Shown here piece by piece: positions 1-64,000 of a stretch of DNA of 64,000 bases. The stretch is from Leptotrichia shahii (lineage in GTDB: Bacteria > Fusobacteriota > Fusobacteriia > Fusobacteriales > Leptotrichiaceae), in assembly GCF_008327825.1 (NCBI RefSeq), contig NZ_AP019827.1, positions 682,001-746,000 on the forward strand, given 5' to 3'. The stretch's first letter is position 1. Every line of letters starts with the position of its first letter. A program made the translations under genes and the position numbers. The notes beneath the pieces were generated by a model, which was given only the letters and a program-made list of their open reading frames with translations, was not told where the DNA came from and made no database searches.

Positions 1-181
1 GGTTCAAGTTGCGAAAAATGGGATGGCACAAGATTTTGATGTTCCGATGGCTGAGAAAATTTTGAAGGCTGAAACGGTTGAAATAATTATTGAGTTAAAT
101 GATGGGGAGTTTGAAGCGACTGCTTGGGGATGTGATTTGAGTTATGATTATGTGAAAATTAATGCGGAGTATCATACTTAA
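1..181 (+). CDS. argJ: Glutamate N-acetyltransferase / amino-acid acetyltransferase ArgJ, C-terminal fragment
   Basis: This is the 3' end of a gene cut by the window start; the reading frame begins at base 2 and ends at the TAA at 179-181. The last residues include WGCDLSYDYVKINAEY, which closely matches the conserved C-terminus of ArgJ. In that family the beta-subunit end carries a WGCDLTYDYVKIN-type motif. ArgJ transfers the acetyl group from N-acetylornithine to glutamate, recycling it in arginine synthesis. argB follows after 70 bases, as expected of an argJBD cluster. Whether this copy is mono- or bifunctional cannot be told from the fragment. Confidence 0.9.
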   Translation, partial: VQVAKNGMAQDFDVPMAEKILKAETVEIIIELNDGEFEATAWGCDLSYDYVKINAEYHT

Positions 182-251
182 TATTTTTTAAAATTAAATT
201 TTTGAAAAACTCAAAAAATGAGAAAAATTTTAATAAAAAGAAAGGAAAAAT

Positions 252-1142
252 ATGATTTCAAATTTAGATAAAGCAAAAATTTTAGTAAAGGCGTTGCCGT
301 TCATAAAAAAGTATCATAGTAAAACGATTGTAATTAAATATGGCGGAAGTGCGATGGTCAATCCTGTTGCACGTGAGCAGTTTATTCAAGATGTAGTTCT
401 TATGAAGTATGTTGGGATAAATCCTGTGATTGTGCATGGTGGCGGGCCTGAGATAAACGAGATGCTTCAAAAAATTGGGAAAGAGAGCAAATTTGTTGCA
501 GGAAATCGTGTAACTGATGAGGAAACTATGGAGATTGTGGAAATGGTGCTTTCAGGGAAAGTAAATAAAGGAATTGTTGCGGATATTAATAAATATGGCG
601 GAAAAGCTGTTGGACTTAGTGGAAAAGATGGGAATATGTTGTTTGTTGAGAAGAAGTTTGTTGAAGTTGATGGAGAGAAGGTTGATATTGGGTTCGTTGG
701 AGAGATTAAGGAAATTAATACGGAAGTTATAAAATTGTTGGAGTCGAATGATGTGATTCCTGTGATTTCGTCTATTGGAGTTGATAAAAATGGTCAGACA
801 TACAATATTAATGCAGATTATGTGGCAGGTGCGATTGCTGGGAAATTACAAGCTGACAGATTGGTATTTTTGACGGATGTTGATGGAATATTGCTTGATT
901 ACCATGATAAGCAGACACTTATTGATGAAATTGATGTGAAAAAAGTGAATGATTTAATCGAGCGAGGAATTATTAGTGGTGGAATGTTGCCAAAAGTTAT
1001 GACTTGCTTGAATGCAATTGAAAATGGAGTGGAAAACGTCGTTATTCTAAATGGAAAATTGGAACATTCTATGATTCTTGAGTTGTTTACGGTTGAGGGG
1101 GCTGGAACGTTAATTAGAAAGCATGAAAATTCAAAAAGCTAA
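252..1142 (+). CDS. argB: Acetylglutamate kinase
   Basis: ArgB phosphorylates N-acetylglutamate with ATP, the second step of arginine synthesis in the cytoplasm. The 296-residue product has the usual family length. It shows the amino-acid-kinase signatures KYGGSAM near residue 30, the GGGPEIN substrate loop near residue 64, and the C-terminal ISGGMLPK and AGTLIRKHE segments. The start follows AGAAAGG with good spacing. It lies between argJ and argD, so co-transcription is likely. The 89-base spacer to argD is AT-rich with no clear terminator. Feedback inhibition by arginine is common in longer ArgB proteins but cannot be judged here. Confidence 0.95.
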   Translation: MISNLDKAKILVKALPFIKKYHSKTIVIKYGGSAMVNPVAREQFIQDVVLMKYVGINPVIVHGGGPEINEMLQKIGKESKFVAGNRVTDEETMEIVEMVLSGKVNKGIVADINKYGGKAVGLSGKDGNMLFVEKKFVEVDGEKVDIGFVGEIKEINTEVIKLLESNDVIPVISSIGVDKNGQTYNINADYVAGAIAGKLQADRLVFLTDVDGILLDYHDKQTLIDEIDVKKVNDLIERGIISGGMLPKVMTCLNAIENGVENVVILNGKLEHSMILELFTVEGAGTLIRKHENSKS

Positions 1143-1231
1143 GATTATTTGAGAAAGCGAAAATATTCTAAAGTTGAAAATTAGAAAATTTTCAAATATC
1201 TGCAATAGAAAATTAAGAAAGAAGTGATAAG

Positions 1232-2422
1232 ATGTTATTAAATGTGTATAATCGATATAATGTAATTTTTGAAAAGGGAAAAGGAACATACATCTACGAC
1301 AATGAAGGGAATGAGTATTTAGATTTTGTGTCGGGAATTTCTGTAAATTGCCTGGGACATGCAAGTCCTGTGATTACAAAGGCTTTGATAGAGCAAAGTC
1401 AAAAATTGGTACATATTTCTAATTTGTATTACAGTCAGCCACAGTTGGATTTGGCAAAAAAACTTACGGATAATAGTGAAATGGAGAGAGTTTTTTTCAC
1501 AAATAGCGGAACCGAAGCAATTGAGTTGGCATTAAAGATTGCTAGAAAATACGGGAATAATTTGTCATGTGATGAAAATGGGAATAAAATCACTGATAAA
1601 ACAGAAATAATTTATATGAAAGATTCGTTTCACGGCAGAAGTACTGGAGCATTGGCAGTCACTGGTCAGCCTAAGTACCAAAAACCGTTTAAACCATTGA
1701 TGAAAAATGTTACTGAATGTAATTTTAATGATGTTCAAGATTTAAAAGCGAAAGTGAGCGAAAAAACTGCTGCCATTATCTTGGAGCCAATTCAGGGAGA
1801 AAGTGGACTTGAGAGTGCTACACCTGAATTTATCGGAACTATAAAAGAATTGAGTGAAAAATATGATACGCTTGTGATTTTTGATGAAATTCAATGTGGA
1901 ATGGGAAGAACTGGAAAATTGTTCGCTTACGAGAATTTTGATTTAGTGCCAGATGTAATTACGATTGCAAAATCTCTTGGTGGCGGAGTTCCAATCGGAG
2001 CTTGCCTGACAAAAGGAAAGGCAAATGATGTGCTAGTTCCTGGCGATCACGGTTCAACTTATGGTGGAAATCCATTGGTTTGTGCCGTTGCAAATGCTGT
2101 TTTGCACGAATTAATTGACAATAAATTAGTTGAAAAAAATGTTGTAGAAAAGGGACAATATTCTGTGAAAAAATTAGAAAAATTAAAGGAAAAATTCGAT
2201 TTTATCGAAGAAATTCGTGGAAAAGGACTGCTTTTGGGAATAAAATTTGATGATAAGAAAATTTTGGCGAAAGATATTGTTTTAAAAGCATTGGAAAATG
2301 GGTTGCTGCTAGTTGGAGCTGGGAATAATGTTGTAAGATTTTTTCCACCATTTAATGTGGCAAATGAAGAAATTGACAAAGCTGTTTGCATTTTGGAGAA
2401 AGTTTTAGGAATATTATTGTAA
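1232..2422 (+). CDS. argD: Acetylornithine aminotransferase
   Basis: A class III PLP-dependent aminotransferase of 396 residues. It converts N-acetylglutamate semialdehyde and glutamate to N-acetylornithine and 2-oxoglutarate. The PLP-anchoring aspartate is in VIFDEIQ (D218) and the Schiff-base lysine in ITIAKSLGGG (K247). FTNSGTEAIE near residue 90 and the HGRSTGALAVTGQPKYQ stretch are typical of the ArgD/Orn-AT group. Its position directly after argB supports the arginine role over GabT or RocD. The start lies 8-10 bases after a GAAGTGA ribosome binding site. Confidence 0.93.
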   Translation: MLLNVYNRYNVIFEKGKGTYIYDNEGNEYLDFVSGISVNCLGHASPVITKALIEQSQKLVHISNLYYSQPQLDLAKKLTDNSEMERVFFTNSGTEAIELALKIARKYGNNLSCDENGNKITDKTEIIYMKDSFHGRSTGALAVTGQPKYQKPFKPLMKNVTECNFNDVQDLKAKVSEKTAAIILEPIQGESGLESATPEFIGTIKELSEKYDTLVIFDEIQCGMGRTGKLFAYENFDLVPDVITIAKSLGGGVPIGACLTKGKANDVLVPGDHGSTYGGNPLVCAVANAVLHELIDNKLVEKNVVEKGQYSVKKLEKLKEKFDFIEEIRGKGLLLGIKFDDKKILAKDIVLKALENGLLLVGAGNNVVRFFPPFNVANEEIDKAVCILEKVLGILL

Positions 2423-2483
2423 ATTAGAAATTATTGAGGTAAAATTATATCGAAAGAATAAAGAATTTAGAGTAGAGATTTCC

Positions 2484-3026
2484 ATGAAAACTTTAAGAAA
2501 TATTGCAGTACTTTTTATTCTAACTGATTTAATAAATTTTGGTGCATCGGATATTGAAGGGAAAATTGCTCAAATTAGGAAGGATTTTTCGAGTACTAAT
2601 GCTGTAAAAAATTATGTGATTAAAGAAGTTGAAGATTCAGAACAAAGCACAGATAGTGGAGTTGTGAAATATTATTTGCAAGATGGAGTTGTTAAAAAAA
2701 TTGTGGCTGAATATTTTGGAGAAAGTGGAAATAACTTGACAGAATATTATATAAAAAATGGGAAAGTTTATTTTATTTTTGATAAGACTGAAAAATATAA
2801 TGTGCCGTATTATGTGGATTCTAAATGGTATAAAGAAAATGAGATAAAAAATGGAGAAATCTTTGATAAAAGAAAATCGAATTTTTTTGAAAAACGATAC
2901 TATTTTGATGAAAATGAAAAATTAATTCGGTATATTGATGAGAATAAAAAGATTGTTGAGAATGGGAAAAAATTAAGGGAAACTGAGAAAAATATGTTGA
3001 AGGAATATTTTAGAATAAAAAAATAA
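2484..3026 (+). CDS. Secreted protein of unknown function
   Basis: The 180-residue product begins with a hydrophobic stretch that looks like a signal peptide, with a plausible cleavage near GAS-DIEG around residue 22. The mature part is charged and rich in Tyr, Lys and Glu. Recurrent YYLQDG-, YYIKNG- and YYFDENEK-like strands suggest a repeated beta-hairpin fold of the MORN or YD type. No catalytic motif is visible. It sits 61 bases after argD and is followed by a repeat element, so it may simply be carried on the arginine transcript. Function not recognised. Confidence 0.6.
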   Translation: MKTLRNIAVLFILTDLINFGASDIEGKIAQIRKDFSSTNAVKNYVIKEVEDSEQSTDSGVVKYYLQDGVVKKIVAEYFGESGNNLTEYYIKNGKVYFIFDKTEKYNVPYYVDSKWYKENEIKNGEIFDKRKSNFFEKRYYFDENEKLIRYIDENKKIVENGKKLRETEKNMLKEYFRIKK

Positions 3027-3029
3027 AAT

Positions 3030-3185
3030 AGGCAACTGTAAAAGTAAAATTGATGAAAATTGAATAACAGCAGTATTTATAATCACAAGGATTGAAATTC
3101 CTTGTCAGAGAATAGAGAAAAACAAGAAAATTAAATATTAACAAATACTATATTTAATGAAATTTTTGTATTTTTACAAATGTCT
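3030..3185 (+). repeat. Long palindrome-ended intergenic repeat, copy 1
   Basis: The ends are imperfect inverted repeats: CAACTGTAAAAGT at 3033-3045, and the complement of ATTTTTACAAATG at the right. The middle carries the hairpin core CACAAGGATTGAAATTCCTTGTCAG. The same left-core-right order recurs at 8878-9040, 45423-45572 and 49796-49962. The right end lies 28 bases before the argF start, so the element may be transcribed into the argF leader. It contains no ORF. Confidence 0.7.
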
Positions 3186-3212
3186 TAAAAAAATAAAAAT
3201 TAAGGAGAAATT

Positions 3213-4214
3213 ATGTTAAAAGGAAAATCATTTTTAAAATTATTAGATTTTACAACGGAGGAGTTGCAGTATTTACTGGATTTATCAAAAAAATTGAAGG
3301 CAGATAAGAAAAATGGAACTGAGAAAAAAATGATGTCTGGAAAAAATATTGCTTTGATTTTTGAGAAAACTTCTACTAGAACGAGATGTGCTTTTGAAGT
3401 GGGAGCTTATGATCAAGGTGCAAATGTTACTTATATTGGACCTTCTGTGTCACAAATTGGGGACAAGGAGTCTATGGAAGATACTGCGAAAGTTTTAGGA
3501 AGATTTTATGATGGAATTGAGTACCGAGGATATGGACAGGAATTGGTCGAAACTTTGGCGGAACATTCTAGTGTACCTGTGTGGAATGGGCTTACAACTG
3601 AGTTTCATCCGACACAGGTTTTAGCGGATTTTTTGACTATTTTGGAAAAAAAGGGAACTTTGAAAGGAATTAAGTTTGCATATCTTGGGGATGGGAAAAA
3701 TAATATGGCAAGTTCACTTATGATTGGTGCAGCAAAATTTGGGATGGATTTTACGATTGTTGCTCCAAAAGAATATTTTCCAGATAAAGAACTAGCTGAA
3801 ACTGCTTTGAAACTGGCTGAGGAAAATGGAGGACGTATTTCATTTACGGATGATAGAATTGGCGGAGTGAAGGATGCGGATATTGTTTATACGGATGTGT
3901 GGGTGTCGATGGGAGAATCTTATGATGTGTGGGAAGAAAGAATAGATCGGCTTTCATATTATCAGGTAAATAGCGAGCTTATAAAACACGCAAAGGATGA
4001 TTACTTGTTTATGCACTGTCTGCCTGCATTTCATGACTTGAATACAAAAGTTGCAAAGGAAATTGAGAAGAAGTACGGAATTAAGGAAATGGAAGTTACC
4101 GATGAAGTTTTTAGAAGTAAAAATTCTGTTGTATTCGATGAGGCGGAAAATCGGATGCATACAATAAAGGCTGTGATGGTGGCAACTTTAGGAGATGGAG
4201 AATATCCTTTATAA
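3213..4214 (+). CDS. argF: Ornithine carbamoyltransferase
   Basis: OTC condenses ornithine and carbamoyl phosphate to citrulline. The 333-residue product shows the carbamoyl-phosphate motif STRTR (54-58), HPTQVLAD, the ornithine-loop region and HCLPAFHD near residue 270. An AAGGAG box precedes the ATG. Linkage to argJBD favours the biosynthetic role. However, the length and the ending [16 protein letters not shown] also resemble the ArcB type of the arginine deiminase pathway. No arcA or arcC is in the window, so the choice rests on context. A strong terminator follows at 4258. Confidence 0.92.
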
Positions 4215-4257
4215 AAAGTTTTTGGAGTTTATTTTTTAAAAAGTTAAGAATGAAAAT

Positions 4258-4310
4258 AAAAAAGTTATTTTGTAGGAATTAGAATTCTTCTTATAAAATA
4301 GCTTTTTTTG
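4258..4310 (+). terminator. Rho-independent terminator after argF
   Basis: A long stem pairs AAAGTTATTTTGTAGGAATT with AATTCTTCTTATAAAATAGCTTT with few mismatches, across a very short loop at about 4281-4282, and ends in a run of seven T. It closes the arginine cluster. Confidence 0.85.
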
Positions 4311-4341
4311 CATTATTTCCTGTTTGAACAGTAATTTCTTA

Positions 4342-4365
4342 ACAAGAGTACTTGAATCTTGTCAG
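4342..4365 (+). repeat. Solo core of the dispersed repeat family
   Basis: ACAAGAGTACTTGAATCTTG followed by TCAG matches the central core of the long elements (CACAAGG...CCTTGTCAG in copy 1). The family's terminal TGTAAAAGT repeats are not recognisable around it, so it looks like a decayed or solo copy. Confidence 0.45.
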
Positions 4366-4421
4366 TAAATAAGTGAGATAGAATTTCTATTTTTTAGTGC
4401 TAATGATTTGAAATAAAAAAT

Positions 4422-4450
4422 TTGAAATAAATAATTATATATGATATACT
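4422..4450 (+). promoter_or_regulatory. Sigma-70-type promoter for the DUF4870-like gene
   Basis: TTGAAA at 4422-4427, a 17-base spacer and TATACT at 4445-4450, 56 bases before the start codon at 4506. Confidence 0.65.
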
Positions 4451-4505
4451 AAAAAAAATAAATATAAGCAATTTAATGGTATTAAAAATATGTTGGGAGG
4501 AGTTT

Positions 4506-4871
4506 ATGGATAATAATAGAATTAGCGAACAGAAGTCTATTGCAGGTTTAAGGGCTAATGCTGCCGCTTTTCTTGTAAATTTGAGTTTTTTTACAATAAT
4601 TGGAGGCTTAATAGTTCCAATTTTTGCATTGATTTTAGAAGATAAGAATAGTTTTGTGAGATCATACGCAAAACAAACTATGGCTATATGGGTTTTATTA
4701 ATTGTTTCAGGAGTGTTAAATTTTATTATAATTATTGGAAATATTTTATATTTTATAATTTTTATTGTGTTGGCTATATTGCAAATTATTGCAACTATTT
4801 CATCAATTTTGGAAAAGGAATTTAAAATTCCTTATGTTGAAAAAATTATAAATCTTTTGTTTTTACATTAA
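4506..4871 (+). CDS. Small multi-pass membrane protein, DUF4870-like
   Basis: The 121-residue product has three to four hydrophobic segments (roughly 17-40, 60-80 and 82-100) and a short cytoplasmic RSYAKQTM-type segment between them. This layout resembles DUF4870 (Tic20-like) proteins. A start is possible at 4476, but ATG 4506 is preceded by GGGAGG at the right distance, so it was chosen. It has its own promoter and a terminator about 110 bases downstream, so it is probably monocistronic. No enzymatic residues are apparent and the role is unknown. Confidence 0.65.
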   Translation: MDNNRISEQKSIAGLRANAAAFLVNLSFFTIIGGLIVPIFALILEDKNSFVRSYAKQTMAIWVLLIVSGVLNFIIIIGNILYFIIFIVLAILQIIATISSILEKEFKIPYVEKIINLLFLH

Positions 4872-4978
4872 TTAATGCTATTTTTTATTTAGCAAAGGTG
4901 AGAATTTTTGTTATTAAGTAAAATTGAGAATAGGATTTTGTATTGTAAGGTTATAATTGTAGAGTAATTCTGATAAAA

Positions 4979-5013
4979 GTACACCAAAGTATATTATTTA
5001 GGTGTATTTTTTT
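4979..5013 (+). terminator. Rho-independent terminator after the DUF4870-like gene
   Basis: TACACC at 4980-4985 pairs with GGTGTA at 5001-5006 over a 15-base AT-rich loop and is followed by seven T. Confidence 0.7.
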
Positions 5014-5159
5014 ATCTCTAGTTTATTTTGATTGAAATTCCAAGTTTTTGATTAGGGATTAAATTTTCATGTCAGCAAATAAATAAAATAATATATTTGA
5101 TCTAAAATAATTTGATGTTTGAAAAAATTAATTATATGTTGAAAAAAGTTTTGGGGCAG

Positions 5160-5188
5160 TTCACAAATCATAGTAAAAATGTTATAAT
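5160..5188 (+). promoter_or_regulatory. Sigma-70-type promoter for dnaX
   Basis: TTCACA at 5160-5165, a 17-base spacer and a perfect TATAAT at 5183-5188. It lies 95 bases before the dnaX start and leaves a leader of about 88 bases. Confidence 0.75.
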
Positions 5189-5282
5189 ATCAAATGTATT
5201 CAAATTTGTTTTGTTATTCTGATTATTAATGATGTCTGGTAATTAGAATTTTAGTCAATGTGTTTATGAAAAAAGGGAGAGA

Positions 5283-6878
5283 ATGTTGAATATTACATTA
5301 TATAGAAAATATCGACCGCAGAATTTTGATGAAATTGCGGGGCAGGAATTTGTGTTGAGGGCTATAAAAAATTCCCTTAGGGAGAATAAGCTGTCACACG
5401 CGTATTTATTCACAGGGCCACGTGGTGTTGGGAAAACTACTATTGCTAGGCTTATTGCTAAAGGTGTGAATTGTTTGAATAGTGAAAATGTGACGGATAA
5501 TCCTTGTGGAAAATGTGAAAATTGTCGTGAAATTTCTTCTGGGATCTCGATGGATATGATTGAAATTGATGCAGCTTCTAATCGTGGGATTGATGAAATT
5601 CGTGAATTAAAGGAAAAGATAAATTATCAGCCTGTTAAAGGAAGAAAAAAAATATATATAATTGATGAAGTTCATATGCTTACAAAGGAGGCATTTAATG
5701 CACTTTTAAAAACATTGGAAGAACCGCCGGCACACGTTATATTTATTCTTGCGACAACAGAGATTGATAAGATTCCAGATACTGTTATTTCCAGATGTCA
5801 GCGTTATGATTTTTTACCAATTGATAAGAAGGATATAAAAAAATTGCTTCAAAATGTGGCAAAAAAGGAGAACATTAAGATTGATGATGCAAGTCTGGAT
5901 TTAATTTATCGGAAGTCTGAAGGAAGTGCAAGGGATAGTTTTTCTATTTTTGAGCAAGTTGTATCAAATTTTAATAATGAGGAAATTAATCTTGAAAAGA
6001 CTCAGAAAGCCTTGGGAGTGGTGCCTTATGTGATTTTAGAGGAATTTCTGAATTTGATAAAAAAAAGTGATAAGGAAAAACTTGTTGATTTTATTGACAA
6101 GATTTGGGAAGATGGACTTGTAATCGAAACTTTTTTAAAGGATTTTTCCTATTATTTGAAAGAGCAGTTTAAAAAGCAAACAGATTTATCAGTGGATTTT
6201 TTACTGGACACAATAAGTGCGATTTTTTTTACTTTGAATGAATTTAAGTATGAAGAGGATAAAAGATTGCTCGGGTATGTGCTTGTGTATGAACTTTATA
6301 AAAATCAGAAGAAAAATTCAAATAAAAATAAAATTTTGAAAACTGAAGATTTCACTTCAAATAGATCTGTTATTGATAAAAATTATATTAAAGATGTGTC
6401 AGATCATATTTATAAAAAAGTTATGAGTCAAATTTCAGAAAACTCAGAAATTGTAAATCCAGCTGTTACAGTGGAAATGACTGATGTAAAAAAAATAAAA
6501 AGAGCAGAAGAATTAGAAAACATGGAAAAAGCTGACAAAAATTACGATATTTCAGTTTTTTCTGAAAAATGGAGAAAAATTTTATCTGGAATAAAAAAGG
6601 AAAGTGTAATGCTAGGGGCATTATCAATAGAATGCAAGCCAGATAGAGTGGAAGAAGGAGTGCTTTTTATAAGATTTCCAAGTAATCAGAAATTTCATAG
6701 TGAACAGCTTATGATACCAGAAAAGAAAGTAAAAGTTGAAAAAGTTATTAATCAAATTTGTAATTCAGATATTGAAATAAAAACTTTTTTTGAAAATGAT
6801 GATACTAAAAATGGAGAGGATAAATTTTTGAAGGATGCAGTAAAGTTTTTTGATGGTGAAATTTTAGAAAAAAAATAA
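5283..6878 (+). CDS. dnaX: DNA polymerase III subunit gamma/tau
   Basis: This is the clamp-loader ATPase that loads the beta clamp and links the replisome. The 531-residue product has Walker A GPRGVGKTT (45-53), a zinc module with Cys64, Cys75, Cys78 and Cys81, Walker B IIDEVHML, and the sensor-1 segment FILATTEIDKIPDTVISRCQR. The first 370 or so residues are the conserved clamp-loader core; a Lys/Glu-rich linker and a tau-type C-terminal domain follow. An A8 run at 6488-6495 lies in the linker, and loss of one A would place a stop directly after codon 404. The gene is followed by rplI and dnaB, making a replication-centred cluster. Confidence 0.95.
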   Translation: MLNITLYRKYRPQNFDEIAGQEFVLRAIKNSLRENKLSHAYLFTGPRGVGKTTIARLIAKGVNCLNSENVTDNPCGKCENCREISSGISMDMIEIDAASNRGIDEIRELKEKINYQPVKGRKKIYIIDEVHMLTKEAFNALLKTLEEPPAHVIFILATTEIDKIPDTVISRCQRYDFLPIDKKDIKKLLQNVAKKENIKIDDASLDLIYRKSEGSARDSFSIFEQVVSNFNNEEINLEKTQKALGVVPYVILEEFLNLIKKSDKEKLVDFIDKIWEDGLVIETFLKDFSYYLKEQFKKQTDLSVDFLLDTISAIFFTLNEFKYEEDKRLLGYVLVYELYKNQKKNSNKNKILKTEDFTSNRSVIDKNYIKDVSDHIYKKVMSQISENSEIVNPAVTVEMTDVKKIKRAEELENMEKADKNYDISVFSEKWRKILSGIKKESVMLGALSIECKPDRVEEGVLFIRFPSNQKFHSEQLMIPEKKVKVEKVINQICNSDIEIKTFFENDDTKNGEDKFLKDAVKFFDGEILEKK

Positions 6879-6879
6879 A

Positions 6880-6905
6880 TTTATTAATAATGACTTATTA
6901 ATAAA
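6880..6905. repeat. Perfect AT-only inverted repeat between dnaX and rplI
   Basis: TTTATTAATAA at 6880-6890 and TTATTAATAAA at 6895-6905 are exact inverted repeats around the loop TGAC. There is no T-run after it, so it is a poor terminator. It could be an mRNA processing or stability stem before the rplI ribosome binding site. Confidence 0.45.
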
Positions 6906-6925
6906 AAAAGAAAGGAATGGTAAAT

Positions 6926-7378
6926 ATGAAAATTAAAGTAATTTTGAAGGAAAACATAAAAGGTGTAGGGAAAAAAGATGAAATTGTAGAAGTAAAAGAT
7001 GGATATGCAAATAACTTTTTGTTAAGTAAAAATAAGGCGATACTTGCAACGCCTGAAAATGTTAATAAATTAAAGGCAAAAAATGAAAAACTCCAAAAAA
7101 ATCATGATAGAGATGTAAAAAATGCTAAAGCGTTGAAGGAAACTTTGGCTTCAAAGGAAATCGTGCTAAAAGTGAAGGCTGGGGAAAATAATAAAGTGTT
7201 TGGTTCAATTGGGGCCAAGGAAATTGTGCAGGCTATAAAAGAGCAGTTAAATATTGATATTGATAAAAAGAAAGTTTCAGCAGATTCTAAAGTGAAAGAA
7301 ATTGGAGTGCATAATGTGGAATTGAAGCTTCATTCGGAAGTAAAGGCTAACTTAAAAGTTAGGGTTGAGGCTAAATAG
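6926..7378 (+). CDS. rplI: 50S ribosomal protein L9
   Basis: The 150-residue product starts MKIKVILKENIKGVGKK and has the N-terminal RNA-binding domain, the long charged connecting helix (about 40-75) and the C-terminal domain typical of bL9, at family length. An upstream ATG at 6917 is in frame but sits directly on the AAAGGA ribosome binding site. ATG 6926 is correctly spaced and matches the conserved N-terminus. The rplI-dnaB pairing is common in bacteria. Confidence 0.95.
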   Translation: MKIKVILKENIKGVGKKDEIVEVKDGYANNFLLSKNKAILATPENVNKLKAKNEKLQKNHDRDVKNAKALKETLASKEIVLKVKAGENNKVFGSIGAKEIVQAIKEQLNIDIDKKKVSADSKVKEIGVHNVELKLHSEVKANLKVRVEAK

Positions 7379-7424
7379 CAGGTTTATTATAAAATTTGAG
7401 ATTGGAAAGTGAGAAAATTAAAAA

Positions 7425-8861
7425 ATGGGGTTATACGATGAAGATGGGAAAAATAGCGAACCGTATAGCATAGAAGCTGAAGAAGCACTTCTTGGGTCTG
7501 TTTTTATAAATCCTAATGTTATAGGAGATGTTGTTGATATTATAACAGCTGAAGATTTTTATAAAAATAATTATAAACTGATTTTTTCTGAAATGATAAA
7601 TGCCTATAATTCTGGGAAAATAATTGACGTGCTTTTGATAATTGAATCCTTGAAAAAAAAGGAATTAATGGATGAGGTTGGAGATGAAGAAGTTATTTAT
7701 GATTTGACTGAAGTTGTGCCAACTGCTGCAAATGCTGTTAATTATGCCCAAATTATAAAGGATAAGTCTGTTCAGCGCCAATTAATAGCCATTGGGGAAA
7801 AAATTGTAAGAATGGCTACACGTGGGTATGAGGAAACAGATGCGATGCTTGATAAATCAGAAAGCATGATTTTTAAAATTGCAGAATCTAAACAGAAAAA
7901 AGAAATTGTAAAATTATCTGAATTAGTTCAATCTAAAGTAAAACGGCTAGATGATGGTTCGGAAGCTAAAGGAAAAATAACTGGCATTTCTTCAGGATTT
8001 AGTAGATATGACAGTATAACAAGCGGGTTTCACGGGTCTGACCTGATAATTCTTGCGGCACGTCCTGCAATGGGAAAAACTGCTTTTGCATTGAATCTTG
8101 CAATAAATGTTGCAAAGCAAGGAAAAGGAGTGCTTATATACAGTTTGGAAATGGGAAATGAGCAGTTGTTTGACAGGCTTGTGGCAAGTGAGTCGAGAGT
8201 TAGGTTAAAGGGAATAAAGGATGGAACATTGACTTCAGAAGAGCTTGTAACTTTGGGAGATGGGCTTGGGCGGCTTTCTGAGATGCCAATTTATATTTCA
8301 GATTCTGCAAGTGTGACAATGCTGGAAATAAAGGCTAATGCAAGACGGTTAAAGGCTGAAGGGAAGCTGGATTTTATGCTAATTGACTATTTGCAGTTAA
8401 TAAGCCCTTCGACAAATTCGAGAAAAAGTCGTGAGCAGGAAATATCTGAAATTTCACGTTCACTAAAAATACTTGCAAAAGAGCTGAATATTCCAATTGT
8501 GACACTTTCACAATTATCCCGTGGAGTGGAGCAGAGAGTTGATAAAAGACCAATTTTATCAGATTTGCGAGAATCGGGAGCAATTGAACAGGATGCGGAT
8601 ATGGTAATGTTTTTATACCGTGAAAGCTATTATAACAAGGATACTGCAACAGAAGTAAACAATGTAAATATTCCAGAAAAATATGTTAAAAAACCGCAGG
8701 ACTTGCCAAAGACTGGAGAAAAACAAGAAATGGAAAAAGTTGAACTGATAATTGGAAAGCACAGAAGTGGACCGACTGGTACGATAGAATTGGGATTTTT
8801 CCCGAATTATCAGCAATTTGTAAATGTTGTGGACGATGAATTTGCACCGTCTGCAGAGTAA
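7425..8861 (+). CDS. dnaB: Replicative DNA helicase
   Basis: The 478-residue product is a hexameric helicase that unwinds DNA ahead of the replication fork. The N-terminal primase-interaction domain (EAEEALLGSVFINP near residue 17) is followed by the RecA-like core. Walker A is ARPAMGKTAFALN (around 212-224) and Walker B is FMLIDYLQLI. LSQLSRGVE, RPILSDLRESGAIEQDAD and the late KHRSGPTGT segment are all standard. No intein interrupts the P-loop region. It follows rplI by 46 bases and is probably on the same transcript. Confidence 0.96.
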   Translation: MGLYDEDGKNSEPYSIEAEEALLGSVFINPNVIGDVVDIITAEDFYKNNYKLIFSEMINAYNSGKIIDVLLIIESLKKKELMDEVGDEEVIYDLTEVVPTAANAVNYAQIIKDKSVQRQLIAIGEKIVRMATRGYEETDAMLDKSESMIFKIAESKQKKEIVKLSELVQSKVKRLDDGSEAKGKITGISSGFSRYDSITSGFHGSDLIILAARPAMGKTAFALNLAINVAKQGKGVLIYSLEMGNEQLFDRLVASESRVRLKGIKDGTLTSEELVTLGDGLGRLSEMPIYISDSASVTMLEIKANARRLKAEGKLDFMLIDYLQLISPSTNSRKSREQEISEISRSLKILAKELNIPIVTLSQLSRGVEQRVDKRPILSDLRESGAIEQDADMVMFLYRESYYNKDTATEVNNVNIPEKYVKKPQDLPKTGEKQEMEKVELIIGKHRSGPTGTIELGFFPNYQQFVNVVDDEFAPSAE

Positions 8862-8877
8862 AATAAATAAAAAAAGA

Positions 8878-9040
8878 TAGGCGATTATAAAAATAAAGGT
8901 GATAAAGATTGAATAGTAGCAGTATTTATTATAATCACAAAGGGTCAATACCTCTTGCCAAAGTATGGAGAAAAATAATAAAGTTAAAAATTTAAAAATA
9001 CTGTGGCTATTGGAATTTTTATACTTTTATGAATGGCTAT
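8878..9040 (+). repeat. Long palindrome-ended intergenic repeat, copy 2
   Basis: The left end TAGGCGATTATAAAAATA and the right end TATACTTTTATGAATGGCTA are inverted relatives. The middle holds GAATAGTAGCAGTATTTATT and the core CACAAAGGGTCAATACCTCTTG. GCAGTATTTAT and ATAATCACAA are shared almost base for base with copy 1 at 3066-3086. The right end is 36 bases from the trhP start. Confidence 0.7.
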
Positions 9041-9075
9041 AAATAAGAAAAGAATTAAGGAGAAAAAGTTAAAGA

Positions 9076-10344
9076 ATGGAAACAAAAAAAAGAGTAGAAT
9101 TATTAGCACCAGCTGGAAATATGGAAAAGTTAAAGACAGCCTTTCATTTTGGAGCTGATGCGTGTTTTGTTGGAGGAAGTGCATTTAATTTAAGGGGAAT
9201 GTCTTCAAATTTTAAAAATAAGGAGTTAAAGGAAGCTGTGGATTATGTTCATAGTCTGGGGAAAAAAATATATGTAACTTTAAATATTTTTGCACATAAT
9301 ACAGAAATTGAATATATGCCAAGATTTATAAAGAAACTTGATGAATTTGGCGTAGATGCAGTAATTGTAGCTGATCTGGGAGTTTTTCAGATGGTTAGGG
9401 AACATGCTCCAAATATGAAGATTCATGTAAGTACTCAGGCGAACAATACAAACTGGATGAGTGTAAAAACTTGGAAGGATATGGGAGCAAAAAGAGTCAT
9501 TTTGGCAAGGGAAATGTCACTTAAAGAAATCAAGACTATACGTGAAAAAGTGCCTGATGTGGAAATAGAGGTATTTATTCATGGAGCAATGTGTATGGCT
9601 TATTCTGGAAGATGTCTTTTAAGCAACTATTTTACAAATCGTGATGCGAACCGTGGAATTTGTGCACAGGATTGTCGTTGGAACTATAAGGTTATTGCAG
9701 AAGGGCATGAGGAAACTGGAGCTCATGATATTGTGGAAAATGAAGAAGGAACATACATGTTTAATGCTAAAGACTTGTGTTCGATAGAATTTATTGATAA
9801 AATAATTGAAACAGGGGTAGATTCATTAAAAATTGAGGGAAGAATGAAAAGTATTTATTATAACTCGACTGTTGTAAAACAATATAAGAGAGCATTAGAT
9901 AATTATTATTCTGGAAATTATAAATATGATCCTGATTGGCTGGCTGAGCTTAAAACTATTAGTCATAGACAATATTCAAATGGATTTTATTTAGGGCCTA
10001 CTTCTGAAAAGGATCAAAATTATGAAACTGGACTTTCTTATAGCCAAACTTATAGGCTTGTTGCAAATGTGCTAGAAAAAGTTGATGTGAACAAGTATAA
10101 GATTCAAATAAGAAATAAAGTTTTTGCGACTGAAACTTTGGAATTGGTTCGTCCAATTGGAGATGCTGTTAAATTTAAAGTGGAAAACTTTTTAAATACA
10201 AAAAACGATGAGTATCAAGAGTATGTAAATCCAAATACAATCGCTATTATTGAAACAGATGTGGAAATGGGTCCAATGGATCTCATTAGAATAAAACTTC
10301 CTGAAGGACAATCGGATAGTGATATGGATACATCAGAATTTTAA
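9076..10344 (+). CDS. trhP: U32 family tRNA hydroxylation protein, TrhP/YegQ type
   Basis: Members of this peptidase-U32-like family take part in prephenate-dependent 5-hydroxyuridine formation at the tRNA wobble position (E. coli YegQ/TrhP, B. subtilis YrrN/YrrO). The 422-residue product carries the family signature EVFIHGAMCMAYSGRC and the downstream cysteines in RGICAQDCRWNY, which match the metal-binding cysteine set. LLAPAGNMEKLKTAFHFGAD begins the barrel. A GGAG at 9058 lies rather far from the ATG. RlhA and UbiU are related, but the SGRCLLSNY form fits TrhP best. Activity here is inferred from homology. Confidence 0.85.
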   Translation: METKKRVELLAPAGNMEKLKTAFHFGADACFVGGSAFNLRGMSSNFKNKELKEAVDYVHSLGKKIYVTLNIFAHNTEIEYMPRFIKKLDEFGVDAVIVADLGVFQMVREHAPNMKIHVSTQANNTNWMSVKTWKDMGAKRVILAREMSLKEIKTIREKVPDVEIEVFIHGAMCMAYSGRCLLSNYFTNRDANRGICAQDCRWNYKVIAEGHEETGAHDIVENEEGTYMFNAKDLCSIEFIDKIIETGVDSLKIEGRMKSIYYNSTVVKQYKRALDNYYSGNYKYDPDWLAELKTISHRQYSNGFYLGPTSEKDQNYETGLSYSQTYRLVANVLEKVDVNKYKIQIRNKVFATETLELVRPIGDAVKFKVENFLNTKNDEYQEYVNPNTIAIIETDVEMGPMDLIRIKLPEGQSDSDMDTSEF

Positions 10345-10380
10345 TTATATTAAACAAAAAATTAATTATAATTTTAACAT

Positions 10381-10416
10381 AAAAAAAGCAATATGGATAA
10401 AAAGTATTGCTTTTTA
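10381..10416 (+). terminator. Rho-independent terminator after trhP
   Basis: AAAAAGCAATA pairs with TATTGCTTTTT across an 11-base loop, with a T tail. Confidence 0.8.
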
Positions 10417-10471
10417 ATTTTAAATAAATCTTTTATTTATTGAAAATTGTTGAAAAAAAAAGATAAAATAC

Positions 10472-10500
10472 TATACAAATCAAAAAAAATGAGTTATAAT
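10472..10500 (+). promoter_or_regulatory. Promoter for the two-component operon
   Basis: TATACA at 10472-10477, a 17-base spacer and a perfect TATAAT at 10495-10500. It leaves a leader of about 125 bases before the response regulator. Confidence 0.6.
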
Positions 10501-10635
10501 GATTTGTAAGGTTAATGACCTTTACTTTATGTCAAAATTTTAAAATTAGCTTGTTGGGGAAATTACTGAATAAGTGTTGAGAATTTCAAAAAATAAAGTA
10601 AAAAGAAAAATATTGGAACAGAAGTGGAGATAATT

Positions 10636-11316
10636 ATGAGAGAAAAAATATTAGTAATCGAAGATGATCCTAAAATTTCAAGACTACTTGAAATTGAATT
10701 AAAGTTTGAGGGGTTTGATGTATTTTTTGCGTACGATGGTAAAGAAGGGCTAAATATGGCTAAATATGGTTCGTATGACATTATTCTTCTGGATGTAATG
10801 CTTCCTAAAATGAGTGGAATGGAAGTCTGCAAAAGAATAAGGGAAACTTCGCAAGTACCTATTATTATGCTTACAGCTAAAGATGAAATTAGTGATAAGG
10901 TAGTTGGATTTGATTATGGGGCAGATGACTATATGACAAAACCATTTTCAAATGAAGAATTACTTGCTAGAATAAAAGCTCTTCTTAGAAGAACTAAAAA
11001 ATCAGTTGTTCATAAGGGAATATTTGAATTTGAAGATTTGACAATTAATTATTCTACTTATGAAGTGTTTAGAGATTATGGAAAGAATCTTATTCAGCTT
11101 TCAAAGAGAGAATTTGAATTGCTTGACTTTTTAGTATTAAATAAAGGGATTGTTTTATCAAGAGATAAAATTTTGGAAGAAGTTTGGGGATTTGATTATA
11201 TTGGAAATGACAATATTCTCGATCTGTATATTAAATATTTAAGAGATAAAATTGACAAGCCTTATGAAAGAAGATTTATTCAAACTGTAAGAGGAATTGG
11301 ATTTATTTTTAAATAA
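10636..11316 (+). CDS. OmpR/PhoB-type response regulator
   Basis: A 226-residue transcription factor with an N-terminal receiver domain. The acidic pocket is EDD (9-11), the phospho-acceptor is D53 in IILLDVMLPKMSG, and the switch residues are in MLTAKD and MTKPF. The C-terminal winged helix shows SKREFELLDFLVLNKG and ends in RRFIQTVRGIGFIF. A GTG at 10624 would add four residues, but ATG 10636 has a TGGAG ribosome binding site at good spacing. The kinase gene follows after 10 bases. The signal and target genes are not evident. Confidence 0.92.
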   Translation: MREKILVIEDDPKISRLLEIELKFEGFDVFFAYDGKEGLNMAKYGSYDIILLDVMLPKMSGMEVCKRIRETSQVPIIMLTAKDEISDKVVGFDYGADDYMTKPFSNEELLARIKALLRRTKKSVVHKGIFEFEDLTINYSTYEVFRDYGKNLIQLSKREFELLDFLVLNKGIVLSRDKILEEVWGFDYIGNDNILDLYIKYLRDKIDKPYERRFIQTVRGIGFIFK

Positions 11317-11326
11317 GGAGTAAAAA

Positions 11327-12898
11327 ATGAAAAATTTAAAATTAGAAGATCGTATTTCAGCAAATTACGCTCTTCTATTTTTGGTATTAATATTAGTTTC
11401 CAATATTATTTTGGTTTATTCGCTGCAAAAGCAGTCAAATAAAGTGCTGGAAGATTCAGCTAATGAAAAGTTAAAAGAGATAGATAGCTTTTTGGATAAA
11501 GTTGGAATCTTTTCAGATAAGACAAATGTGCTTACACTTGATTTTAATCCTGAAATCGTGGAAGGAAAAAAGGTAATTCACGTAAAGCCGTTTAATCCAG
11601 GAGAGGATAATTATTTGTATGTTTTGGAAATAAAGCAAAATAAGGATTCAATAATTCCAATTAATACAATTGGGGATACTGATACAGAAGAGGCTTCCAT
11701 GACTAATGAAAGTATGGTTGAATTGCTTGAAAGTTATAACTTGAAAAATAATGTTCCAAGCGGAAAGACAATAAATATTGAAAAAAATAAATATTTTGTA
11801 TTTAAAGTAAGCCGTGTAATAAAAAATTATAAATTCAATATCTATACTTTAAAGAATGTTACAAATGAAAATAAAATTTATAAAAGATTGGAATATCTTG
11901 TTATTTTGTTTACAATAATCGGAGTTGTTATAACAATTATTGTTTCAAAAATAATGAGCCGCAGAATTTTAAAGCCAATTAACAATGTAATAAAAACAGC
12001 GAAAAGTATTTCAACAGATGACTTGAGCAAAAGAATAGAAATACCAAAAGAAGAAGATGAGTTGCAGGATTTGACACTTATTATAAATGAAATGCTGGAT
12101 AGGCTAGAAACGTCATTTGAAAATCAGAAAAAATTTGTATCAGATGCTTCACATGAATTGCGGACACCACTTGCTATAATAAAAGGTTATGCGGAAATTA
12201 TACGAAAGCGTGGAACTACGGATATTGATATATTTGTAGAGTCAATTGATTCGATAATTAGTGAAACTGATAATATGCGTAATTTAATACAAAAATTATT
12301 ATTCTTGGCTAAAGGTGAAATTACAAAAATTAATACCAAGTTTACAGATATTGATGCAAATGAAATGGTTCATCAGATTCATTCTGATACAGTAGTTTCC
12401 ACAAAAACTCATAAATTTCATTTAGAAATTGGAGAAAATTATAAAATTAAGGGCGATGAAACATTACTGCAACAGGCAATTAGAGCCTTAATTGAAAATG
12501 CTGCAAAATATTCAGAGCCAAATACAGATATTTATATAAAATCTTTTATAAAAGATGGATTTGGGAGAATTTCAATTCGAGATGAAGGAGTTGGAATTTC
12601 TGATGAAGATGCAAAGAGAATTTTTGACAGATTTTACAGAGTAGACTTATCGAGAACAAAAGCGACAGGTGGAACTGGACTTGGCCTTGCGATAGTTAAA
12701 CGAATTGTAGAAATTCACAATGGAAAAATTGAAATTGATTCTAAAATAAATGAAGGAACAGAAATTTCAATTGTTTTACCTATTGGAAATACTGTTGTAA
12801 ATTTGCAGGAGGAAGTTAGCAAAAATATAAATAAAGAAAAAACTGAAAAGAAAAAAAAGGTTTTTGGATTTTTAAAAAAGAAAAATAAGAAAAAATAA
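11327..12898 (+). CDS. Sensor histidine kinase, HAMP type
   Basis: The 523-residue partner of the preceding regulator. TM1 (about 13-33) and TM2 (about 188-210) flank an extracytoplasmic domain of roughly 155 residues. A HAMP linker follows (RRILKPINNVIKTAKSIS), then the H-box SDASHELRTP with phospho-acceptor H276, the N-box ALIENAAKYSE and the G-boxes DEGVGIS and GGTGLGLAI. The last 30 residues are extremely lysine-rich, ending GFLKKKNKKK. This is unusual for the family and may help membrane or nucleic acid contact. The ligand is unknown. An AAGGAG box precedes the ATG. Confidence 0.92.
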   Translation: MKNLKLEDRISANYALLFLVLILVSNIILVYSLQKQSNKVLEDSANEKLKEIDSFLDKVGIFSDKTNVLTLDFNPEIVEGKKVIHVKPFNPGEDNYLYVLEIKQNKDSIIPINTIGDTDTEEASMTNESMVELLESYNLKNNVPSGKTINIEKNKYFVFKVSRVIKNYKFNIYTLKNVTNENKIYKRLEYLVILFTIIGVVITIIVSKIMSRRILKPINNVIKTAKSISTDDLSKRIEIPKEEDELQDLTLIINEMLDRLETSFENQKKFVSDASHELRTPLAIIKGYAEIIRKRGTTDIDIFVESIDSIISETDNMRNLIQKLLFLAKGEITKINTKFTDIDANEMVHQIHSDTVVSTKTHKFHLEIGENYKIKGDETLLQQAIRALIENAAKYSEPNTDIYIKSFIKDGFGRISIRDEGVGISDEDAKRIFDRFYRVDLSRTKATGGTGLGLAIVKRIVEIHNGKIEIDSKINEGTEISIVLPIGNTVVNLQEEVSKNINKEKTEKKKKVFGFLKKKNKKK

Positions 12899-13003
12899 AA
12901 GTATAGTTTGTTTGTTTAGTAATAAAACTAGATAAGAATTAGTAAATCTATTTTTAAATTTAAAAGTAGAAAATAAAAAAATAGAAAATAGAAAGGAAAA
13001 ATG

Positions 13004-14368
13004 ATGGCTAGAAAATATTTTGGAACTGATGGAATGAGAGGAGAAGCCAATAAGGACTTGACAATTGATTTGGTTACAAGTCTTGGACTTGCTCTTGGAT
13101 ATTATTTAAAAAAACATAGAAAAAAAGCTGGGAAACCCAAAATTATTCTTGGAACTGATACAAGAATTTCAGGATATATGATCCGTTCAGCACTTACAGC
13201 AGGATTAAATTCTATGGGTGTAAATATTGACTTTGTTGGAGTACTTCCAACTCCTGGAGTTTGTTATTTGACTAGAAAATTAAAAGCTGATGCGGGAATT
13301 ATGATTTCGGCTTCACACAATCCTGTAAAGGATAACGGAATAAAAATATTTAGTCAAAATGGTTATAAATTGCCTGATGCAGTTGAGGAAGAATTGGAAG
13401 AGTTAATGGAAAAAAAGGATGAACTTCTTGAAAAATATCAAGTTGCGGGAGATGATCTTGGAACGTTTAAATATGTAGAAGATGATATGAAAATCTATTT
13501 AGACTATTTGACTTCTACAGTAAAAACTAATTTTTCAAAATTAAGAATTGTAATTGATACTGCAAATGGTGCAGCTTATAGAGTAGCTTCAAAAGTTTTT
13601 CAAAATTTAGGTGCGGATGTTATTGTAATTAATAATATTCCAAATGGGAAAAATATTAACGTAAACTGCGGATCTACACATCCAGAGCTTCTTCAGGAAG
13701 TAGTTAAAGTCTACAAGGCTGATTTGGGACTTGCCTATGATGGGGATGCTGACAGATTAATTGCCGTTGACAATACGGGAGCTATTATAAATGGGGATTT
13801 GATTATTGCAATTATTGCTGAGTATATGCAACATAGAGGGCTTTTAAATGATAATAAAGTTGTGACTACTGTTCTTAGTAATATGGGATTTGAAAAATAT
13901 TTAGATGAAAAGGGAATTGGTCTAATTCGTGCAAATGTTGGGGATAGATATGTTCTTGAAAAAATGAAGGAATATGGATTAAATATTGGTGGAGAACAAT
14001 CTGGACATATTTTGATGCTTGATTATAACACAACTGGAGACGGAGTATTGTCATCAATTCAGCTAGTTGCAGCTATTTTAGAAAGCGGAAAGACTTTGCA
14101 TGAACTTGTAAAAGATATTAAATTATGGCCACAAGACTCAAAAAATATTTTAGTTGCAAAGGAGAAAAAGGCAACTTGGGAAACAAATAAGGAATTAATT
14201 GACTTTATTAAGGCAAAAGAGAAAGAAATTGCTGGAAAAGGTAGAATCCTTGTAAGAGCTTCTGGAACAGAATCTTTAATAAGAGTAATGGTTGAGGCTG
14301 AAAGCCAGGAAACTGTGGATAAATATGTGGAAGAGCTGAGTAAAAAAGTGGAAGAAACTCTTTGTTAA
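13004..14368 (+). CDS. glmM: Phosphoglucosamine mutase
   Basis: GlmM interconverts glucosamine-6-P and glucosamine-1-P on the route to UDP-GlcNAc for peptidoglycan and LPS. The 454-residue product starts ARKYFGTDGMRGEAN and has the phosphoserine loop GIMISASHNP (S104), the metal loop DGDADR, the sugar loop GGEQSGH and the phosphate loop RASGTESLIRVM. ATG 13001 directly precedes ATG 13004; the second is better spaced from AAAGGA. It sits about 105 bases after the two-component genes with no promoter recognised between. A terminator follows. Confidence 0.94.
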   Translation: MARKYFGTDGMRGEANKDLTIDLVTSLGLALGYYLKKHRKKAGKPKIILGTDTRISGYMIRSALTAGLNSMGVNIDFVGVLPTPGVCYLTRKLKADAGIMISASHNPVKDNGIKIFSQNGYKLPDAVEEELEELMEKKDELLEKYQVAGDDLGTFKYVEDDMKIYLDYLTSTVKTNFSKLRIVIDTANGAAYRVASKVFQNLGADVIVINNIPNGKNINVNCGSTHPELLQEVVKVYKADLGLAYDGDADRLIAVDNTGAIINGDLIIAIIAEYMQHRGLLNDNKVVTTVLSNMGFEKYLDEKGIGLIRANVGDRYVLEKMKEYGLNIGGEQSGHILMLDYNTTGDGVLSSIQLVAAILESGKTLHELVKDIKLWPQDSKNILVAKEKKATWETNKELIDFIKAKEKEIAGKGRILVRASGTESLIRVMVEAESQETVDKYVEELSKKVEETLC

Positions 14369-14400
14369 TGAAAGATAAAAAAGAATAAAAAATAATTATG

Positions 14401-14427
14401 AAACTGGGATTTTTTTCTCAGTTTTTT
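14401..14427 (+). terminator. Rho-independent terminator after glmM
   Basis: AACTGGG pairs with CTCAGTT (one G-T pair) over a T-rich loop and runs into six T. Confidence 0.7.
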
Positions 14428-14466
14428 AATTCTCTGGATATAAACTTATTTGCACCTTAAATAAAT

Positions 14467-14507
14467 AAAAAAAGCTGAACTCAAAATTTTAACCATTTTG
14501 AGACAGC
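14467..14507 (-). terminator. Rho-independent terminator of glnN
   Basis: Read on the minus strand, GCTGTCTCAAAAT pairs with ATTTTGAGTTCAGC (small bulge) around GGTTAAA and ends in seven T. It lies 42 bases past the glnN stop and converges on the glmM terminator. Confidence 0.75.
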
Positions 14508-14548
14508 CCCTAATTTTTTAAACTGCTTTGAGTTTTGTATTTATACTA

Positions 14549-16654
14549 TTATAATTTAAATAATAAGTCAGTATAAGTTGGGAATTTCCATAAGTCTTTA
14601 TCAATAACTTTTTCCAAATTATCGCAAGGAACTCTCAATGCTTCAAGTCCTGATACTAATTTTTCTTTTGCTAAATCAGTTTGTTTAGGTAAATCTTCTT
14701 CGTTTGAAACTCTTGCAATTTCTTTTTCAAGCGATTTTGTTTCTTTTCTTAATGCTGTCACATTTGACAAAACATCTTTTAACAATTCTTCCTGCTCTTT
14801 TATAAAGGCTTTTCCGTATTTTGAATTTTTTTCAATATGGTCTGCCAACAGGTTCGCAAATTTTAGAGCTGACGGCAGGATGTTTTTGTTTACAATGTCA
14901 ATGAATGTTCTTGATTCGATAGTAAGCTGCTTTACATATCTTTCAGCATAAGCGTTGTATCTTGCTAATGATTCTTGTTCTGACAACATTCCGATTCCGT
15001 CTACTAATTCCAGAATTTCTGGGTCAACCATTTTCCTAAGTGCTGTGTTTGCGGAAACTTCGTTTGTAAGTCCTCTTTTTTTGGCTTCCTTAACCCATTC
15101 TTCGCTATATCCGTTACCGTTGAAAATAATTCTGTGGTGTTTTTTGTAGGCATTTGCAATGATTTCATTTATTATTTTTGGTAAAGTTCTCTCTGTTGCT
15201 TTTTCAAGCTTTTCAGCATATTCAGACAGCACTTTTCCTACCACGGCATTTATTACCGCCGCTGTTGTTGCCGGAGTTGAGCTTGAACCTGGCATCCTAA
15301 ATTCAAATTTGTTTCCTGTGAAGGCAAAAGGTGAAGTTCTATTTCTATCTCCTGAATCCATGCTGAATGTTGGAAGCACATCAACTGACAAGTTTACTTC
15401 TGAAGCTTCTGACACAGGTGCATCTTTTTTGTTTGCAATGTTGTCTAAAATTGTTGTCAATTCTTCACCTAGGAAGATTGAAATAATTGCTGGCGGTGCT
15501 TCATGCCCTCCAAGTCTATGGTCGTTTGTAGCAGTTGCAGTTGAATATCTCAGCATTGGATAATACCTGTCAACAGATTCAATTACTGCAGATGCAAAGA
15601 TTAGGAAGTTTGTATTTGTCTTAGGATCTTTTCCAGGGCTAAACAAGTTCTTTCCGTCATCTGTTCCAAGCGACCAGTTGTTATGTTTTCCTGAACCATT
15701 TACGCCGTCAAAAGGTTTTTCGTGAAGTAATGCGACTAATCCGTGTTTTAATGCAGTTTTCTCGATTGTCTCCATTATAATCTGGTTCTGGTCTGAAGCC
15801 AAGTTTGCAACTGAAAACAATGGCGCTACTTCAAATTGGTTTGGCGCAACTTCGTTATGTCTAGTTTTTGATGGAATTCCTAATTTCCAAAGTTCCACAT
15901 CGACATCGCTCATAAAGTTTATAACTTTATCTTTGATTTTCCCGAAGTAATGGTCGTTCAATTCTTGACCTTTTGGTGCTGGAGCTCCGAACAATGTTCT
16001 CCCAGTCAGAAGTAAATCATCCCTTGCTTCAAACAATTCTTTTTTAACCAAGAAATATTCCTGTTCAACTCCAAGTGTGTTAAATACATGCTTTGAAGTT
16101 GTATTTCCCAATGCCCTTAGCACTCTTAAAGCCTGCTCATTTATATACTTCATTGTTCTTAGCAAAGGAACTTTCTTATCCAGCGCTTCACCTGTAAATG
16201 AAATAAAGGCGGTTGGAATATATAATGTAACTCCATTTTTATTTTCTCTTATGAATGGATATGAACTTGTGTCCCAAATTGTATATCCTCTTGCTTCAAA
16301 TGTGCTACGAAGTCCTCCATTTGGAAATGATGAAGCATCAGGCTCACCTTTTATCAAATTGCTTCCTGAAAATTTGTAAATTAATTCTTCACTTTCTGTT
16401 GGTTCCAAAAATGAGTCGTGTTTTTCAGCTGTCAAGTCTGTTAGCGGCTGAAACCAGTGGCAGTAGTGAGTTGCTCCCCTTTTAGTTGCCCAGTCTTTTA
16501 TCGCATTTGCAATTACTTCTGCAGCTTCTTTTGACAATTCTGTTTTTCCCAGTTGCGATGCTTTAAATTCTTTGAAAACTTCTTTGGAAACTCTTTTTTT
16601 AAGGTTGCTGTCTCTGAAGACATTTTCTCCAAAACTTTTCATAGCATTTTCCAT
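14549..16654 (-). CDS. glnN: Type III glutamine synthetase (GSIII)
   Basis: ATP-dependent ligase joining ammonia and glutamate to glutamine. The 701-residue length and the layout fit the GlnN/GSIII family of Bacteroidetes, cyanobacteria and fusobacteria, not GlnA (about 450 residues). Visible family landmarks are THYCHWFQPLT near residue 60, the glutamate-binding and metal segments GVEQEYFLV, RHNEVAPNQFEVAP and NGSGKHNNWS, and GGHEAPPAIISIFLG. The start has an AGAGG ribosome binding site. It is transcribed away from gltBD, so the two enzymes of the GS-GOGAT cycle share one divergent control region. A consensus promoter lies 219 bases upstream. No PII or GlnR gene is nearby. Confidence 0.95.
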   Translation of the reverse strand: MENAMKSFGENVFRDSNLKKRVSKEVFKEFKASQLGKTELSKEAAEVIANAIKDWATKRGATHYCHWFQPLTDLTAEKHDSFLEPTESEELIYKFSGSNLIKGEPDASSFPNGGLRSTFEARGYTIWDTSSYPFIRENKNGVTLYIPTAFISFTGEALDKKVPLLRTMKYINEQALRVLRALGNTTSKHVFNTLGVEQEYFLVKKELFEARDDLLLTGRTLFGAPAPKGQELNDHYFGKIKDKVINFMSDVDVELWKLGIPSKTRHNEVAPNQFEVAPLFSVANLASDQNQIIMETIEKTALKHGLVALLHEKPFDGVNGSGKHNNWSLGTDDGKNLFSPGKDPKTNTNFLIFASAVIESVDRYYPMLRYSTATATNDHRLGGHEAPPAIISIFLGEELTTILDNIANKKDAPVSEASEVNLSVDVLPTFSMDSGDRNRTSPFAFTGNKFEFRMPGSSSTPATTAAVINAVVGKVLSEYAEKLEKATERTLPKIINEIIANAYKKHHRIIFNGNGYSEEWVKEAKKRGLTNEVSANTALRKMVDPEILELVDGIGMLSEQESLARYNAYAERYVKQLTIESRTFIDIVNKNILPSALKFANLLADHIEKNSKYGKAFIKEQEELLKDVLSNVTALRKETKSLEKEIARVSNEEDLPKQTDLAKEKLVSGLEALRVPCDNLEKVIDKDLWKFPTYTDLLFKL

Positions 16655-16756
16655 AAATTTACCTCTTTCTTATTTTTCTATTTTTCGTTTTTTAAGATAT
16701 TTTAAGATTGAAAATGTGCTAAATTTTAAATAAGTATGAAATCTAACATAATATGA

Positions 16757-16776
16757 CAAGGGGTTAAGACCTTTTG
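16757..16776. repeat. Solo core of the dispersed repeat family in the glnN leader
   Basis: CAAGGGGTTAAGACCTTTTG is a hairpin nearly matching CAAGGGGTCTTGACCCCTTG at 31092-31111. No family ends are visible nearby. Confidence 0.5.
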
Positions 16777-16872
16777 TTTTTTTAGAGCATTTTTTTTAAT
16801 TCCAAATTTATGTAGTTTTCAATTTATAAAAATACACTTTTCCAAAACTCTTTCAAAACTTTCCATAGGCTT

Positions 16873-16901
16873 ATTATACAATGCGTAAAATTATAAGTCA
16901 A
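16873..16901 (-). promoter_or_regulatory. Sigma-70-type promoter for glnN
   Basis: On the minus strand: TTGACT (16901-16896), a 17-base spacer and TATAAT (16878-16873). This is among the strongest promoter matches in the window. Confidence 0.8.
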
Positions 16902-16988
16902 ATAAAAATTTTTATAATATTTTATATTTAGAAAGTTTCATAAATTTAATATTTATAGTATTTTTTTACATTTTAAAGCAGCAAATAT

Positions 16989-17001
16989 TTTGACAGTCAA
17001 A
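16989..17001. promoter_or_regulatory. Candidate operator dyad between glnN and gltB
   Basis: TTTGACAGTCAAA is a perfect 6+1+6 dyad lying 14-26 bases upstream of the gltB -35 box. It could bind a nitrogen regulator, but no known consensus was matched. Confidence 0.35.
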
Positions 17002-17014
17002 TTTTTTTTTATGT

Positions 17015-17043
17015 TTGCAAAATGATTTTGTGAAATGTATAAT
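17015..17043 (+). promoter_or_regulatory. Promoter for gltBD
   Basis: TTGCAA at 17015-17020, a 17-base spacer and a perfect TATAAT at 17038-17043. The leader then holds a 10-bp perfect stem, CTAAAATATT/AATATTTTAG, at 17060-17085, just before the GGAGG. Confidence 0.65.
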
Positions 17044-17115
17044 TGGTTCATCTATAAGGCTAAAATATTTTTTTTAATATTTTAGATAAAATCTAAAACA
17101 TTGGAGGTACAGACT

Positions 17116-20100
17116 TTGGATAATAACATTCAAAATGTAAAATTGCAAAAATATGAGCTTTCTAAAAATTCACTTTATGAGCCATATTTTGAAAAAGACA
17201 ATTGCGGTATGGGATTTATCGCAAATATTGACAATAAGAAAACTAATCAGATAGTAAAAGGCGGAATAAGAATTTTAGCGGGATTAGAACATCGTGGAGC
17301 AGAAGGATATGACTCGGAAACAGGAGATGGAGCAGGGCTTTTATTTGAAGTTCCCCACGAATTTTTTGCAGAAATAGTTCCAAATCTTCCAGAATTTGGA
17401 GATTATGGAGTTGGAAACATATTTTTCCCAACTGTAAAAGAAGAATTTGAAAAAATAAAATCTATTATTGAAGAAACTGTAAAAAACTCAAAAGATGAAA
17501 TTTTAACTTGGAGAGAAGTTCCAATTAAAAGAGATGCCGTAGGAGTTCAAGCACAATCTACAATGCCATCTGTCTGGCAGATTTTTGTAAAAAGAGTAAA
17601 TTCATCAAAAGATGATTTTGAAAAAAATCTTTATATTTTGAGAAGAAAAATTGAAAATGCTGTAAAAAAGGCAAACTGCGATACTGAAGATAAATTTTAC
17701 ATAACAAAATTATCTTCAAAATCAATAGTTTATAAAGGTCTAGTAAAACCTGACCAGATTGAAAACTTCTATATTGACTTGCAATCAAAAAAACTTGTAA
17801 GCTCATATTGCTTAGTTCACCAAAGATTCAGTACAAACACTTTTCCAGCGTGGAAACTTGCACATCCATTCAGATTTTTGGCACACAATGGGGAAATTAA
17901 TACGGTAAAAGGGAATGTAAACTGGATGAAAGCCAGAGAAATTACACTATCTTCGCCTAACTATGAAGATATAAAAGAATTATTTCCTGTAAATGATGAA
18001 GGGTGGTCGGATTCAGCTAATCTTGATGCCGTTATTGAACTTCTTGTATTTTCTGGAAAAACTTTGATGGAAGCAATTTCAATTTTAGTTCCTGCGGCTT
18101 GGGAGAAAGATCATACTAAATCTGAAGATTTAAAAGCGTTTTATGACTATTATTCAGGATTAATGGAAGCTTGGGACGGACCTGCAGCCATGATTATGAC
18201 TGATTCCAGATATTTGGTTGCAAAACTTGATAGAAACGGGCTTAGACCGCTTAGATATATTTTGACTGATGACAATCAGATGTTAGTTGGTTCTGAAGTT
18301 GGAACTTTGCCAATTAAACCTGAAAATATTGTTCAAAGTGGAAGAGTTAAACCTGGAAAAGTTTTTGTAATTGACCTGGAAGAGAAAAAATTGTATAAAG
18401 ATGACGAAGTTAATGAAAAAGTTTTAAATGGAACAGATTTTAAAAAATTGATTAAAGATAAGAAAAATGTAAATGACTTGATGAAGGAAGCTAATTTTAA
18501 CTATAACAAAACTAGAGATTTAGATGACATTTACAACAAATTAAAATTATTTAGCTATTCAAGGGAAGATTTGCACATCTTAATTTCAAGAATGGCTATA
18601 ACTGGGCAAGAACCACTTGGTTCAATGGGAAATGATGCAGCACTTTCTATTTTTGCCGAGAAGCCAAAATTGCTTTACAGCTACTTTAAACAATTGTTTG
18701 CGCAAGTAACAAATCCTCCAATTGACCCAATTAGAGAAAGTTTTGTTATGTCGCTTAGAACACAGCTTTACAGAAAAGCAAATATTTTGGAAGAAGTTCC
18801 TGAAGCTGGGGAAACTGTGGTTTTAGATTCTCCAATCATGGACAATAAAACTATGGAATTTTTGAAAAATTATGAAAGAAATGGTAAGAAGCCTTTTGTT
18901 TTAGATATAACTTTCAAGCCAACTGAAAACTTGGAAGAAAGACTGGATAAGATATTTAAGCTTGCTGAAGATGCAATTGATAGCGGAGTGAAATCAATTA
19001 TTTTATCTGACAGAAATGCGGATACTGAAAATGTCGCAATTCCAGCCTTACTTGCTGTTGCTGGGCTTCATCACTATTTAATTAGAAACAAAAAACGAAA
19101 TGAAATTGATATTTTGGTAGAAACTGGAGAAGCTAGGGAAATTATGCATTTTGCATTGCTGATTGGATACGGTGCAACTGCGATTAATCCTTACTTGGCA
19201 CTTGATTCAATTGAATATATGGTAAAAAATAAACTTTACTTGAATGCCGATGAATCTGAAATAAAAAATTTGCAATACAACTATTTGAAAGCTCAGAAAA
19301 AATCAATCTTGAAAACTATGTCAAAAATGGGAATTTCAACTGTTGACAGTTACAGAGGAGCACAAATTTTTGAAGCTGTTGGATTGTCAACTGAATTAGT
19401 AAAAAAATATTTCACAGGAACTGTTTCAAGAATCGAAGGACTTACAATTAAAACATTGGAAGATGAAGTCCTAAATAACTTTGATGATGCTATTGATTCA
19501 ATTAATCTTGGTGATGAAGCACTTTATGTGGATGGAGAATATTCTTGGATGAAAGAAGGAACGAACAGAATTCTTACTCCTGATGCAATTTCAAAAGTTC
19601 AAGATGCGGCAAATAGAAATGATTATAGCACTTATAAGGAATTTGCAAAACTTGTGAATGACCAAAGTCAGCATTTGCTTACAATAAGAGGAATGCTAAA
19701 ATTCCATTCTGATAGAAAACCTGTTTCAATTGACAAAGTTGAGCCAGTTGAAGCAATTATGAGAAGATTTGTTACTGGAGCAATGTCATTTGGTTCAATC
19801 TCAAAAGAAGCTCACGAGGCGATTGCAAGAGCATTAAATACAATCGGTGGTCGTTCTAACTGCGGAGAAGGTGGAGAAGATCCTAAAAGATTTCTGGATA
19901 ATAGAAGAAGTGCTACAAAGCAAATTGCATCTGGAAGATTTGGAGTTACAACGGATTACTTGGTAAATGCCGACGAGCTGCAAATTAAGATGGCTCAAGG
20001 AGCAAAACCTGGAGAAGGTGGACAGCTGCCTGGATTTAAAGTTAATAAGGAAATTGGAGCTACTCGTCATACAACACCTGGAATTAGCTTAATTTCTCCA

Positions 20101-21627
20101 CCACCACACCACGATATTTACTCAATCGAAGATTTGGCACAACTAATTTTTGACTTGAAAAATGTAAATGAAAAAGCTAGAATTAGCGTTAAATTAGTAT
20201 CTGAAGCTGGAGTTGGAGTCGTTGCTTCTGGAGTTGCTAAAGCAAAATCTGAAATGATTTTAATTTCTGGACATGACGGAGGAACTGGAGCATCTCCTCT
20301 ATCTTCAATTAAACATGCTGGATTACCTTGGGAATTAGGACTTTCTGAAGCTCACCAGATTTTAAAGGAACACAAATTGAGAAGCAGAGTTACCCTTCAA
20401 GTTGACGGGAAATTAAAAACTGGTAGAGATTTAGTAATTGGAGCGATTTTAGGAGCTGAAGAATTTGGATTTGCGACAATGCCGCTTGTAATTTTAGGAT
20501 GTATTATGATGAGAAAATGTCATACAAATATGTGTCCAGTTGGAGTTGCAACTCAATCTGAAGAACTTCGTAAGAAATTTACTGGACAATATGAAAATAT
20601 CATCAGATACTTTAGATTTATTTCACAGGAAGCAAGAGAAATTATGGCTGAACTTGGAGTTACACAACTTAGTGAATTAATTGGAAAAGCTGATGAATTC
20701 TTGGAAGTTTCTAAAACTCCAAAATTAGAAAAAGTTAAAAATGTAAACCTTGAAAAAATTCTTTATACTGACAAGAATAGTGAAAGTCCAAATGTAAAAA
20801 CTCAAAATCAAGACTTTAAAATGGAAAATATAATTGACAGAAAATTAATTAAGCTTGCTAAAGCAACTTTTGAAAGTGATAAAAATAATGTTCAAAAAAC
20901 TGTAATTAATGAAAAAATTGAAAACTTTGACAGAAGTTTCGGAGCGATGTTAAGTGGAGAAGTGGCTAGAACATTTGGTGGATACACACTTGAAGATGAT
21001 ACAATTACGCTAAACTTGGAAGGAATTGGTGGACAAAGTTTTGGGGTGTTTGGAGCAAAAGGTATAACTTATAACTTGACTGGACAATCAAACGATTACA
21101 TCGGAAAAGGACTGTTTGGAGCAAAGATTATTATTAAAAAACCTGAAGTTTCTAAATACGAGGCAGATGAAAATATAATTGGAGGAAATGCCATTTTATA
21201 CGGTGCAATTAGAGGAGAAGCTTATTTAAACGGAGTTGCTGGAGAAAGATTCTGTGTTAGAAACTCTGGAGCGGTTGCTGTTGTAGAAGGTGTCGGAGAT
21301 CACGGCTGTGAATATATGACTGGAGGTCGTGCTATTGTTTTAGGAGAAACTGGGAAAAACTTTGCTGCTGGTATGAGCGGTGGAATTGCTTATGTTTATG
21401 ATAAAAACAACACTTTTGAGAAAAATTTGAATAAAGAAATGGTCGATTTTGACGAACTTAACGAAGTTTACGAAAATGAAATAAAAACTTATGTGAAAAA
21501 ACACTTTAATTATACAGGAAGTGCCATTGCAAAGGAAATTTTAAATAATTGGGAAGCTGAAAAACAAAACTTTAAAGTTGTTATTGCACCTGAATTTAAA
21601 GAAATATTTGAGAGAGGTGAGGCTTAA
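17116..21627 (+). CDS. gltB: Glutamate synthase (NADPH) large subunit
   Basis: GltB moves the amide nitrogen of glutamine onto 2-oxoglutarate, yielding two glutamates. The 1503-residue chain opens with a 29-residue propeptide before the class II amidotransferase nucleophile Cys30 (NCGMGF), as in processed GOGAT. The central domain, the FMN-binding synthase domain (GGRSNCGEGGEDP, SGHDGGTGASP) and the 3Fe-4S cysteines Cys1129, Cys1135 and Cys1140 (C-x5-C-x4-C) follow. The C-terminal GXGXG beta-helix ends the chain. The frame is open from a TTG at 17101, but that would place the GGAGG inside the gene. The TTG at 17116 sits 8 bases after GGAGG, so it is the likely start. gltD begins 2 bases after the stop. 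Confidence 0.96.
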   Translation: MDNNIQNVKLQKYELSKNSLYEPYFEKDNCGMGFIANIDNKKTNQIVKGGIRILAGLEHRGAEGYDSETGDGAGLLFEVPHEFFAEIVPNLPEFGDYGVGNIFFPTVKEEFEKIKSIIEETVKNSKDEILTWREVPIKRDAVGVQAQSTMPSVWQIFVKRVNSSKDDFEKNLYILRRKIENAVKKANCDTEDKFYITKLSSKSIVYKGLVKPDQIENFYIDLQSKKLVSSYCLVHQRFSTNTFPAWKLAHPFRFLAHNGEINTVKGNVNWMKAREITLSSPNYEDIKELFPVNDEGWSDSANLDAVIELLVFSGKTLMEAISILVPAAWEKDHTKSEDLKAFYDYYSGLMEAWDGPAAMIMTDSRYLVAKLDRNGLRPLRYILTDDNQMLVGSEVGTLPIKPENIVQSGRVKPGKVFVIDLEEKKLYKDDEVNEKVLNGTDFKKLIKDKKNVNDLMKEANFNYNKTRDLDDIYNKLKLFSYSREDLHILISRMAITGQEPLGSMGNDAALSIFAEKPKLLYSYFKQLFAQVTNPPIDPIRESFVMSLRTQLYRKANILEEVPEAGETVVLDSPIMDNKTMEFLKNYERNGKKPFVLDITFKPTENLEERLDKIFKLAEDAIDSGVKSIILSDRNADTENVAIPALLAVAGLHHYLIRNKKRNEIDILVETGEAREIMHFALLIGYGATAINPYLALDSIEYMVKNKLYLNADESEIKNLQYNYLKAQKKSILKTMSKMGISTVDSYRGAQIFEAVGLSTELVKKYFTGTVSRIEGLTIKTLEDEVLNNFDDAIDSINLGDEALYVDGEYSWMKEGTNRILTPDAISKVQDAANRNDYSTYKEFAKLVNDQSQHLLTIRGMLKFHSDRKPVSIDKVEPVEAIMRRFVTGAMSFGSISKEAHEAIARALNTIGGRSNCGEGGEDPKRFLDNRRSATKQIASGRFGVTTDYLVNADELQIKMAQGAKPGEGGQLPGFKVNKEIGATRHTTPGISLISPPPHHDIYSIEDLAQLIFDLKNVNEKARISVKLVSEAGVGVVASGVAKAKSEMILISGHDGGTGASPLSSIKHAGLPWELGLSEAHQILKEHKLRSRVTLQVDGKLKTGRDLVIGAILGAEEFGFATMPLVILGCIMMRKCHTNMCPVGVATQSEELRKKFTGQYENIIRYFRFISQEAREIMAELGVTQLSELIGKADEFLEVSKTPKLEKVKNVNLEKILYTDKNSESPNVKTQNQDFKMENIIDRKLIKLAKATFESDKNNVQKTVINEKIENFDRSFGAMLSGEVARTFGGYTLEDDTITLNLEGIGGQSFGVFGAKGITYNLTGQSNDYIGKGLFGAKIIIKKPEVSKYEADENIIGGNAILYGAIRGEAYLNGVAGERFCVRNSGAVAVVEGVGDHGCEYMTGGRAIVLGETGKNFAAGMSGGIAYVYDKNNTFEKNLNKEMVDFDELNEVYENEIKTYVKKHFNYTGSAIAKEILNNWEAEKQNFKVVIAPEFKEIFERGEA

Positions 21628-21629
21628 AA

Positions 21630-23081
21630 ATGGGAAAACTAGGTGGATTTTTAGAAATACATAGAGAAGAGAAAAAAATTAGGGAAATTTCTGACAGAAT
21701 TAAAGATTTTAATGAAATTGACATCCCTTTAAATGATGAATACATAGAAACACAGGCGGCTAGATGTATGGACTGCGGAGTTCCTTTTTGCCATTGGGCC
21801 TGTCCAGTTGACAACCACTGTCCTGAATGGCAGGATTTAGTCTATAATGGAGAATGGAAAAAGGCTTTGGACTTACTTTTGTCAACAAATCCATTTCCTG
21901 AATTTACTGGGCGGATTTGTCCAGCACTTTGTGAAGGAAGCTGTACTTTAGGAAAAAATGACAAGCCTGTAACTACTAAAAATATTGAACTTGCCCTTAT
22001 TGAAAAAGGTTGGAAAAACGGATGGGTAAAACCAAAAACTCCTAAAAAAAGATTTGACAAAAAAATTGCAGTAATTGGAAGCGGACCATCTGGACTGGCT
22101 GCCGCTCAAACTTTAAACAGATTTGGCTACAATGTGACAGTCTATGAAAAAAATGAGAGAGCTGGTGGATTACTTGCACTTGGAATTCCTGATTTTAAGC
22201 TTGATAAGAAAATAATTGACAGAAGAGTAAAACTTATGGAAGAAGAAGGTGTTAAATTTATTTACAACACTGAAGCTGGAAAAGATATTTCCAACAAAGA
22301 ACTGGAAAAAGAGTTTGACATAATTCTTATGTCTTGCGGATCAAAACAAGCTAGAGATTTAAATATTAGAGGAAGAGAAGCAAAAGGCGTTTATCTTGCA
22401 ATGGACTTTTTGACTCAGCAAAACAGAAAAGTAAATAATATTCCTTTGTATAACGAAGAAATTGATGTAAAAGATAAAAATGTGCTTGTAATTGGTGGTG
22501 GAGATACTGGTTCTGACTGTGTTGGAACTTCTGTAAGACAAGGTGCTGCCAGTGTAAAACAAATTGAAATTTTAAATAAGCCATCTGAAACTCGTACATC
22601 AAAAAATCCTTGGCCACAATTCCCAATGTATCTAAAAACTTCGACTTCTCACAAGGAAGCGACAGAAGTTTACGGAAATGACCCAAGGGAATGGAATATT
22701 ACAACAAAAGAATTTGTAAAAGATGAAAACGGCAATCTTTGTGGAGTAAAAATTGCAAAAGTTGAAAGTTTTGTAAATGAAGATGGAAGACTTGGATTTA
22801 GGGAAGTTGAAGGCTCTGAAGAAATAATGAAAGTTGACTTTGTCTTTTTAGCAATCGGATTTTTACATCCATATTTTGAAGGACTTTTAGAAAACTCAAA
22901 AGTTGAATTGGACGGGCGTGGAAATGTTAGTGCAAATGTCATCGACTTTAAAACTTCTGCTCCAAAATATTTTGCCGCAGGAGATGTAAGACGAGGGCAA
23001 TCACTTGTTGTTTGGGCAATTAGTGAAGGTAGAAATGCTGCGAAGGCTATTCATGAATATTTGAGAAAAAATAAAAACTAA
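21630..23081 (+). CDS. gltD: Glutamate synthase small subunit
   Basis: The 483-residue subunit takes electrons from NADPH through FAD and 4Fe-4S clusters to GltB. Its N-terminal cysteines are in CMDCGVPFCHWACPV and CPALCEGSC. The FAD-binding motif GSGPSGLAAAQ and the NADPH motif GGGDTGSDCVG follow, and the C-terminal AAGDVRRGQSLVVWAISEGR is the FAD-contact segment. It is tightly coupled to gltB, with the ribosome binding site inside the gltB end. A bidirectional-looking terminator follows. Confidence 0.95.
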   Translation: MGKLGGFLEIHREEKKIREISDRIKDFNEIDIPLNDEYIETQAARCMDCGVPFCHWACPVDNHCPEWQDLVYNGEWKKALDLLLSTNPFPEFTGRICPALCEGSCTLGKNDKPVTTKNIELALIEKGWKNGWVKPKTPKKRFDKKIAVIGSGPSGLAAAQTLNRFGYNVTVYEKNERAGGLLALGIPDFKLDKKIIDRRVKLMEEEGVKFIYNTEAGKDISNKELEKEFDIILMSCGSKQARDLNIRGREAKGVYLAMDFLTQQNRKVNNIPLYNEEIDVKDKNVLVIGGGDTGSDCVGTSVRQGAASVKQIEILNKPSETRTSKNPWPQFPMYLKTSTSHKEATEVYGNDPREWNITTKEFVKDENGNLCGVKIAKVESFVNEDGRLGFREVEGSEEIMKVDFVFLAIGFLHPYFEGLLENSKVELDGRGNVSANVIDFKTSAPKYFAAGDVRRGQSLVVWAISEGRNAAKAIHEYLRKNKN

Positions 23082-23141
23082 TATTATTAGCCTGAATAAT
23101 AGAATTTAAAATCATATATTTAATTTAAATTAATATAATAA

Positions 23142-23192
23142 TAAAAAAAGGACTGTTTTATAAAAACAATTTTGTAAAGCAGTCTTTTCTTA
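23142..23192. terminator. Terminator between gltD and the minus-strand amidotransferase gene
   Basis: AAAAAGGACTGTTTTATAAAA pairs with TTTTGTAAAGCAGTCTTTT with few mismatches. A-runs on one side and T-runs on the other mean it could stop transcription from both sides. Confidence 0.75.
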
Positions 23193-23213
23193 ATTTTATA
23201 AAAAAATCGTAAA

Positions 23214-23957
23214 TTAATCTTTTTTTCTTAAACTTACTTCATTTATGAATTTTTTAAATAATTTTTGTGCAAGTTCATCATTAATTGCCATCATTTCTGG
23301 ATGCCATTGGACTCCAATGATAAAAGTTTTATTTGAAATATTTTCAATTGCTTCAATTACTCCATCTGTACTTTTTGCAATTGTAGAAAATCCTGGTGCT
23401 AGCTGGTTTATCGTTTGGTGATGGTAACTGTTTATAAATCCAATCCCTTCAGGATAAATGTCGCTTAAAAAGCAGTTGGTTGCTACAGAAATAGAATGAG
23501 TTGGAGTATGGGCTCTAGCCTTTTGAAAATGCTTTATTTTAACATTTTCATCATAAGAAAGATCTTGGTAAAGTGATCCGCCACATTCAACATTAATTAT
23601 CTGCATTCCACGGCAAATTCCGAAGATTGGCTTTTCATAGGTAATTGCATAACGGATAAGAAGTGAGTCAAATTTATCACGTTCTGGAAAAATTTCTCCT
23701 AGTTTCTCTTTTGGCTCTTCCCCGTAAAGAAGCGGAAAAACATCATTTCCCCCAGTTAAAATTATTCCATCCACACTTTTTACAAATTCCTCAATGATGT
23801 CTTCGTGCTCATTCAAAGGTAGAATATGTGGCACTCCACCAGCATTTATGACGGCATTAATATAGGAAACATCCACATAAGATCGTTTATATCCAGCAAA
23901 TAGCCCTTTTTCCAGTCCAAGTATATTACTTGAGATTCCAATAATAGGTTTTTTCAT
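23214..23957 (-). CDS. Gamma-glutamyl-gamma-aminobutyrate hydrolase-like class I amidotransferase
   Basis: The 247-residue product belongs to the peptidase C26/PuuD group, which cleaves gamma-glutamyl amide bonds in the cytoplasm. The nucleophile is Cys115 in FGICRGMQ; the oxyanion region is LTGGNDVFP; the His/Glu pair is GVQWHPE (H219, E221); SYHHQTINQL is a family landmark. The longer frame begins at 23999, but the ATG at 23957 has a GGAGG ribosome binding site and begins the conserved KKPIIGIS strand. No other putrescine-pathway gene is near, so the substrate is open. Its end lies 132 bases from gltD on the opposite strand. Confidence 0.85.
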   Translation of the reverse strand: MKKPIIGISSNILGLEKGLFAGYKRSYVDVSYINAVINAGGVPHILPLNEHEDIIEEFVKSVDGIILTGGNDVFPLLYGEEPKEKLGEIFPERDKFDSLLIRYAITYEKPIFGICRGMQIINVECGGSLYQDLSYDENVKIKHFQKARAHTPTHSISVATNCFLSDIYPEGIGFINSYHHQTINQLAPGFSTIAKSTDGVIEAIENISNKTFIIGVQWHPEMMAINDELAQKLFKKFINEVSLRKKD

Positions 23958-24023
23958 AGTTTTCCTCCGAGTTGTAAAAATATATATGAATTTAAGCATA
24001 TATTTTTCTGTTAGTCAATTATT

Positions 24024-24803
24024 TTATATGATTTTTTTTATATTATCAACAATTTGTTCAAGAGTTTCCATAAAAAAAATATTTTTTTCTTCCAAATACA
24101 TATATGAAAATAATAAATTTAAGTTTTCTTCAAAATTTTTAGGTAAAATTTTACATTGTTTTTTACAAAGCTGAACTAATCGTTTTTCACCTGGATGTGT
24201 TATTTCATTTATTGCGAATAATAAGTCGAAATAAGAGGCTAAAAATTCTGTTATTCTATGATTTATGCTTACAAAGTCTTTTCTTAAAATTGCTTTTTTT
24301 ATTTGTTTTGGGTATGCTGGCATTGAAGAATCAATTAATTCCAGTTGTCTTTTTATGATATTTTCTCTTAGCTGTTTTGGATAAGGTATTGAATATTTAT
24401 TTTTATATTTTTCAAGTTTTCCATTTTTGTCGTATAAAATTTTGCATGTAATTAAATTATGCCACATGCAAGTTGTGTAGGAATTGCTCGGCTGACATTC
24501 AACGACTACCCTTTGAATACCTTTCATAAAGTCTTCCATATCCCGATATAAAATGTCAATTTCAATTCCATTGTTTAAAACACAGTTGTCTTCATATTCC
24601 CAAAAGCTATTTCCAATTTCCATATAGCTGCAGAATTTTTGTAGAATATTTTTTCTTTTTTCTTCACTAACTGGTGAAGTTACATAAAGGTATACATCAT
24701 AGTCTGACTTTTCATCATAATTTGCTCCCGCTCGTGAACCTCCCAATGCGATTGCCTCAACTTCTTCTAATAAAGATAATTCCTTAAATAATTGTTCTAC
24801 CAT
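24024..24803 (-). CDS. Nucleotidyltransferase-domain protein
   Basis: The 259-residue product has an N-terminal pol-beta-type nucleotidyltransferase motif, GGSRAGAN...SDYDVYLY (GGSRA at 21-25, metal aspartates D34 and D36). The family includes aminoglycoside adenylyltransferases and MNT-type toxins/antitoxins, but the remainder (PYPKQLREN, KAILRKDF) is only typical of generic NTP_transf_2 proteins with a helical C-terminal domain. A GGAGG ribosome binding site precedes the ATG. No partner HEPN gene is adjacent. The substrate is unknown. Confidence 0.7.
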   Translation of the reverse strand: MVEQLFKELSLLEEVEAIALGGSRAGANYDEKSDYDVYLYVTSPVSEEKRKNILQKFCSYMEIGNSFWEYEDNCVLNNGIEIDILYRDMEDFMKGIQRVVVECQPSNSYTTCMWHNLITCKILYDKNGKLEKYKNKYSIPYPKQLRENIIKRQLELIDSSMPAYPKQIKKAILRKDFVSINHRITEFLASYFDLLFAINEITHPGEKRLVQLCKKQCKILPKNFEENLNLLFSYMYLEEKNIFFMETLEQIVDNIKKII

Positions 24804-24849
24804 TTTTTCCTCCTAAAATTATACTAATAGATATATTTTATCACTAAAT

Positions 24850-24956
24850 ATTTGATTTTTCTATAATTTTTTATTTGATTTAAAAATTTTTATAAAAATA
24901 ATTTGATTATCAAAATAAATAATGATATAATATTTTTGATATAAAAATATTTGATT
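24850..24956 (+). promoter_or_regulatory. Four ATTTGATT direct repeats across the nik promoter region
   Basis: ATTTGATT occurs at 24850, 24873, 24901 and 24949. The last two extend to ATTTGATTAT. One overlaps the -35 box and one lies just downstream of the -10 box, positions suited to repressor sites. The AT-rich background weakens the case. Confidence 0.3.
24903..24931 (+). promoter_or_regulatory. Promoter of the nikABCDE operon
   Basis: TTGATT at 24903-24908, a 17-base spacer and a perfect TATAAT at 24926-24931, 46 bases before nikA. Confidence 0.65.
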
Positions 24957-24976
24957 ATAGGAGGATATATTCTAAA

Positions 24977-26563
24977 ATGAAAAAAAAGAAAAATTTTAAA
25001 TTTTTATTATTGTTGACAGGAATTTTATTGTTTGTGCTGTCTTGTGGAGGAAATGTCAGAAAAAATGCCAGCAAGGACGAGATTATAGCAGCTAATTTCA
25101 GGGATATTCGTGACTTGAATCCGCATAATTATGCTGGGGAGCTGTATGCACAGAATATTTTATATGAAGGGCTTGTAACAATTAACAAGGATGGAAGCAT
25201 TGCACCGCAGCTTGCTGAAAAATGGGAAATTTCAAAGGATGGACGTGAATATACGTTTCATCTGAGAAAAAATGTAGTATTCTCTGATGCAGAAAAATTT
25301 GATGCAAAGGCTGTAAAAGCTAACTTTGATGCAATTATGGAAAATAAGGATAGACATGGATGGCTTGAAAGTGTACGACTTTTTGATGGATTTGAAACGC
25401 CTGATGACTATACATTTAAAATAAAATTGAAGGAACCATATTATCCAATGCTAATTGAACTTGGTTCAATACGTCCATTCAGATTTATTTCACCCAAAGC
25501 TATGAAAAATGGGAAAAGTACAAAAAATGGAGTAGATAAATATGTTGGAACAGGACCTTATGTGCTAAAATCAAATAAAACTGATGAAGAAGCTGTTTTT
25601 GAAGTGAATGATAAGTATTGGGGAACAAAGCCAAAAATTAAGAGAATCCGTGTGAAAGTCATTCCTGAAGAGCAAACAAGAGCTTTGGCACTTGAAAAAG
25701 GGGATATTGATATTGTGTTTGGACGTGATATGATTGATAGTGAAACATTTAAGAAATTTAAAGATAAAAAAGGATTCTCGGCTATGATGTCTGAACCTGT
25801 AGCAACAAGAATGATGCTTGTGAATACAACAAAAGGTGCATTGGCTGATAAGAATGTACGTAAGGCTTTACAGCATGTATTGAATAAAAAAGAAATTTCT
25901 GAAGGAATCTTTGAAGGAACTGAAACACCTGCAGATACAATTCTTGCGAAAACAGTGCCTTATGCAAATATTAATGTTCCAGTTTACAATTATTCATTAG
26001 ACGAAGCTAAAAAATTGCTAGATGCGGCAGGATGGACTGCAGGAGCTGATGGAAAAAGACAAAAAAATGGAAAGCCTTTAATAATTACATTAAATTATAA
26101 TGCTGACAGTGTAAGTGAAAAGGCAATTTCAGAGTATTTTGCACAACAGCTGGCTAAAATTGGAGTAGAATTAAAAACGGCTGGGGAAGAAGAGCAGTCT
26201 TACAGAGATAGAATGAAAAAAGGTGATTTTGATATCGTATTCAATATTTCATGGGGAGTACCTTATGATCCGCAATCATTCCTAGGAGGTATGAGAAAAC
26301 CTGTTTATGGAGATTATGCGGCACAGCAAGGATTATCTCAAAAGGCACAGATTGATGATTCAATTTTGAAAGGGTTAAAAACAACAAGTGAATCTGAAAG
26401 AGCCGAACTGTTTAAATACGTATTGACGACATTGCAAGATGAAGCTGTTTATATTCCAGTTACTTATGAAACAAACAGAGTAATCTTTAATGACAGAGTA
26501 AAAGGTGTTAAATTTGGTACATCACTGTATGAAGTGCCATATTATTCAATGAACTTGAAATAA
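24977..26563 (+). CDS. nikA: NikA-type ABC transporter substrate-binding lipoprotein
   Basis: Captures nickel (or a related metal or peptide ligand) for import. The 528-residue SBP_bac_5 protein begins with a lipoprotein signal (LLFVLSC, Cys23), so it is membrane-anchored. It aligns along its length with E. coli NikA: LNPHNYAGELYAQNILYEGLV, RHGWLESV, YYPMLIELGSIRPFRFISP, GTGPY, and WGVPYDPQSFLGGMRKP near the end. The RPFRF region, which includes a nickel-complex contact in E. coli, is kept. The His expected in the PYDPH loop is Gln433. It heads a five-gene operon whose order matches nikABCDE. Dipeptide specificity remains possible. Confidence 0.82.
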   Translation: MKKKKNFKFLLLLTGILLFVLSCGGNVRKNASKDEIIAANFRDIRDLNPHNYAGELYAQNILYEGLVTINKDGSIAPQLAEKWEISKDGREYTFHLRKNVVFSDAEKFDAKAVKANFDAIMENKDRHGWLESVRLFDGFETPDDYTFKIKLKEPYYPMLIELGSIRPFRFISPKAMKNGKSTKNGVDKYVGTGPYVLKSNKTDEEAVFEVNDKYWGTKPKIKRIRVKVIPEEQTRALALEKGDIDIVFGRDMIDSETFKKFKDKKGFSAMMSEPVATRMMLVNTTKGALADKNVRKALQHVLNKKEISEGIFEGTETPADTILAKTVPYANINVPVYNYSLDEAKKLLDAAGWTAGADGKRQKNGKPLIITLNYNADSVSEKAISEYFAQQLAKIGVELKTAGEEEQSYRDRMKKGDFDIVFNISWGVPYDPQSFLGGMRKPVYGDYAAQQGLSQKAQIDDSILKGLKTTSESERAELFKYVLTTLQDEAVYIPVTYETNRVIFNDRVKGVKFGTSLYEVPYYSMNLK

Positions 26564-26578
26564 GAAGGAAATTAAGAA

Positions 26579-27517
26579 ATGAAAAAATACATAATAAAAA
26601 GAATTTTAATATCAATTCCTTTAATTATTGGAATTACTTTTATTGCATTTTGTCTTATAAATTTAATTCCATCAGATCCAGCAGAAGTGGCTCTGCGTGT
26701 AAATGATATTACTCCAACGGATGCAGATATTCACAGAATGCGTGAATTATTGGGATTAAATAGACCATTTTTATTGAGATATTTTGACTGGCTTTGGAAA
26801 AGTCTGCATTTTGATTTTGGAATTTCTTATGTGAATACGAATAGGAAAGTTGCAGATGAGATTGCGAGAACTTTACCAGTTACATTGAAATTGGCTGGGA
26901 TTTCACTTGTTATGATACTGAGCATAAGCATTCCGATTGGAGTGCTTTGTGCTGTTAACAAGAATAGCTCTTTTGACAGAATTACGAGAATCATTGTGTT
27001 TTTTGGAACTGCTGTTCCAGATTACTGGCTATCATTAATTTTATTATCAATTTTTGCCTTGAAATTAAATATATTTCCAATAAGCGGGGCAGATTCACTT
27101 TTAGGATATATTTTACCTTCATTTGCGCTTAGTATGAGCTATATTTCGACATATATCCGATTAATTCGGACAAATATGATAGAAACTTTGGAAGAAGACC
27201 ATATTTATTATGCAAAGGTGAGAGGACTTTCAAAAAAATCAATTATTTTTAAGCATGCTCTCAAAAATTCAATCCATTCTTCATTAAATGCACTTGGAAT
27301 GAGTATTGTAAAACTGGTTGCAGGAACTTTTATAATTGAAAATATATTTGTGCTGCCTGGAATTGGAAGACTTTGTGTACAGGCGATATTTGGACGTGAT
27401 TATCCAGTAATTCAGGCTTATATACTGCTTATGGGAATTTTGTTTGTTGGATGTAATTTACTGGTGGATATTGTGAACTGCTATATTGATCCAAGGCTTG
27501 CAGAAACGGAGGCTTAG
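26579..27517 (+). CDS. nikB: NikB-type ABC transporter permease
   Basis: A 312-residue inner-membrane permease of the DppB/NikB group with about six transmembrane segments. It starts KRILISIPLIIGITFIAF, and the conserved loop LGLNRPFLLRYFDWL follows near residue 58. The ATPase-contact loop is YAKVRGLSKKSIIFKHALKN (EAA-type). The end IDPRLAE is also typical. It follows nikA by 15 bases, and its stop codon directly abuts the ATG of nikC. Confidence 0.85.
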   Translation: MKKYIIKRILISIPLIIGITFIAFCLINLIPSDPAEVALRVNDITPTDADIHRMRELLGLNRPFLLRYFDWLWKSLHFDFGISYVNTNRKVADEIARTLPVTLKLAGISLVMILSISIPIGVLCAVNKNSSFDRITRIIVFFGTAVPDYWLSLILLSIFALKLNIFPISGADSLLGYILPSFALSMSYISTYIRLIRTNMIETLEEDHIYYAKVRGLSKKSIIFKHALKNSIHSSLNALGMSIVKLVAGTFIIENIFVLPGIGRLCVQAIFGRDYPVIQAYILLMGILFVGCNLLVDIVNCYIDPRLAETEA

Positions 27518-28321
27518 ATGTTGAAAAAAGTATTAAAAGACAAAGTGGCACTAGTATGTTTAATTATTCTTGCATTAATCATACTTATGGGAATTTTTGC
27601 CCCATTTGTTTCTACATACAACCCGCTTGAAGGAAGTATTACTCAGAAATTTAAAAGTCCATCATTTGAGCATTTGCTAGGAACTGATTATATGGGACGT
27701 GATACGTTTACAAGGCTTATTTATGGTGTGAGAACGACTTTACTGCTTTCTATTGTTACAATGATTCCAACTATTCTGATTGGACTTGCTGTTGGATTGT
27801 TTGCAGGTTATTTTCGAGGAATTGTGGATGAAGTGCTTATGAGATTTTGTGATGTGATGATGTCGTTTCCGAGTCAAGTTATGATTTTAGCCATAATTGG
27901 AGCTTTAGGAATAGGAATAAAAAATGTTATTATTGCGAATATTGCTGTAAAATGGATGTGGTATGCAAGAATGATTCGTGGAAATGTAATTCGTCAAAGC
28001 GACAGAAATTACATACTTTTTTCAAAAACAATAGGAGCAAGAACATTTTATATTTTCAGAAAACATATTATCCCAATGATAATGCCGGAATTAATCGTGC
28101 TAATAACGCTAGATATGGGATGGTTGATTTTAAGCATCTCAACATTATCATTCTTAGGACTGGGAGTACAGGCACCGACACCCGAATGGGGAGCAATGCT
28201 TAATGAGGCAAAAAATGTAATCGGTACGAAACCTGAACAAATGATTGCTCCTGGACTTGCTATTGTAATTACAGTTGCAGCTTTTAATTTGTTAGGGGAC
28301 AGTTTTAAGGATAATAAATAA
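27518..28321 (+). CDS. nikC: NikC-type ABC transporter permease
   Basis: The 267-residue second permease (DppC/NikC group) starts with a transmembrane helix and the family motif FEHLLGTDYMGRDTFTRLIY. The EAA-like loop is ILFSKTIGARTFYIFRKHII. GLGVQAPTPEWGAMLNEAK near the end is a strong signature of the group. The GGAGG lies inside the end of nikB and no bases separate the two genes, so they are translationally coupled. Confidence 0.86.
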   Translation: MLKKVLKDKVALVCLIILALIILMGIFAPFVSTYNPLEGSITQKFKSPSFEHLLGTDYMGRDTFTRLIYGVRTTLLLSIVTMIPTILIGLAVGLFAGYFRGIVDEVLMRFCDVMMSFPSQVMILAIIGALGIGIKNVIIANIAVKWMWYARMIRGNVIRQSDRNYILFSKTIGARTFYIFRKHIIPMIMPELIVLITLDMGWLILSISTLSFLGLGVQAPTPEWGAMLNEAKNVIGTKPEQMIAPGLAIVITVAAFNLLGDSFKDNK

Positions 28322-28338
28322 AGGAGTTTAGGCATAAA

Positions 28339-29139
28339 ATGAAAATATTGGAAGTAAAAAATCTGGAAATAAAGTTAAGAGAAAGTAACAAGGAAATAAT
28401 AAAAAATATCAGCTTTTCAATGGAAGAAAATACTTGTCTTGGAATTCTTGGGGAAAGTGGAAGTGGAAAAAGTGTTACGTGCAAATCAATTTTAAATATT
28501 CTGAATAAAAATTTTGATGTAAAAGGGAAAATTATTTTTAATGGAAAAAATCTGCTTGAATGTAAGGAAGAAGAAATGAGAAAAATTCGTGGAAAGGAAA
28601 TCTGCATGATTTTGCAAAATCCGATGACTTCATTTGATCCATTATACACAATAGAAAATCAGATGATTGAAACTTTTCTGGAACATAAGAATTTTTCACA
28701 GCAGGAAGCAGTAAATTTGGCAAAGGAGTCGCTTGAAAAGATGAGGCTAAAGGATATTGACAGTATTTTGAAAAAGTATCCGCATGAATTGAGCGGCGGA
28801 ATGCTCCAAAGAATTATGATTGCAATAGCCATCGCACTAAAGCCAAAATTAATCATAGCCGATGAGCCGACGACAGCCATTGATTCACTTAACCAAAAGG
28901 ATATTATCGAGGAATTTAAAATATTAAAAAATGAGATAAATGCATCAATTCTTTTTGTAACGCATGATTTGGGAATTTTATCATATTTGGCAGACAATCT
29001 GATTGTAATGCAAAATGGAAAAATTGTAGAAAGAGGTACAACTTCAGAAATTATAAATAATTATAAACATGAACATACTAATTTTTTAATTGAAACAAGA
29101 CGGGCTTTGATGAAAAAATTTAAGGAAGTGGCTGATTAA
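28339..29139 (+). CDS. nikD: NikD-type ABC transporter ATPase
   Basis: A 266-residue ATPase driving the importer. Walker A is GESGSGKSV, the Q-loop lies in MILQNPMTSFDP, the signature is ELSGGMLQRI, Walker B is LIIADEPTTAID and the H-loop is FVTHDLG. The oligopeptide-type C-terminal segment found in longer DppD/OppD proteins is very short here, as in NikD. AAGGAG precedes the ATG by 11 bases. Confidence 0.86.
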   Translation: MKILEVKNLEIKLRESNKEIIKNISFSMEENTCLGILGESGSGKSVTCKSILNILNKNFDVKGKIIFNGKNLLECKEEEMRKIRGKEICMILQNPMTSFDPLYTIENQMIETFLEHKNFSQQEAVNLAKESLEKMRLKDIDSILKKYPHELSGGMLQRIMIAIAIALKPKLIIADEPTTAIDSLNQKDIIEEFKILKNEINASILFVTHDLGILSYLADNLIVMQNGKIVERGTTSEIINNYKHEHTNFLIETRRALMKKFKEVAD

Positions 29140-29170
29140 GGTGTTTAATGAAAGTGAGAATAAATAATTG

Positions 29171-29965
29171 ATGGAAGAAGAAAAGATGAGTAGTGAAAAT
29201 AATATTTTGTTAAAAGTGTCAAATATTACTAAAAGTTATACTGAAAAGAAATTTTTGAAAAAATCAGTAAAGAATGTGTTAAACGATGTTTCGTTTTCAC
29301 TAAAAAAAGGAAAATGTCTTGGAATTATTGGAGAAAGCGGGAGCGGAAAAAGTACGCTTGGAAGGATTTTGACTGGAATTGAAAATGCTGATAATGGAAT
29401 CGTTGAATTTGAAGGAAAAAATATTCATGTAAAGAAGAATAAATATCTCAAAAGAGAAATAAGCATTGTTTTTCAAAATTATGTATCTTCTGTAAATCCA
29501 AAATTTTCTGTTGCTGAAATTATCGCCGAGCCATTAACAATTGAATCTCGGCTAAAAAAAGATGAAATACAGGAAGAATTAAAAAAATTGATAGAATCTG
29601 TAGGGCTTTCTGAAGAATTTTTACAGAGATTTCCCAATGAACTAAGCGGAGGACAGCTTCAAAGAGTGTGTATAGCAAGGGCGATTGCAACAAGACCTAA
29701 ATTTATTATGCTGGATGAGGCTGTGAGTTCGCTGGATGTTTCAACGCAGGTGGAAATACTGGATTTACTGCAAGAATTGAAGAAAGAGTATAATTTGTCG
29801 TATATTTTTGTAACACATGACTTGTTGACAATAACTTATATTTGTGATAGTGTCATATTTTTTAAAGATGGAAAAATTGAAGAGGAAATTTCTGATATAG
29901 AAAATTTAAAAAATATAAAAAAAGATTATTCGAGAAAGCTCTTAAATGCAGTAATAGAATTTTGA
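29171..29965 (+). CDS. nikE: NikE-type ABC transporter ATPase
   Basis: The second ATPase, 264 residues, with Walker [14 protein letters not shown]-loop FQNYVSSVNP, signature ELSGGQLQRVCIARA, Walker B FIMLDEAVSSLD and FVTHDL. The Walker B region reads DEAVSSLD, as in NikE, where most relatives have DEPTSALD. The start is uncertain: ATG 29171 and ATG 29186 are both possible and neither has a clean ribosome binding site. The first is given. It closes the operon; no terminator is obvious. Confidence 0.83.
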   Translation: MEEEKMSSENNILLKVSNITKSYTEKKFLKKSVKNVLNDVSFSLKKGKCLGIIGESGSGKSTLGRILTGIENADNGIVEFEGKNIHVKKNKYLKREISIVFQNYVSSVNPKFSVAEIIAEPLTIESRLKKDEIQEELKKLIESVGLSEEFLQRFPNELSGGQLQRVCIARAIATRPKFIMLDEAVSSLDVSTQVEILDLLQELKKEYNLSYIFVTHDLLTITYICDSVIFFKDGKIEEEISDIENLKNIKKDYSRKLLNAVIEF

Positions 29966-29989
29966 TATTTACATTCACAGAATAAAAAT

Positions 29990-30110
29990 GTTATAATGTA
30001 GTAAAATTATTTTAAAATCGAATTTAAAAGTTATAGCTGCTTTATTTAAACTCTAAGATTATGTAATTTTATAAGTTTGATTTTAAGGTTTGAGTATGGT
30101 ATAAAAAATA
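29990..30110 (+). repeat. Promoter-bearing repeat, copy A (upstream of the LysR gene)
   Basis: The order TAGTAAAA...CTCTAAG..TATGT.ATTTT...AGTTT.ATTTT...AGTTTGAGTAT is shared with 32371-32490, with about 65-70% identity by eye over some 110 bases. The right end contains the LysR promoter. Confidence 0.5.
30077..30105 (+). promoter_or_regulatory. Promoter for the LysR gene
   Basis: TTGATT at 30077-30082, a 17-base spacer and TATAAA at 30100-30105, 27 bases before the GTG start. Confidence 0.6.
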
Positions 30111-30131
30111 TATGATTGGAGAAAAATAAGT

Positions 30132-31025
30132 GTGGATGTACATCATTTAAAAATTTTCTTTGAGGCATGCAAGGAAAAAAGTTTTACTAAAGCTGCAAAA
30201 AATTTATTTATAAGTCAATCTGCGGTGTCAATACAAATAAAAAAACTGGAAACAAAATTGGGAATCCAGCTTATTGAAAGAAATTCTAAAAATTTTAGGC
30301 TCACTTTTGCAGGAAAAGAACTTTATCGGATGTCAAAGGATGTTTTTGATAAAATTTTGCGGGTAGAAAAGGAAATGGAGAAAATCTCGCATTATGGCAA
30401 GGGAAAAATTTGCATAGGAGCGACTCATAATATTGGTGAGCCTGTATTGCCGAGGATTATGGTAGAATTTAAGAAAAATAATCCTGAAATTGAATTTGAT
30501 TTGTATATTAAGAATCGAGAATCGCTTGTAAGGCATTTGAAGGAAGGAACAGTTGATATTGCCTTAATGGAGGAATATTTTATTGAGGATAAGGAAATAA
30601 AGGTAATTGAAACGGAAGAATATCCATTTGTTGTTGTAGCAGGAAGGGAAATATCAGATTACAAGGAATTGAAGGGGATGCAGCTGTTAAAACGGGATAC
30701 GCTTTTAACAAGTAAATATCTTGATTTGTTTGAAAAAATAATTGGATTTAATTTAGAAAATCGTATTGTAATAAACGGAAGTATTGAAACTATGAAAAAT
30801 TTTATAAAAAGTGGGCTTGGATTTGCAGTTCTTCCATATTATAGCGTTTATGAAGAAATTGAAAAAGGTGCATTAAAAGTTATTCATAACTTTGAAAAAT
30901 CTGAGGATAAATTTCAGATTGCCTATATTCGTGAAAATGGAGAAAAATCAGGGATTTCAAAGTTTGTAAAATTTGTAAAAAATTATAAAATTACGCCTGA
31001 TTTATTTTCAGTAAAAAATAAATAA
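30132..31025 (+). CDS. LysR-family transcriptional regulator
   Basis: The 297-residue product has the family's N-terminal winged helix (LKIFFEACKEKSFTKAAKNL then SQSAVSIQIKKLETKLG) followed by a two-lobe effector-binding domain. It starts with GTG after GGAG. It follows the nik operon on the same strand but has its own promoter. Control of nik, or of the neighbouring minus-strand genes, is possible but not shown. T-N-A-type LysR sites were not recognised near its promoter. Confidence 0.88.
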   Translation: MDVHHLKIFFEACKEKSFTKAAKNLFISQSAVSIQIKKLETKLGIQLIERNSKNFRLTFAGKELYRMSKDVFDKILRVEKEMEKISHYGKGKICIGATHNIGEPVLPRIMVEFKKNNPEIEFDLYIKNRESLVRHLKEGTVDIALMEEYFIEDKEIKVIETEEYPFVVVAGREISDYKELKGMQLLKRDTLLTSKYLDLFEKIIGFNLENRIVINGSIETMKNFIKSGLGFAVLPYYSVYEEIEKGALKVIHNFEKSEDKFQIAYIRENGEKSGISKFVKFVKNYKITPDLFSVKNK

Positions 31026-31036
31026 TAATTTATATT

Positions 31037-31146
31037 AGACCTGTTCGATAACTATACAAACTTAGAATTTAATAAAATAAATATCTTGAAGCAAGGGGTC
31101 TTGACCCCTTGTATAGATAAAAAAGTTTAGGTTATCGAACATATCT
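31037..31146. repeat. 110-bp element with TGTTCGATAAC inverted ends
   Basis: The left TGTTCGATAACTATACAAAC and the right end, whose complement is TGTTCGATAACCTAAACTT, are inverted repeats. At the centre is CAAGGGGTCTTGACCCCTTG (31092-31111), two 9-base arms around TT. The core resembles the other dispersed family, but the ends differ. There is no ORF. It could form one large hairpin between the LysR gene and gmhA. Confidence 0.7.
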
Positions 31147-31179
31147 ATTAAATAAATATTTTTTATATGGAGGGAAATT

Positions 31180-31764
31180 ATGCTAAAGGAAAGTATTAGA
31201 AATTCGTATTTGACTGCCTTTGAAACTGTAAAGGCATTTGTAGAAAATGAGGAAAATATTGAAAAAACAGAAAAAATTTCACAGGAATTGGCATTGGCTT
31301 ATAAAAATGGGAAAAAATCACTAATTGCTGGAAATGGTGGAAGTAACTGTGATGCGATGCATTTTGCAGAAGAATTTACAGGGAGATTTAGAAGGGACAG
31401 AAAAGCATTGCCATCTATAAGTATTAGTGATTCCTCACATATTACTTGTGTTGGAAATGATTATGGATTTGATTTTATATTTGCAAAAGGTGTGGAGGCA
31501 TTTGGACAGGAAGGGGACTTTTTCTTTGGAATTTCAACTTCGGGAAATTCTAAAAATGTGATTGAGGCTGTAAAAATGGCAAAAGAAAAAAATCTGAAAA
31601 CTGTGGCATTGCTTGGAAAAGATGGTGGGAAATTGAAGGGAGAATGTGATTATGAATTTATAATACCTGGTAAAACATCAGACAGGATTCAGGAAGTTCA
31701 TATGATAGTTTTGCATATTATAATTGAAGGTGTGGAAAGAATTTTATTTCCTGAAAATTATTAA
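31180..31764 (+). CDS. gmhA: D-sedoheptulose 7-phosphate isomerase
   Basis: GmhA converts sedoheptulose-7-P to D-glycero-manno-heptose-7-P, the first step toward LPS core heptose. The 194-residue SIS-domain protein shows AGNGGSNCDAMHFAEEFTGR, LPSISISDSSHITCVGNDYG, FFGISTSGNSKNVIEA and the C-terminal RIQEVHMIVLHIIIEGVE, all GmhA hallmarks. A GGAGG box precedes the ATG. It is isolated from other heptose genes in this window and lies between a repeat element and the lysozyme-inhibitor-like gene. Confidence 0.92.
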   Translation: MLKESIRNSYLTAFETVKAFVENEENIEKTEKISQELALAYKNGKKSLIAGNGGSNCDAMHFAEEFTGRFRRDRKALPSISISDSSHITCVGNDYGFDFIFAKGVEAFGQEGDFFFGISTSGNSKNVIEAVKMAKEKNLKTVALLGKDGGKLKGECDYEFIIPGKTSDRIQEVHMIVLHIIIEGVERILFPENY

Positions 31765-31850
31765 AATAATGTAATTTTACCATAATTCTATTATAAATTA
31801 ATGGAAATTTATAAGGATTTTAACAGTTTAAAGTGGTATATTCTATTACA

Positions 31851-31870
31851 GTAAATTTAAGTAAATTTAC
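31851..31870. promoter_or_regulatory. Inverted repeat upstream of the MliC-like gene
   Basis: GTAAATTTA and TAAATTTAC flank AG, an exact 9+2+9 dyad 28 bases before the start codon. It may be an operator or an mRNA stem. Confidence 0.35.
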
Positions 31871-31898
31871 AAAATTTTGAAGAAAAGAGATGGTAAAG

Positions 31899-32255
31899 AT
31901 GACAATATTGAAAAAATCTATGTTTGTATTATCTGTAATGACATTAATTGGTGGAATGAGCTTTGCTGCAGCAGCAAAAACAAAAAAAGCTCGAGTTGCT
32001 AAAAAAACAACTGTTAGAAAAGTTGCTTCAGAATCATACACTTGCGGTTCTGAAAAAATAACAGTTGCCTATCCAACAACAAAAACTGCAAGATTAACAA
32101 CAAAAGAAGGAAAAGTTTATAACTTAAATGTTGCAGTGTCAGGTAGTGGATCAAGATATGTTTCTAAAAATGGAAATATTGAATTTTTCAAAGGCGGAAA
32201 AGAGGCTATGTATAGAGGATCTAACGGTATTGAAAAATCTTGTACAAAAAGATAG
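31899..32255 (+). CDS. MliC/PliC-like secreted C-type lysozyme inhibitor
   Basis: The 118-residue precursor has a signal peptide with likely cleavage after AAAA near residue 26, a basic linker (KTKKARVAKKTTVRK) and a compact domain. Domain features match MliC: YTCGSEKITVAY, a central invariant SGSGSRY (81-87; the family has SASGARY), FFKGGKEAMYRG, and two cysteines (49 and 115) placed for the family disulfide. In the family the Ser and Tyr/Arg of that loop plug the lysozyme active site. There is no lipobox, so it is periplasmic. ATG 31890 is also in frame; 31899 has better spacing to AAGAG. Activity is inferred from homology. Confidence 0.75.
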   Translation: MTILKKSMFVLSVMTLIGGMSFAAAAKTKKARVAKKTTVRKVASESYTCGSEKITVAYPTTKTARLTTKEGKVYNLNVAVSGSGSRYVSKNGNIEFFKGGKEAMYRGSNGIEKSCTKR

Positions 32256-32291
32256 TTCTAAAAAATAGAATATAAGAATTTTAACTGAATT

Positions 32292-32358
32292 TAAAAACAC
32301 GGTTAGCAGATTAGATAAGTAAGATTATCGAATTTGTAAGCTGTGTTTTTATTTTTTG
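32292..32358 (+). terminator. Terminator after the MliC-like gene
   Basis: AAAAACACGGTTAGC pairs imperfectly with AAGCTGTGTTTTT around a long loop containing its own GATAA/TTATC stem. TTTTTT follows a short gap. Confidence 0.65.
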
Positions 32359-32370
32359 AATAAAGTTCAA

Positions 32371-32490
32371 TATCATAGTAAAACTGATTTAAATCCAAAC
32401 TCAAAAACTATGACTATTTTACTTAATCTCTAAGTCTATGTGATTTTTTAATAGTTTAATTTTGGACAAGTTTGAGTATAATATTAAATT
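32371..32490 (+). repeat. Promoter-bearing repeat, copy B (upstream of cls)
   Basis: Shares TAGTAAAA, CTCTAAG..TATGTGATTTTT, AGTTTAATTTT and AAGTTTGAGTAT, in the same order, with 29990-30110. Its right end carries TTTAAT-16-TATAAT at 32455-32482, which looks like a promoter. Confidence 0.5.
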
Positions 32491-32515
32491 TTTTGTATTC
32501 ATCGAAATAGAATGA

Positions 32516-32544
32516 TTGAAAATCTTTGTTAAAAATGATAAAAT
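32516..32544 (+). promoter_or_regulatory. Promoter for cls
   Basis: TTGAAA at 32516-32521, a 17-base spacer and TAAAAT at 32539-32544, 74 bases before the ATG. Confidence 0.6.
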
Positions 32545-32617
32545 TATAGAGTATAAATAGAAAAATAAAATTTATATTAGTTTAATAAATACAATAAATA
32601 ATAGAGAGGAAATTATA

Positions 32618-34225
32618 ATGCATGGATTGGCTATAATTATTTCAACTTGGATAATTCCGTTTGAGAGGATACATTATTTGATTATTATTATTTTAGCGGT
32701 GGCGGTGCTGCTGTCAGATAAGTCGCCAAATGCGATGCTTGCTTGGATTTTTACGATTTTTACATTTCCAGTTGGTGGAGCAGTTTTGTATCTTTTATTT
32801 GGAATTAATTGGAGAAGAAATAAGATAATTTCAAAAAAGATGAAAGGCGAAGAAAGAAAGCTGTTTTCAAAACTTTTTAACTTTATGCAGCGGGATGTAT
32901 CCGATATTTTCAGGTCACAGGACTTTTTTTATTATAATCGGCTAAAAAATATAGATGAAAATGCCAATAAAATGTCAAAAACTGAAATTAAGGAAAAAAT
33001 TCAGGATCAAATTGATACGATGATAACAAATATTGGACTTCCTGCCCAGCAAAGAGAAATTGTAAAAATGCTTTACAGTGCTGAAGGGACTTTTTTGACT
33101 AATAATGATTCCTACAAGCTGTTTTACAGCGGGAAAGAGGCTTTTGACTCTATTTTGGAAGATATTGAAAATGCGAAAAATACGATTTATATGGAGTATT
33201 TTATTTGGAAAGCTGATGAATTAGGTGAAAGAATAAAAAATGTACTTATAAAAAAGGCACAGGAAGGGGTTAAGATAAAACTGCTTTTTGATGGAGTAGG
33301 GACGTGGAAATTGCCGAGAAAATATAAAAAGGAACTTAGAAGTGCTGGAATTGAAATAAGATGGTTCTTAGACGTAAAATTTTTCATTTCCAAGATGAAT
33401 TATCGGAATCATCGTAAAATAGCCTTGATTGACAATGAAGTAGTACATACTGGCGGAATGAATGTGGGGCAGGAATATATAGACGGTGGAAAGCGGTTTG
33501 AAAGCTGGAGAGATACGAATATTAGAATTACTGGGGAAATAATTGGGCAATATCTTGCAATCTTTGTAACAGATTGGCTAAATAGTGGCGGCAAATACAG
33601 TTTTGGTGAAGATATAAAGGGTGAAGCGGTTCACGAATTGGAAGGGCAAAAGCCAATTGACAAGCAGGAAAAGATTGAATATCTGATGCAGGTTTCTTCA
33701 AGTGGACCTGACACAGAATGGACGACTTTGAAATATTTGTATTCTAAAATGATTGCGACTGCAAAAAAGGAAATTTTAATTCAAAGTCCATATTTTGTGC
33801 CTGATACAGATTTAGTTTCTCAGCTGAAAATGGCGTCTCTTTCTGGGGTAAAAATAAAAATAATGCTTACAGGAGTACCTGATAAAAAGATGCCATACTG
33901 GATTGCAGAAACTTATTTTGCAGAATTGATAGAGGCTGGAATTGAAATTTTTAGATATAAGGCAGGATTTTTGCACAGTAAAAATGTAATAGTGGATGAA
34001 AAAATATCTACAATGGGAACGTGTAATTTTGATATGAGAAGTTTTGAGATAAATTATGAAGTAAATTCGGTATTTTACAATGAGGAAATCAGCAGGGATT
34101 TGAAAGAGCAGTTTGGAAAAGACTTGGAAGTGTGTGAAAAGTTTGATGAGGCAAGATTGAAGAAGGTGACTTTTAGAAAACAACTGAGAAATTCTGTATT
34201 CAAGTTAATTTCGCCAATAATGTAA
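32618..34225 (+). CDS. cls: Cardiolipin synthase, phospholipase D type
   Basis: Condenses two phosphatidylglycerols into cardiolipin and glycerol at the inner membrane. The 535-residue product has two N-terminal transmembrane segments (about 18-34 and 40-62). It carries two HxKxxxxD catalytic motifs: HRKIALID at 265-272 and HSKNVIVD at 453-460. GGMNVGQEY and GTCNFDMRS follow them as usual for the ClsA group. There is an AGAGAGG ribosome binding site. truB follows after 32 bases. Confidence 0.93.
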   Translation: MHGLAIIISTWIIPFERIHYLIIIILAVAVLLSDKSPNAMLAWIFTIFTFPVGGAVLYLLFGINWRRNKIISKKMKGEERKLFSKLFNFMQRDVSDIFRSQDFFYYNRLKNIDENANKMSKTEIKEKIQDQIDTMITNIGLPAQQREIVKMLYSAEGTFLTNNDSYKLFYSGKEAFDSILEDIENAKNTIYMEYFIWKADELGERIKNVLIKKAQEGVKIKLLFDGVGTWKLPRKYKKELRSAGIEIRWFLDVKFFISKMNYRNHRKIALIDNEVVHTGGMNVGQEYIDGGKRFESWRDTNIRITGEIIGQYLAIFVTDWLNSGGKYSFGEDIKGEAVHELEGQKPIDKQEKIEYLMQVSSSGPDTEWTTLKYLYSKMIATAKKEILIQSPYFVPDTDLVSQLKMASLSGVKIKIMLTGVPDKKMPYWIAETYFAELIEAGIEIFRYKAGFLHSKNVIVDEKISTMGTCNFDMRSFEINYEVNSVFYNEEISRDLKEQFGKDLEVCEKFDEARLKKVTFRKQLRNSVFKLISPIM

Positions 34226-34257
34226 ATAAATTATAATAATTGTAGAAAGGGAAAAAG

Positions 34258-35334
34258 ATGGAAAAAAATTTCACAAAGGACGGACTTATTCTACTGAATA
34301 AAAGTAAAGGAATAAGCTCGTTTGCGGCAATTAATGAGCTAAAAAGAAAAATCAAGGCTAAAAAAGTTGGGCATGCGGGGACATTAGATCCGATGGCTGA
34401 AGGGCTTATGATTGTTATGATTAATGATGCTACAAAATTTTCTGATGACCTGATGAAAAAGGAAAAGGAATATTATGTTGAAATGGAACTTGGATACAAA
34501 ACTGATACTTATGATCTGGAAGGGACGATTATTGAAAGATATGAAGCTGAAATAAATATAAGCAATGCCCAAATAATAAAAGCTGTAAATAGTTTTAAAG
34601 GAAAAATAAAACAAATCCCTCCAATGTATTCTGCAGTAAAAGTAGATGGGAAAAAACTTTATGATTTGGCGAGAAAAGGTGTGGAAGTTGAAAGAACAGA
34701 AAGAAATGTTCAAATTTCAGAAGTTAGAAAAATAAAAATTGTTCGACCGAATAAAAATTCAAAAGATAATGAAAATATTAAAATTTCATTTTATGTAAAA
34801 GTCAGCAGTGGAACTTATATCCGTTCTCTAGTTTACGATATTGGGGAAAAATTGGGAGTTTTTGCTACAATGACAAGGCTTGTGAGAACTAAAATTGGAA
34901 GATTTGAAATTGAAGATGCGATTAATTTGGAAAAGGCTGAAGCTGAAATTGATAAATTGAAGGAATTAGTGGAAGCTAAAAGGGAAAATGAATCGTTTTG
35001 GGCTACAAAAAGTGAGGCTGTAATCAGAGCTGAAAAAATTCGGGAAATAGTGTGTTTTGTGGAAATAGAATATGTGCTTGACTATTTTGGGATAAATGTT
35101 TCCAATGAGAAATATGGAAAATTGAAAAATGGAATGACAGTTATTGACACATTTAAAAAATTTGAAAATATAAGTAAAGAAGTTAATATGAGAAAAAACA
35201 TTAAAGAAAATCAGAAATTTAAGATTTATGTGAGAAATAGAGATACAAATGAACGGGAATTTCGTGGAATTGTAAAAATTGTAAATATTAAGGGAGATAG
35301 GATTTATTTAAAAAGAGATAAATATTTTTTGTAA
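34258..35334 (+). CDS. truB: tRNA pseudouridine(55) synthase
   Basis: TruB makes pseudouridine 55 in the T-loop of most tRNAs. The catalytic segment VGHAGTLDPMAEGLM has the active aspartate near residue 43. YYVEMELGYKTDTYDLEG, PPMYSAVKVDGKKLYDLAR and SSGTYIRSLVYDIG are family motifs. At 358 residues it is longer than the common ~300; the extra length lies in the C-terminal part, which may be a PUA-like domain. The ribosome binding site is AGAAAGG. It is usually near rbfA or ribF, but not here. Confidence 0.92.
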   Translation: MEKNFTKDGLILLNKSKGISSFAAINELKRKIKAKKVGHAGTLDPMAEGLMIVMINDATKFSDDLMKKEKEYYVEMELGYKTDTYDLEGTIIERYEAEINISNAQIIKAVNSFKGKIKQIPPMYSAVKVDGKKLYDLARKGVEVERTERNVQISEVRKIKIVRPNKNSKDNENIKISFYVKVSSGTYIRSLVYDIGEKLGVFATMTRLVRTKIGRFEIEDAINLEKAEAEIDKLKELVEAKRENESFWATKSEAVIRAEKIREIVCFVEIEYVLDYFGINVSNEKYGKLKNGMTVIDTFKKFENISKEVNMRKNIKENQKFKIYVRNRDTNEREFRGIVKIVNIKGDRIYLKRDKYFL

Positions 35335-35366
35335 CTTTCAGAATTGAGAAGTGGTGATAATAATAT

Positions 35367-36950
35367 ATGAAGAAGTCAAATAAATATGTATTTGATATCG
35401 AAGTTTTTCCAAATTATTTTTGTATTGTATTAAAAAAGTTAAACGATGATAAAATATTGATTATTGATTCAGATAATTTTAACCGTCAAAAGAAACTTTT
35501 ATATGGAGTTATTTCAAAAAATGTGCTAATTTCCTATGCGGGACATAGTTTTGATGATATTGTGATTAATGATCTTTTAAAATACAGAAATTCAAATGTA
35601 AATAGGAATAAATTAAATAGTGAAATAAAAATAATAAGAAATATGCCAAAAAATGAGTATAAAAGTGAAAATCACGAATTTAATTCGTATGACTTGGCTT
35701 ACGAATATAACTTGAATCTTGGAGTAAAAGGGTTTGAGTTTAACTGTGGAGATAATATTGAAGAGCAGGATTTTGCTAATTTTAATTATGTAATAAAAAA
35801 AAATATATATGATAAAACTGTTGATAAAGTAATTGACTATTGCCTGCAAGATGTTTTGGCAACTGAAAAAATGTATAATTTTATAATTTCAGAAGAAAGT
35901 AACTGGGATGAAAAGGAAAACCTGTTAAATATGCTTACAAATGGCAATTACAGCAATAATATGAAACTTAAAAGAAAGATAAAATATTTAAACTACAGTA
36001 ATGACAAACTTGTGACTATGCTTTTGGAAAAGAATTCTGATAATTTTAGTCAGACTAGGATAAATTACTCAAAAAGAGTAAAAATAGATGACTATGATAA
36101 TTATCTTCAGAAAAAAGTGTATAAATTGTCGATAAAAAAAGATCATTTGTATAAATGGCTACTTGAAAATAAAATTTTTCTTGAAATAGATAAAAATATA
36201 ATAAAAAAAATACCGAGAGATTTGCTTTTAAAATCGTCATTTGCAAAGGATATTTTAAATAGGTATAGAACAAGCATTGTAAAAAGGATAAAAAGAATCT
36301 TTGCGAGGGAAGGCATTGAAATGGTGGGAGCATCAGAAAATGATATTTTTATAACAAATGTAACTAATGAGCTTTTAAAGAAAATAAGAAACAAGATAAA
36401 TCATCAATATCAAGAGATTTTTTTAATAGAAAATGTTGATAAATTTTTGAAAAATAAAAGTTCAATCTTGTATAAAGTTGGAGATAAAGTTAGAGGAATT
36501 AATGAATATCATTACAGTAAATTAATTATGCCAAAAAATCATAGATGGATTTCAGAAATTTTAAAATTATATTTTTGGGAAAAAAAAGAGATAGGAACAG
36601 CAGTAAGGGAAGTTTTTTCAGAAAACCCCGATATATTTTTTATGTATGCTTCAGTTTATGAAGATATTTATGCTTGTGATGAAAATGGGAAAATGAAATT
36701 TGAAAGCAATGAAGTGCTGGATAAATTTAGGAAATATCGGTTATATTTCTCAAGAACAGGATTATATAAAGCTGTAATTCGTAAAGATGAAAAATATTAT
36801 GAAAAATATGGTTTTGGAGATATTAATGACAACTTGTATAAAGTGAGAAATGTTGAAACAAGCGTAAATGAATTTGAAAATTATGAGGATATTGACTTGG
36901 AAAGTTATATTGATTATACTCAAAATTATATAGAAAAATATTTTGGATAG
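35367..36950 (+). CDS. Orphan DEDDy 3'-5' exonuclease/phage-polymerase-like protein
   Basis: The 527-residue product begins with a DnaQ-fold exonuclease. Exo I is FDIEVFPNY (D10, E12), Exo II is ISYAGHSFDDIVI (D63/D64) and Exo III is DYCLQDVLAT (Y158, D162), so the DEDDy acidic set looks complete. The FDIEVFPN opening and the spacing resemble the N-terminal proofreading domain of phage DNA polymerases. Residues 200-527 are Lys/Asn-rich; GASENDIFITN near 326 weakly recalls a polymerase palm strand, but no intact YGDTDS-type catalytic motif is seen. The likely role is nuclease without polymerase activity. It sits between truB and ruvC; RBS is weak. The family is otherwise unrecognised. Confidence 0.6.
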   Translation: MKKSNKYVFDIEVFPNYFCIVLKKLNDDKILIIDSDNFNRQKKLLYGVISKNVLISYAGHSFDDIVINDLLKYRNSNVNRNKLNSEIKIIRNMPKNEYKSENHEFNSYDLAYEYNLNLGVKGFEFNCGDNIEEQDFANFNYVIKKNIYDKTVDKVIDYCLQDVLATEKMYNFIISEESNWDEKENLLNMLTNGNYSNNMKLKRKIKYLNYSNDKLVTMLLEKNSDNFSQTRINYSKRVKIDDYDNYLQKKVYKLSIKKDHLYKWLLENKIFLEIDKNIIKKIPRDLLLKSSFAKDILNRYRTSIVKRIKRIFAREGIEMVGASENDIFITNVTNELLKKIRNKINHQYQEIFLIENVDKFLKNKSSILYKVGDKVRGINEYHYSKLIMPKNHRWISEILKLYFWEKKEIGTAVREVFSENPDIFFMYASVYEDIYACDENGKMKFESNEVLDKFRKYRLYFSRTGLYKAVIRKDEKYYEKYGFGDINDNLYKVRNVETSVNEFENYEDIDLESYIDYTQNYIEKYFG

Positions 36951-36964
36951 CATATACGGATATC

Positions 36965-36993
36965 TTGCATACAGCCTTTAGGTGTGATATAAT
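36965..36993 (+). promoter_or_regulatory. Promoter for ruvC
   Basis: TTGCAT at 36965-36970, a 17-base spacer and TATAAT at 36988-36993, 37 bases before the start. Confidence 0.65.
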
Positions 36994-37029
36994 AAAAAAA
37001 TAAGGAAGTAGAGGAAAATAAAAGAAAAT

Positions 37030-37599
37030 ATGAGAATTTTAGGGATAGATCCTGGGACAGCGATAGTGGGATATGCTGTTGTAGATTATGAAAATGGTGA
37101 ATACAATCCACTCGACTATGGATGTATTTTTACAGATAAGGATGAAGATATGCCAATTAGGCTGGAAAAAATTTATGATGGACTGGAAAACATTATAAAG
37201 CTATGGAAACCTGAAGATATGGCTATTGAAGATTTATTTTTCTTTAAAAATCAAAAAACAGTAATAAAAGTAGGACAGGCTCGTGGAGTAATAACTTTAG
37301 CAGGACAAAAGAATAATTTAAATTTATACAGTTACACACCGCTTCAAGTAAAAATGGGAATTGCAAGTTATGGAAGAGCTGATAAAAAGCAAATTCAGGA
37401 AATGGTAAAGTTAATGTTAAAGTTAGATGAAATTCCAAAGCCTGATGACGCTGCAGATGCCCTTGCCATCGCAATTACTCACATAAATTCTAAAATAGGG
37501 TTTGGAAGTTTTGACAGGGGAGATAATATTACAAAAAAATTGAGTAAAATTACTTCTAACCGAATAAAACTGGAAGATTATAAAAAATTAATAAAATAA
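37030..37599 (+). CDS. ruvC: Holliday junction resolvase RuvC
   Basis: Endonuclease cutting four-way junctions after RuvAB branch migration. The 189-residue product has the RNase H-like metal quartet: D7 in LGIDPGT, E67 in AIEDLFF, and D140 and D143 in PDDAADALAIAITH. QVKMGIASYGRADKKQIQ is the conserved DNA-binding segment. It has its own promoter; the ribosome binding site AGAGG lies rather far from the ATG. ruvA and ruvB are not in the window. Confidence 0.94.
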   Translation: MRILGIDPGTAIVGYAVVDYENGEYNPLDYGCIFTDKDEDMPIRLEKIYDGLENIIKLWKPEDMAIEDLFFFKNQKTVIKVGQARGVITLAGQKNNLNLYSYTPLQVKMGIASYGRADKKQIQEMVKLMLKLDEIPKPDDAADALAIAITHINSKIGFGSFDRGDNITKKLSKITSNRIKLEDYKKLIK

Positions 37600-37641
37600 G
37601 TTTATATATAAAAAATTTAAATAGAAAGAATGGTAGATAAA

Positions 37642-38103
37642 ATGAACATAGTTCTATTAAATCCAGAAATACATGTAAATACAGGAAATATAGGAAGAAC
37701 CTGTGTTTTAACAAATACAAAGCTGCATTTAATAAAACCTCTCGGTTTTGAACTGGATGATAAGAAAATAAAACGTGCGGGACTAGACTACTGGAAAGAT
37801 GTACAACTTTTCGTGTGGGAAAATTGGGAACACTTCTGGCAGGAAAACATCGAAAACAGCAATGCAAAAATCTATTTTGCAACAACAAAAACAAAACAGA
37901 GATATACAGATGTGAAATTTAATGACAGCGATTATATAATGTTTGGGCCTGAATCACGTGGAATACCTGAAGAAATATTGAATAAATACAAGGAAAGCAA
38001 TATTACGATTCCAATGCTTCCACTTGGACGTTCACTGAATTTGTCGAATGCTGTGGCGGTGGTGCTGTTTGAGGCTTTAAGACAAAATAATTTTGAATAT
38101 TAA
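37642..38103 (+). CDS. trmL: tRNA (cytidine/uridine(34)-2'-O)-methyltransferase
   Basis: A small SPOUT methyltransferase of 153 residues that 2'-O-methylates wobble C34/U34 of tRNA-Leu isoacceptors. It opens NIVLLNPEIHVNTGNIGRTC. The knot motifs are FGPESRGIPEEIL and IPMLPLGRSLNLSNAVAVVL. An in-frame ATG at 37630 lies within the AAGAATGG region; ATG 37642 begins the conserved strand and is preferred. It lies 42 bases after ruvC and is likely in the same operon. Confidence 0.92.
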   Translation: MNIVLLNPEIHVNTGNIGRTCVLTNTKLHLIKPLGFELDDKKIKRAGLDYWKDVQLFVWENWEHFWQENIENSNAKIYFATTKTKQRYTDVKFNDSDYIMFGPESRGIPEEILNKYKESNITIPMLPLGRSLNLSNAVAVVLFEALRQNNFEY

Positions 38104-38121
38104 AAAAGTGAAAGGAAAAAT

Positions 38122-39045
38122 ATGACATTATCAGAAAATGAAATAAATAAATTATCTAAATATATAAATAAACTTTTTATAGATACTTTTTATAAAGATT
38201 ATTGTAACTCTAAGTTGTTAAGAAATAATACTTTTCTAGTTAAGAATCCAATGTACCAACAGCAGTTAAAAGAACAAGTGCAAAAATTTGAAAGAATTTT
38301 TTATGTTGTAAATACTCAAGTAGCTAAATCAAAAATCGAGATTCCTGCGGGAGTAAAGCATATAAATTGGAATAAATTTTTTTGGTATTATTATACTGAA
38401 AAAAGTTTGAAAGATTATATATATTCATCAATAGTGTCGATTTTAAAAAAATTAGAGTATTTTGAAAAAGTAATTGATAAAATATTAAAAAATGAATCAA
38501 AAGATTTAACAAAAAATGAATTATTAAAGTTTCGTAATTTTCTTTCTGATATTTTATTGAAATATAATTTGGGAATACAAGAAAATAATGGTGAATATAA
38601 ATTAGTAAATAAAAATCAAGATATAATTCATATTAGTGAATTTAAATATCTTTCTGGATATAATGATTTGATTTTTCATCTAGAACAAAAAAGATATAAG
38701 GATACTGTATCAAATGCTCGAACTTGTTTTGAAGAATTTATTCAAAAAAGTTTAATTAAATTAAATAAAGAAGTAAAAAAAGACAATAAAAAAGATTTTG
38801 AAACTTTATTATCAGAGATAAAAATTCATTGTGAAAATTTTAATAATGAAATTTCAGAAAGTGTTAATAAAATATTGCTAGAAACTGCAAAGATTAGGGG
38901 AAAATGTAGTAGTGCACATTTTTCTGGCAATATAAATGAAAATATAGCATTATTAGAAATTAATTCTATATTTACTTGTTTATTTTATTTGGATAATTTC
39001 GTAAAAAAAATAATGAAATATAAACTAAAGGAGGGAAAATCTTAA
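38122..39045 (+). CDS. Abi_C/HEPN-like protein, possible RNase
   Basis: The 307-residue product has no signal peptide and is mostly helical. Its C-terminal third resembles the abortive infection C-terminal/HEPN fold: RYKDTVSNARTCFEEFI near residue 195, then AKIRGKCSSAHFSGN with R259 and H266 forming an RX6H motif, then a helix ALLEINSIFTCLFYLDNF. In HEPN RNases the RX4-6H pair is catalytic. The N-terminal 190 residues are unrecognised. The gene is very AT-rich and sits alone between trmL (18 bases upstream) and thyA. A defence role is inferred from the fold only. Confidence 0.5.
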   Translation: MTLSENEINKLSKYINKLFIDTFYKDYCNSKLLRNNTFLVKNPMYQQQLKEQVQKFERIFYVVNTQVAKSKIEIPAGVKHINWNKFFWYYYTEKSLKDYIYSSIVSILKKLEYFEKVIDKILKNESKDLTKNELLKFRNFLSDILLKYNLGIQENNGEYKLVNKNQDIIHISEFKYLSGYNDLIFHLEQKRYKDTVSNARTCFEEFIQKSLIKLNKEVKKDNKKDFETLLSEIKIHCENFNNEISESVNKILLETAKIRGKCSSAHFSGNINENIALLEINSIFTCLFYLDNFVKKIMKYKLKEGKS

Positions 39046-39081
39046 AATTGATGTTTTTTGTGATTTTGAGATATATTAAAA

Positions 39082-39951
39082 ATGAAACAATATCTGGATA
39101 TGGTTAAGTATGTACTTGACAATGGAGTGAAAAAGGAAAACAGGACAGGAGTTGACACAATTTCAACTTTTGCTTATTCATATAAAGTAGATTTGAGCAA
39201 AGGTTATCCACTTTTGACAACGAAAAAAATGTATTTTAACTCGATGTTACATGAGTTGTTCTGGTATTTATCGGGAGAAGAGCATATTAAGAACTTGCGA
39301 AAAAAGACAAAAATATGGGATGCATGGGCAGATGAGGAAGGAAGGCTGGAAACGGCTTATGGAAGATTCTGGAGAAGATATCCTGTACCTGAAATTTCGC
39401 TAGATGGAGAAGTTTTTGCTGATGAAAATAATCCTTGGGTAACTAGAGAAGAAAATGGACAGCTTGTATTTGACCAGATTCAGTATATTATTGACACTCT
39501 GAAGGAAATGAAAACAAATCCTAATCACAAAAACGGAAGAAGAATGATAGTTTTAGCTTGGAATCCAGGAAATGCAACAATTAGTAAATTGCCACCGTGT
39601 CATTATACTTTTGCGTTTAATGTTCTTGGAAATAAACTTAACTGCCATTTGACTCAAAGAAGCGGAGATATTGCACTTGGGATACCGTTTAATCTAGCTT
39701 GTTACTCATTGCTTACAATGATGATTGCAAAAGAATGTGGGTATGAAGTTGGAGAATTTGCTCATACAATAATTGATGCTCATATTTATGAAAATCATAT
39801 TGAAGGGCTAAAGGAGCAATTGACAAGAGAGCCATTAAAACTTGCAAAAATTAAGATCGCAGACAAGCCGTTTAATGAACTTGCATTTGACGATATTGTG
39901 CTGGAAGATTATGAAAGTCATCCTGTGATTAAATTTGAAGTTGCGGTTTAA
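39082..39951 (+). CDS. thyA: Thymidylate synthase
   Basis: ThyA methylates dUMP to dTMP using methylene-tetrahydrofolate. The 289-residue product has the nucleophile Cys173 in PPCHYTF, ENRTGVDTIS near the N-terminus, the QRSGDIALGIPFN dUMP-binding segment and the C-terminal FEVAV. It carries a modest insert in the EISLDGEVFADENNPW region, as in several relatives. It is followed by folA, which regenerates tetrahydrofolate from the dihydrofolate it makes. No strong ribosome binding site; TGAGAT at about 39067. Confidence 0.95.
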   Translation: MKQYLDMVKYVLDNGVKKENRTGVDTISTFAYSYKVDLSKGYPLLTTKKMYFNSMLHELFWYLSGEEHIKNLRKKTKIWDAWADEEGRLETAYGRFWRRYPVPEISLDGEVFADENNPWVTREENGQLVFDQIQYIIDTLKEMKTNPNHKNGRRMIVLAWNPGNATISKLPPCHYTFAFNVLGNKLNCHLTQRSGDIALGIPFNLACYSLLTMMIAKECGYEVGEFAHTIIDAHIYENHIEGLKEQLTREPLKLAKIKIADKPFNELAFDDIVLEDYESHPVIKFEVAV

Positions 39952-39959
39952 TCCAAAAA

Positions 39960-40040
39960 TTTATACTAAAACTTCTTTAAAACTCAAGTGGAAATCAAAT
40001 TAAATTTTTACTTGGATTTTAGTGCAGTTTTAGTATAAAA
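39960..40040. repeat. 81-bp palindrome between thyA and folA
   Basis: Both ends carry TTTATACTAAAACT in inverted orientation. Inner AAAACTCAAGT and ACTTGGATTTT continue the pairing, giving arms of about 38 bases with roughly 75-80% complementarity around a short AT loop. There is no ORF. The right arm contains the folA promoter. Confidence 0.7.
40012..40039 (+). promoter_or_regulatory. Promoter for folA inside the palindrome
   Basis: TTGGAT at 40012-40017, a 16-base spacer and TATAAA at 40034-40039, 30 bases before the folA start. Confidence 0.5.
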
Positions 40041-40068
40041 AATAAGATACAGCAGAAAGGTGATGTTG

Positions 40069-40587
40069 ATGTTTAGCTTAATAGTTGCTATTGGGAAAAA
40101 TAATGAAATTGGAAAAAATAATCAGCTTTTGTGGCATATTCCTGAAGATTTGAAAAATTTTAAGAAAATAACTACTGGGAAAACGGTTATTATGGGAAAA
40201 AATACTTATGAAAGCATAGGAAAACCTTTGCCTAATCGTGTGAATATTGTTTTATCAAGAAATTTTTTAGAAATAGGAAAAAAAATAAGTGAAGATAGAA
40301 AAAAATATGAAAATGAAACTACAAAGCTGGAATTTTTTGATGATTTTCAAAAGGTTATCGAAAAGTATAAAGATTTCCCAGAGGAAGTTTTTATTATTGG
40401 TGGAGGCGAAATTTACAAAAAGTCGCTTGAACTTGGAATTATAACAAGAATTTATATGAGCCATGTTGATTTTTCTGATGATGAGGCAGATACTTATTTT
40501 CCAGAGATAGATTTTGAAAAATGGGTAACTTTGACAGAGGAAAATTATGATGGCTGGAAATTTTGTATTTATGAAAAAATAAAATAA
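40069..40587 (+). CDS. folA: Dihydrofolate reductase
   Basis: NADPH-dependent reduction of dihydrofolate. The 172-residue product begins FSLIVAIGKNNEIGKNNQLLWHIPEDLKNF, has the NADPH motif TVIMGKNTYESIGKPLPNR, and carries the second nucleotide-binding segment EVFIIGGGEIYK. The frame is open from GTG 40060, but ATG 40069 is spaced 8 bases from AAGG and matches the conserved start. It forms an apparent operon with the TetR gene, the acyltransferase and metG (spacers of 18-39 bases). Confidence 0.94.
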   Translation: MFSLIVAIGKNNEIGKNNQLLWHIPEDLKNFKKITTGKTVIMGKNTYESIGKPLPNRVNIVLSRNFLEIGKKISEDRKKYENETTKLEFFDDFQKVIEKYKDFPEEVFIIGGGEIYKKSLELGIITRIYMSHVDFSDDEADTYFPEIDFEKWVTLTEENYDGWKFCIYEKIK

Positions 40588-40605
40588 GTATCAGAGGAGA
40601 AGATA

Positions 40606-41160
40606 ATGCCTAAGCTAAAATTTACAAAAGAAGTAGTGGTTGAGGCTGGATATGAATTGATGAAAAAGAAAGGCTTTCAAAATGTAAGTGTCAGAAAAAT
40701 TGCAAATTATTTAAAATGTTCCACGGCACCGATTTACTTTAATTTTAGGACAATAGATGAGTTAAAGGAAGAAATTATAAATATGTGCAAGGAAAAATTA
40801 AAAAAATATTTGTATGGGAATTATTCAGAAAGAAAAATTTTAAGTGGAGCTATTGGATTTGTAATCTTTGCTAGAGAAGAAAAGGAATTATTTAGAACAA
40901 TTTTTCTTGATACTACTGAAAGATTTGAAAAACTCTATGAAATGACGCTTAATGAACTTTTAACAAAAGAAAATTTACATGAAAGTTTTCCTGATTTAGA
41001 AAAGGAAGAGGCTAAAAATGTTGTAAATAAAATATGGTATTTTTTATTTGGATATGCAACTATGCTTTGTACACGGCTTGATGAAGATTATAGAAAAAAT
41101 GAAACGAATGAAATCATAGAAAATAAAATATTAGAAATAGTAAAATATTTTCAGATGTAA
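40606..41160 (+). CDS. TetR/AcrR-family transcriptional regulator
   Basis: The 184-residue product has an N-terminal helix-turn-helix: MKKKGFQNVSVRKIANYL then CSTAPIYFNFRTIDEL, typical of TetR. The C-terminal part is an all-helical ligand-binding domain with WYFLFGYATMLCTRL near its end. It lies 18 bases after folA with a GGAG ribosome binding site. It may regulate its own operon; the ligand is unknown. Confidence 0.85.
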   Translation: MPKLKFTKEVVVEAGYELMKKKGFQNVSVRKIANYLKCSTAPIYFNFRTIDELKEEIINMCKEKLKKYLYGNYSERKILSGAIGFVIFAREEKELFRTIFLDTTERFEKLYEMTLNELLTKENLHESFPDLEKEEAKNVVNKIWYFLFGYATMLCTRLDEDYRKNETNEIIENKILEIVKYFQM

Positions 41161-41194
41161 ATCTAAAAAAATGATGAAATAAATGGGAGAAAAA

Positions 41195-41875
41195 ATGAAT
41201 AAATACAAATTTTTGGGAGCATTTCTTCATTTTATATACAGGATGCTTAGCTTTATGACTAGAAAGGAATATTTTTTTGCAGATGGAGTAGAAATGAATG
41301 AGCCTAATATCATTGTTTTCTGGCACAGAAAAATTTTTACAGTTTGTAATGCTACACGAACTATTAAAAAGAAGGCTTCCATCGTAAGTGCATCAAAGGA
41401 TGGAGAGATATTGGCGGAATTGCTTAGAAGGGAAGGAAATGAGCTTATTCGAGGCTCTTCTAACAAAGATAATATAAAAAGTTTAAAAGAAGCTATGAAA
41501 TATGCTAAAAGAAAATATAAACTTGGAATTGCTATAGACGGACCAGCAGGACCTATTTTTGAGCCAAAATCTGGTGCAATCTTTATAGCAAAAAAGACAG
41601 GAATGCCAATTGTGCCAATCAGCTCCTACTGTAGTAAAAAGTGGATTTTTAAGAATATGTGGGACAAACTTGAAATACCAATGCCGTTTTCAAGATGTGT
41701 CCATTATGTTGCAAAGCCATTTTACTTGACACGGGAAAGTTCCATGGAAGAATCAATAGAATTAGTCAAAAAAAGAATACATGAAGCTGGGTACAAAGCA
41801 TTTGAGATTTATAATAAAAAATATAATAAAAATAAAAAAATTGAATTCAACGAAGAAAGTTTTGGAAAAGAATAA
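41195..41875 (+). CDS. DUF374-type lysophospholipid acyltransferase-like protein
   Basis: The 226-residue product shows the acyltransferase-like motif FWHRKIF (H44), SKDGEILAELL, the segment AIDGPAGPIFEPKSGAI and IVPISSYCSKKW. These match the DUF374 branch of the LPLAT superfamily, probably acting on a lipid at the inner membrane face. The upstream ATG at 41183 overlaps its own GGGAG box, so ATG 41195 was chosen. The related Fusobacteriota genes often lie near lipid A genes, but here the neighbours are folate and tRNA genes. Substrate unknown. Confidence 0.75.
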   Translation: MNKYKFLGAFLHFIYRMLSFMTRKEYFFADGVEMNEPNIIVFWHRKIFTVCNATRTIKKKASIVSASKDGEILAELLRREGNELIRGSSNKDNIKSLKEAMKYAKRKYKLGIAIDGPAGPIFEPKSGAIFIAKKTGMPIVPISSYCSKKWIFKNMWDKLEIPMPFSRCVHYVAKPFYLTRESSMEESIELVKKRIHEAGYKAFEIYNKKYNKNKKIEFNEESFGKE

Positions 41876-41914
41876 AATATAAATATTTTTATAAATTATA
41901 AGGAGGAATAAAAT

Positions 41915-43816
41915 ATGTCAAAATCGTTTTATATAACAACGCCAATTTATTATCCTAATGCGGCACCGCATGTGGGAACAGCTTACACAACAATAATTTG
42001 TGATATGGTAGCGAGATATAAAAGATTAACAGGATATGATGTTAAGTTTTTGACTGGAGTGGACGAGCATGGACAAAAAATTCAAGAAGCAGCAGAAAAA
42101 AATGGATATACGCCCCAACAATGGGTGGATAAAATGTCATCAAATTTTACAACTTTGTGGGGAAAATTAAATATTTCAAATACTGATTTTATGAGAACTA
42201 CTCAAGAAAGGCATATTAACAGTGTCAGGGAAATTGTAAAAAAAGTCAATGAGAATGGAGATATTTACAAAGGTGAATACTGGGGTAAATATTGCGTTTC
42301 AGAAGAAACTTTTGTTCCTGAAAATCAATTAGTTGATGGAAAATATATGGGAAAAGAAGTTATTGATGTGAAGGAAATTTCATACTTTTTCAGGTTGTCA
42401 AAATATGAAGATGCATTATTAAAGTATATTGAAGAGAATCCTGAATTTATCAAGCCAGAAGGCAAAAAAAATGAAGTTATCGCATTTATAAAGCAAGGAT
42501 TGCAGGATTTATCAATCTCAAGAACGACTTTTAATTGGGGAATACCATTAGAGCTGGAAAAAGGGCATGTAATTTATGTCTGGTTTGACGCTTTGACAAA
42601 TTATTTGACTGGAGCGGGATTTGCTAAAGACCCTGAAGAATTTGCAAATGTCTGGACAAATGGTACAGTAAATCATGTTGTTGGAAAGGATATTTTGAGA
42701 TTCCATGCTATTATTTGGCCTGCGATGCTTATGTCAGCTGGAATAAAATTGCCTGATACGGTTGCGGCACATGGATGGTGGACTGTTGAAGGTGAAAAGA
42801 TGTCTAAATCGCTTGGAAATGTCGTTAATCCTGAAGAAGAAGTGAAAAAATACGGGCTTGATGCCTTTAGATATTATTTGATGAGAGAGGCGACTTTTGG
42901 ACAAGATGCAGATTATTCCAAAAAAGCTATGATTCAAAGAATAAATTCTGACCTTGCAAATGATTTGGGAAATCTTTTAAATAGAACGATTGGAATGCAA
43001 AAGAAATACTTTAATTCGGAAGTTGTATTAAATGAAGCTGAAGAAAGTTTTGATGCTGAAATTAAGGAACTTTGGGAAAATACATTGGCAGACTTGGATA
43101 AGCATATAAATAATTATCAATTTTCTGAAGCATTAAAGGATATTTGGAAATTCATTTCAAGAATGAATAAATATATTGATGAATGTGAACCTTGGAAACT
43201 TTCAAAGAGTGAAAATCAAAAGGATAGATTGTCAACGGTTATGTATAATTTAGTGGATTCACTTTATAAGATTGCTGTAGTGATTTCGCCGTTTATGCCT
43301 GAAACTGGACAAAAGATGATAAATCAACTGGGACTTGACAAGGATGTTACTAAATTGCTTTTGGATGATGTAAGAGAATGGAAAAGTTATCCTGTTGGAA
43401 ATAAATTAAACAAAGCGGTTCCATTATTTCCTAGAATTGAGCTGGAAGAAGAGCTTGAAAAAGAATATAATGAAGATTTAAAAATTGAAAATCCAATTAC
43501 AATAGATGACTTTAACAGAATTGAAATTAAAGTTGTTCAAATTGAAAAAGTACAAAAAATTGAAAATGCCGATAGACTGCTAAAATTTATTGTAAATACA
43601 GGAAAAGAAAAAAGACAGATTATTTCAGGAATCGCAAAATGGTATCCGAATGAACAGGAATTAGCTGGTAAAAAAGTTCAGGCTGTGTTAAATTTAAAAC
43701 CAGTTGAATTAAAAGGGGAACTTTCACAAGGGATGCTTTTGACAACGACAGAAAAGAAAAAAACTAAACTGATAATTATAAATGATGAAGTAAAAGTTGG
43801 AACAACTGTAAAATAA
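41915..43816 (+). CDS. metG: Methionyl-tRNA synthetase
   Basis: Charges tRNA-Met. The 633-residue product has the class I motif HVGT (19-22) and KMSKS (295-299). The insert after YCVSEETFVPENQL has only one cysteine, so this is the zinc-free form of the connective domain. The last 110 residues (IDDFNRIEIKVVQIEKVQ...) are an EMAP-II/Trbp111-type tRNA-binding and dimerisation domain. A strong AAGGAGG ribosome binding site is present. It is the last gene of the folA operon. Confidence 0.96.
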   Translation: MSKSFYITTPIYYPNAAPHVGTAYTTIICDMVARYKRLTGYDVKFLTGVDEHGQKIQEAAEKNGYTPQQWVDKMSSNFTTLWGKLNISNTDFMRTTQERHINSVREIVKKVNENGDIYKGEYWGKYCVSEETFVPENQLVDGKYMGKEVIDVKEISYFFRLSKYEDALLKYIEENPEFIKPEGKKNEVIAFIKQGLQDLSISRTTFNWGIPLELEKGHVIYVWFDALTNYLTGAGFAKDPEEFANVWTNGTVNHVVGKDILRFHAIIWPAMLMSAGIKLPDTVAAHGWWTVEGEKMSKSLGNVVNPEEEVKKYGLDAFRYYLMREATFGQDADYSKKAMIQRINSDLANDLGNLLNRTIGMQKKYFNSEVVLNEAEESFDAEIKELWENTLADLDKHINNYQFSEALKDIWKFISRMNKYIDECEPWKLSKSENQKDRLSTVMYNLVDSLYKIAVVISPFMPETGQKMINQLGLDKDVTKLLLDDVREWKSYPVGNKLNKAVPLFPRIELEEELEKEYNEDLKIENPITIDDFNRIEIKVVQIEKVQKIENADRLLKFIVNTGKEKRQIISGIAKWYPNEQELAGKKVQAVLNLKPVELKGELSQGMLLTTTEKKKTKLIIINDEVKVGTTVK

Positions 43817-43931
43817 GTAATTTTAATTATGATTTATTTTAAATGGCAGAGTTGTTATCAAATAAATAGGAAAATGTATAGATTAAAAAAGCGGGGGCAA
43901 TTTTTTTACGAATAGGAAATGTGATAAAAAT

Positions 43932-45326
43932 ATGAAAAAATGTATATATATATTATTTGTGTTATTATTTCTAGTATCTTGCTCAAAAAATGATGCTGGT
44001 TATGATGCACTTGAAAAAGGTCTTATCGGTATTTTGGAAAAGAAAGATTATGAATATATAATGAAAAATATAAATGAATCGGCAAAGGCTGGGAATGAAG
44101 ATGTCTACGGACTTGCCTATACTTATCTTGCTGAAAATGGGAGTATGTTCTTTAATAAATATATGAAAAAAAGCAAAGGAATTGCCGAATATTATCAGGC
44201 ACTTTTGTTGCAGCAAACTAATGGAGATGAGCTTCAGATTCTAGATCTTTTAGAAAATTCAGCAAAGCAAGGGAATATAAAGGCTTATTACATGATTGGA
44301 AATATATATGAAAATAGGTTGCAGTTTACAAAGGCACAGGAATACTTGAAAAAAGGCAGAGATGCTGGAGAGATTTATTCGCTTTATTCATATGAATACA
44401 ATAAAAAATTGATGAAATTTTATAAGCGGATAGAAGAGCTTAATCAAAAATTAAACGATGGAACGATTACATCAGAAGAAAAAAAGGAACTTGGAACTTT
44501 AGTTTTGGAAAAAGTTTCAAATCCAGAAAAAGCTTATGATATTTTAAAGGATTTTCTATCTGAAAATTATTCGCCTGCACTTTATGCAAAAGCAAAATTA
44601 CTGGAAAAAGATGATAAGGATGAAGAAGCTGTGCAAATTTATAATCAGATATTTACACAGGATAAATATTATTTAGCGGCATTTGAGCTGGCTTCACGAC
44701 TTGTAAAAGACAAAAAAAATTATGACTTGGCATTAAAGATATTAGATGATACAAATTCTGATGAAGTTCTTATTTTAGGATATAAAGGATTTATTTATGA
44801 AAATTTAAAGGATTTTTCAAAAGCGGAAGAATTTTATCAGAAAGCTGCTAATAAAGATGACATTGACGCAATGAATTATCTTGGACGTTTGTATGAAACT
44901 CAAAAGGAAATGAAAAAAGCTAAAAATATTTATAATAAGGCATATATGCTAGGTTCAATTTCAGCTGGATATAAACTTGCCTATATTCTTGAAGATGAGG
45001 AAAAAGAAAAAAATCCTCCTGTAAGCAACAATGATAATGAACCAGCAAAACGAAATAAAGAAGCTAAAAAGATACTTGAAAGACTTGCAAATAGCGGAGA
45101 TGACTATTCAATGGTAGATTTAAGCCTTTATTATCCAGAAAATGATAAAATGGTTAGAATCTTGAATCTGGAAGCCGCTGCAAAACTGAATACAACTGCA
45201 TTTTACAATTTAGGAGTTTATTATTATAACAAAAAAAATAAAGACAAGGCAAAATTTTATTTTAAAGTTGCTAAAGAAAATGGATATGATATTGGAGATG
45301 TCTTTAGTGCTTATATAGCCGAGTAA
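43932..45326 (+). CDS. TPR/Sel1-repeat lipoprotein
   Basis: The 464-residue product starts with a lipoprotein signal (LLFLVSC, Cys17) and is built of helical repeats. YMIGNIYENRLQFTKAQEYL, GFIYENLKDFSKAEEFYQKA, YLGRLYETQKEMKKAKNIY and YNLGVYYYNKKNKDKAKFYF are TPR- or Sel1-like units. Such proteins act as scaffolds in envelope complexes; partners are unknown. The ribosome binding site is weak. It is flanked by spacers and is probably monocistronic. Confidence 0.75.
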   Translation: MKKCIYILFVLLFLVSCSKNDAGYDALEKGLIGILEKKDYEYIMKNINESAKAGNEDVYGLAYTYLAENGSMFFNKYMKKSKGIAEYYQALLLQQTNGDELQILDLLENSAKQGNIKAYYMIGNIYENRLQFTKAQEYLKKGRDAGEIYSLYSYEYNKKLMKFYKRIEELNQKLNDGTITSEEKKELGTLVLEKVSNPEKAYDILKDFLSENYSPALYAKAKLLEKDDKDEEAVQIYNQIFTQDKYYLAAFELASRLVKDKKNYDLALKILDDTNSDEVLILGYKGFIYENLKDFSKAEEFYQKAANKDDIDAMNYLGRLYETQKEMKKAKNIYNKAYMLGSISAGYKLAYILEDEEKEKNPPVSNNDNEPAKRNKEAKKILERLANSGDDYSMVDLSLYYPENDKMVRILNLEAAAKLNTTAFYNLGVYYYNKKNKDKAKFYFKVAKENGYDIGDVFSAYIAE

Positions 45327-45422
45327 CAATATTTAAGTTTTTATGCACAAAAATAAATGTTTTAACAGAAAAATCTAATAAATATAATGTATAATTACTA
45401 AATTATTATAACGATAAATTTA

Positions 45423-45572
45423 ATAGCCATTTATAAAAGTGAGAGAATTAAAAACAATACTTTTAATCGCAAGGAGTCTTGGCTCCTCGTTAGAAAATAC
45501 AGAAAAGAAGGAAAATCAAACATTAAAAAATACAGTGTTGGATGAGATTTTCAAACTTTTACAAATGACTGA
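45423..45572 (+). repeat. Long palindrome-ended intergenic repeat, copy 3
   Basis: The left TAGCCATTTATAAAAGT and right ACTTTTACAAATGACTGA are inverted repeats. The core CGCAAGGAGTCTTGGCTCCT is a clear hairpin. ACATTAAAAAATACAGTG matches the ACATAAAAAAATACTGTA of copy 4. The right end is 32 bases before the next start codon. Confidence 0.7.
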
Positions 45573-45603
45573 ATAAAATTTAAGAAAAGGAGAAATTTTA
45601 AAA

Positions 45604-46098
45604 ATGAAAAAAATAATTTTAATGATATCGATACTTTTATTATTTGTAGTATCGTGTGGAACAAAGGAATTTAGTGTTGATGTCGATGGGAAAGGGAAAG
45701 TTCCTGACTTTGAATTGAAGGATCTTAATGGTAAAAGTGCTAACCTTGGTAAAATTATGAAAAATGGGAAAAAGACTTTGTTTATTATAGCTGCTGAATG
45801 GTGTCCGCATTGCAGGGAAGAATTGCCTGAAGTTCAAAAATTTTATGACGCAAATAAAGATAAAATAAATGTGATTGTAGTATTCACAAATAGTAATACT
45901 AATCTTGGAAAAACACAAACTTATGTAAAAAATAATGAATATACTTTCCCAGCTTATTATGATGAAGATGGTACAGTTACTCGTGGATTTGAAATTGATG
46001 GATTCCCATTTAATTTAAAAATAAATAATGGAAAAGTTGAAGAAAAACTTGAATTACCAGTTGATTTTGATTCGATGACAGCTTCTTTTGGAAAATAA
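45604..46098 (+). CDS. TlpA/ResA-like thioredoxin-fold lipoprotein
   Basis: The 164-residue product has a lipobox (VVSC, Cys18) and a redoxin domain starting VPDFELKDLNGK. Its active site is EWCPHC (Cys67, Cys70), followed by REELPEVQKF. The WCPHC form differs from the WCxPC of many ResA proteins and is seen in some TlpA relatives. It probably exchanges disulfides in the periplasm or on the outer surface of the inner membrane. GFEIDGFPFNLKI near the end holds the usual cis-Pro-type segment, with FP replacing the common TP. AAGGAG precedes the start. Confidence 0.82.
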   Translation: MKKIILMISILLLFVVSCGTKEFSVDVDGKGKVPDFELKDLNGKSANLGKIMKNGKKTLFIIAAEWCPHCREELPEVQKFYDANKDKINVIVVFTNSNTNLGKTQTYVKNNEYTFPAYYDEDGTVTRGFEIDGFPFNLKINNGKVEEKLELPVDFDSMTASFGK

Positions 46099-46172
46099 TT
46101 TAATTTTAGTTTATTAGAAGTTTTAGTAACAAGAGACTTTATAAGAATAACTTAAAATAAAAAATAAAAATC

Positions 46173-46201
46173 TTTACAAATATGAAAATATATGATAAAA
46201 T
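46173..46201 (+). promoter_or_regulatory. Promoter for rpsO
   Basis: TTTACA at 46173-46178, a 17-base spacer and TAAAAT at 46196-46201. The leader to the ATG is about 75 bases. Confidence 0.6.
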
Positions 46202-46280
46202 TACACTTGAAATTTATACTATGAATATAAGTTTGCCGTTATATTCTTGGTTTAAATAATAAATATTAGGAGGAAATAAA

Positions 46281-46544
46281 ATGGCATTAAAACCAAAAAA
46301 AGAAATTATTGAAGCATTCGGAAAAAATGCTCAAGATACTGGATCTGCAGAAGTTCAAGTTGCACTTCTTACAGATAGAATCAGTCATTTGACTGCTCAT
46401 TTAAAAACACATCCTAAAGATGTTCACTCAAGAGTAGGATTATTAAAAATGGTTGGTAAAAGAAGAAGATTATTAAACTACATTAAAAATAGAAATGTTG
46501 ATGATTATAGATCACTAATCGAGAAATTAGGAATCAGAAAATAG
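46281..46544 (+). CDS. rpsO: 30S ribosomal protein S15
   Basis: The 87-residue product has the typical uS15 sequence: [32 protein letters not shown] and KRRRLLNYI, contacting 16S rRNA helices 20-22. The AGGAGG ribosome binding site is strong, and the gene has its own promoter and terminator. pnp, its common neighbour, is absent. Confidence 0.97.
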
Positions 46545-46555
46545 TAATTAATTTA

Positions 46556-46587
46556 AAAGAGCGTATTTGTATATGCTCTTTTTTTAA
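46556..46587 (+). terminator. Rho-independent terminator after rpsO
   Basis: AAAAGAGC and GCTCTTTTTTT form the stem around GTATTTGTATAT. Confidence 0.85.
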
Positions 46588-46614
46588 AAATTTTAAAGGA
46601 GTTCAGATAAATAC

Positions 46615-47484
46615 ATGAAATATAAAGTAAGTGAGAAAATAAGTGGATTTTTTGTAATTCTGATAAAAAAATTGTTGTCGATTTTTTCTCTTAAAATTAG
46701 GTATAAAATTTTTGAGGGTTTTGGAATTTTTGCATATCATCTTATAAAAAAGAGACGATTACTTGCGATAAATAATATAAAAAATGCTTTTCCTGAAAAA
46801 GATGAAAAGGAAGTTGTGAAAATTGCAAAAGAGTCATACAAGACAATGGGAAAAATGATAATGACTTCGATTTTCCTGAAGGAAATTACAAAAGATGGGA
46901 ATACTGTTGTAGAAAATGAAGAGCTAATGAGGAAAGCTTGTGAAAATAATGAAAAGGCAGTTTTAATAGTGTCGCTTCATTTAGGAGGATTTGAAGCGGG
47001 GAGTAAAATGAGTAATATTAGAAAATTTTATGCCGTTTTTAGAAATCAGAAAAATAAAAAAATTAATAGCTTGATGACAAAGTGGCGAAAAGAAGGTGGA
47101 TTAAATTCATTACCTCTGCATAATAATGAGGTACTTAGTACAGCGATAAATGAAAAATCAATTATTGCACTTGCTTCAGATCATTATGGAAAAGATGTGA
47201 ACGTGACATTCTTTGGAAGGGAAACGACAGGAGTAGCAGGACCTGTGCTGCTTTCGATGAAACATAAGATACCAATAGTTTTGGCTTATGCAATATTTGA
47301 TGGAGATGTTGTTCGAGTTATAAATAAAAAGATTATTCAAATTGAAAAGCAAAAGAAATTAAAGGAAACAATGCAGTTTAATATGCAAAAAATTTATAAT
47401 GAATTTGAAGAAATTATAAGAGAATATCCAGGGCAGTATATGTGGCAGCATAATAGATGGAGAAATAAGAAAAGAATAAATTAA
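46615..47484 (+). CDS. LpxL/HtrB-type lipid A acyltransferase
   Basis: The 289-residue product has an N-terminal membrane anchor, then the acyltransferase HX4E motif in SLHLGGFEAG (H122, E127). ASDHYGKDVNVTFFGRETTGVAGPVLLS corresponds to the second conserved block of the lauroyl acyltransferase family, and YMWQHNRWRNK the C-terminal block. The family adds secondary acyl chains to Kdo-lipid A precursors at the inner membrane. No other lpx gene is in the window, so the exact acyl chain and position are unknown. AAGGAG lies 15 bases before the ATG. Confidence 0.85.
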   Translation: MKYKVSEKISGFFVILIKKLLSIFSLKIRYKIFEGFGIFAYHLIKKRRLLAINNIKNAFPEKDEKEVVKIAKESYKTMGKMIMTSIFLKEITKDGNTVVENEELMRKACENNEKAVLIVSLHLGGFEAGSKMSNIRKFYAVFRNQKNKKINSLMTKWRKEGGLNSLPLHNNEVLSTAINEKSIIALASDHYGKDVNVTFFGRETTGVAGPVLLSMKHKIPIVLAYAIFDGDVVRVINKKIIQIEKQKKLKETMQFNMQKIYNEFEEIIREYPGQYMWQHNRWRNKKRIN

Positions 47485-47543
47485 GAAAGAAACAGATAAG
47501 AAGAAAATAAGTTGAAAAAAAAGTAAAAATTTATTTTTCTAAC

Positions 47544-47572
47544 TTGAATATGTGAAAAAATTATGATAAAAT
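47544..47572 (+). promoter_or_regulatory. Promoter for the lipoprotein-rny pair
   Basis: TTGAAT at 47544-47549, a 17-base spacer and TAAAAT at 47567-47572, 28 bases before the start. Confidence 0.6.
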
Positions 47573-47599
47573 TAAATGACGAAGTTTTTGGAGGAAAAT

Positions 47600-47998
47600 A
47601 TGAAAAAATATTTATGTCTATTTATTTTGTTAATTCTAACAAGTTGTACAATTTTAAGCCCTGCGGCTAATATATCTCAAGTTGAAGCAAATGAAATTAG
47701 TGCTGAGATAGTAAAAGTTACTGAAGAGTTAAAAAATGCTGCCAGCTTAAATGAATATGATAAATTAAAAGAAGTTTTTTTACCTACATTTAAAAATAAT
47801 ATTATTGTAAAAAAAATACAAAAATACGATCTTTCAGGATTGACATTTGTTTTTTCTGATGTGAATGTCGTATCAGCAAATAAGGCAAATAGTACGATGG
47901 TAATTAATTTTGCCACAGTGAGCAATTATTATAAATTAACTTGGAAAAAGACAGATGACAATGTATGGAAGATTTCAAATGTAGCTGAAAAAAAATAG
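47600..47998 (+). CDS. Small lipoprotein of unknown function
   Basis: The 132-residue product starts with a lipoprotein signal (LILTSC, Cys15). The mature part has one long amphipathic helix and then beta strands (FVFSDVNVVSANK, TMVINFATVSNYYKLTW), recalling NTF2/DUF-type secreted domains. The start at 47600 follows GGAGG; an upstream in-frame ATG at 47576 would spoil the signal peptide. It lies 12 bases before rny and shares its transcript. No function recognised. Confidence 0.7.
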   Translation: MKKYLCLFILLILTSCTILSPAANISQVEANEISAEIVKVTEELKNAASLNEYDKLKEVFLPTFKNNIIVKKIQKYDLSGLTFVFSDVNVVSANKANSTMVINFATVSNYYKLTWKKTDDNVWKISNVAEKK

Positions 47999-48010
47999 GA
48001 AGGGAGAAAA

Positions 48011-49585
48011 ATGAGCATATCAATAACAATTTTGTTGATTGTTATTTTTTCTTTTTTAACTTTTTTTATAGCTTATTTTTTTGGAAGTTCAATTTTTAAG
48101 AAAAAATACGGAGATTTGAACGAACTAGAATTAAAAATCGTTGATGCTAAAAGAAGACTTGAAACATCAAAAAAAGAAGTTGAAAGAGAAATTGAATCGT
48201 TTAGGAAAGAAGAGACATTAAAAGTAAAAGAAGAATTGTTAAATGAGAAAAAAATAGCAGACGACGAAATAAAAAAAATGAAATCAGAGCTTGCCATTAA
48301 GGAAGAAAGAATTGCCAAAAAAGAGGAAACATTGGAAACAAAAATGGAACGATTGGAAGAAAAAGAAGCTAAAAGTGATAAACATCGTGAAAAATTATTT
48401 CGGAGAGAAAAAGAACTGGAAGAAATGATTGCAAGTGAGGAAAAGGAACTGGAAAGAATTTCTGAATTGACACAAGAAGATGCTAGAAAAATCATTTTAA
48501 CTAAGCTTGAGAATGAATTAGATCACGATAAAGCTGTGTTAATTAGAGACTATGAGTATAATTTAGACAGGGAAAAAGACAGAATTGCTAAGAGAATTAT
48601 TTCTACTGCAATTGGAAAGGCTTCTGCTGACTATGTTGTAGATTCCACAATTTCAGTTATTCAGCTGCCAAGTGAAGAAATGAAAGGTAGAATTATTGGG
48701 CGTGAAGGAAGAAATATAAGAGCTATTGAAGCGGCGACTGGAGTTGACCTGATAATTGACGATACTCCTGAGGCAGTTGTGTTATCTTCGTTTGATGGCG
48801 TAAGAAGAGAAGTGGCTAAAATTGCACTTGAAAAATTAATCTCAGACGGACGTATTCATCCAACAAAAATAGAAGAAGTTGTAGCAAAAGCACAGCATGA
48901 AGTAGATGAAAGCATATTAGATGCTGCGGAACAGGCTATTTTAGAAGTGGGAATTCCAACATTACCACGTGAAGTTTTAAAAGTATTTGGACGCTTGAAA
49001 TTTAGAACATCTTTTGGACAAAATATTTTACAGCATTCAATAGAAGTTGCACATATAGCGGCAACACTAGCTGCAGAAATTGGTGCAAATATTGATATAG
49101 CCAAAAGAGCTGCATTATTGCACGATATAGGTAAGGCTTTTTCACATGAACAGGAAGGTTCACATGCTATAAATGGTGGAGAGTTTTTGAGAAAATTTTC
49201 TAAAGAAAGTGAAATTGTGATAAATGCAGTAGAATCACATCATAATGAAGTTGAGCAGTTAAGTATTGAAGCGGTAATAGTACAGGCTGCAGATTCAATT
49301 TCAGCTTCAAGACCAGGAGCAAGACGTGAAACATTATCAAATTACTTAAAACGTCTGGAACAACTAGAAGAAATTGCAAACAGCCATGAAGGAATTGAAA
49401 GTTCGTATGCAATTCAAGCTGGAAGAGAGCTAAGATTAATTGTTCATCCAGATAATGTTGATGATGACAAGGCTACAATACTGGCAAGAGATGTAGCAAA
49501 AGAAATTGAAGAAAAAATGCAATATCCAGGGCAAATAAAAGTTACAGTTATTAGAGAAACTAGAGCCGTGGAATATGCAAAATAA
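48011..49585 (+). CDS. rny: Ribonuclease Y
   Basis: Membrane-bound endoribonuclease that starts mRNA decay in many low-GC bacteria. The 524-residue product has one N-terminal transmembrane helix (about 5-27), a long coiled coil (about 30-175, very Glu/Lys-rich), a KH domain (IIGREGRNIRAIEAATGVDLIIDDTPEAV is its centre) and an HD domain with LLHDIGKAF (H371, D372). Length and order match the family exactly. ymdB lies downstream after a 606-base spacer. Confidence 0.96.
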   Translation: MSISITILLIVIFSFLTFFIAYFFGSSIFKKKYGDLNELELKIVDAKRRLETSKKEVEREIESFRKEETLKVKEELLNEKKIADDEIKKMKSELAIKEERIAKKEETLETKMERLEEKEAKSDKHREKLFRREKELEEMIASEEKELERISELTQEDARKIILTKLENELDHDKAVLIRDYEYNLDREKDRIAKRIISTAIGKASADYVVDSTISVIQLPSEEMKGRIIGREGRNIRAIEAATGVDLIIDDTPEAVVLSSFDGVRREVAKIALEKLISDGRIHPTKIEEVVAKAQHEVDESILDAAEQAILEVGIPTLPREVLKVFGRLKFRTSFGQNILQHSIEVAHIAATLAAEIGANIDIAKRAALLHDIGKAFSHEQEGSHAINGGEFLRKFSKESEIVINAVESHHNEVEQLSIEAVIVQAADSISASRPGARRETLSNYLKRLEQLEEIANSHEGIESSYAIQAGRELRLIVHPDNVDDDKATILARDVAKEIEEKMQYPGQIKVTVIRETRAVEYAK

Positions 49586-49608
49586 TAATAAAATAAATTA
49601 AAAATAGA

Positions 49609-49699
49609 GCTAATCCATTAAAAATATCTTTTTAGAGAGTGTTTAAAATTTTATATAAACTCAAAGTGAAGATAATTTTATTTTGGAGGCTCTTTTTTT
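49609..49699 (+). terminator. Possible terminator after rny
   Basis: TAGAGC...CCA can pair with TGGAGGCTCT before eight T, but the loop is long (about 60 bases). Confidence 0.35.
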
Positions 49700-49729
49700 A
49701 TCATAATTATTTAATAAATATTTTTTGAT

Positions 49730-49747
49730 AAGGATTGACCACCCTTG
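49730..49747 (+). repeat. Solo core of the dispersed repeat family
   Basis: AAGGATTGACCACCCTTG resembles the central core of the long elements. It lies 49 bases upstream of the complete copy 4, without recognisable ends. Confidence 0.4.
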
Positions 49748-49795
49748 TTAAATAAAATTTGTAATAACTTTATTCTTTAAATGAGAAATAGTATA

Positions 49796-49962
49796 GGTTG
49801 GCTAATTTAGACGATTAAAAAAGTAAAATCAATAAAGACGGAATTATAATTACAAGGGTCAATACCACTTGACAGAAAGTAAAGAAAAATAAGAAAATTA
49901 AACATAAAAAAATACTGTATTTATTGAAAATTTTCGATTTTTACAAAGACTATAGATTGGTT
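49796..49962 (+). repeat. Long palindrome-ended intergenic repeat, copy 4
   Basis: The outer ends GGTTGGCTAATTTAGACGAT and, inverted, TAACCAATCTATAGTCTTTG are complementary with few gaps. The family TGTAAAA-type tract follows each. The core is TACAAGGGTCAATACCACTT then GACAG. Here the right end lies 229 bases from ymdB, farther than in the other copies. Confidence 0.7.
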
Positions 49963-49984
49963 AATTAATAAGGAGTAAAATTTA

Positions 49985-50013
49985 TTGAAAAATAAATTAA
50001 GAAAAACTATAAA
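49985..50013 (+). promoter_or_regulatory. Candidate promoter upstream of ymdB
   Basis: TTGAAA at 49985-49990, a 17-base spacer and TATAAA at 50008-50013. Other TATAAT-like boxes follow within 40 bases, so the true start site is uncertain. Confidence 0.4.
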
Positions 50014-50191
50014 AAAATGATAATATGTAGTATAATAAGTATAATACGTTAAAGCTATTTTAAAACTGATCTTAAAAATTTTGTCTAATTTAGATTAGTT
50101 TGAAGTTTGAATATTGTAAGTATTTAATAATCATATAAGTTTGTTGTTTGGCAAGGAATCAAGAAATGAAGATGTAAAGGAATGATTTTAG

Positions 50192-50971
50192 ATGAAATTT
50201 TTAATAATTGGAGATGTTGTTGGAAGACCTGGTAGAAATACACTGTTTAAATATTTGGAAAAAAGACGTCAAAATTATGATTTTATTATTGTAAATGGTG
50301 AAAATTCTGCTGGTGGATTTGGGATAAATGTAAAGATTGCAAAGGAAATGTTTGAGCGTGGAGCAGATGTTATAACTTTAGGAAATCATAGCTGGGATAA
50401 AAGGGAAATTTATTCTTATATTAATGAGCAGAAAAACTTGATTAGACCTATTAATTTTACAAAGGAAGCTCCAGGAAATGGTTATACAATTGTAGAGAAA
50501 AATGGAATAAAAGTGGCAGTCATAAATGCACAATGTAAAGTATTCATGCCACCAATTGCTTGTCCGTTTTTAGCAGTTGAAGAAGTTTTGCCTAAAATAA
50601 AGGAAGAAACTGATATTATTGTGCTTGATTTTCATGGAGAAGCTACTTCGGAAAAACAGGCTATGGGATGGAATTTAACTGGGAGAGTATCTGCAGTTTA
50701 TGGAACTCATACGCATACTCAAACAGCTGATGAAAGAATATTGCCTGGAGGAACAGCTTATATTTCAGATATTGGAATGACTGGAGGTCATGACGGTATT
50801 TTGGGAATGAATAGACGGGAAAGTATTCAAAGATTTAAAGATGGAATGCCAACAAGATATTCTGTATGTGAAGAAAATTTAAGAATTAATGGAATTGAAC
50901 TGGAAGTAAATGAAAAGACGGGAAAAGCAGTTTCTATAAAACGTGTAAATATGGGATACGATGAAATATAA
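50192..50971 (+). CDS. ymdB: YmdB-family metallophosphoesterase
   Basis: The 259-residue product is a calcineurin-like phosphoesterase of the YmdB group. Metal ligands are visible in IIGDVVGRPGR (D8), VNGENSAGGFGI (E39-N40 region), TLGNHSWDK and VLDFHGEATSEK, and in YGTHTHTQTADE. In B. subtilis YmdB has 2',3'-cAMP phosphodiesterase activity and affects biofilm and motility. The rny-ymdB order seen here is the same as in Firmicutes, suggesting a shared RNA-related role. prmA follows after 21 bases. Confidence 0.9.
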   Translation: MKFLIIGDVVGRPGRNTLFKYLEKRRQNYDFIIVNGENSAGGFGINVKIAKEMFERGADVITLGNHSWDKREIYSYINEQKNLIRPINFTKEAPGNGYTIVEKNGIKVAVINAQCKVFMPPIACPFLAVEEVLPKIKEETDIIVLDFHGEATSEKQAMGWNLTGRVSAVYGTHTHTQTADERILPGGTAYISDIGMTGGHDGILGMNRRESIQRFKDGMPTRYSVCEENLRINGIELEVNEKTGKAVSIKRVNMGYDEI

Positions 50972-50992
50972 AAATAGAGGAAAAATTTAATA

Positions 50993-51916
50993 ATGAAGTG
51001 GATAAAAGTAAGAGTAGATTATTTTTCAGATAATTTAGAAGAAGCAAAAGCAAAATTAGTAAATATGTTTAATGAAATTGGAATCAATCAAGTTGAAGTC
51101 ATTGATTATTTTTTAGAAAATGAACTTGACTATAATGCTAATTTTTCTAATAAAAATGATGTTTGGAGTATCATCGGATATATTGTGGATAATAGATTTG
51201 CAAATACAAAATTAAATATTATTTTTAATAATTTAAAAGAATTTATGGAAAATGAAAATGAATTTATGCATGAAATTTTTACAGCTAAATGCAACGATGA
51301 AGACTGGCAAGATGAATGGAAAAAGTATTTTCACACTGTAAACATAACTGATAATATTGTGATAAAGCCCAGCTGGGATAAATATGAGCCGTCTGATAAC
51401 GAAATTGTAGTTGAGATTGATCCTGGACTTGCCTTTGGGACTGGAACACATGAAACGACTTCACTTTGTGTAGAATTTTTGGAAAAATATGCCCAAAATA
51501 AGAAAAAATTGCTTGATATTGGATGCGGTTCTGGAATTTTGATGTTAATTGGGAAAAAATTAGGTGTAGAAAAGGTTGTTGGAATTGATATTGATGAAAA
51601 AGTAAATGATGTCGTGCTGGAAAATTTTTCTAAAAATGGAATAAATGATAATTTTCAAGTGATAATCGGAAATCTTGTAGATGACGTAAGTGAAAAGTAT
51701 GATTTAGTTGTTTCAAATATTCTGGTGGATGTCTTGGAAAAACTGCTTGAGGATATAGAAAAGATTTTAGAAAAAGGGGCAACGGTTATTTTTTCTGGGA
51801 TTTTGAATGAAAAAGAAGAGGCATTTGTGAAAAAGGCTAAAAATTATAATTTGAAACAAATTGATAGACGAGAGAAGAATAATTGGGTATCACTTGTTTT
51901 TAAATATGAAAATTAG
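50993..51916 (+). CDS. prmA: Ribosomal protein L11 methyltransferase
   Basis: Trimethylates residues of ribosomal protein L11. The 307-residue product has the N-terminal substrate-recognition domain (to about residue 115, containing WQDEWKKYFHTVNI). The catalytic domain shows IDPGLAFGTGTHETTSLC, SAM motif I LLDIGCGSGIL, and VSNILVDVLEKLL in place of the usual VANILANPL. Family length fits. AGAGG lies about 12 bases upstream. Confidence 0.92.
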   Translation: MKWIKVRVDYFSDNLEEAKAKLVNMFNEIGINQVEVIDYFLENELDYNANFSNKNDVWSIIGYIVDNRFANTKLNIIFNNLKEFMENENEFMHEIFTAKCNDEDWQDEWKKYFHTVNITDNIVIKPSWDKYEPSDNEIVVEIDPGLAFGTGTHETTSLCVEFLEKYAQNKKKLLDIGCGSGILMLIGKKLGVEKVVGIDIDEKVNDVVLENFSKNGINDNFQVIIGNLVDDVSEKYDLVVSNILVDVLEKLLEDIEKILEKGATVIFSGILNEKEEAFVKKAKNYNLKQIDRREKNNWVSLVFKYEN

Positions 51917-52004
51917 TTAATTTCGTATTTTTTATTTAAAAAATGTAAGATTATTCTAAATGTATCTGGTGAAATAAATTAATAAAAATAGAAAGTGAGA
52001 AAAA

Positions 52005-52664
52005 ATGATAATTGCTATTGACGGTCCAGCAGGAAGTGGTAAAAGCACGATTGCAAGACTAATTGCAAAAGATAAAGGGCTTATTTATCTTGATACGGGT
52101 GCTATGTATAGACTTGTTACATTAAAGGCCTTAAATAAAGGAATATTAGGGAATAATGACTTGAATTATTTGGAGGAAATAAAAAAACTGCTTGACAATC
52201 TTAATATTGATATTAAGAAAAATGGATTTTATCTTGATAATGTTGATGTAAGTGAAGAAATTAGAAAGCCGATTGTTTCAGAAAATGTATCAGATGTTGC
52301 GGCAATTCGTGAGGTTCGGGAAAAAATGGTAGATTTGCAGAGAAAATTTTCAGAATCAAAAAATGTTATTTTAGATGGTCGTGATATTGGAACGGTTGTT
52401 TTTCCAAATGCGGATTTGAAAATATTTTTGATTGCTGATGCAAAGGAAAGGGCAAAAAGGCGTTATAAGGAACTTGTTGAAAAAGGTGAAAATGTTGAAA
52501 TTGAGGAAATTTATGAAAATATTTTGAAAAGGGATAAAATTGATTCGACACGAAAAGAAAGTCCATTGAAGAAAGCGGAAGATGCTATTGAAGTGGATAC
52601 AACTTCTAAAAATATTGAAGAAGTGAAAAATGAGATTTTGAGAATGATAAATGAGAATATTTAG
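52005..52664 (+). CDS. cmk: Cytidylate kinase
   Basis: Phosphorylates CMP and dCMP with ATP. The 219-residue product shows the P-loop GPAGSGKST (7-15), LDTGAMYRLVT, the CMP-binding VVFPNADLKIFLIAD and DGRDIGT segments, and the lid RDKIDSTRKESPLKKA. ispH or rpsA, its frequent neighbours, are absent. It lies 88 bases after prmA. Confidence 0.95.
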   Translation: MIIAIDGPAGSGKSTIARLIAKDKGLIYLDTGAMYRLVTLKALNKGILGNNDLNYLEEIKKLLDNLNIDIKKNGFYLDNVDVSEEIRKPIVSENVSDVAAIREVREKMVDLQRKFSESKNVILDGRDIGTVVFPNADLKIFLIADAKERAKRRYKELVEKGENVEIEEIYENILKRDKIDSTRKESPLKKAEDAIEVDTTSKNIEEVKNEILRMINENI

Positions 52665-52873
52665 TATTATTTTAAGTTTAAATAGAGAATTTTCCATAAA
52701 ATCTTTTATTACGAAATTTAGAAATAAATGTAATTTTGACTTGTTAACAGGATTTATATTAGTTTAAACTTATAAAAACCCTTTATTTTTTAATAATCTG
52801 CTTAGATTTTGTTTTTTAAAAATTATAAAATACATAGAATATGTAAAAAAGAGGGAGAAAGTAAAAAAAGTAC

Positions 52874-52901
52874 TAGACAAATGCTGAAAATAGTGTATAA
52901 T
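52874..52901 (+). promoter_or_regulatory. Promoter for the HU gene
   Basis: TAGACA at 52874-52879, a 16-base spacer and a perfect TATAAT at 52896-52901, 49 bases before the start. The rest of the 285-base spacer upstream (from 52665) shows nothing else I can support. Confidence 0.65.
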
Positions 52902-52949
52902 AATCTAGTAATTTAATAATTTAAAGAATAAAGCGGAGGTTTGATTAAT

Positions 52950-53231
52950 ATGTCAAAAAAAGAATTTGTAGATGCTTATGCAAAAGCTACAGGAGAAACT
53001 AAAAAAAGAGCAGAAGAATTGGTAAATCAATTTTTAGATACTGTGGAAAAAACGTTATTAAATGGAAATTCAGTTCAATTTGTTGGTTGGGGAACATTTG
53101 AAGTAAAAGAAAGAGCGGCAAGAACTGGAATTAATCCACAAACTAAAGAAGAAATTCAAATACCTGCAAAAAAGGTTGTTAAATTTAAAGTTGGTAAAAA
53201 ATTAGCTGATAATGTAGTTGAAGGAAAATAA
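52950..53231 (+). CDS. hup: HU-family DNA-binding protein
   Basis: The 93-residue product is a histone-like dimer that bends DNA. SKKEFVDAYAKATGETKKRA is the helical body, FVGWGTFEVKERAARTGINP the signature and the beta-arm with its proline, and PAKKVVKFKVGKKL the C-terminal part. A TTG at 52941 is in frame, but ATG 52950 lies 10 bases after GGAGG and gives the usual start. It is a single-gene unit with its own promoter and terminator. Confidence 0.95.
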   Translation: MSKKEFVDAYAKATGETKKRAEELVNQFLDTVEKTLLNGNSVQFVGWGTFEVKERAARTGINPQTKEEIQIPAKKVVKFKVGKKLADNVVEGK

Positions 53232-53255
53232 TACTTTAAATTAGTACCAAAACAC

Positions 53256-53326
53256 TCATAACTTTGGTTATGAGAGTCTAAAAGGCTATTTCTAAATGGA
53301 AAATCATTGGGAGATAGTCTTTTTGC
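53256..53326 (+). terminator. Double hairpin terminator after the HU gene
   Basis: A perfect stem CTCATAAC/GTTATGAG (53256-53275) is followed by AAAAGGCTATTTCT pairing with AGATAGTCTTTTT (53281-53326), which has the T tail. Confidence 0.8.
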
Positions 53327-53367
53327 TTAAAGATAATTAGAAAAAGAAGTTAGAAGATAGGTGAGAT

Positions 53368-54626
53368 ATGATTTTATATAATTTATTAAGAAATTTACTG
53401 TATTTTGTAATAATAATTTTAGCAATATTTAACGGTAAACTGCTAAAATTTTTTAAATCTAGATTATTTCAAAAAATGGACAATAATAGTTTTCTAAATA
53501 GTAATGAAGAGGCAATTCTTATTCATTTTTCATCAGTTGGAGAATTTAATTTAACAAAAGAGCTTATTTCAGAAATATTAGAGGGAAAAAAGACTGGAAA
53601 AAAAGAAAAAGTTATTCTTTCTGTTATGACAAATACTGGATATGAGGCAGTTAGTAAAGAATATTCTGAAAATAGAAATGTAAAAATATTTTATTTTCCA
53701 CTTGATGATTTTTTTGTGATTCGTAAAATTTACAAAAAATATAAAATAAAAAAAACATTGATTATAGAAACTGAAATTTGGCCAAATTTATATTATTTTG
53801 CTGCTAAAATGGAGAATTATTTATTGTCAATGGAAGACTTACAGAAAAAAAATTAAAATCATATCTAAAATTTGGCTGGATTATTAAAAGAACTATAAAT
53901 CGTGCAAAAAAAATAATGGTGCAAAGTGTTTCTGATAAGGAAAGATATGAAAAATTAGGAGCTGAAAAGAATAAAGTTAAAGTTTATAAAAACTTGAAAT
54001 ATTCAATTAAATATAATAAAATTTCAGAAGATCAAAAAAAAGAGTATTACAATACAACCATAGATAAAAATAAAAAAATAATTGTATGTGGAAGTACACG
54101 TCCAGATGAGGAAAAAATTTGGCTGGATGTTTTAAAAAAAGTAGATACAGATAATGAATATCAGTTGATTATTGTGCCACGACATTTAAAGCGAATTTAT
54201 GAGATTGAAAAAATAATTTTGGAAAAATTTTTGAGAAATGATTATTCTTTATTTACAAAAATTGAAGAAAATAAAAAAAATAATGAAACAACAAGATATA
54301 AAAAAATAATTATAGTTGATAAAATGGGAATTTTGACTGATTTTTATCAATTGGCGGATTTTGTATTTGTTGGCGGGACGCTTGTAGATATTGGCGGACA
54401 TTCGATTTTAGAGCCGCTTTATTATGGGAAAAAGCCGATTATTGGGAAGTATTTTCAAAATATTGAGGAAATTGTGAAGGATGCTAAACAGCTTGGTTTT
54501 GTTGAAATTGTGGAAAATGAAGATGAGATTGTTGAATATTTGAAAAAATTTGAAAATGTTGATACGAGGGAATTTTTTGAGAAAAATAACGAAATAAATA
54601 AGATACTGGATGAAATTTTATATTAA
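53368..54626 (+). pseudogene. waaA: 3-deoxy-D-manno-octulosonic acid (Kdo) transferase, frameshifted
   Basis: WaaA attaches Kdo to lipid A precursor at the inner membrane. The first frame (53368-53856) has the membrane anchor, FSSVGEFN with the family catalytic Glu, MTNTGYEAV and ETEIWPNLYYFAAK, then runs out of frame. The expected continuation NGELFIVNGRLTEKKL lies in the next frame from 53808. It continues through IMVQSVSDKERYEKLGA, CGSTRPDEEKIW and FVGGTLVDIGGHSILEPL to 54626. One A missing from the run AAAA at 53806-53809 explains the break exactly. Both halves are otherwise intact. It is either a real recent mutation or an assembly error. Confidence 0.88.
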
Positions 54627-54672
54627 AATTTTTGAAAATAATTTAGAAAGAGAAAAGGAAAATAAATAAATT

Positions 54673-55509
54673 ATGGAAGATAAGAATAAAGATAAGATTA
54701 AGATTATTGGGAAAAATGGTCAAAAAATTGAAATTAGTAAAGCTGAGCAGGAAAGAAGAGCTAAAATAAAAAAAGTTAATGATGAATTTAAAGTGGCGAA
54801 TGCAGAAAAAAGCAGGATTATAAATGAAAAGGAAATTTGGAAATATTTCTTTGAAAAGCCTAAAAAAAATTATAATAAATATATGTATGAAATGCTTGAA
54901 TTTCCTAGGCATTTGATGTATAATAATGAGAGCGTTGATGAATATTGTGGAAAATGGAATAAATTTTTTAAAAATAAAAATGAGATTTACTTGGAAATAG
55001 GTTGTGGAAGTGGAAATTTCACAGTTCAAAATGCGCAAAAATTTAAAGATAGAAATTATATCGCATTGGAATTACGATTCAAAAGACTTGTCTTGGGAGC
55101 AAAAAAATCTAAGAAAAGAAATTTAGATAATATTTTGTTTGTGAGAAAAAGAGCTGAAACAGTATTGGATTTTTTGGGAAAAGATGAAATTACAGGAGTG
55201 TATATTAATTTTCCTGATCCTTGGGAGGGCGAGGAGAAAAAAAGAGTTATAAGTAAAAGTCTATTTTCTAAATTGGATATTATTTTAAAAACAAATGGGA
55301 AACTATTTTTTAAAACTGACCATGATCAATATTATGAAGATGTTTTGGAATTAGTGAATAAACTTGATAATTATGAAATTATTTATCATACAAATGATTT
55401 GCATAATTCAGAAAAGGCAAGTGAAAATATTAAAACTGAATTTGAACAAATGTTTTTAAGTAAGCATAATATGAATATTAAGTATATCGAAATTGAAAAA
55501 ATAAAATAA
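54673..55509 (+). CDS. trmB: tRNA (guanine(46)-N7)-methyltransferase
   Basis: Makes m7G46 in tRNA variable loops. SAM motif I is YLEIGCGSGNF (about 106-116); IALELRFKRLVLGAKK, GVYINFPDPWEGEEKKRVIS and KTDHDQYYEDVLELV are TrmB signatures. The 278-residue product is longer than the usual 210-240. The extra roughly 50 N-terminal residues are highly charged and begin KDKIKIIGKNGQKIE, with coiled-coil-like character, and may contact tRNA. It follows waaA by 46 bases. Confidence 0.92.
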   Translation: MEDKNKDKIKIIGKNGQKIEISKAEQERRAKIKKVNDEFKVANAEKSRIINEKEIWKYFFEKPKKNYNKYMYEMLEFPRHLMYNNESVDEYCGKWNKFFKNKNEIYLEIGCGSGNFTVQNAQKFKDRNYIALELRFKRLVLGAKKSKKRNLDNILFVRKRAETVLDFLGKDEITGVYINFPDPWEGEEKKRVISKSLFSKLDIILKTNGKLFFKTDHDQYYEDVLELVNKLDNYEIIYHTNDLHNSEKASENIKTEFEQMFLSKHNMNIKYIEIEKIK

Positions 55510-55571
55510 ATTATAGGTAAAAATATTGAAGGGAGAGAAAATAAGAATCTGAATTTCTTATATTAAAAATT

Positions 55572-57116
55572 ATGGAAAATAAAAATACATATAGTGAATT
55601 GCTTTATAAGTCTAATCCGTTTAATTATACTGTACCAGCGTTATTAGAGGCAAATGGGAAATTATATGGATTAACTCCAAAAGATTCGAGAAAAGCTAGG
55701 GTACTGGAATTAGGTTCATCATTTGGAGGAAATATTATTACACAGGCACTTTATAATCCTGAAGCTGAATATGTCGGTATTGACTTGACAGCGGAACAGG
55801 TAAGAAAAGGAAATGAAATTATTGAAAAAATAGGGCTTACAAATATAAAATTAATTGAAAAAAATATTCTGGATGTAAATGAAGATTTCGGGAAATTTGA
55901 TTACATTATTGTTCACGGTGTGTTTTCATGGGTTCCTGAAAATGTAAAGGATAAAATTATTAAGATCTGCAATGAAAATTTAAATGAAGAAGGAATTGCA
56001 TATATTTCCTATAATACTTATCCAGGATGGAAAGAGCCAGATAAAATACGTGAAATGATGATTTATGCTAATAAATATTTTCCTGAAATTTCACTAGGGG
56101 ATAAAAATCAGCGTGGAAAGGCTTTTATTTCAATTGTTGCAGAACAAATGAAATTATATGAAGATATTGTTGAGAAAAAAGGGGATTTTATTAAGCAGAT
56201 AGAAGAGCTTCTAGAAATGCAGGATTACTATGTGGCACATGAATATCTTGAAAGTTTTAATCATCCATTGTATTTAAATGAATTTGTAGACTTGATAAAA
56301 AAAGAAAATTTACAATATGTATCAGATGTTGCTTTAAGGTTATCTATTATCAGTACTTATAATCAAGATACAGTAAATAAATTGCAGCAATTATCACAAG
56401 GAGATCATGTAATAAAGGAACAGTGCCTTGACTTTATACTTGATACTAAATTTAGAAGATCATTAATTTGTAAAAATAGTCAATCTGGAAAACTCAATTT
56501 TAGTGAAAGTTTTCCTAACGAAATACTAGATTCATTTATATTATCATTGAGATATACAAAGGAAGAACTGGAAACATTAAATGAAGATAATGTTAAGGAA
56601 ATTATGCTTCATTTGGCAGAAACTCCATATAAGAGCTTTGATATTATGGATGCTATGAAATATTGGGAGAATAATACTAAAGAAGAGGATAAAAGTGAAG
56701 AGAAAAAAAATGAAGTTCTTGCTAATTTGAGAAAATTTGTTTTAAATAGTATGATTAATGGTAAAATTAAATTTTACTGTTCTGAAAATGAAATAATTCC
56801 TTATGAAGAAAATCAAGTTTATATTTCTGAAAAATTTAGAAATTATATAAAAACATTAATTGTTGGAGAAGGATCTGGATTAGTAGGAATAGCAAATTCG
56901 AGAAATGAAATTATTAGTGATTTGAATGATGTTGATGTAATAGTTGCAGATATTTTATCAGAACCGAGAACAGAAAATGAAATAATTAAGGAATTATCAA
57001 AAACAACTATTTATAGAACGATGCCAAATGGTGAAAAACAAGAAGTGGAAGCTTCTGAATATTTACCAGAAAGCATAAGAAAATTTGAATTTTTAGGTTA
57101 TTTTTCAAAAAGATAA
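55572..57116 (+). CDS. Class I SAM methyltransferase with methyltransferase regulatory domain
   Basis: The 514-residue product begins with a Rossmann methyltransferase domain: motif I VLELGSSFGGNI (44-55), EYVGIDLTAEQV, FDYIIVHGVFSWVP and AYISYNTYPGWKEPD. The latter parts match the MethyTransf_Reg type (PF10119), as in the rickettsial protein lysine methyltransferases. The C-terminal half is helical and ends with a winged-helix-like segment. The substrate is unknown; an outer-membrane protein target is a family-based guess. It lies 62 bases after trmB, with a terminator downstream. Confidence 0.78.
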   Translation: MENKNTYSELLYKSNPFNYTVPALLEANGKLYGLTPKDSRKARVLELGSSFGGNIITQALYNPEAEYVGIDLTAEQVRKGNEIIEKIGLTNIKLIEKNILDVNEDFGKFDYIIVHGVFSWVPENVKDKIIKICNENLNEEGIAYISYNTYPGWKEPDKIREMMIYANKYFPEISLGDKNQRGKAFISIVAEQMKLYEDIVEKKGDFIKQIEELLEMQDYYVAHEYLESFNHPLYLNEFVDLIKKENLQYVSDVALRLSIISTYNQDTVNKLQQLSQGDHVIKEQCLDFILDTKFRRSLICKNSQSGKLNFSESFPNEILDSFILSLRYTKEELETLNEDNVKEIMLHLAETPYKSFDIMDAMKYWENNTKEEDKSEEKKNEVLANLRKFVLNSMINGKIKFYCSENEIIPYEENQVYISEKFRNYIKTLIVGEGSGLVGIANSRNEIISDLNDVDVIVADILSEPRTENEIIKELSKTTIYRTMPNGEKQEVEASEYLPESIRKFEFLGYFSKR

Positions 57117-57128
57117 ATTAATGTAAAA

Positions 57129-57162
57129 TAGTGATAGGCGGATAAATACTTATCACTTTTTT
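57129..57162 (+). terminator. Rho-independent terminator after the methyltransferase gene
   Basis: AGTGATA and TATCACT flank a 14-base loop and six T follow. Confidence 0.8.
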
Positions 57163-57279
57163 ACATAATTATTTATGTTGTAATGAAACTGTAGTAATAC
57201 TATTTCGTTTAGTATATCAGGAATTTTGAATTGTATATCATTTAGACGAATATAAATAAAAAGGGGGAGAAAATAAATT

Positions 57280-58329
57280 ATGAAAGAATTGGAAAAATTT
57301 TTAGAATTGGATAATATAATTAGATTTTTAAAGACCAATATTTTTAAATTGTTTATAATTTATTTAATTGTAAAAATTGGAAAAATATTTAAGACAAGGA
57401 TTGAAAAAATATTAAAAATTATACTTAATAAATCAAATGTTGATAAAAGTGTGGCTTCATTTTTGCTTTCAATTTATTCGATTTTATATTATTTTATCCT
57501 GCTTTATTCTTCTGTGGGAATTCTTGGAATCAATACTACTTCAATTACAACGTTTTTAGGAGCAACTGGTATTGTTTTAGGAATAGCCTTTAAGGAAACA
57601 TTGGGAAACTTTTGTGGAGGACTCATAATTCTTACATTTAAGCCATTTAGTGTTGGAGATACAATTGAGTATAATAATTATATTGGAACTGTAAAGAAAA
57701 TAGAATTATTTTATACAAAAATGTTAAATCCGCAAAATGAGCTTGTAATAATTCCAAATGGAATAGTTACCAATACAGAAATAAGAAATATTAGGCAAAA
57801 TGGAGAACGTAGACTTGATTTGGAAATTGGAGTTTCGTATAATAGCAATATTGAAAAAGTAAAAAATGTTTTGGAAAGAATAGTTATAGATGAAACAATG
57901 AATGAAGTTGAGGAAACGCAAATAAAGAATAATTTACTTGTAAAACTTCAAAATACAATTTTAGAAAATCGTGAAAAAAATAGAATCAATTTATTTTCAA
58001 CAATTTTTTCTAGGAAAAAAATGAAAGAAGCAGAAGATGAAGCAGGTAAAAGATCTGAAGAAGAAATTTATGGAAATACTAAAAATATAGAAAATGTATC
58101 AAATATTCCAAAAGTTGATAATGAAAAAATGATATTAGGTTCAAAGCCATCTGTTATAGGAGTTGGTAAGTTAGCAGATTCTGCGATAATATTTTATGTT
58201 TACGTTTATACACGTTCAGAAAATTATTTGAATTTGAAATTGAAGTTGAATGAAAGAATAAAAACTGAATTTGATAAGGTAGGCATTGAAATACCATATC
58301 CTCAAATGGATGTGCATATATCAAAATAA
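57280..58329 (+). CDS. MscS-type mechanosensitive ion channel
   Basis: Releases solutes on osmotic downshock. The 349-residue product has three predicted N-terminal membrane segments. The pore helix region is SITTFLGATGIVLGIAFKETLGNFCGGLIIL, the counterpart of MscS TM3. The beta domain follows with PFSVGDTIEYNNYIGTVKKI and NPQNELVIIPNG. The C-terminal vestibule contains a charged insert of about 80 residues (KNNLLVKLQ... to KMILGSKPS) absent from E. coli MscS, placed before the final alpha-beta unit. AGGGGGAG precedes the start. Probably monocistronic. Confidence 0.88.
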   Translation: MKELEKFLELDNIIRFLKTNIFKLFIIYLIVKIGKIFKTRIEKILKIILNKSNVDKSVASFLLSIYSILYYFILLYSSVGILGINTTSITTFLGATGIVLGIAFKETLGNFCGGLIILTFKPFSVGDTIEYNNYIGTVKKIELFYTKMLNPQNELVIIPNGIVTNTEIRNIRQNGERRLDLEIGVSYNSNIEKVKNVLERIVIDETMNEVEETQIKNNLLVKLQNTILENREKNRINLFSTIFSRKKMKEAEDEAGKRSEEEIYGNTKNIENVSNIPKVDNEKMILGSKPSVIGVGKLADSAIIFYVYVYTRSENYLNLKLKLNERIKTEFDKVGIEIPYPQMDVHISK

Positions 58330-58412
58330 TAAATAGGAAATTTTAAAAATAATAAGATAAAAATTCAATTTTATTTAAAATATTAAAATTTTATTACAAA
58401 AATACTGTAAAA

Positions 58413-58470
58413 TTTAGAACTGTAAAAGCATTGTATTTGTTAGAAATTTTAGACTTTTACAAATGCTAAA
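58413..58470 (+). repeat. Short derivative of the palindrome-ended repeat
   Basis: TTTAGAACTGTAAAAGCA and ACTTTTACAAATGCTAAA are inverted ends of the long family with most of the middle missing. AAAATACTGTAAAAT just left of it matches the family interior. It ends 18 bases before the next start codon. Confidence 0.6.
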
Positions 58471-58488
58471 ATAAAAAAAGGAGGAAAA

Positions 58489-59139
58489 ATGGAATTAAAA
58501 AGATTTTTGAATGACAATGCAGTACAAAGTAACTGTTACGTTATTTCTTATGGAAAAAACTGTTATGTTATGGATCCTGGACAGGAAAAAATGACAGAAG
58601 TTGTTGATTATATTGAAAAAAATGAGTTAAACTTATTGGGAATTCTTTTGACACACAGTCATTGGGATCATATTTGGGGTATACCGTCTATGCTAGAATA
58701 TAAAAAAGTTCCTGTTTATGTAAGTGAAGGAGGATATGAATTTTTATTTAATCCTGAATTGTCGCTTTTTGCTTGGAGAGAAGGAGAGTTTGAGTTAAGT
58801 AAAGAAGATGTCAAAATTGTAACTTTGAAGGAAAATGATAAAATTGGAGAAAATGGGATAATCTCTGGAAATATTAATAATGAAGAAGTTTACTTTGAAA
58901 TAATTGAAACGCCGGGACATAGCAGAGGGGATATTTGCTACTATGATAAAAAAAATGAAATATTATTTTCAGGAGATACGTTGTTTGCTGGAACTTATGG
59001 AAGAGTGGATTTGCCAACGAGTGATCCAATTCAAATGGGAAAATCATTGAAAAAATTATTGAATTTGAATCCAGAGATTAAAGTTTATCCAGGACATGGA
59101 TTTGATACTGTTATTGAAGTAGAAAAAAGATATTATTAA
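58489..59139 (+). CDS. Metallo-beta-lactamase-fold hydrolase, glyoxalase II-like
   Basis: The 216-residue product has the binuclear metal motif LTHSHWDH (H56, H58, D60, H61), then ETPGHSRGDICYY, FSGDTLFAGTYGRVDLPTSDP and YPGHGFDT carrying the remaining ligands. This subgroup hydrolyses thioesters such as S-lactoylglutathione or related thiols. No glyoxalase I gene is nearby and the C-terminal glutathione-binding domain is absent, so the substrate is open. It is followed by dtd after 33 bases. A GGAGG ribosome binding site is present. Confidence 0.85.
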   Translation: MELKRFLNDNAVQSNCYVISYGKNCYVMDPGQEKMTEVVDYIEKNELNLLGILLTHSHWDHIWGIPSMLEYKKVPVYVSEGGYEFLFNPELSLFAWREGEFELSKEDVKIVTLKENDKIGENGIISGNINNEEVYFEIIETPGHSRGDICYYDKKNEILFSGDTLFAGTYGRVDLPTSDPIQMGKSLKKLLNLNPEIKVYPGHGFDTVIEVEKRYY

Positions 59140-59172
59140 TTTATAAGTTAAAATAAAAAAATAAGGAAAAAA

Positions 59173-59616
59173 ATGAAAATAATAATTCAAAGAGTGAATT
59201 TTGCAAAAATATTTGTGAATAATGAATTTAAAGGGGAAATTCAAAAGGGAATAGTTGCTTACGTTGGAGTTGCTAACGGAGATTGTGAGAAGGATATAGA
59301 CTTTTGTATTGAAAAATTAATTAATCTTAGAATTTTTAATGATGAAAATGGGAAATTAAATTTATCGGTGAAAGATATAAAAGGAGAATTATTAATTGTC
59401 AGCAATTTTACAATTTATGGAAATACAAAAAAAGGAAGAAGACCAAGTTACACAAATTCTGCGGCATCTAATGAGGCTAAAAAAGTTTATAGTCTTTTTT
59501 TGCAAAAATTGAAGAATACGGATATTAGATTTGAAACAGGAGAATTTGGTGAATATATGAGAATAGTTTCTGAAAATGATGGACCTGTAAATTTAATATT
59601 ATCTTCAGATTTGTAA
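59173..59616 (+). CDS. dtd: D-aminoacyl-tRNA deacylase
   Basis: Removes D-amino acids (and glycine from mischarged tRNA-Ala) in trans. The 147-residue product has the family active-site segments as SNFTIY (77-82) and NDGPVN (135-140); the textbook forms are SQFTLY and NxGPVT, so both have mild substitutions. KKGRRPSYTNSAA is the usual linking loop. The AGGA ribosome binding site is close to the start. Confidence 0.92.
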   Translation: MKIIIQRVNFAKIFVNNEFKGEIQKGIVAYVGVANGDCEKDIDFCIEKLINLRIFNDENGKLNLSVKDIKGELLIVSNFTIYGNTKKGRRPSYTNSAASNEAKKVYSLFLQKLKNTDIRFETGEFGEYMRIVSENDGPVNLILSSDL

Positions 59617-59665
59617 TGAAAACAATTTAATTTTAAAGTTAAATTATTTAATTTTTTAAAAAGGA

Positions 59666-59731
59666 AATTGTAAAAGTGAAAAAATTATAAAATGAGATAA
59701 TATAAAAAATTAAAATTGACTTTTACAAATA
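59666..59731 (+). repeat. Short derivative of the palindrome-ended repeat
   Basis: AATTGTAAAAGTGAAAAAAT and ATTGACTTTTACAAAT are inverted ends with a 30-base middle that includes GAGATAATATAAAAA. The right end lies 37 bases before the next start codon, as in the long copies. Confidence 0.55.
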
Positions 59732-59767
59732 AAAATAATTGATATAAATGAAGGGAGAAAAGAGAAA

Positions 59768-60616
59768 ATGGTGAGAAAATCAACTTTAACAATGGCTTGT
59801 ATGTTATTGACAGTGGGATGTACAGGATTACAAACAAATAGTGAAAATGATTCTAAAACTAGAAAGAATAATAATGATCTTTCAGCTAATAGTAATGGTG
59901 ATGATAGAGATGATAATATTGTTATTGAAATAGTTGGGAATAATAAGAAGGGAAACAAAGGAGATTCTCAAAGTAATAATATAGAAAAAAAATATAGTAA
60001 TCAAGATAAAAATAATGAAAGTGAATATGATATTGAAAAAGTAACTGAAAGAAATAATTCTGAAAGAAATAGTCATACAAATGAAAATTCAGACGATCTA
60101 AAAATTACTAAATTATTTGATGAAAATACTTTGGTAGATCGTTCAATGCCAAATTCTCAATTAATATTGCAAAAGTTATCTGAATTGAAGAGAAAGCAGC
60201 AGGAAATATTAAAAAATGGTACAGCTAGTCAAAAAAAGACTGTAAAGTTACAAAATGATCTATTGAAGTCGTACAGTCACTGGAAAGGTACAAAATATTC
60301 ACTTGGAGAAGATTCGTCAAGTGGAATGGACTGTTCAGCATTAACACGTAGAGTTTATCGAGAAGTATACGGATATGAACTACCAAGACAGACAGTACAG
60401 CAAATTAAAATGGGAGCTCATATCGCTAAAGAAAACTTGAAACCAGGAGATATTGTATTTTTTAGACCAGAAGATACAAATAATCATACGGCAGTTTATT
60501 TAGGAGATTCTCTTTTTATTAATGCATCTTCCTCTAAAGGAGTTGTAATTTCTACATTAGAAAATACTTACTGGAATAAATATTTTAAATACGGTGTAAG
60601 AGTTAGAATGGCATAA
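59768..60616 (+). CDS. NlpC/P60-family cell wall hydrolase lipoprotein
   Basis: The 282-residue product begins with a lipobox (LLTVGC, Cys18), then about 120 residues of low complexity very rich in Asn, Asp, Ser and Lys. The C-terminal NlpC/P60 domain has the nucleophile Cys189 in GMDCSALTRRVY, LPRQTVQQI, GDIVFF and the catalytic His240 in NHTAVYLGD. It likely cleaves peptide bonds in peptidoglycan stems. The low-complexity linker would let a membrane-anchored domain reach the wall. There is an AAGGGAG ribosome binding site. Confidence 0.85.
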   Translation: MVRKSTLTMACMLLTVGCTGLQTNSENDSKTRKNNNDLSANSNGDDRDDNIVIEIVGNNKKGNKGDSQSNNIEKKYSNQDKNNESEYDIEKVTERNNSERNSHTNENSDDLKITKLFDENTLVDRSMPNSQLILQKLSELKRKQQEILKNGTASQKKTVKLQNDLLKSYSHWKGTKYSLGEDSSSGMDCSALTRRVYREVYGYELPRQTVQQIKMGAHIAKENLKPGDIVFFRPEDTNNHTAVYLGDSLFINASSSKGVVISTLENTYWNKYFKYGVRVRMA

Positions 60617-60644
60617 TAAATATTATTTTAAAGGACTTCAAAAC

Positions 60645-60673
60645 TTGTAATTTTAAAAATTTTAGAGTATAAT
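60645..60673 (+). promoter_or_regulatory. Promoter for asd and the amino acid transporter
   Basis: TTGTAA at 60645-60650, a 17-base spacer and TATAAT at 60668-60673. The 65-base leader has two GGAGG boxes and a near-palindrome, CCTTTAAAAAATTTTTTAGG, just before the second. Confidence 0.65.
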
Positions 60674-60743
60674 ATACCCATAACATTTAAAATTAAATAT
60701 TGGAGGGGTAAAACCTTTAAAAAATTTTTTAGGAGGAAAAATA

Positions 60744-61742
60744 ATGAAAAATTATAAAGTGGCGATCATTGGAGCTACAGGACTTGTTGGAAGAACATTT
60801 TTAAAAGTGTTAAAAGAAAGAAATTTTCCAGTGGAAAAGTTGTATCTTTATGCTTCAGCTAATTCAGCAGGTAAAAAAATCGAATTTAATGGAACAGAAT
60901 ACACTGTGATGGAATTAACGGATGAGAATATAGCTAATGACATTGATATTGCTTTATTTTCAGCTGGAGGAGGAGTATCACTTGAATATGCTCCAAAATT
61001 TAAAGCTAAAGGCGCAGTTGTTATAGACAACAGTAGTGCTTGGAGAATGGATAAAAATATTCCACTGGTAGTTCCTGAAGCTAATCCAGAAGCATTGAAA
61101 AACCACCCTGGAATTATTGCAAATCCAAATTGCTCTACAATTCAAGTAATGCCTATATTAAAGGTATTGCAAGAAAAATATGGATTGAAAAGAGTAATTT
61201 ATTCTACTTATCAGGCTGTTGCAGGTTCTGGACAAAAGGGGCTTAACGATCTGGAAGCTAATTTAAAAGGAGAACCATCAAAAGGGTATCCACATCAAAT
61301 TGCATTTAACGCATTGCCTCACATTGATGTTTTCCTAGATAATGGATATACAAAAGAAGAAGAAAAAATGATTAATGAAACTAGAAAAATCTTAAACTTG
61401 CCAGATTTAAAAGTAACTGCAACTTGTGTAAGAGTTCCAATTAGATTTGGACATGCGGTATCTGTAAATGTGGAATTGGAAAAACCTTTTGAATTGGAAG
61501 ATGTTATTAATGCATTTGAAGAAAAAGAAGGAATTATTGTGCAAAATGATGGTAAGAATAATATTTATCCAATGCCTATAAATGCACAAGATACTGATGA
61601 AGTTTATGTTGGAAGAATTAGAAAAGACTTTTCAGCTGGTAATGCTCTAAATTTGTGGGTTGTGGCAGATAATATCAGAAAAGGGGCGGCTACAAATACA
61701 ATTCAAATTGCTGAAACTTTAATAAAAGAAGGAGCACTATAA
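60744..61742 (+). CDS. asd: Aspartate-semialdehyde dehydrogenase
   Basis: Reduces aspartyl phosphate to the semialdehyde on the way to lysine/diaminopimelate, threonine and methionine. The 332-residue product has the NADP motif GATGLVGRTFLKVL, the nucleophile Cys130 in NPNCSTIQ, YQAVAGSGQKGL and the catalytic His in RFGHAVSVNVEL. AGGAGG is well placed. The transporter gene begins 6 bases after its stop. Confidence 0.95.
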   Translation: MKNYKVAIIGATGLVGRTFLKVLKERNFPVEKLYLYASANSAGKKIEFNGTEYTVMELTDENIANDIDIALFSAGGGVSLEYAPKFKAKGAVVIDNSSAWRMDKNIPLVVPEANPEALKNHPGIIANPNCSTIQVMPILKVLQEKYGLKRVIYSTYQAVAGSGQKGLNDLEANLKGEPSKGYPHQIAFNALPHIDVFLDNGYTKEEEKMINETRKILNLPDLKVTATCVRVPIRFGHAVSVNVELEKPFELEDVINAFEEKEGIIVQNDGKNNIYPMPINAQDTDEVYVGRIRKDFSAGNALNLWVVADNIRKGAATNTIQIAETLIKEGAL

Positions 61743-61748
61743 TAGAAA

Positions 61749-63314
61749 ATGAAAGTTAGTACGATAAAAAATAAAATATTAGTATTACTAGTTTTTATGG
61801 CAACTTTCATAGCAGGATATAGTGATGATATAAAGGTTGGGATGGAGTGTGGATATGCTCCTTTCAACTGGTTTCAAAATGATAGTAAAAATGGTGCAGT
61901 GAAAGTAGATGGAGGTTATTGTGGCGGATATGACGTTGAAATAGCTAAAGTCATTGCTAAAAAGTTAAATAAAAAATTAGTAGTTGTAAAAACAAAATGG
62001 GATGCATTGCTTGGACCTGCCTTAACTTCTGGGAAAGTTGATTTGGTTATAGCAGGGATGTCGGCAACGCCTGAAAGACGACAAAGTTTAAAATTTTCAA
62101 AACCATATTATGAATCAGATTTAGTAGTAGTTGTGAAAAAAAATGGAAAATATGCTAATGCTAAAACAATTAATGATTTTGTGGGAGCAAAGATTACAGG
62201 GCAGTTAAATACACTTCATTATGATGTTATTGATCAAATAAAGGGTGTGAAAAAGCAAACTGCGATGGAAAGTTTTCCTGCGATGATAGTAGCCCTAAAT
62301 TCTGGGAAAATAGATGGATATATTTCTGAAAGACCAGGAGCGATGGCAGCCCAATTTTCAAATCCCAATTTAAAGTTCATTTCATTTGATAAAAAAGATG
62401 GATTTAAATACGATACTGAAGAAGTAAATGTTGCAGTTGGAATGAAACTGGGAAATACAGAATTGGAAGAGAAAGTTAATAAAATTCTAGATGAAGAACT
62501 GACTCCCAAAGTGCGACAGCAAATTATGGAAAAAGCCATACAAAATCAGCCAAATGAAACATCTCGCTCATTTTTTGGATGGGTTACATTTTTTATTCAA
62601 AATAACTGGAAGACATTTTTAAAAGGTACAGTTGTAACATTATTTATTTCAGTTACTGGTACAATTGTAGGATTTTTCATTGGATTAGTAGTTGCATTAT
62701 TTAGATATTCAGAAGCAGAAATTGATGGACAGACTAAAAAATATAAAAAAGGTGGATTAAAAGTCCTAAACTGGTTTTTTTCAGTTTACATTGCAGTATT
62801 TAGAGGGACTCCTATGATAGTTCAGTCAATGGTAATTTATTATGGACTTTCTCAAGTATTTAATTTAAATTTATCTCCATTACTAGCAGCTTTATTTATT
62901 GTATCAATAAATACGGGGGCATATATGAGTGAAATTATTCGTGGTGGAATTGATTCGATTGACACAGGACAGTTTGAAGCGGCAAAGGCGATTGGAATGA
63001 CAAATTTTCAATTAATGAAAAGTATTATTTTTCCGCAAATGTTTAGAAATATTTTGCCAATGATAGGAAATGAACTTATTGTAAATATAAAAGATACATC
63101 AGTGTTAAATGTAATAAGTGTTACAGAGTTATTTTTTATTTCAAATTCTGTTGCAGGAACTTATTCACGTTATTACGAAGTGTTTATTATAACAAGTGTA
63201 ATTTATTTCTTCTTGACATTTACGTTATCATTAATTTTAAAACAAATTGAAAAAAGAATTGATGGACCTCAAAATTTTGAATTTTTAGATGATGTTAATG
63301 GGGAGGAAAAATAA
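61749..63314 (+). CDS. Polar amino acid ABC transporter, fused substrate-binding protein and permease
   Basis: The 521-residue product joins two parts. Residues 1-25 are a signal/anchor, and about 27-265 are an SBP_bac_3 domain ([49 protein letters not shown]). From about 290 there is a permease domain with several membrane helices ([33 protein letters not shown], and the EAA loop [20 protein letters not shown]). Such fusions are known for glutamine, arginine or cystine importers. The ATPase gene overlaps by one base (TAATG). The amino acid is unknown; linkage to asd is only suggestive. It has no strong ribosome binding site and probably depends on coupling to asd. Confidence 0.9.
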
Positions 63315-64000
63315 TGGGGAAAAAAGTTATTGAAATAAAAAATATTAGAAAAGATTTTGGAAAAAGGACAGTATTAAGGGATATAAACTTTGATGTTCAT
63401 GAAAAAGAAGTTGTAAGTATAATTGGTTCATCTGGAAGTGGAAAGTCAACTCTTCTACGGTGTATAAACTTGCTTGAAAAACCTACAAGTGGACAAGTAT
63501 TAATTCACGGAAAAGACGCTATGGCAGGAGATATATCGCTTGTAACATTACGCGAAAAAGTAGGAATGGTATTTCAGCAGTTTAACTTATTTAATAATTT
63601 GAGTGTCTTGGAAAACTGTGTAATTGGACAAATGAAAGTTTTAAAAAAGTCACGAGAAGAAGCTGAAAAAATTGCAAAAGAATTTTTGGCAAAAGTGGGA
63701 ATGGAACGTTTTATTTATGCAAAGCCAAATCAAATTTCAGGTGGACAAAAGCAAAGGGTGGCAATAGCAAGAGCACTGGCAATGCAGCCTGAAGTCTTAT
63801 TATTTGATGAGCCTACAAGTGCGTTAGATCCAGAAATGGTTGGAGAAGTTCTAAAAGTAATGAAGGATTTAGCAAAAAGTGGACTTACAATGATCGTTGT
63901 AACCCATGAAATGGATTTTGCACATGATGTTTCAAGTAGAGTTGTATTTATGGATCAAGGTGTAATTGTAGAAGATGACAAGCCTGAAAATATTTTTGGA
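63314..64000 (+). CDS. Amino acid ABC transporter ATPase, GlnQ type (runs off the window)
   Basis: 229 codons are open to the last base. Walker A is GSSGSGKST (38-46), the Q-loop is [11 protein letters not shown], the signature is [14 protein letters not shown] from residue 142, Walker B is [14 protein letters not shown] and the H-loop is VVTHEMDFA. This is the polar amino acid type (GlnQ/HisP). A GGAGG lies within the end of the permease gene. Only about 10-15 C-terminal residues are missing, judging by family length. Confidence 0.92.

Follow-up and report, generated by a model that had tools for sequence, protein, structure and literature searches.

An intact DEDDy exonuclease site on an apparently degenerate polymerase scaffold: a probable domesticated phage family-B DNA polymerase in Leptotrichia

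Background

Disabled family-B DNA polymerases are already known, and the precedents that we found have either lost the exonuclease, as in PolB2, or survive as an inactive module, as in polymerase epsilon. The archaeal and bacterial PolB2 (G2) proteins, such as Sulfolobus Dpo2, have given up the exonuclease and kept polymerase activity (PMC2527604, PMC8764526). Because of its motifs, archaeal PolB2 had at one time been taken for an inactivated enzyme, yet it turned out to be an active polymerase, so that motif loss by itself is no proof of a dead polymerase (PMC8764526). The C-terminal half of eukaryotic Pol epsilon is a catalytically dead family-B module kept by selection (PMC2669801, PMC7544198). 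A 2026 survey of bacterial polymerases describes, in the part accessible to us, B-family groups whose exonuclease is intact or has been lost, and that part mentions no group that combines an intact exonuclease with a lost polymerase site (PMC12926913); absence from this portion of the survey and from the open-access papers searched is, of course, no proof of novelty. Among exonucleases, the predicted stand-alone PF10108 (DNA_pol_B_exo2) proteins are also cellular enzymes related to the exonuclease domain of PolB. In phages, the polymerases of PHROG 1252, such as Listeria phage P40 gp31 and Leuconostoc phage phiLN6B gp06, consist of a DEDDy exonuclease followed by palm and thumb.

We analyzed a gene for a 527-aa protein in Leptotrichia shahii, located in a 64,000-nucleotide stretch of contig NZ_AP019827.1 (positions 682,001 to 746,000; hereafter the window; Table 1). 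The protein is similar in length to the PHROG 1252 polymerases, aligns co-linearly with their profile and has the same exonuclease residues, but differs from them in that the catalytic residues of motifs A, B and C are lost and the fingers are shortened, and the gene is chromosomal, with no phage replication genes beside it. Like PolB2, it is a family-B polymerase homologue conserved in cells that appears to have lost one of two activities; unlike PolB2, it keeps the exonuclease and loses the polymerase site, a mirror image of the archaeal case, and its origin is phage rather than archaeal. The dead half of Pol epsilon is fused to an active polymerase, whereas the Leptotrichia protein stands alone with an intact exonuclease, and, unlike PF10108 proteins, it appears to retain palm and thumb.

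We consider it likely that this protein derives from a phage family-B polymerase that was domesticated and has been retained as a 3'-5' exonuclease bound to DNA; its nuclease activity and cellular role are predicted. With somewhat less assurance, we lean towards regarding it as the representative of an undescribed family, in which a phage replicase has been domesticated, its polymerase site has decayed, and the exonuclease has been kept together with a DNA-gripping palm and thumb as a 3'-end editor.

Table 1. Features of the gene and its neighborhood (window coordinates)
Feature	Position	Strand	Basis or remark
Whole gene, palm-degenerate and exonuclease-intact family-B polymerase homologue	35367..36950	+	ORF with ATG start; PHROG 1252, hhalign
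DEDDy 3'-5' exonuclease domain (predicted), residues 1-176	35367..35894	+	PHROG match, conservation, AF2, dN/dS
Degenerate motif A, residues 251-264 (V-Y-K-L-S255-I...)	36117..36158	+	hhalign register
Degenerate motif B, residues 281-291	36207..36239	+	hhalign, alignments
Degenerate motif C hairpin, residues 318-330	36318..36356	+	hhalign; in each AF2 model a beta hairpin flanked by two helices
Thumb-like C-terminal region, residues 383-527	36513..36947	+	kept also in the G049 homologue
truB	34258..35334	+	upstream neighbor, 32 bp gap; same in 13/13 genus genomes
ruvC	37030..37599	+	downstream neighbor, 79 bp gap
SpoU/TrmL-type methylase (trmL)	37630..38103	+	next after ruvC

Family assignment

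The sole family match of the protein is PHROG 1252, phage family-B DNA polymerase (E = 6.5e-18, residues 2-248), a similarity far above what chance would give and in line with the original prediction that its N-terminus resembles the proofreading domain of phage polymerases. No Pfam, NCBIfam or PADLOC model covers it above threshold; the PADLOC models thus give no hint of a role in defence. PF10108 failed to match even at E up to 10, while the control, protein L042 of genome G095, matched it at 1.8e-65. L042 had also matched phrog_1252; it is a PF10108 exonuclease, so we place it outside the present family. Its locus (L042:1423-3183) is odd in its own right, since the PF10108 exonuclease and a dTDP-sugar reductase-like domain are fused there in one 586-aa frame.

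Profile-profile comparison (hhalign) with phage family-B polymerases gave 99% probability, and the family profile was matched to 45 phage polymerases in a single co-linear alignment spanning residues 5-524. In the tree, the family forms one clade (support 99/99) apart from the phage polymerases, on branches too long to point to an exact phage source. Searches for closer viral relatives with the C-terminal part or with the full family brought up none whose exonuclease domain was more than about 27% identical, and no plasmid relatives were found. Descent of the gene from a phage family-B polymerase of the PHROG 1252 lineage is supported by these sequence comparisons. The gene is present in a single copy in L. 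shahii, and the 13 Leptotrichia genomes examined yielded no further phrog_1252 protein, so that an active partner of this kind is absent from those assemblies.

The exonuclease domain and selection on it

A DEDDy site holds two metals and cleaves off the last nucleotide at the 3' end by hydrolysis. In the 527-aa protein, motif ExoI (FDIE) provides D10 and E12, ExoII (SFDD) D63, and ExoIII (YCxxD) Y158 and D162. These residues and D64 are present in all 12 intact Leptotrichia homologues and in the 34%-identical homologue of genome G049, and, when 19 phage polymerases are added to the alignment, no more than 13 columns stay invariant, five of which are D10, E12, D63, Y158 and D162. The complete DEDDy set, first noticed in a single sequence, is thus borne out in the genus, in the G049 homologue and in the phage enzymes. 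An AlphaFold2 (AF2) model whose input alignment included phage rows (mean pLDDT 62.8, mostly 70-90 across residues 1-90 and 150-170) has an RNase H-like N-terminus, the fold that the original prediction had proposed to look for.

Pairwise dN/dS is 0.06-0.13 for the whole gene and reaches its lowest values, 0.011-0.039, over the exonuclease domain, so selection maintains the gene and acts most strongly on the nuclease site. It is hardly credible, then, that we are dealing with a functionless relic of a decaying prophage, a reading for which the decayed palm and one genome with a broken copy (G012) might be cited: the dN/dS values, far under 1 along the gene and smallest for the exonuclease, refute it in the main, the gene is full-length with all five catalytic residues in 12 of the 13 species, and no phage genes are seen at the locus. 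With its catalytic residues present, the protein is predicted to be a functional DEDDy 3'-5' exonuclease.

The C-terminal region: a probable degenerate palm and thumb

None of the polymerase motifs A, B and C is intact in the protein. In the hhalign register, the motif A catalytic Asp of the phages aligns with S255, which is Ser or Thr across Leptotrichia (Thr in L003); MAFFT with phage rows brings D242, not S255, to this site, and D242 is unconserved in the genus, being lost in the L010-L012 group. Motif B reads K-I-P-R-D-L-L-L-K-S-S against A-L-K-L-x-L-N-S-x-Y-G in phages, with the motif B Lys aligned to D285; about 14 residues of the fingers, the Y-G of the motif included, are missing. At motif C the phage N-T-D-G is replaced by S-E-N-D, and the position of the catalytic Asp is taken by N325, invariant in the genus. 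For the G049 homologue we infer by eye a Glu at the motif A site and an Asn at the motif C site, since the MAFFT alignment is out of register there. The octapeptide ASVYEDIY was considered as a degenerate family-A motif C (HDE) and ruled out, because the relatives are family B and the segment aligns to the thumb.

When the exonuclease was removed, residues 292-525 still aligned to the end of the palm plus the thumb, with a score of 40.8. The null set consisted of column shuffles and window ORFs: 150 shuffles reached at most 30.3, the other window ORFs at most 25.0, and the reversed control 15.0. The match is weak, several single sequences scoring inside the shuffled range, so to the extent of this weak but controlled significance the C-terminal 350 or so residues look like a degenerate family-B palm and thumb. 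For the last 360 residues, the original prediction was therefore right about the loss of the polymerase site and too pessimistic in leaving the region unassigned.

The better of two structure models, the AF2 model with phage rows, supports this assignment. Its palm has a helix at residues 291-314, a hairpin at 318-330 and a helix at 334-352; in BFVD, Foldseek matched the model to phage DNA polymerases, the best one at E = 3e-12, and in PDB to the Pyrococcus abyssi family-B polymerase in editing mode (E = 8e-4). VIA-align spanned residues 1-527 on family-B polymerases with Z of about 11 and a high rmsd, which makes the overlay a loose one. Because phage rows could impose the fold, a second AF2 model was built from three family sequences only, without phage rows. 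Its confidence is low (mean pLDDT 35.8), and its best-scored stretch, residues 251-347, consists of a strand, helices, a long helix, a hairpin and a helix, the same palm order as in the model with phage rows. It has no significant match in PDB; the best of its non-significant matches include several palm-fold proteins, namely retron RT, Pol alpha and class III adenylyl cyclase.

Two other readings of the C-terminal region have to be weighed here. One holds that the DEDDy domain is fused to an unrelated domain and that the protein was never a polymerase. The family searches do detect only the exonuclease part, C-terminal similarity is weak, and the middle residues are the fastest evolving in most pairs. 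We nevertheless think this unlikely, in view of the co-linear C-terminal profile match, which beats all shuffles, of the palm-like topology in both AF2 models, and of the several palm-fold proteins among the non-significant matches of the phage-free model. The other reading, which we rate as very improbable, is a working, divergent DNA polymerase in which other residues supply the metal ligands. It draws on PolB2, a robust polymerase without the first Asp of motif C (PMC8764526), and such ligands could in principle come from D242 or from the E/D residues next to S255 and N325. PolB2, however, retains motif A, motif B and one Asp of motif C (PMC8764526), unlike the present family, where the motif A Asp has become Ser, Thr or Glu, the motif C Asp an Asn invariant in the genus, and the motif B Lys and about 14 finger residues are gone; D242, as noted, is not conserved in the genus. 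The PolB2 pattern, in which exonuclease motifs are lost and motifs A, B and one motif C Asp are kept, is the opposite of what is seen here. As the copying site is decayed and the proofreading site almost perfectly preserved, the protein is probably a former polymerase that is now a nuclease only.

Distribution and genomic context

A scan of contigs with a narrow pattern found the gene in only two Leptotrichia and left room for a wider distribution. In whole genomes it is present in 13 of 13 Leptotrichia and in none of 20 others of the same bacterial family; phylum-wide, 14 of 98 Fusobacteriota genomes have it, and the only member outside the genus among these 98 is G049, from another fusobacterial family, with a 560-aa protein that is 34% identical over its length. 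G012 (G012:C1:2075315-2076891; L013, L014) has the gene broken up into two overlapping frames, while truB, ruvC and trmL are intact; either the gene is not indispensable or this is an assembly error.

The order truB - gene - ruvC - trmL is found in all 13 Leptotrichia genomes, counting the one broken copy, and the neighbors are housekeeping genes throughout, with no phage genes at the locus, as the original prediction had described for L. shahii. The G+C content of the gene is 24.5%, against 29.8% for truB and 31.8% for ruvC. In sister genera g4, g6 and g8, ruvC directly follows truB with a gap of about 100-160 bp, which argues that the gene is an old insertion in the Leptotrichia ancestor; its loss in the other genera is a less likely alternative. 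The stretch from truB to ruvC showed no terminator-like site, which is compatible with co-transcription of truB, the gene and ruvC, though it does not prove it.

The proposal that the protein acts with RuvC, in Holliday-junction processing or recombination, could appeal to the position of ruvC next to the gene in every genome of the genus, on the same strand and with short gaps. We regard such a partnership as quite unlikely: truB-ruvC is the older arrangement into which the gene was inserted, sister genera have ruvC without the gene, and the G049 homologue adjoins upp, not ruvC. Adjacency to ruvC thus reflects shared history and is not evidence of shared function. The tie to RuvC originally suggested finds no support, and the linkage does not extend across Fusobacteriota, as the gene occurs in so few of the genomes and its sole homologue outside the genus lies beside upp.

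Two other ORFs of the window may be mentioned. One of 307 aa (38122-39045, 20% G+C), between trmL and thyA, occurs in this genome only among the 98 fusobacterial genomes and has no Pfam or PADLOC match; another, at 31890-32255, encodes a 121-aa protein with an MliC-type lysozyme-inhibitor domain.

Possible origin and function

Domestication of a phage polymerase that turned into a nuclease, as originally suggested, is supported by family match, profile comparison, structure model, phylogeny, locus and selection, with the activity itself predicted. In the scenario that we favor, a PHROG 1252-type polymerase gene would have been inserted between truB and ruvC in the Leptotrichia ancestor and kept since by purifying selection. 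The palm has lost both catalytic aspartates and the lysine of motif B, along with a portion of the fingers, and its scaffold and the thumb would be what remains; lacking a polymerase site, the enzyme would have no way back to synthesis. Thumb and remnant palm most likely still bind primer-template or 3'-ended DNA, holding the protein in a permanent 'editing' mode, in which 3'-terminal nucleotides would be removed without resynthesis. Such an enzyme would act on its own to trim 3' ends that are mispaired, blocked or overhanging. Family, residue conservation, motif loss, synteny and selection are what the analysis shows; catalytic activity, substrate and pathway are predicted. If the protein is active, a phage proofreading module can be converted into a stand-alone cellular nuclease, and it becomes testable whether a bacterium with no proofreading in its Pol I gains from 3'-end editing apart from synthesis.

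This last circumstance also bears on a different role, that of a compensating proofreader, providing exonuclease in trans to a polymerase without its own. The Pol I sequences examined from the bacterial family, Leptotrichia included, have no recognizable DEDDy residues in the 3'-5' exonuclease region. Sister genera, however, equally lack Pol I proofreading and do not have the gene, so that compensation for Pol I does not discriminate between them, and the genus has PolC with an RNase_T proofreading domain, a second RNase_T protein and ExoVII; we consider this role rather doubtful, and retain the 3'-end editor as the preferred reading. A lack of ExoVII or of PolC proofreading was discarded as the reason for the gene, because both are present throughout the genus, and a difference between genera in PF01612 matches proved only apparent, the Pol I alignments showing no real difference.

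In L. shahii, polA (G000:C1:978605-981792; L210:1106-4293) is divided into two overlapping frames of 382 aa (5' nuclease) and 707 aa (polymerase), which may be either real or an assembly error; in most other Leptotrichia it is one open frame of about 1000-1075 aa. Leptotrichia Pol I (L189-L206) also carries, between the 5' nuclease and the polymerase, an extra charged low-complexity segment of about 100-150 aa that is absent in sister genera.
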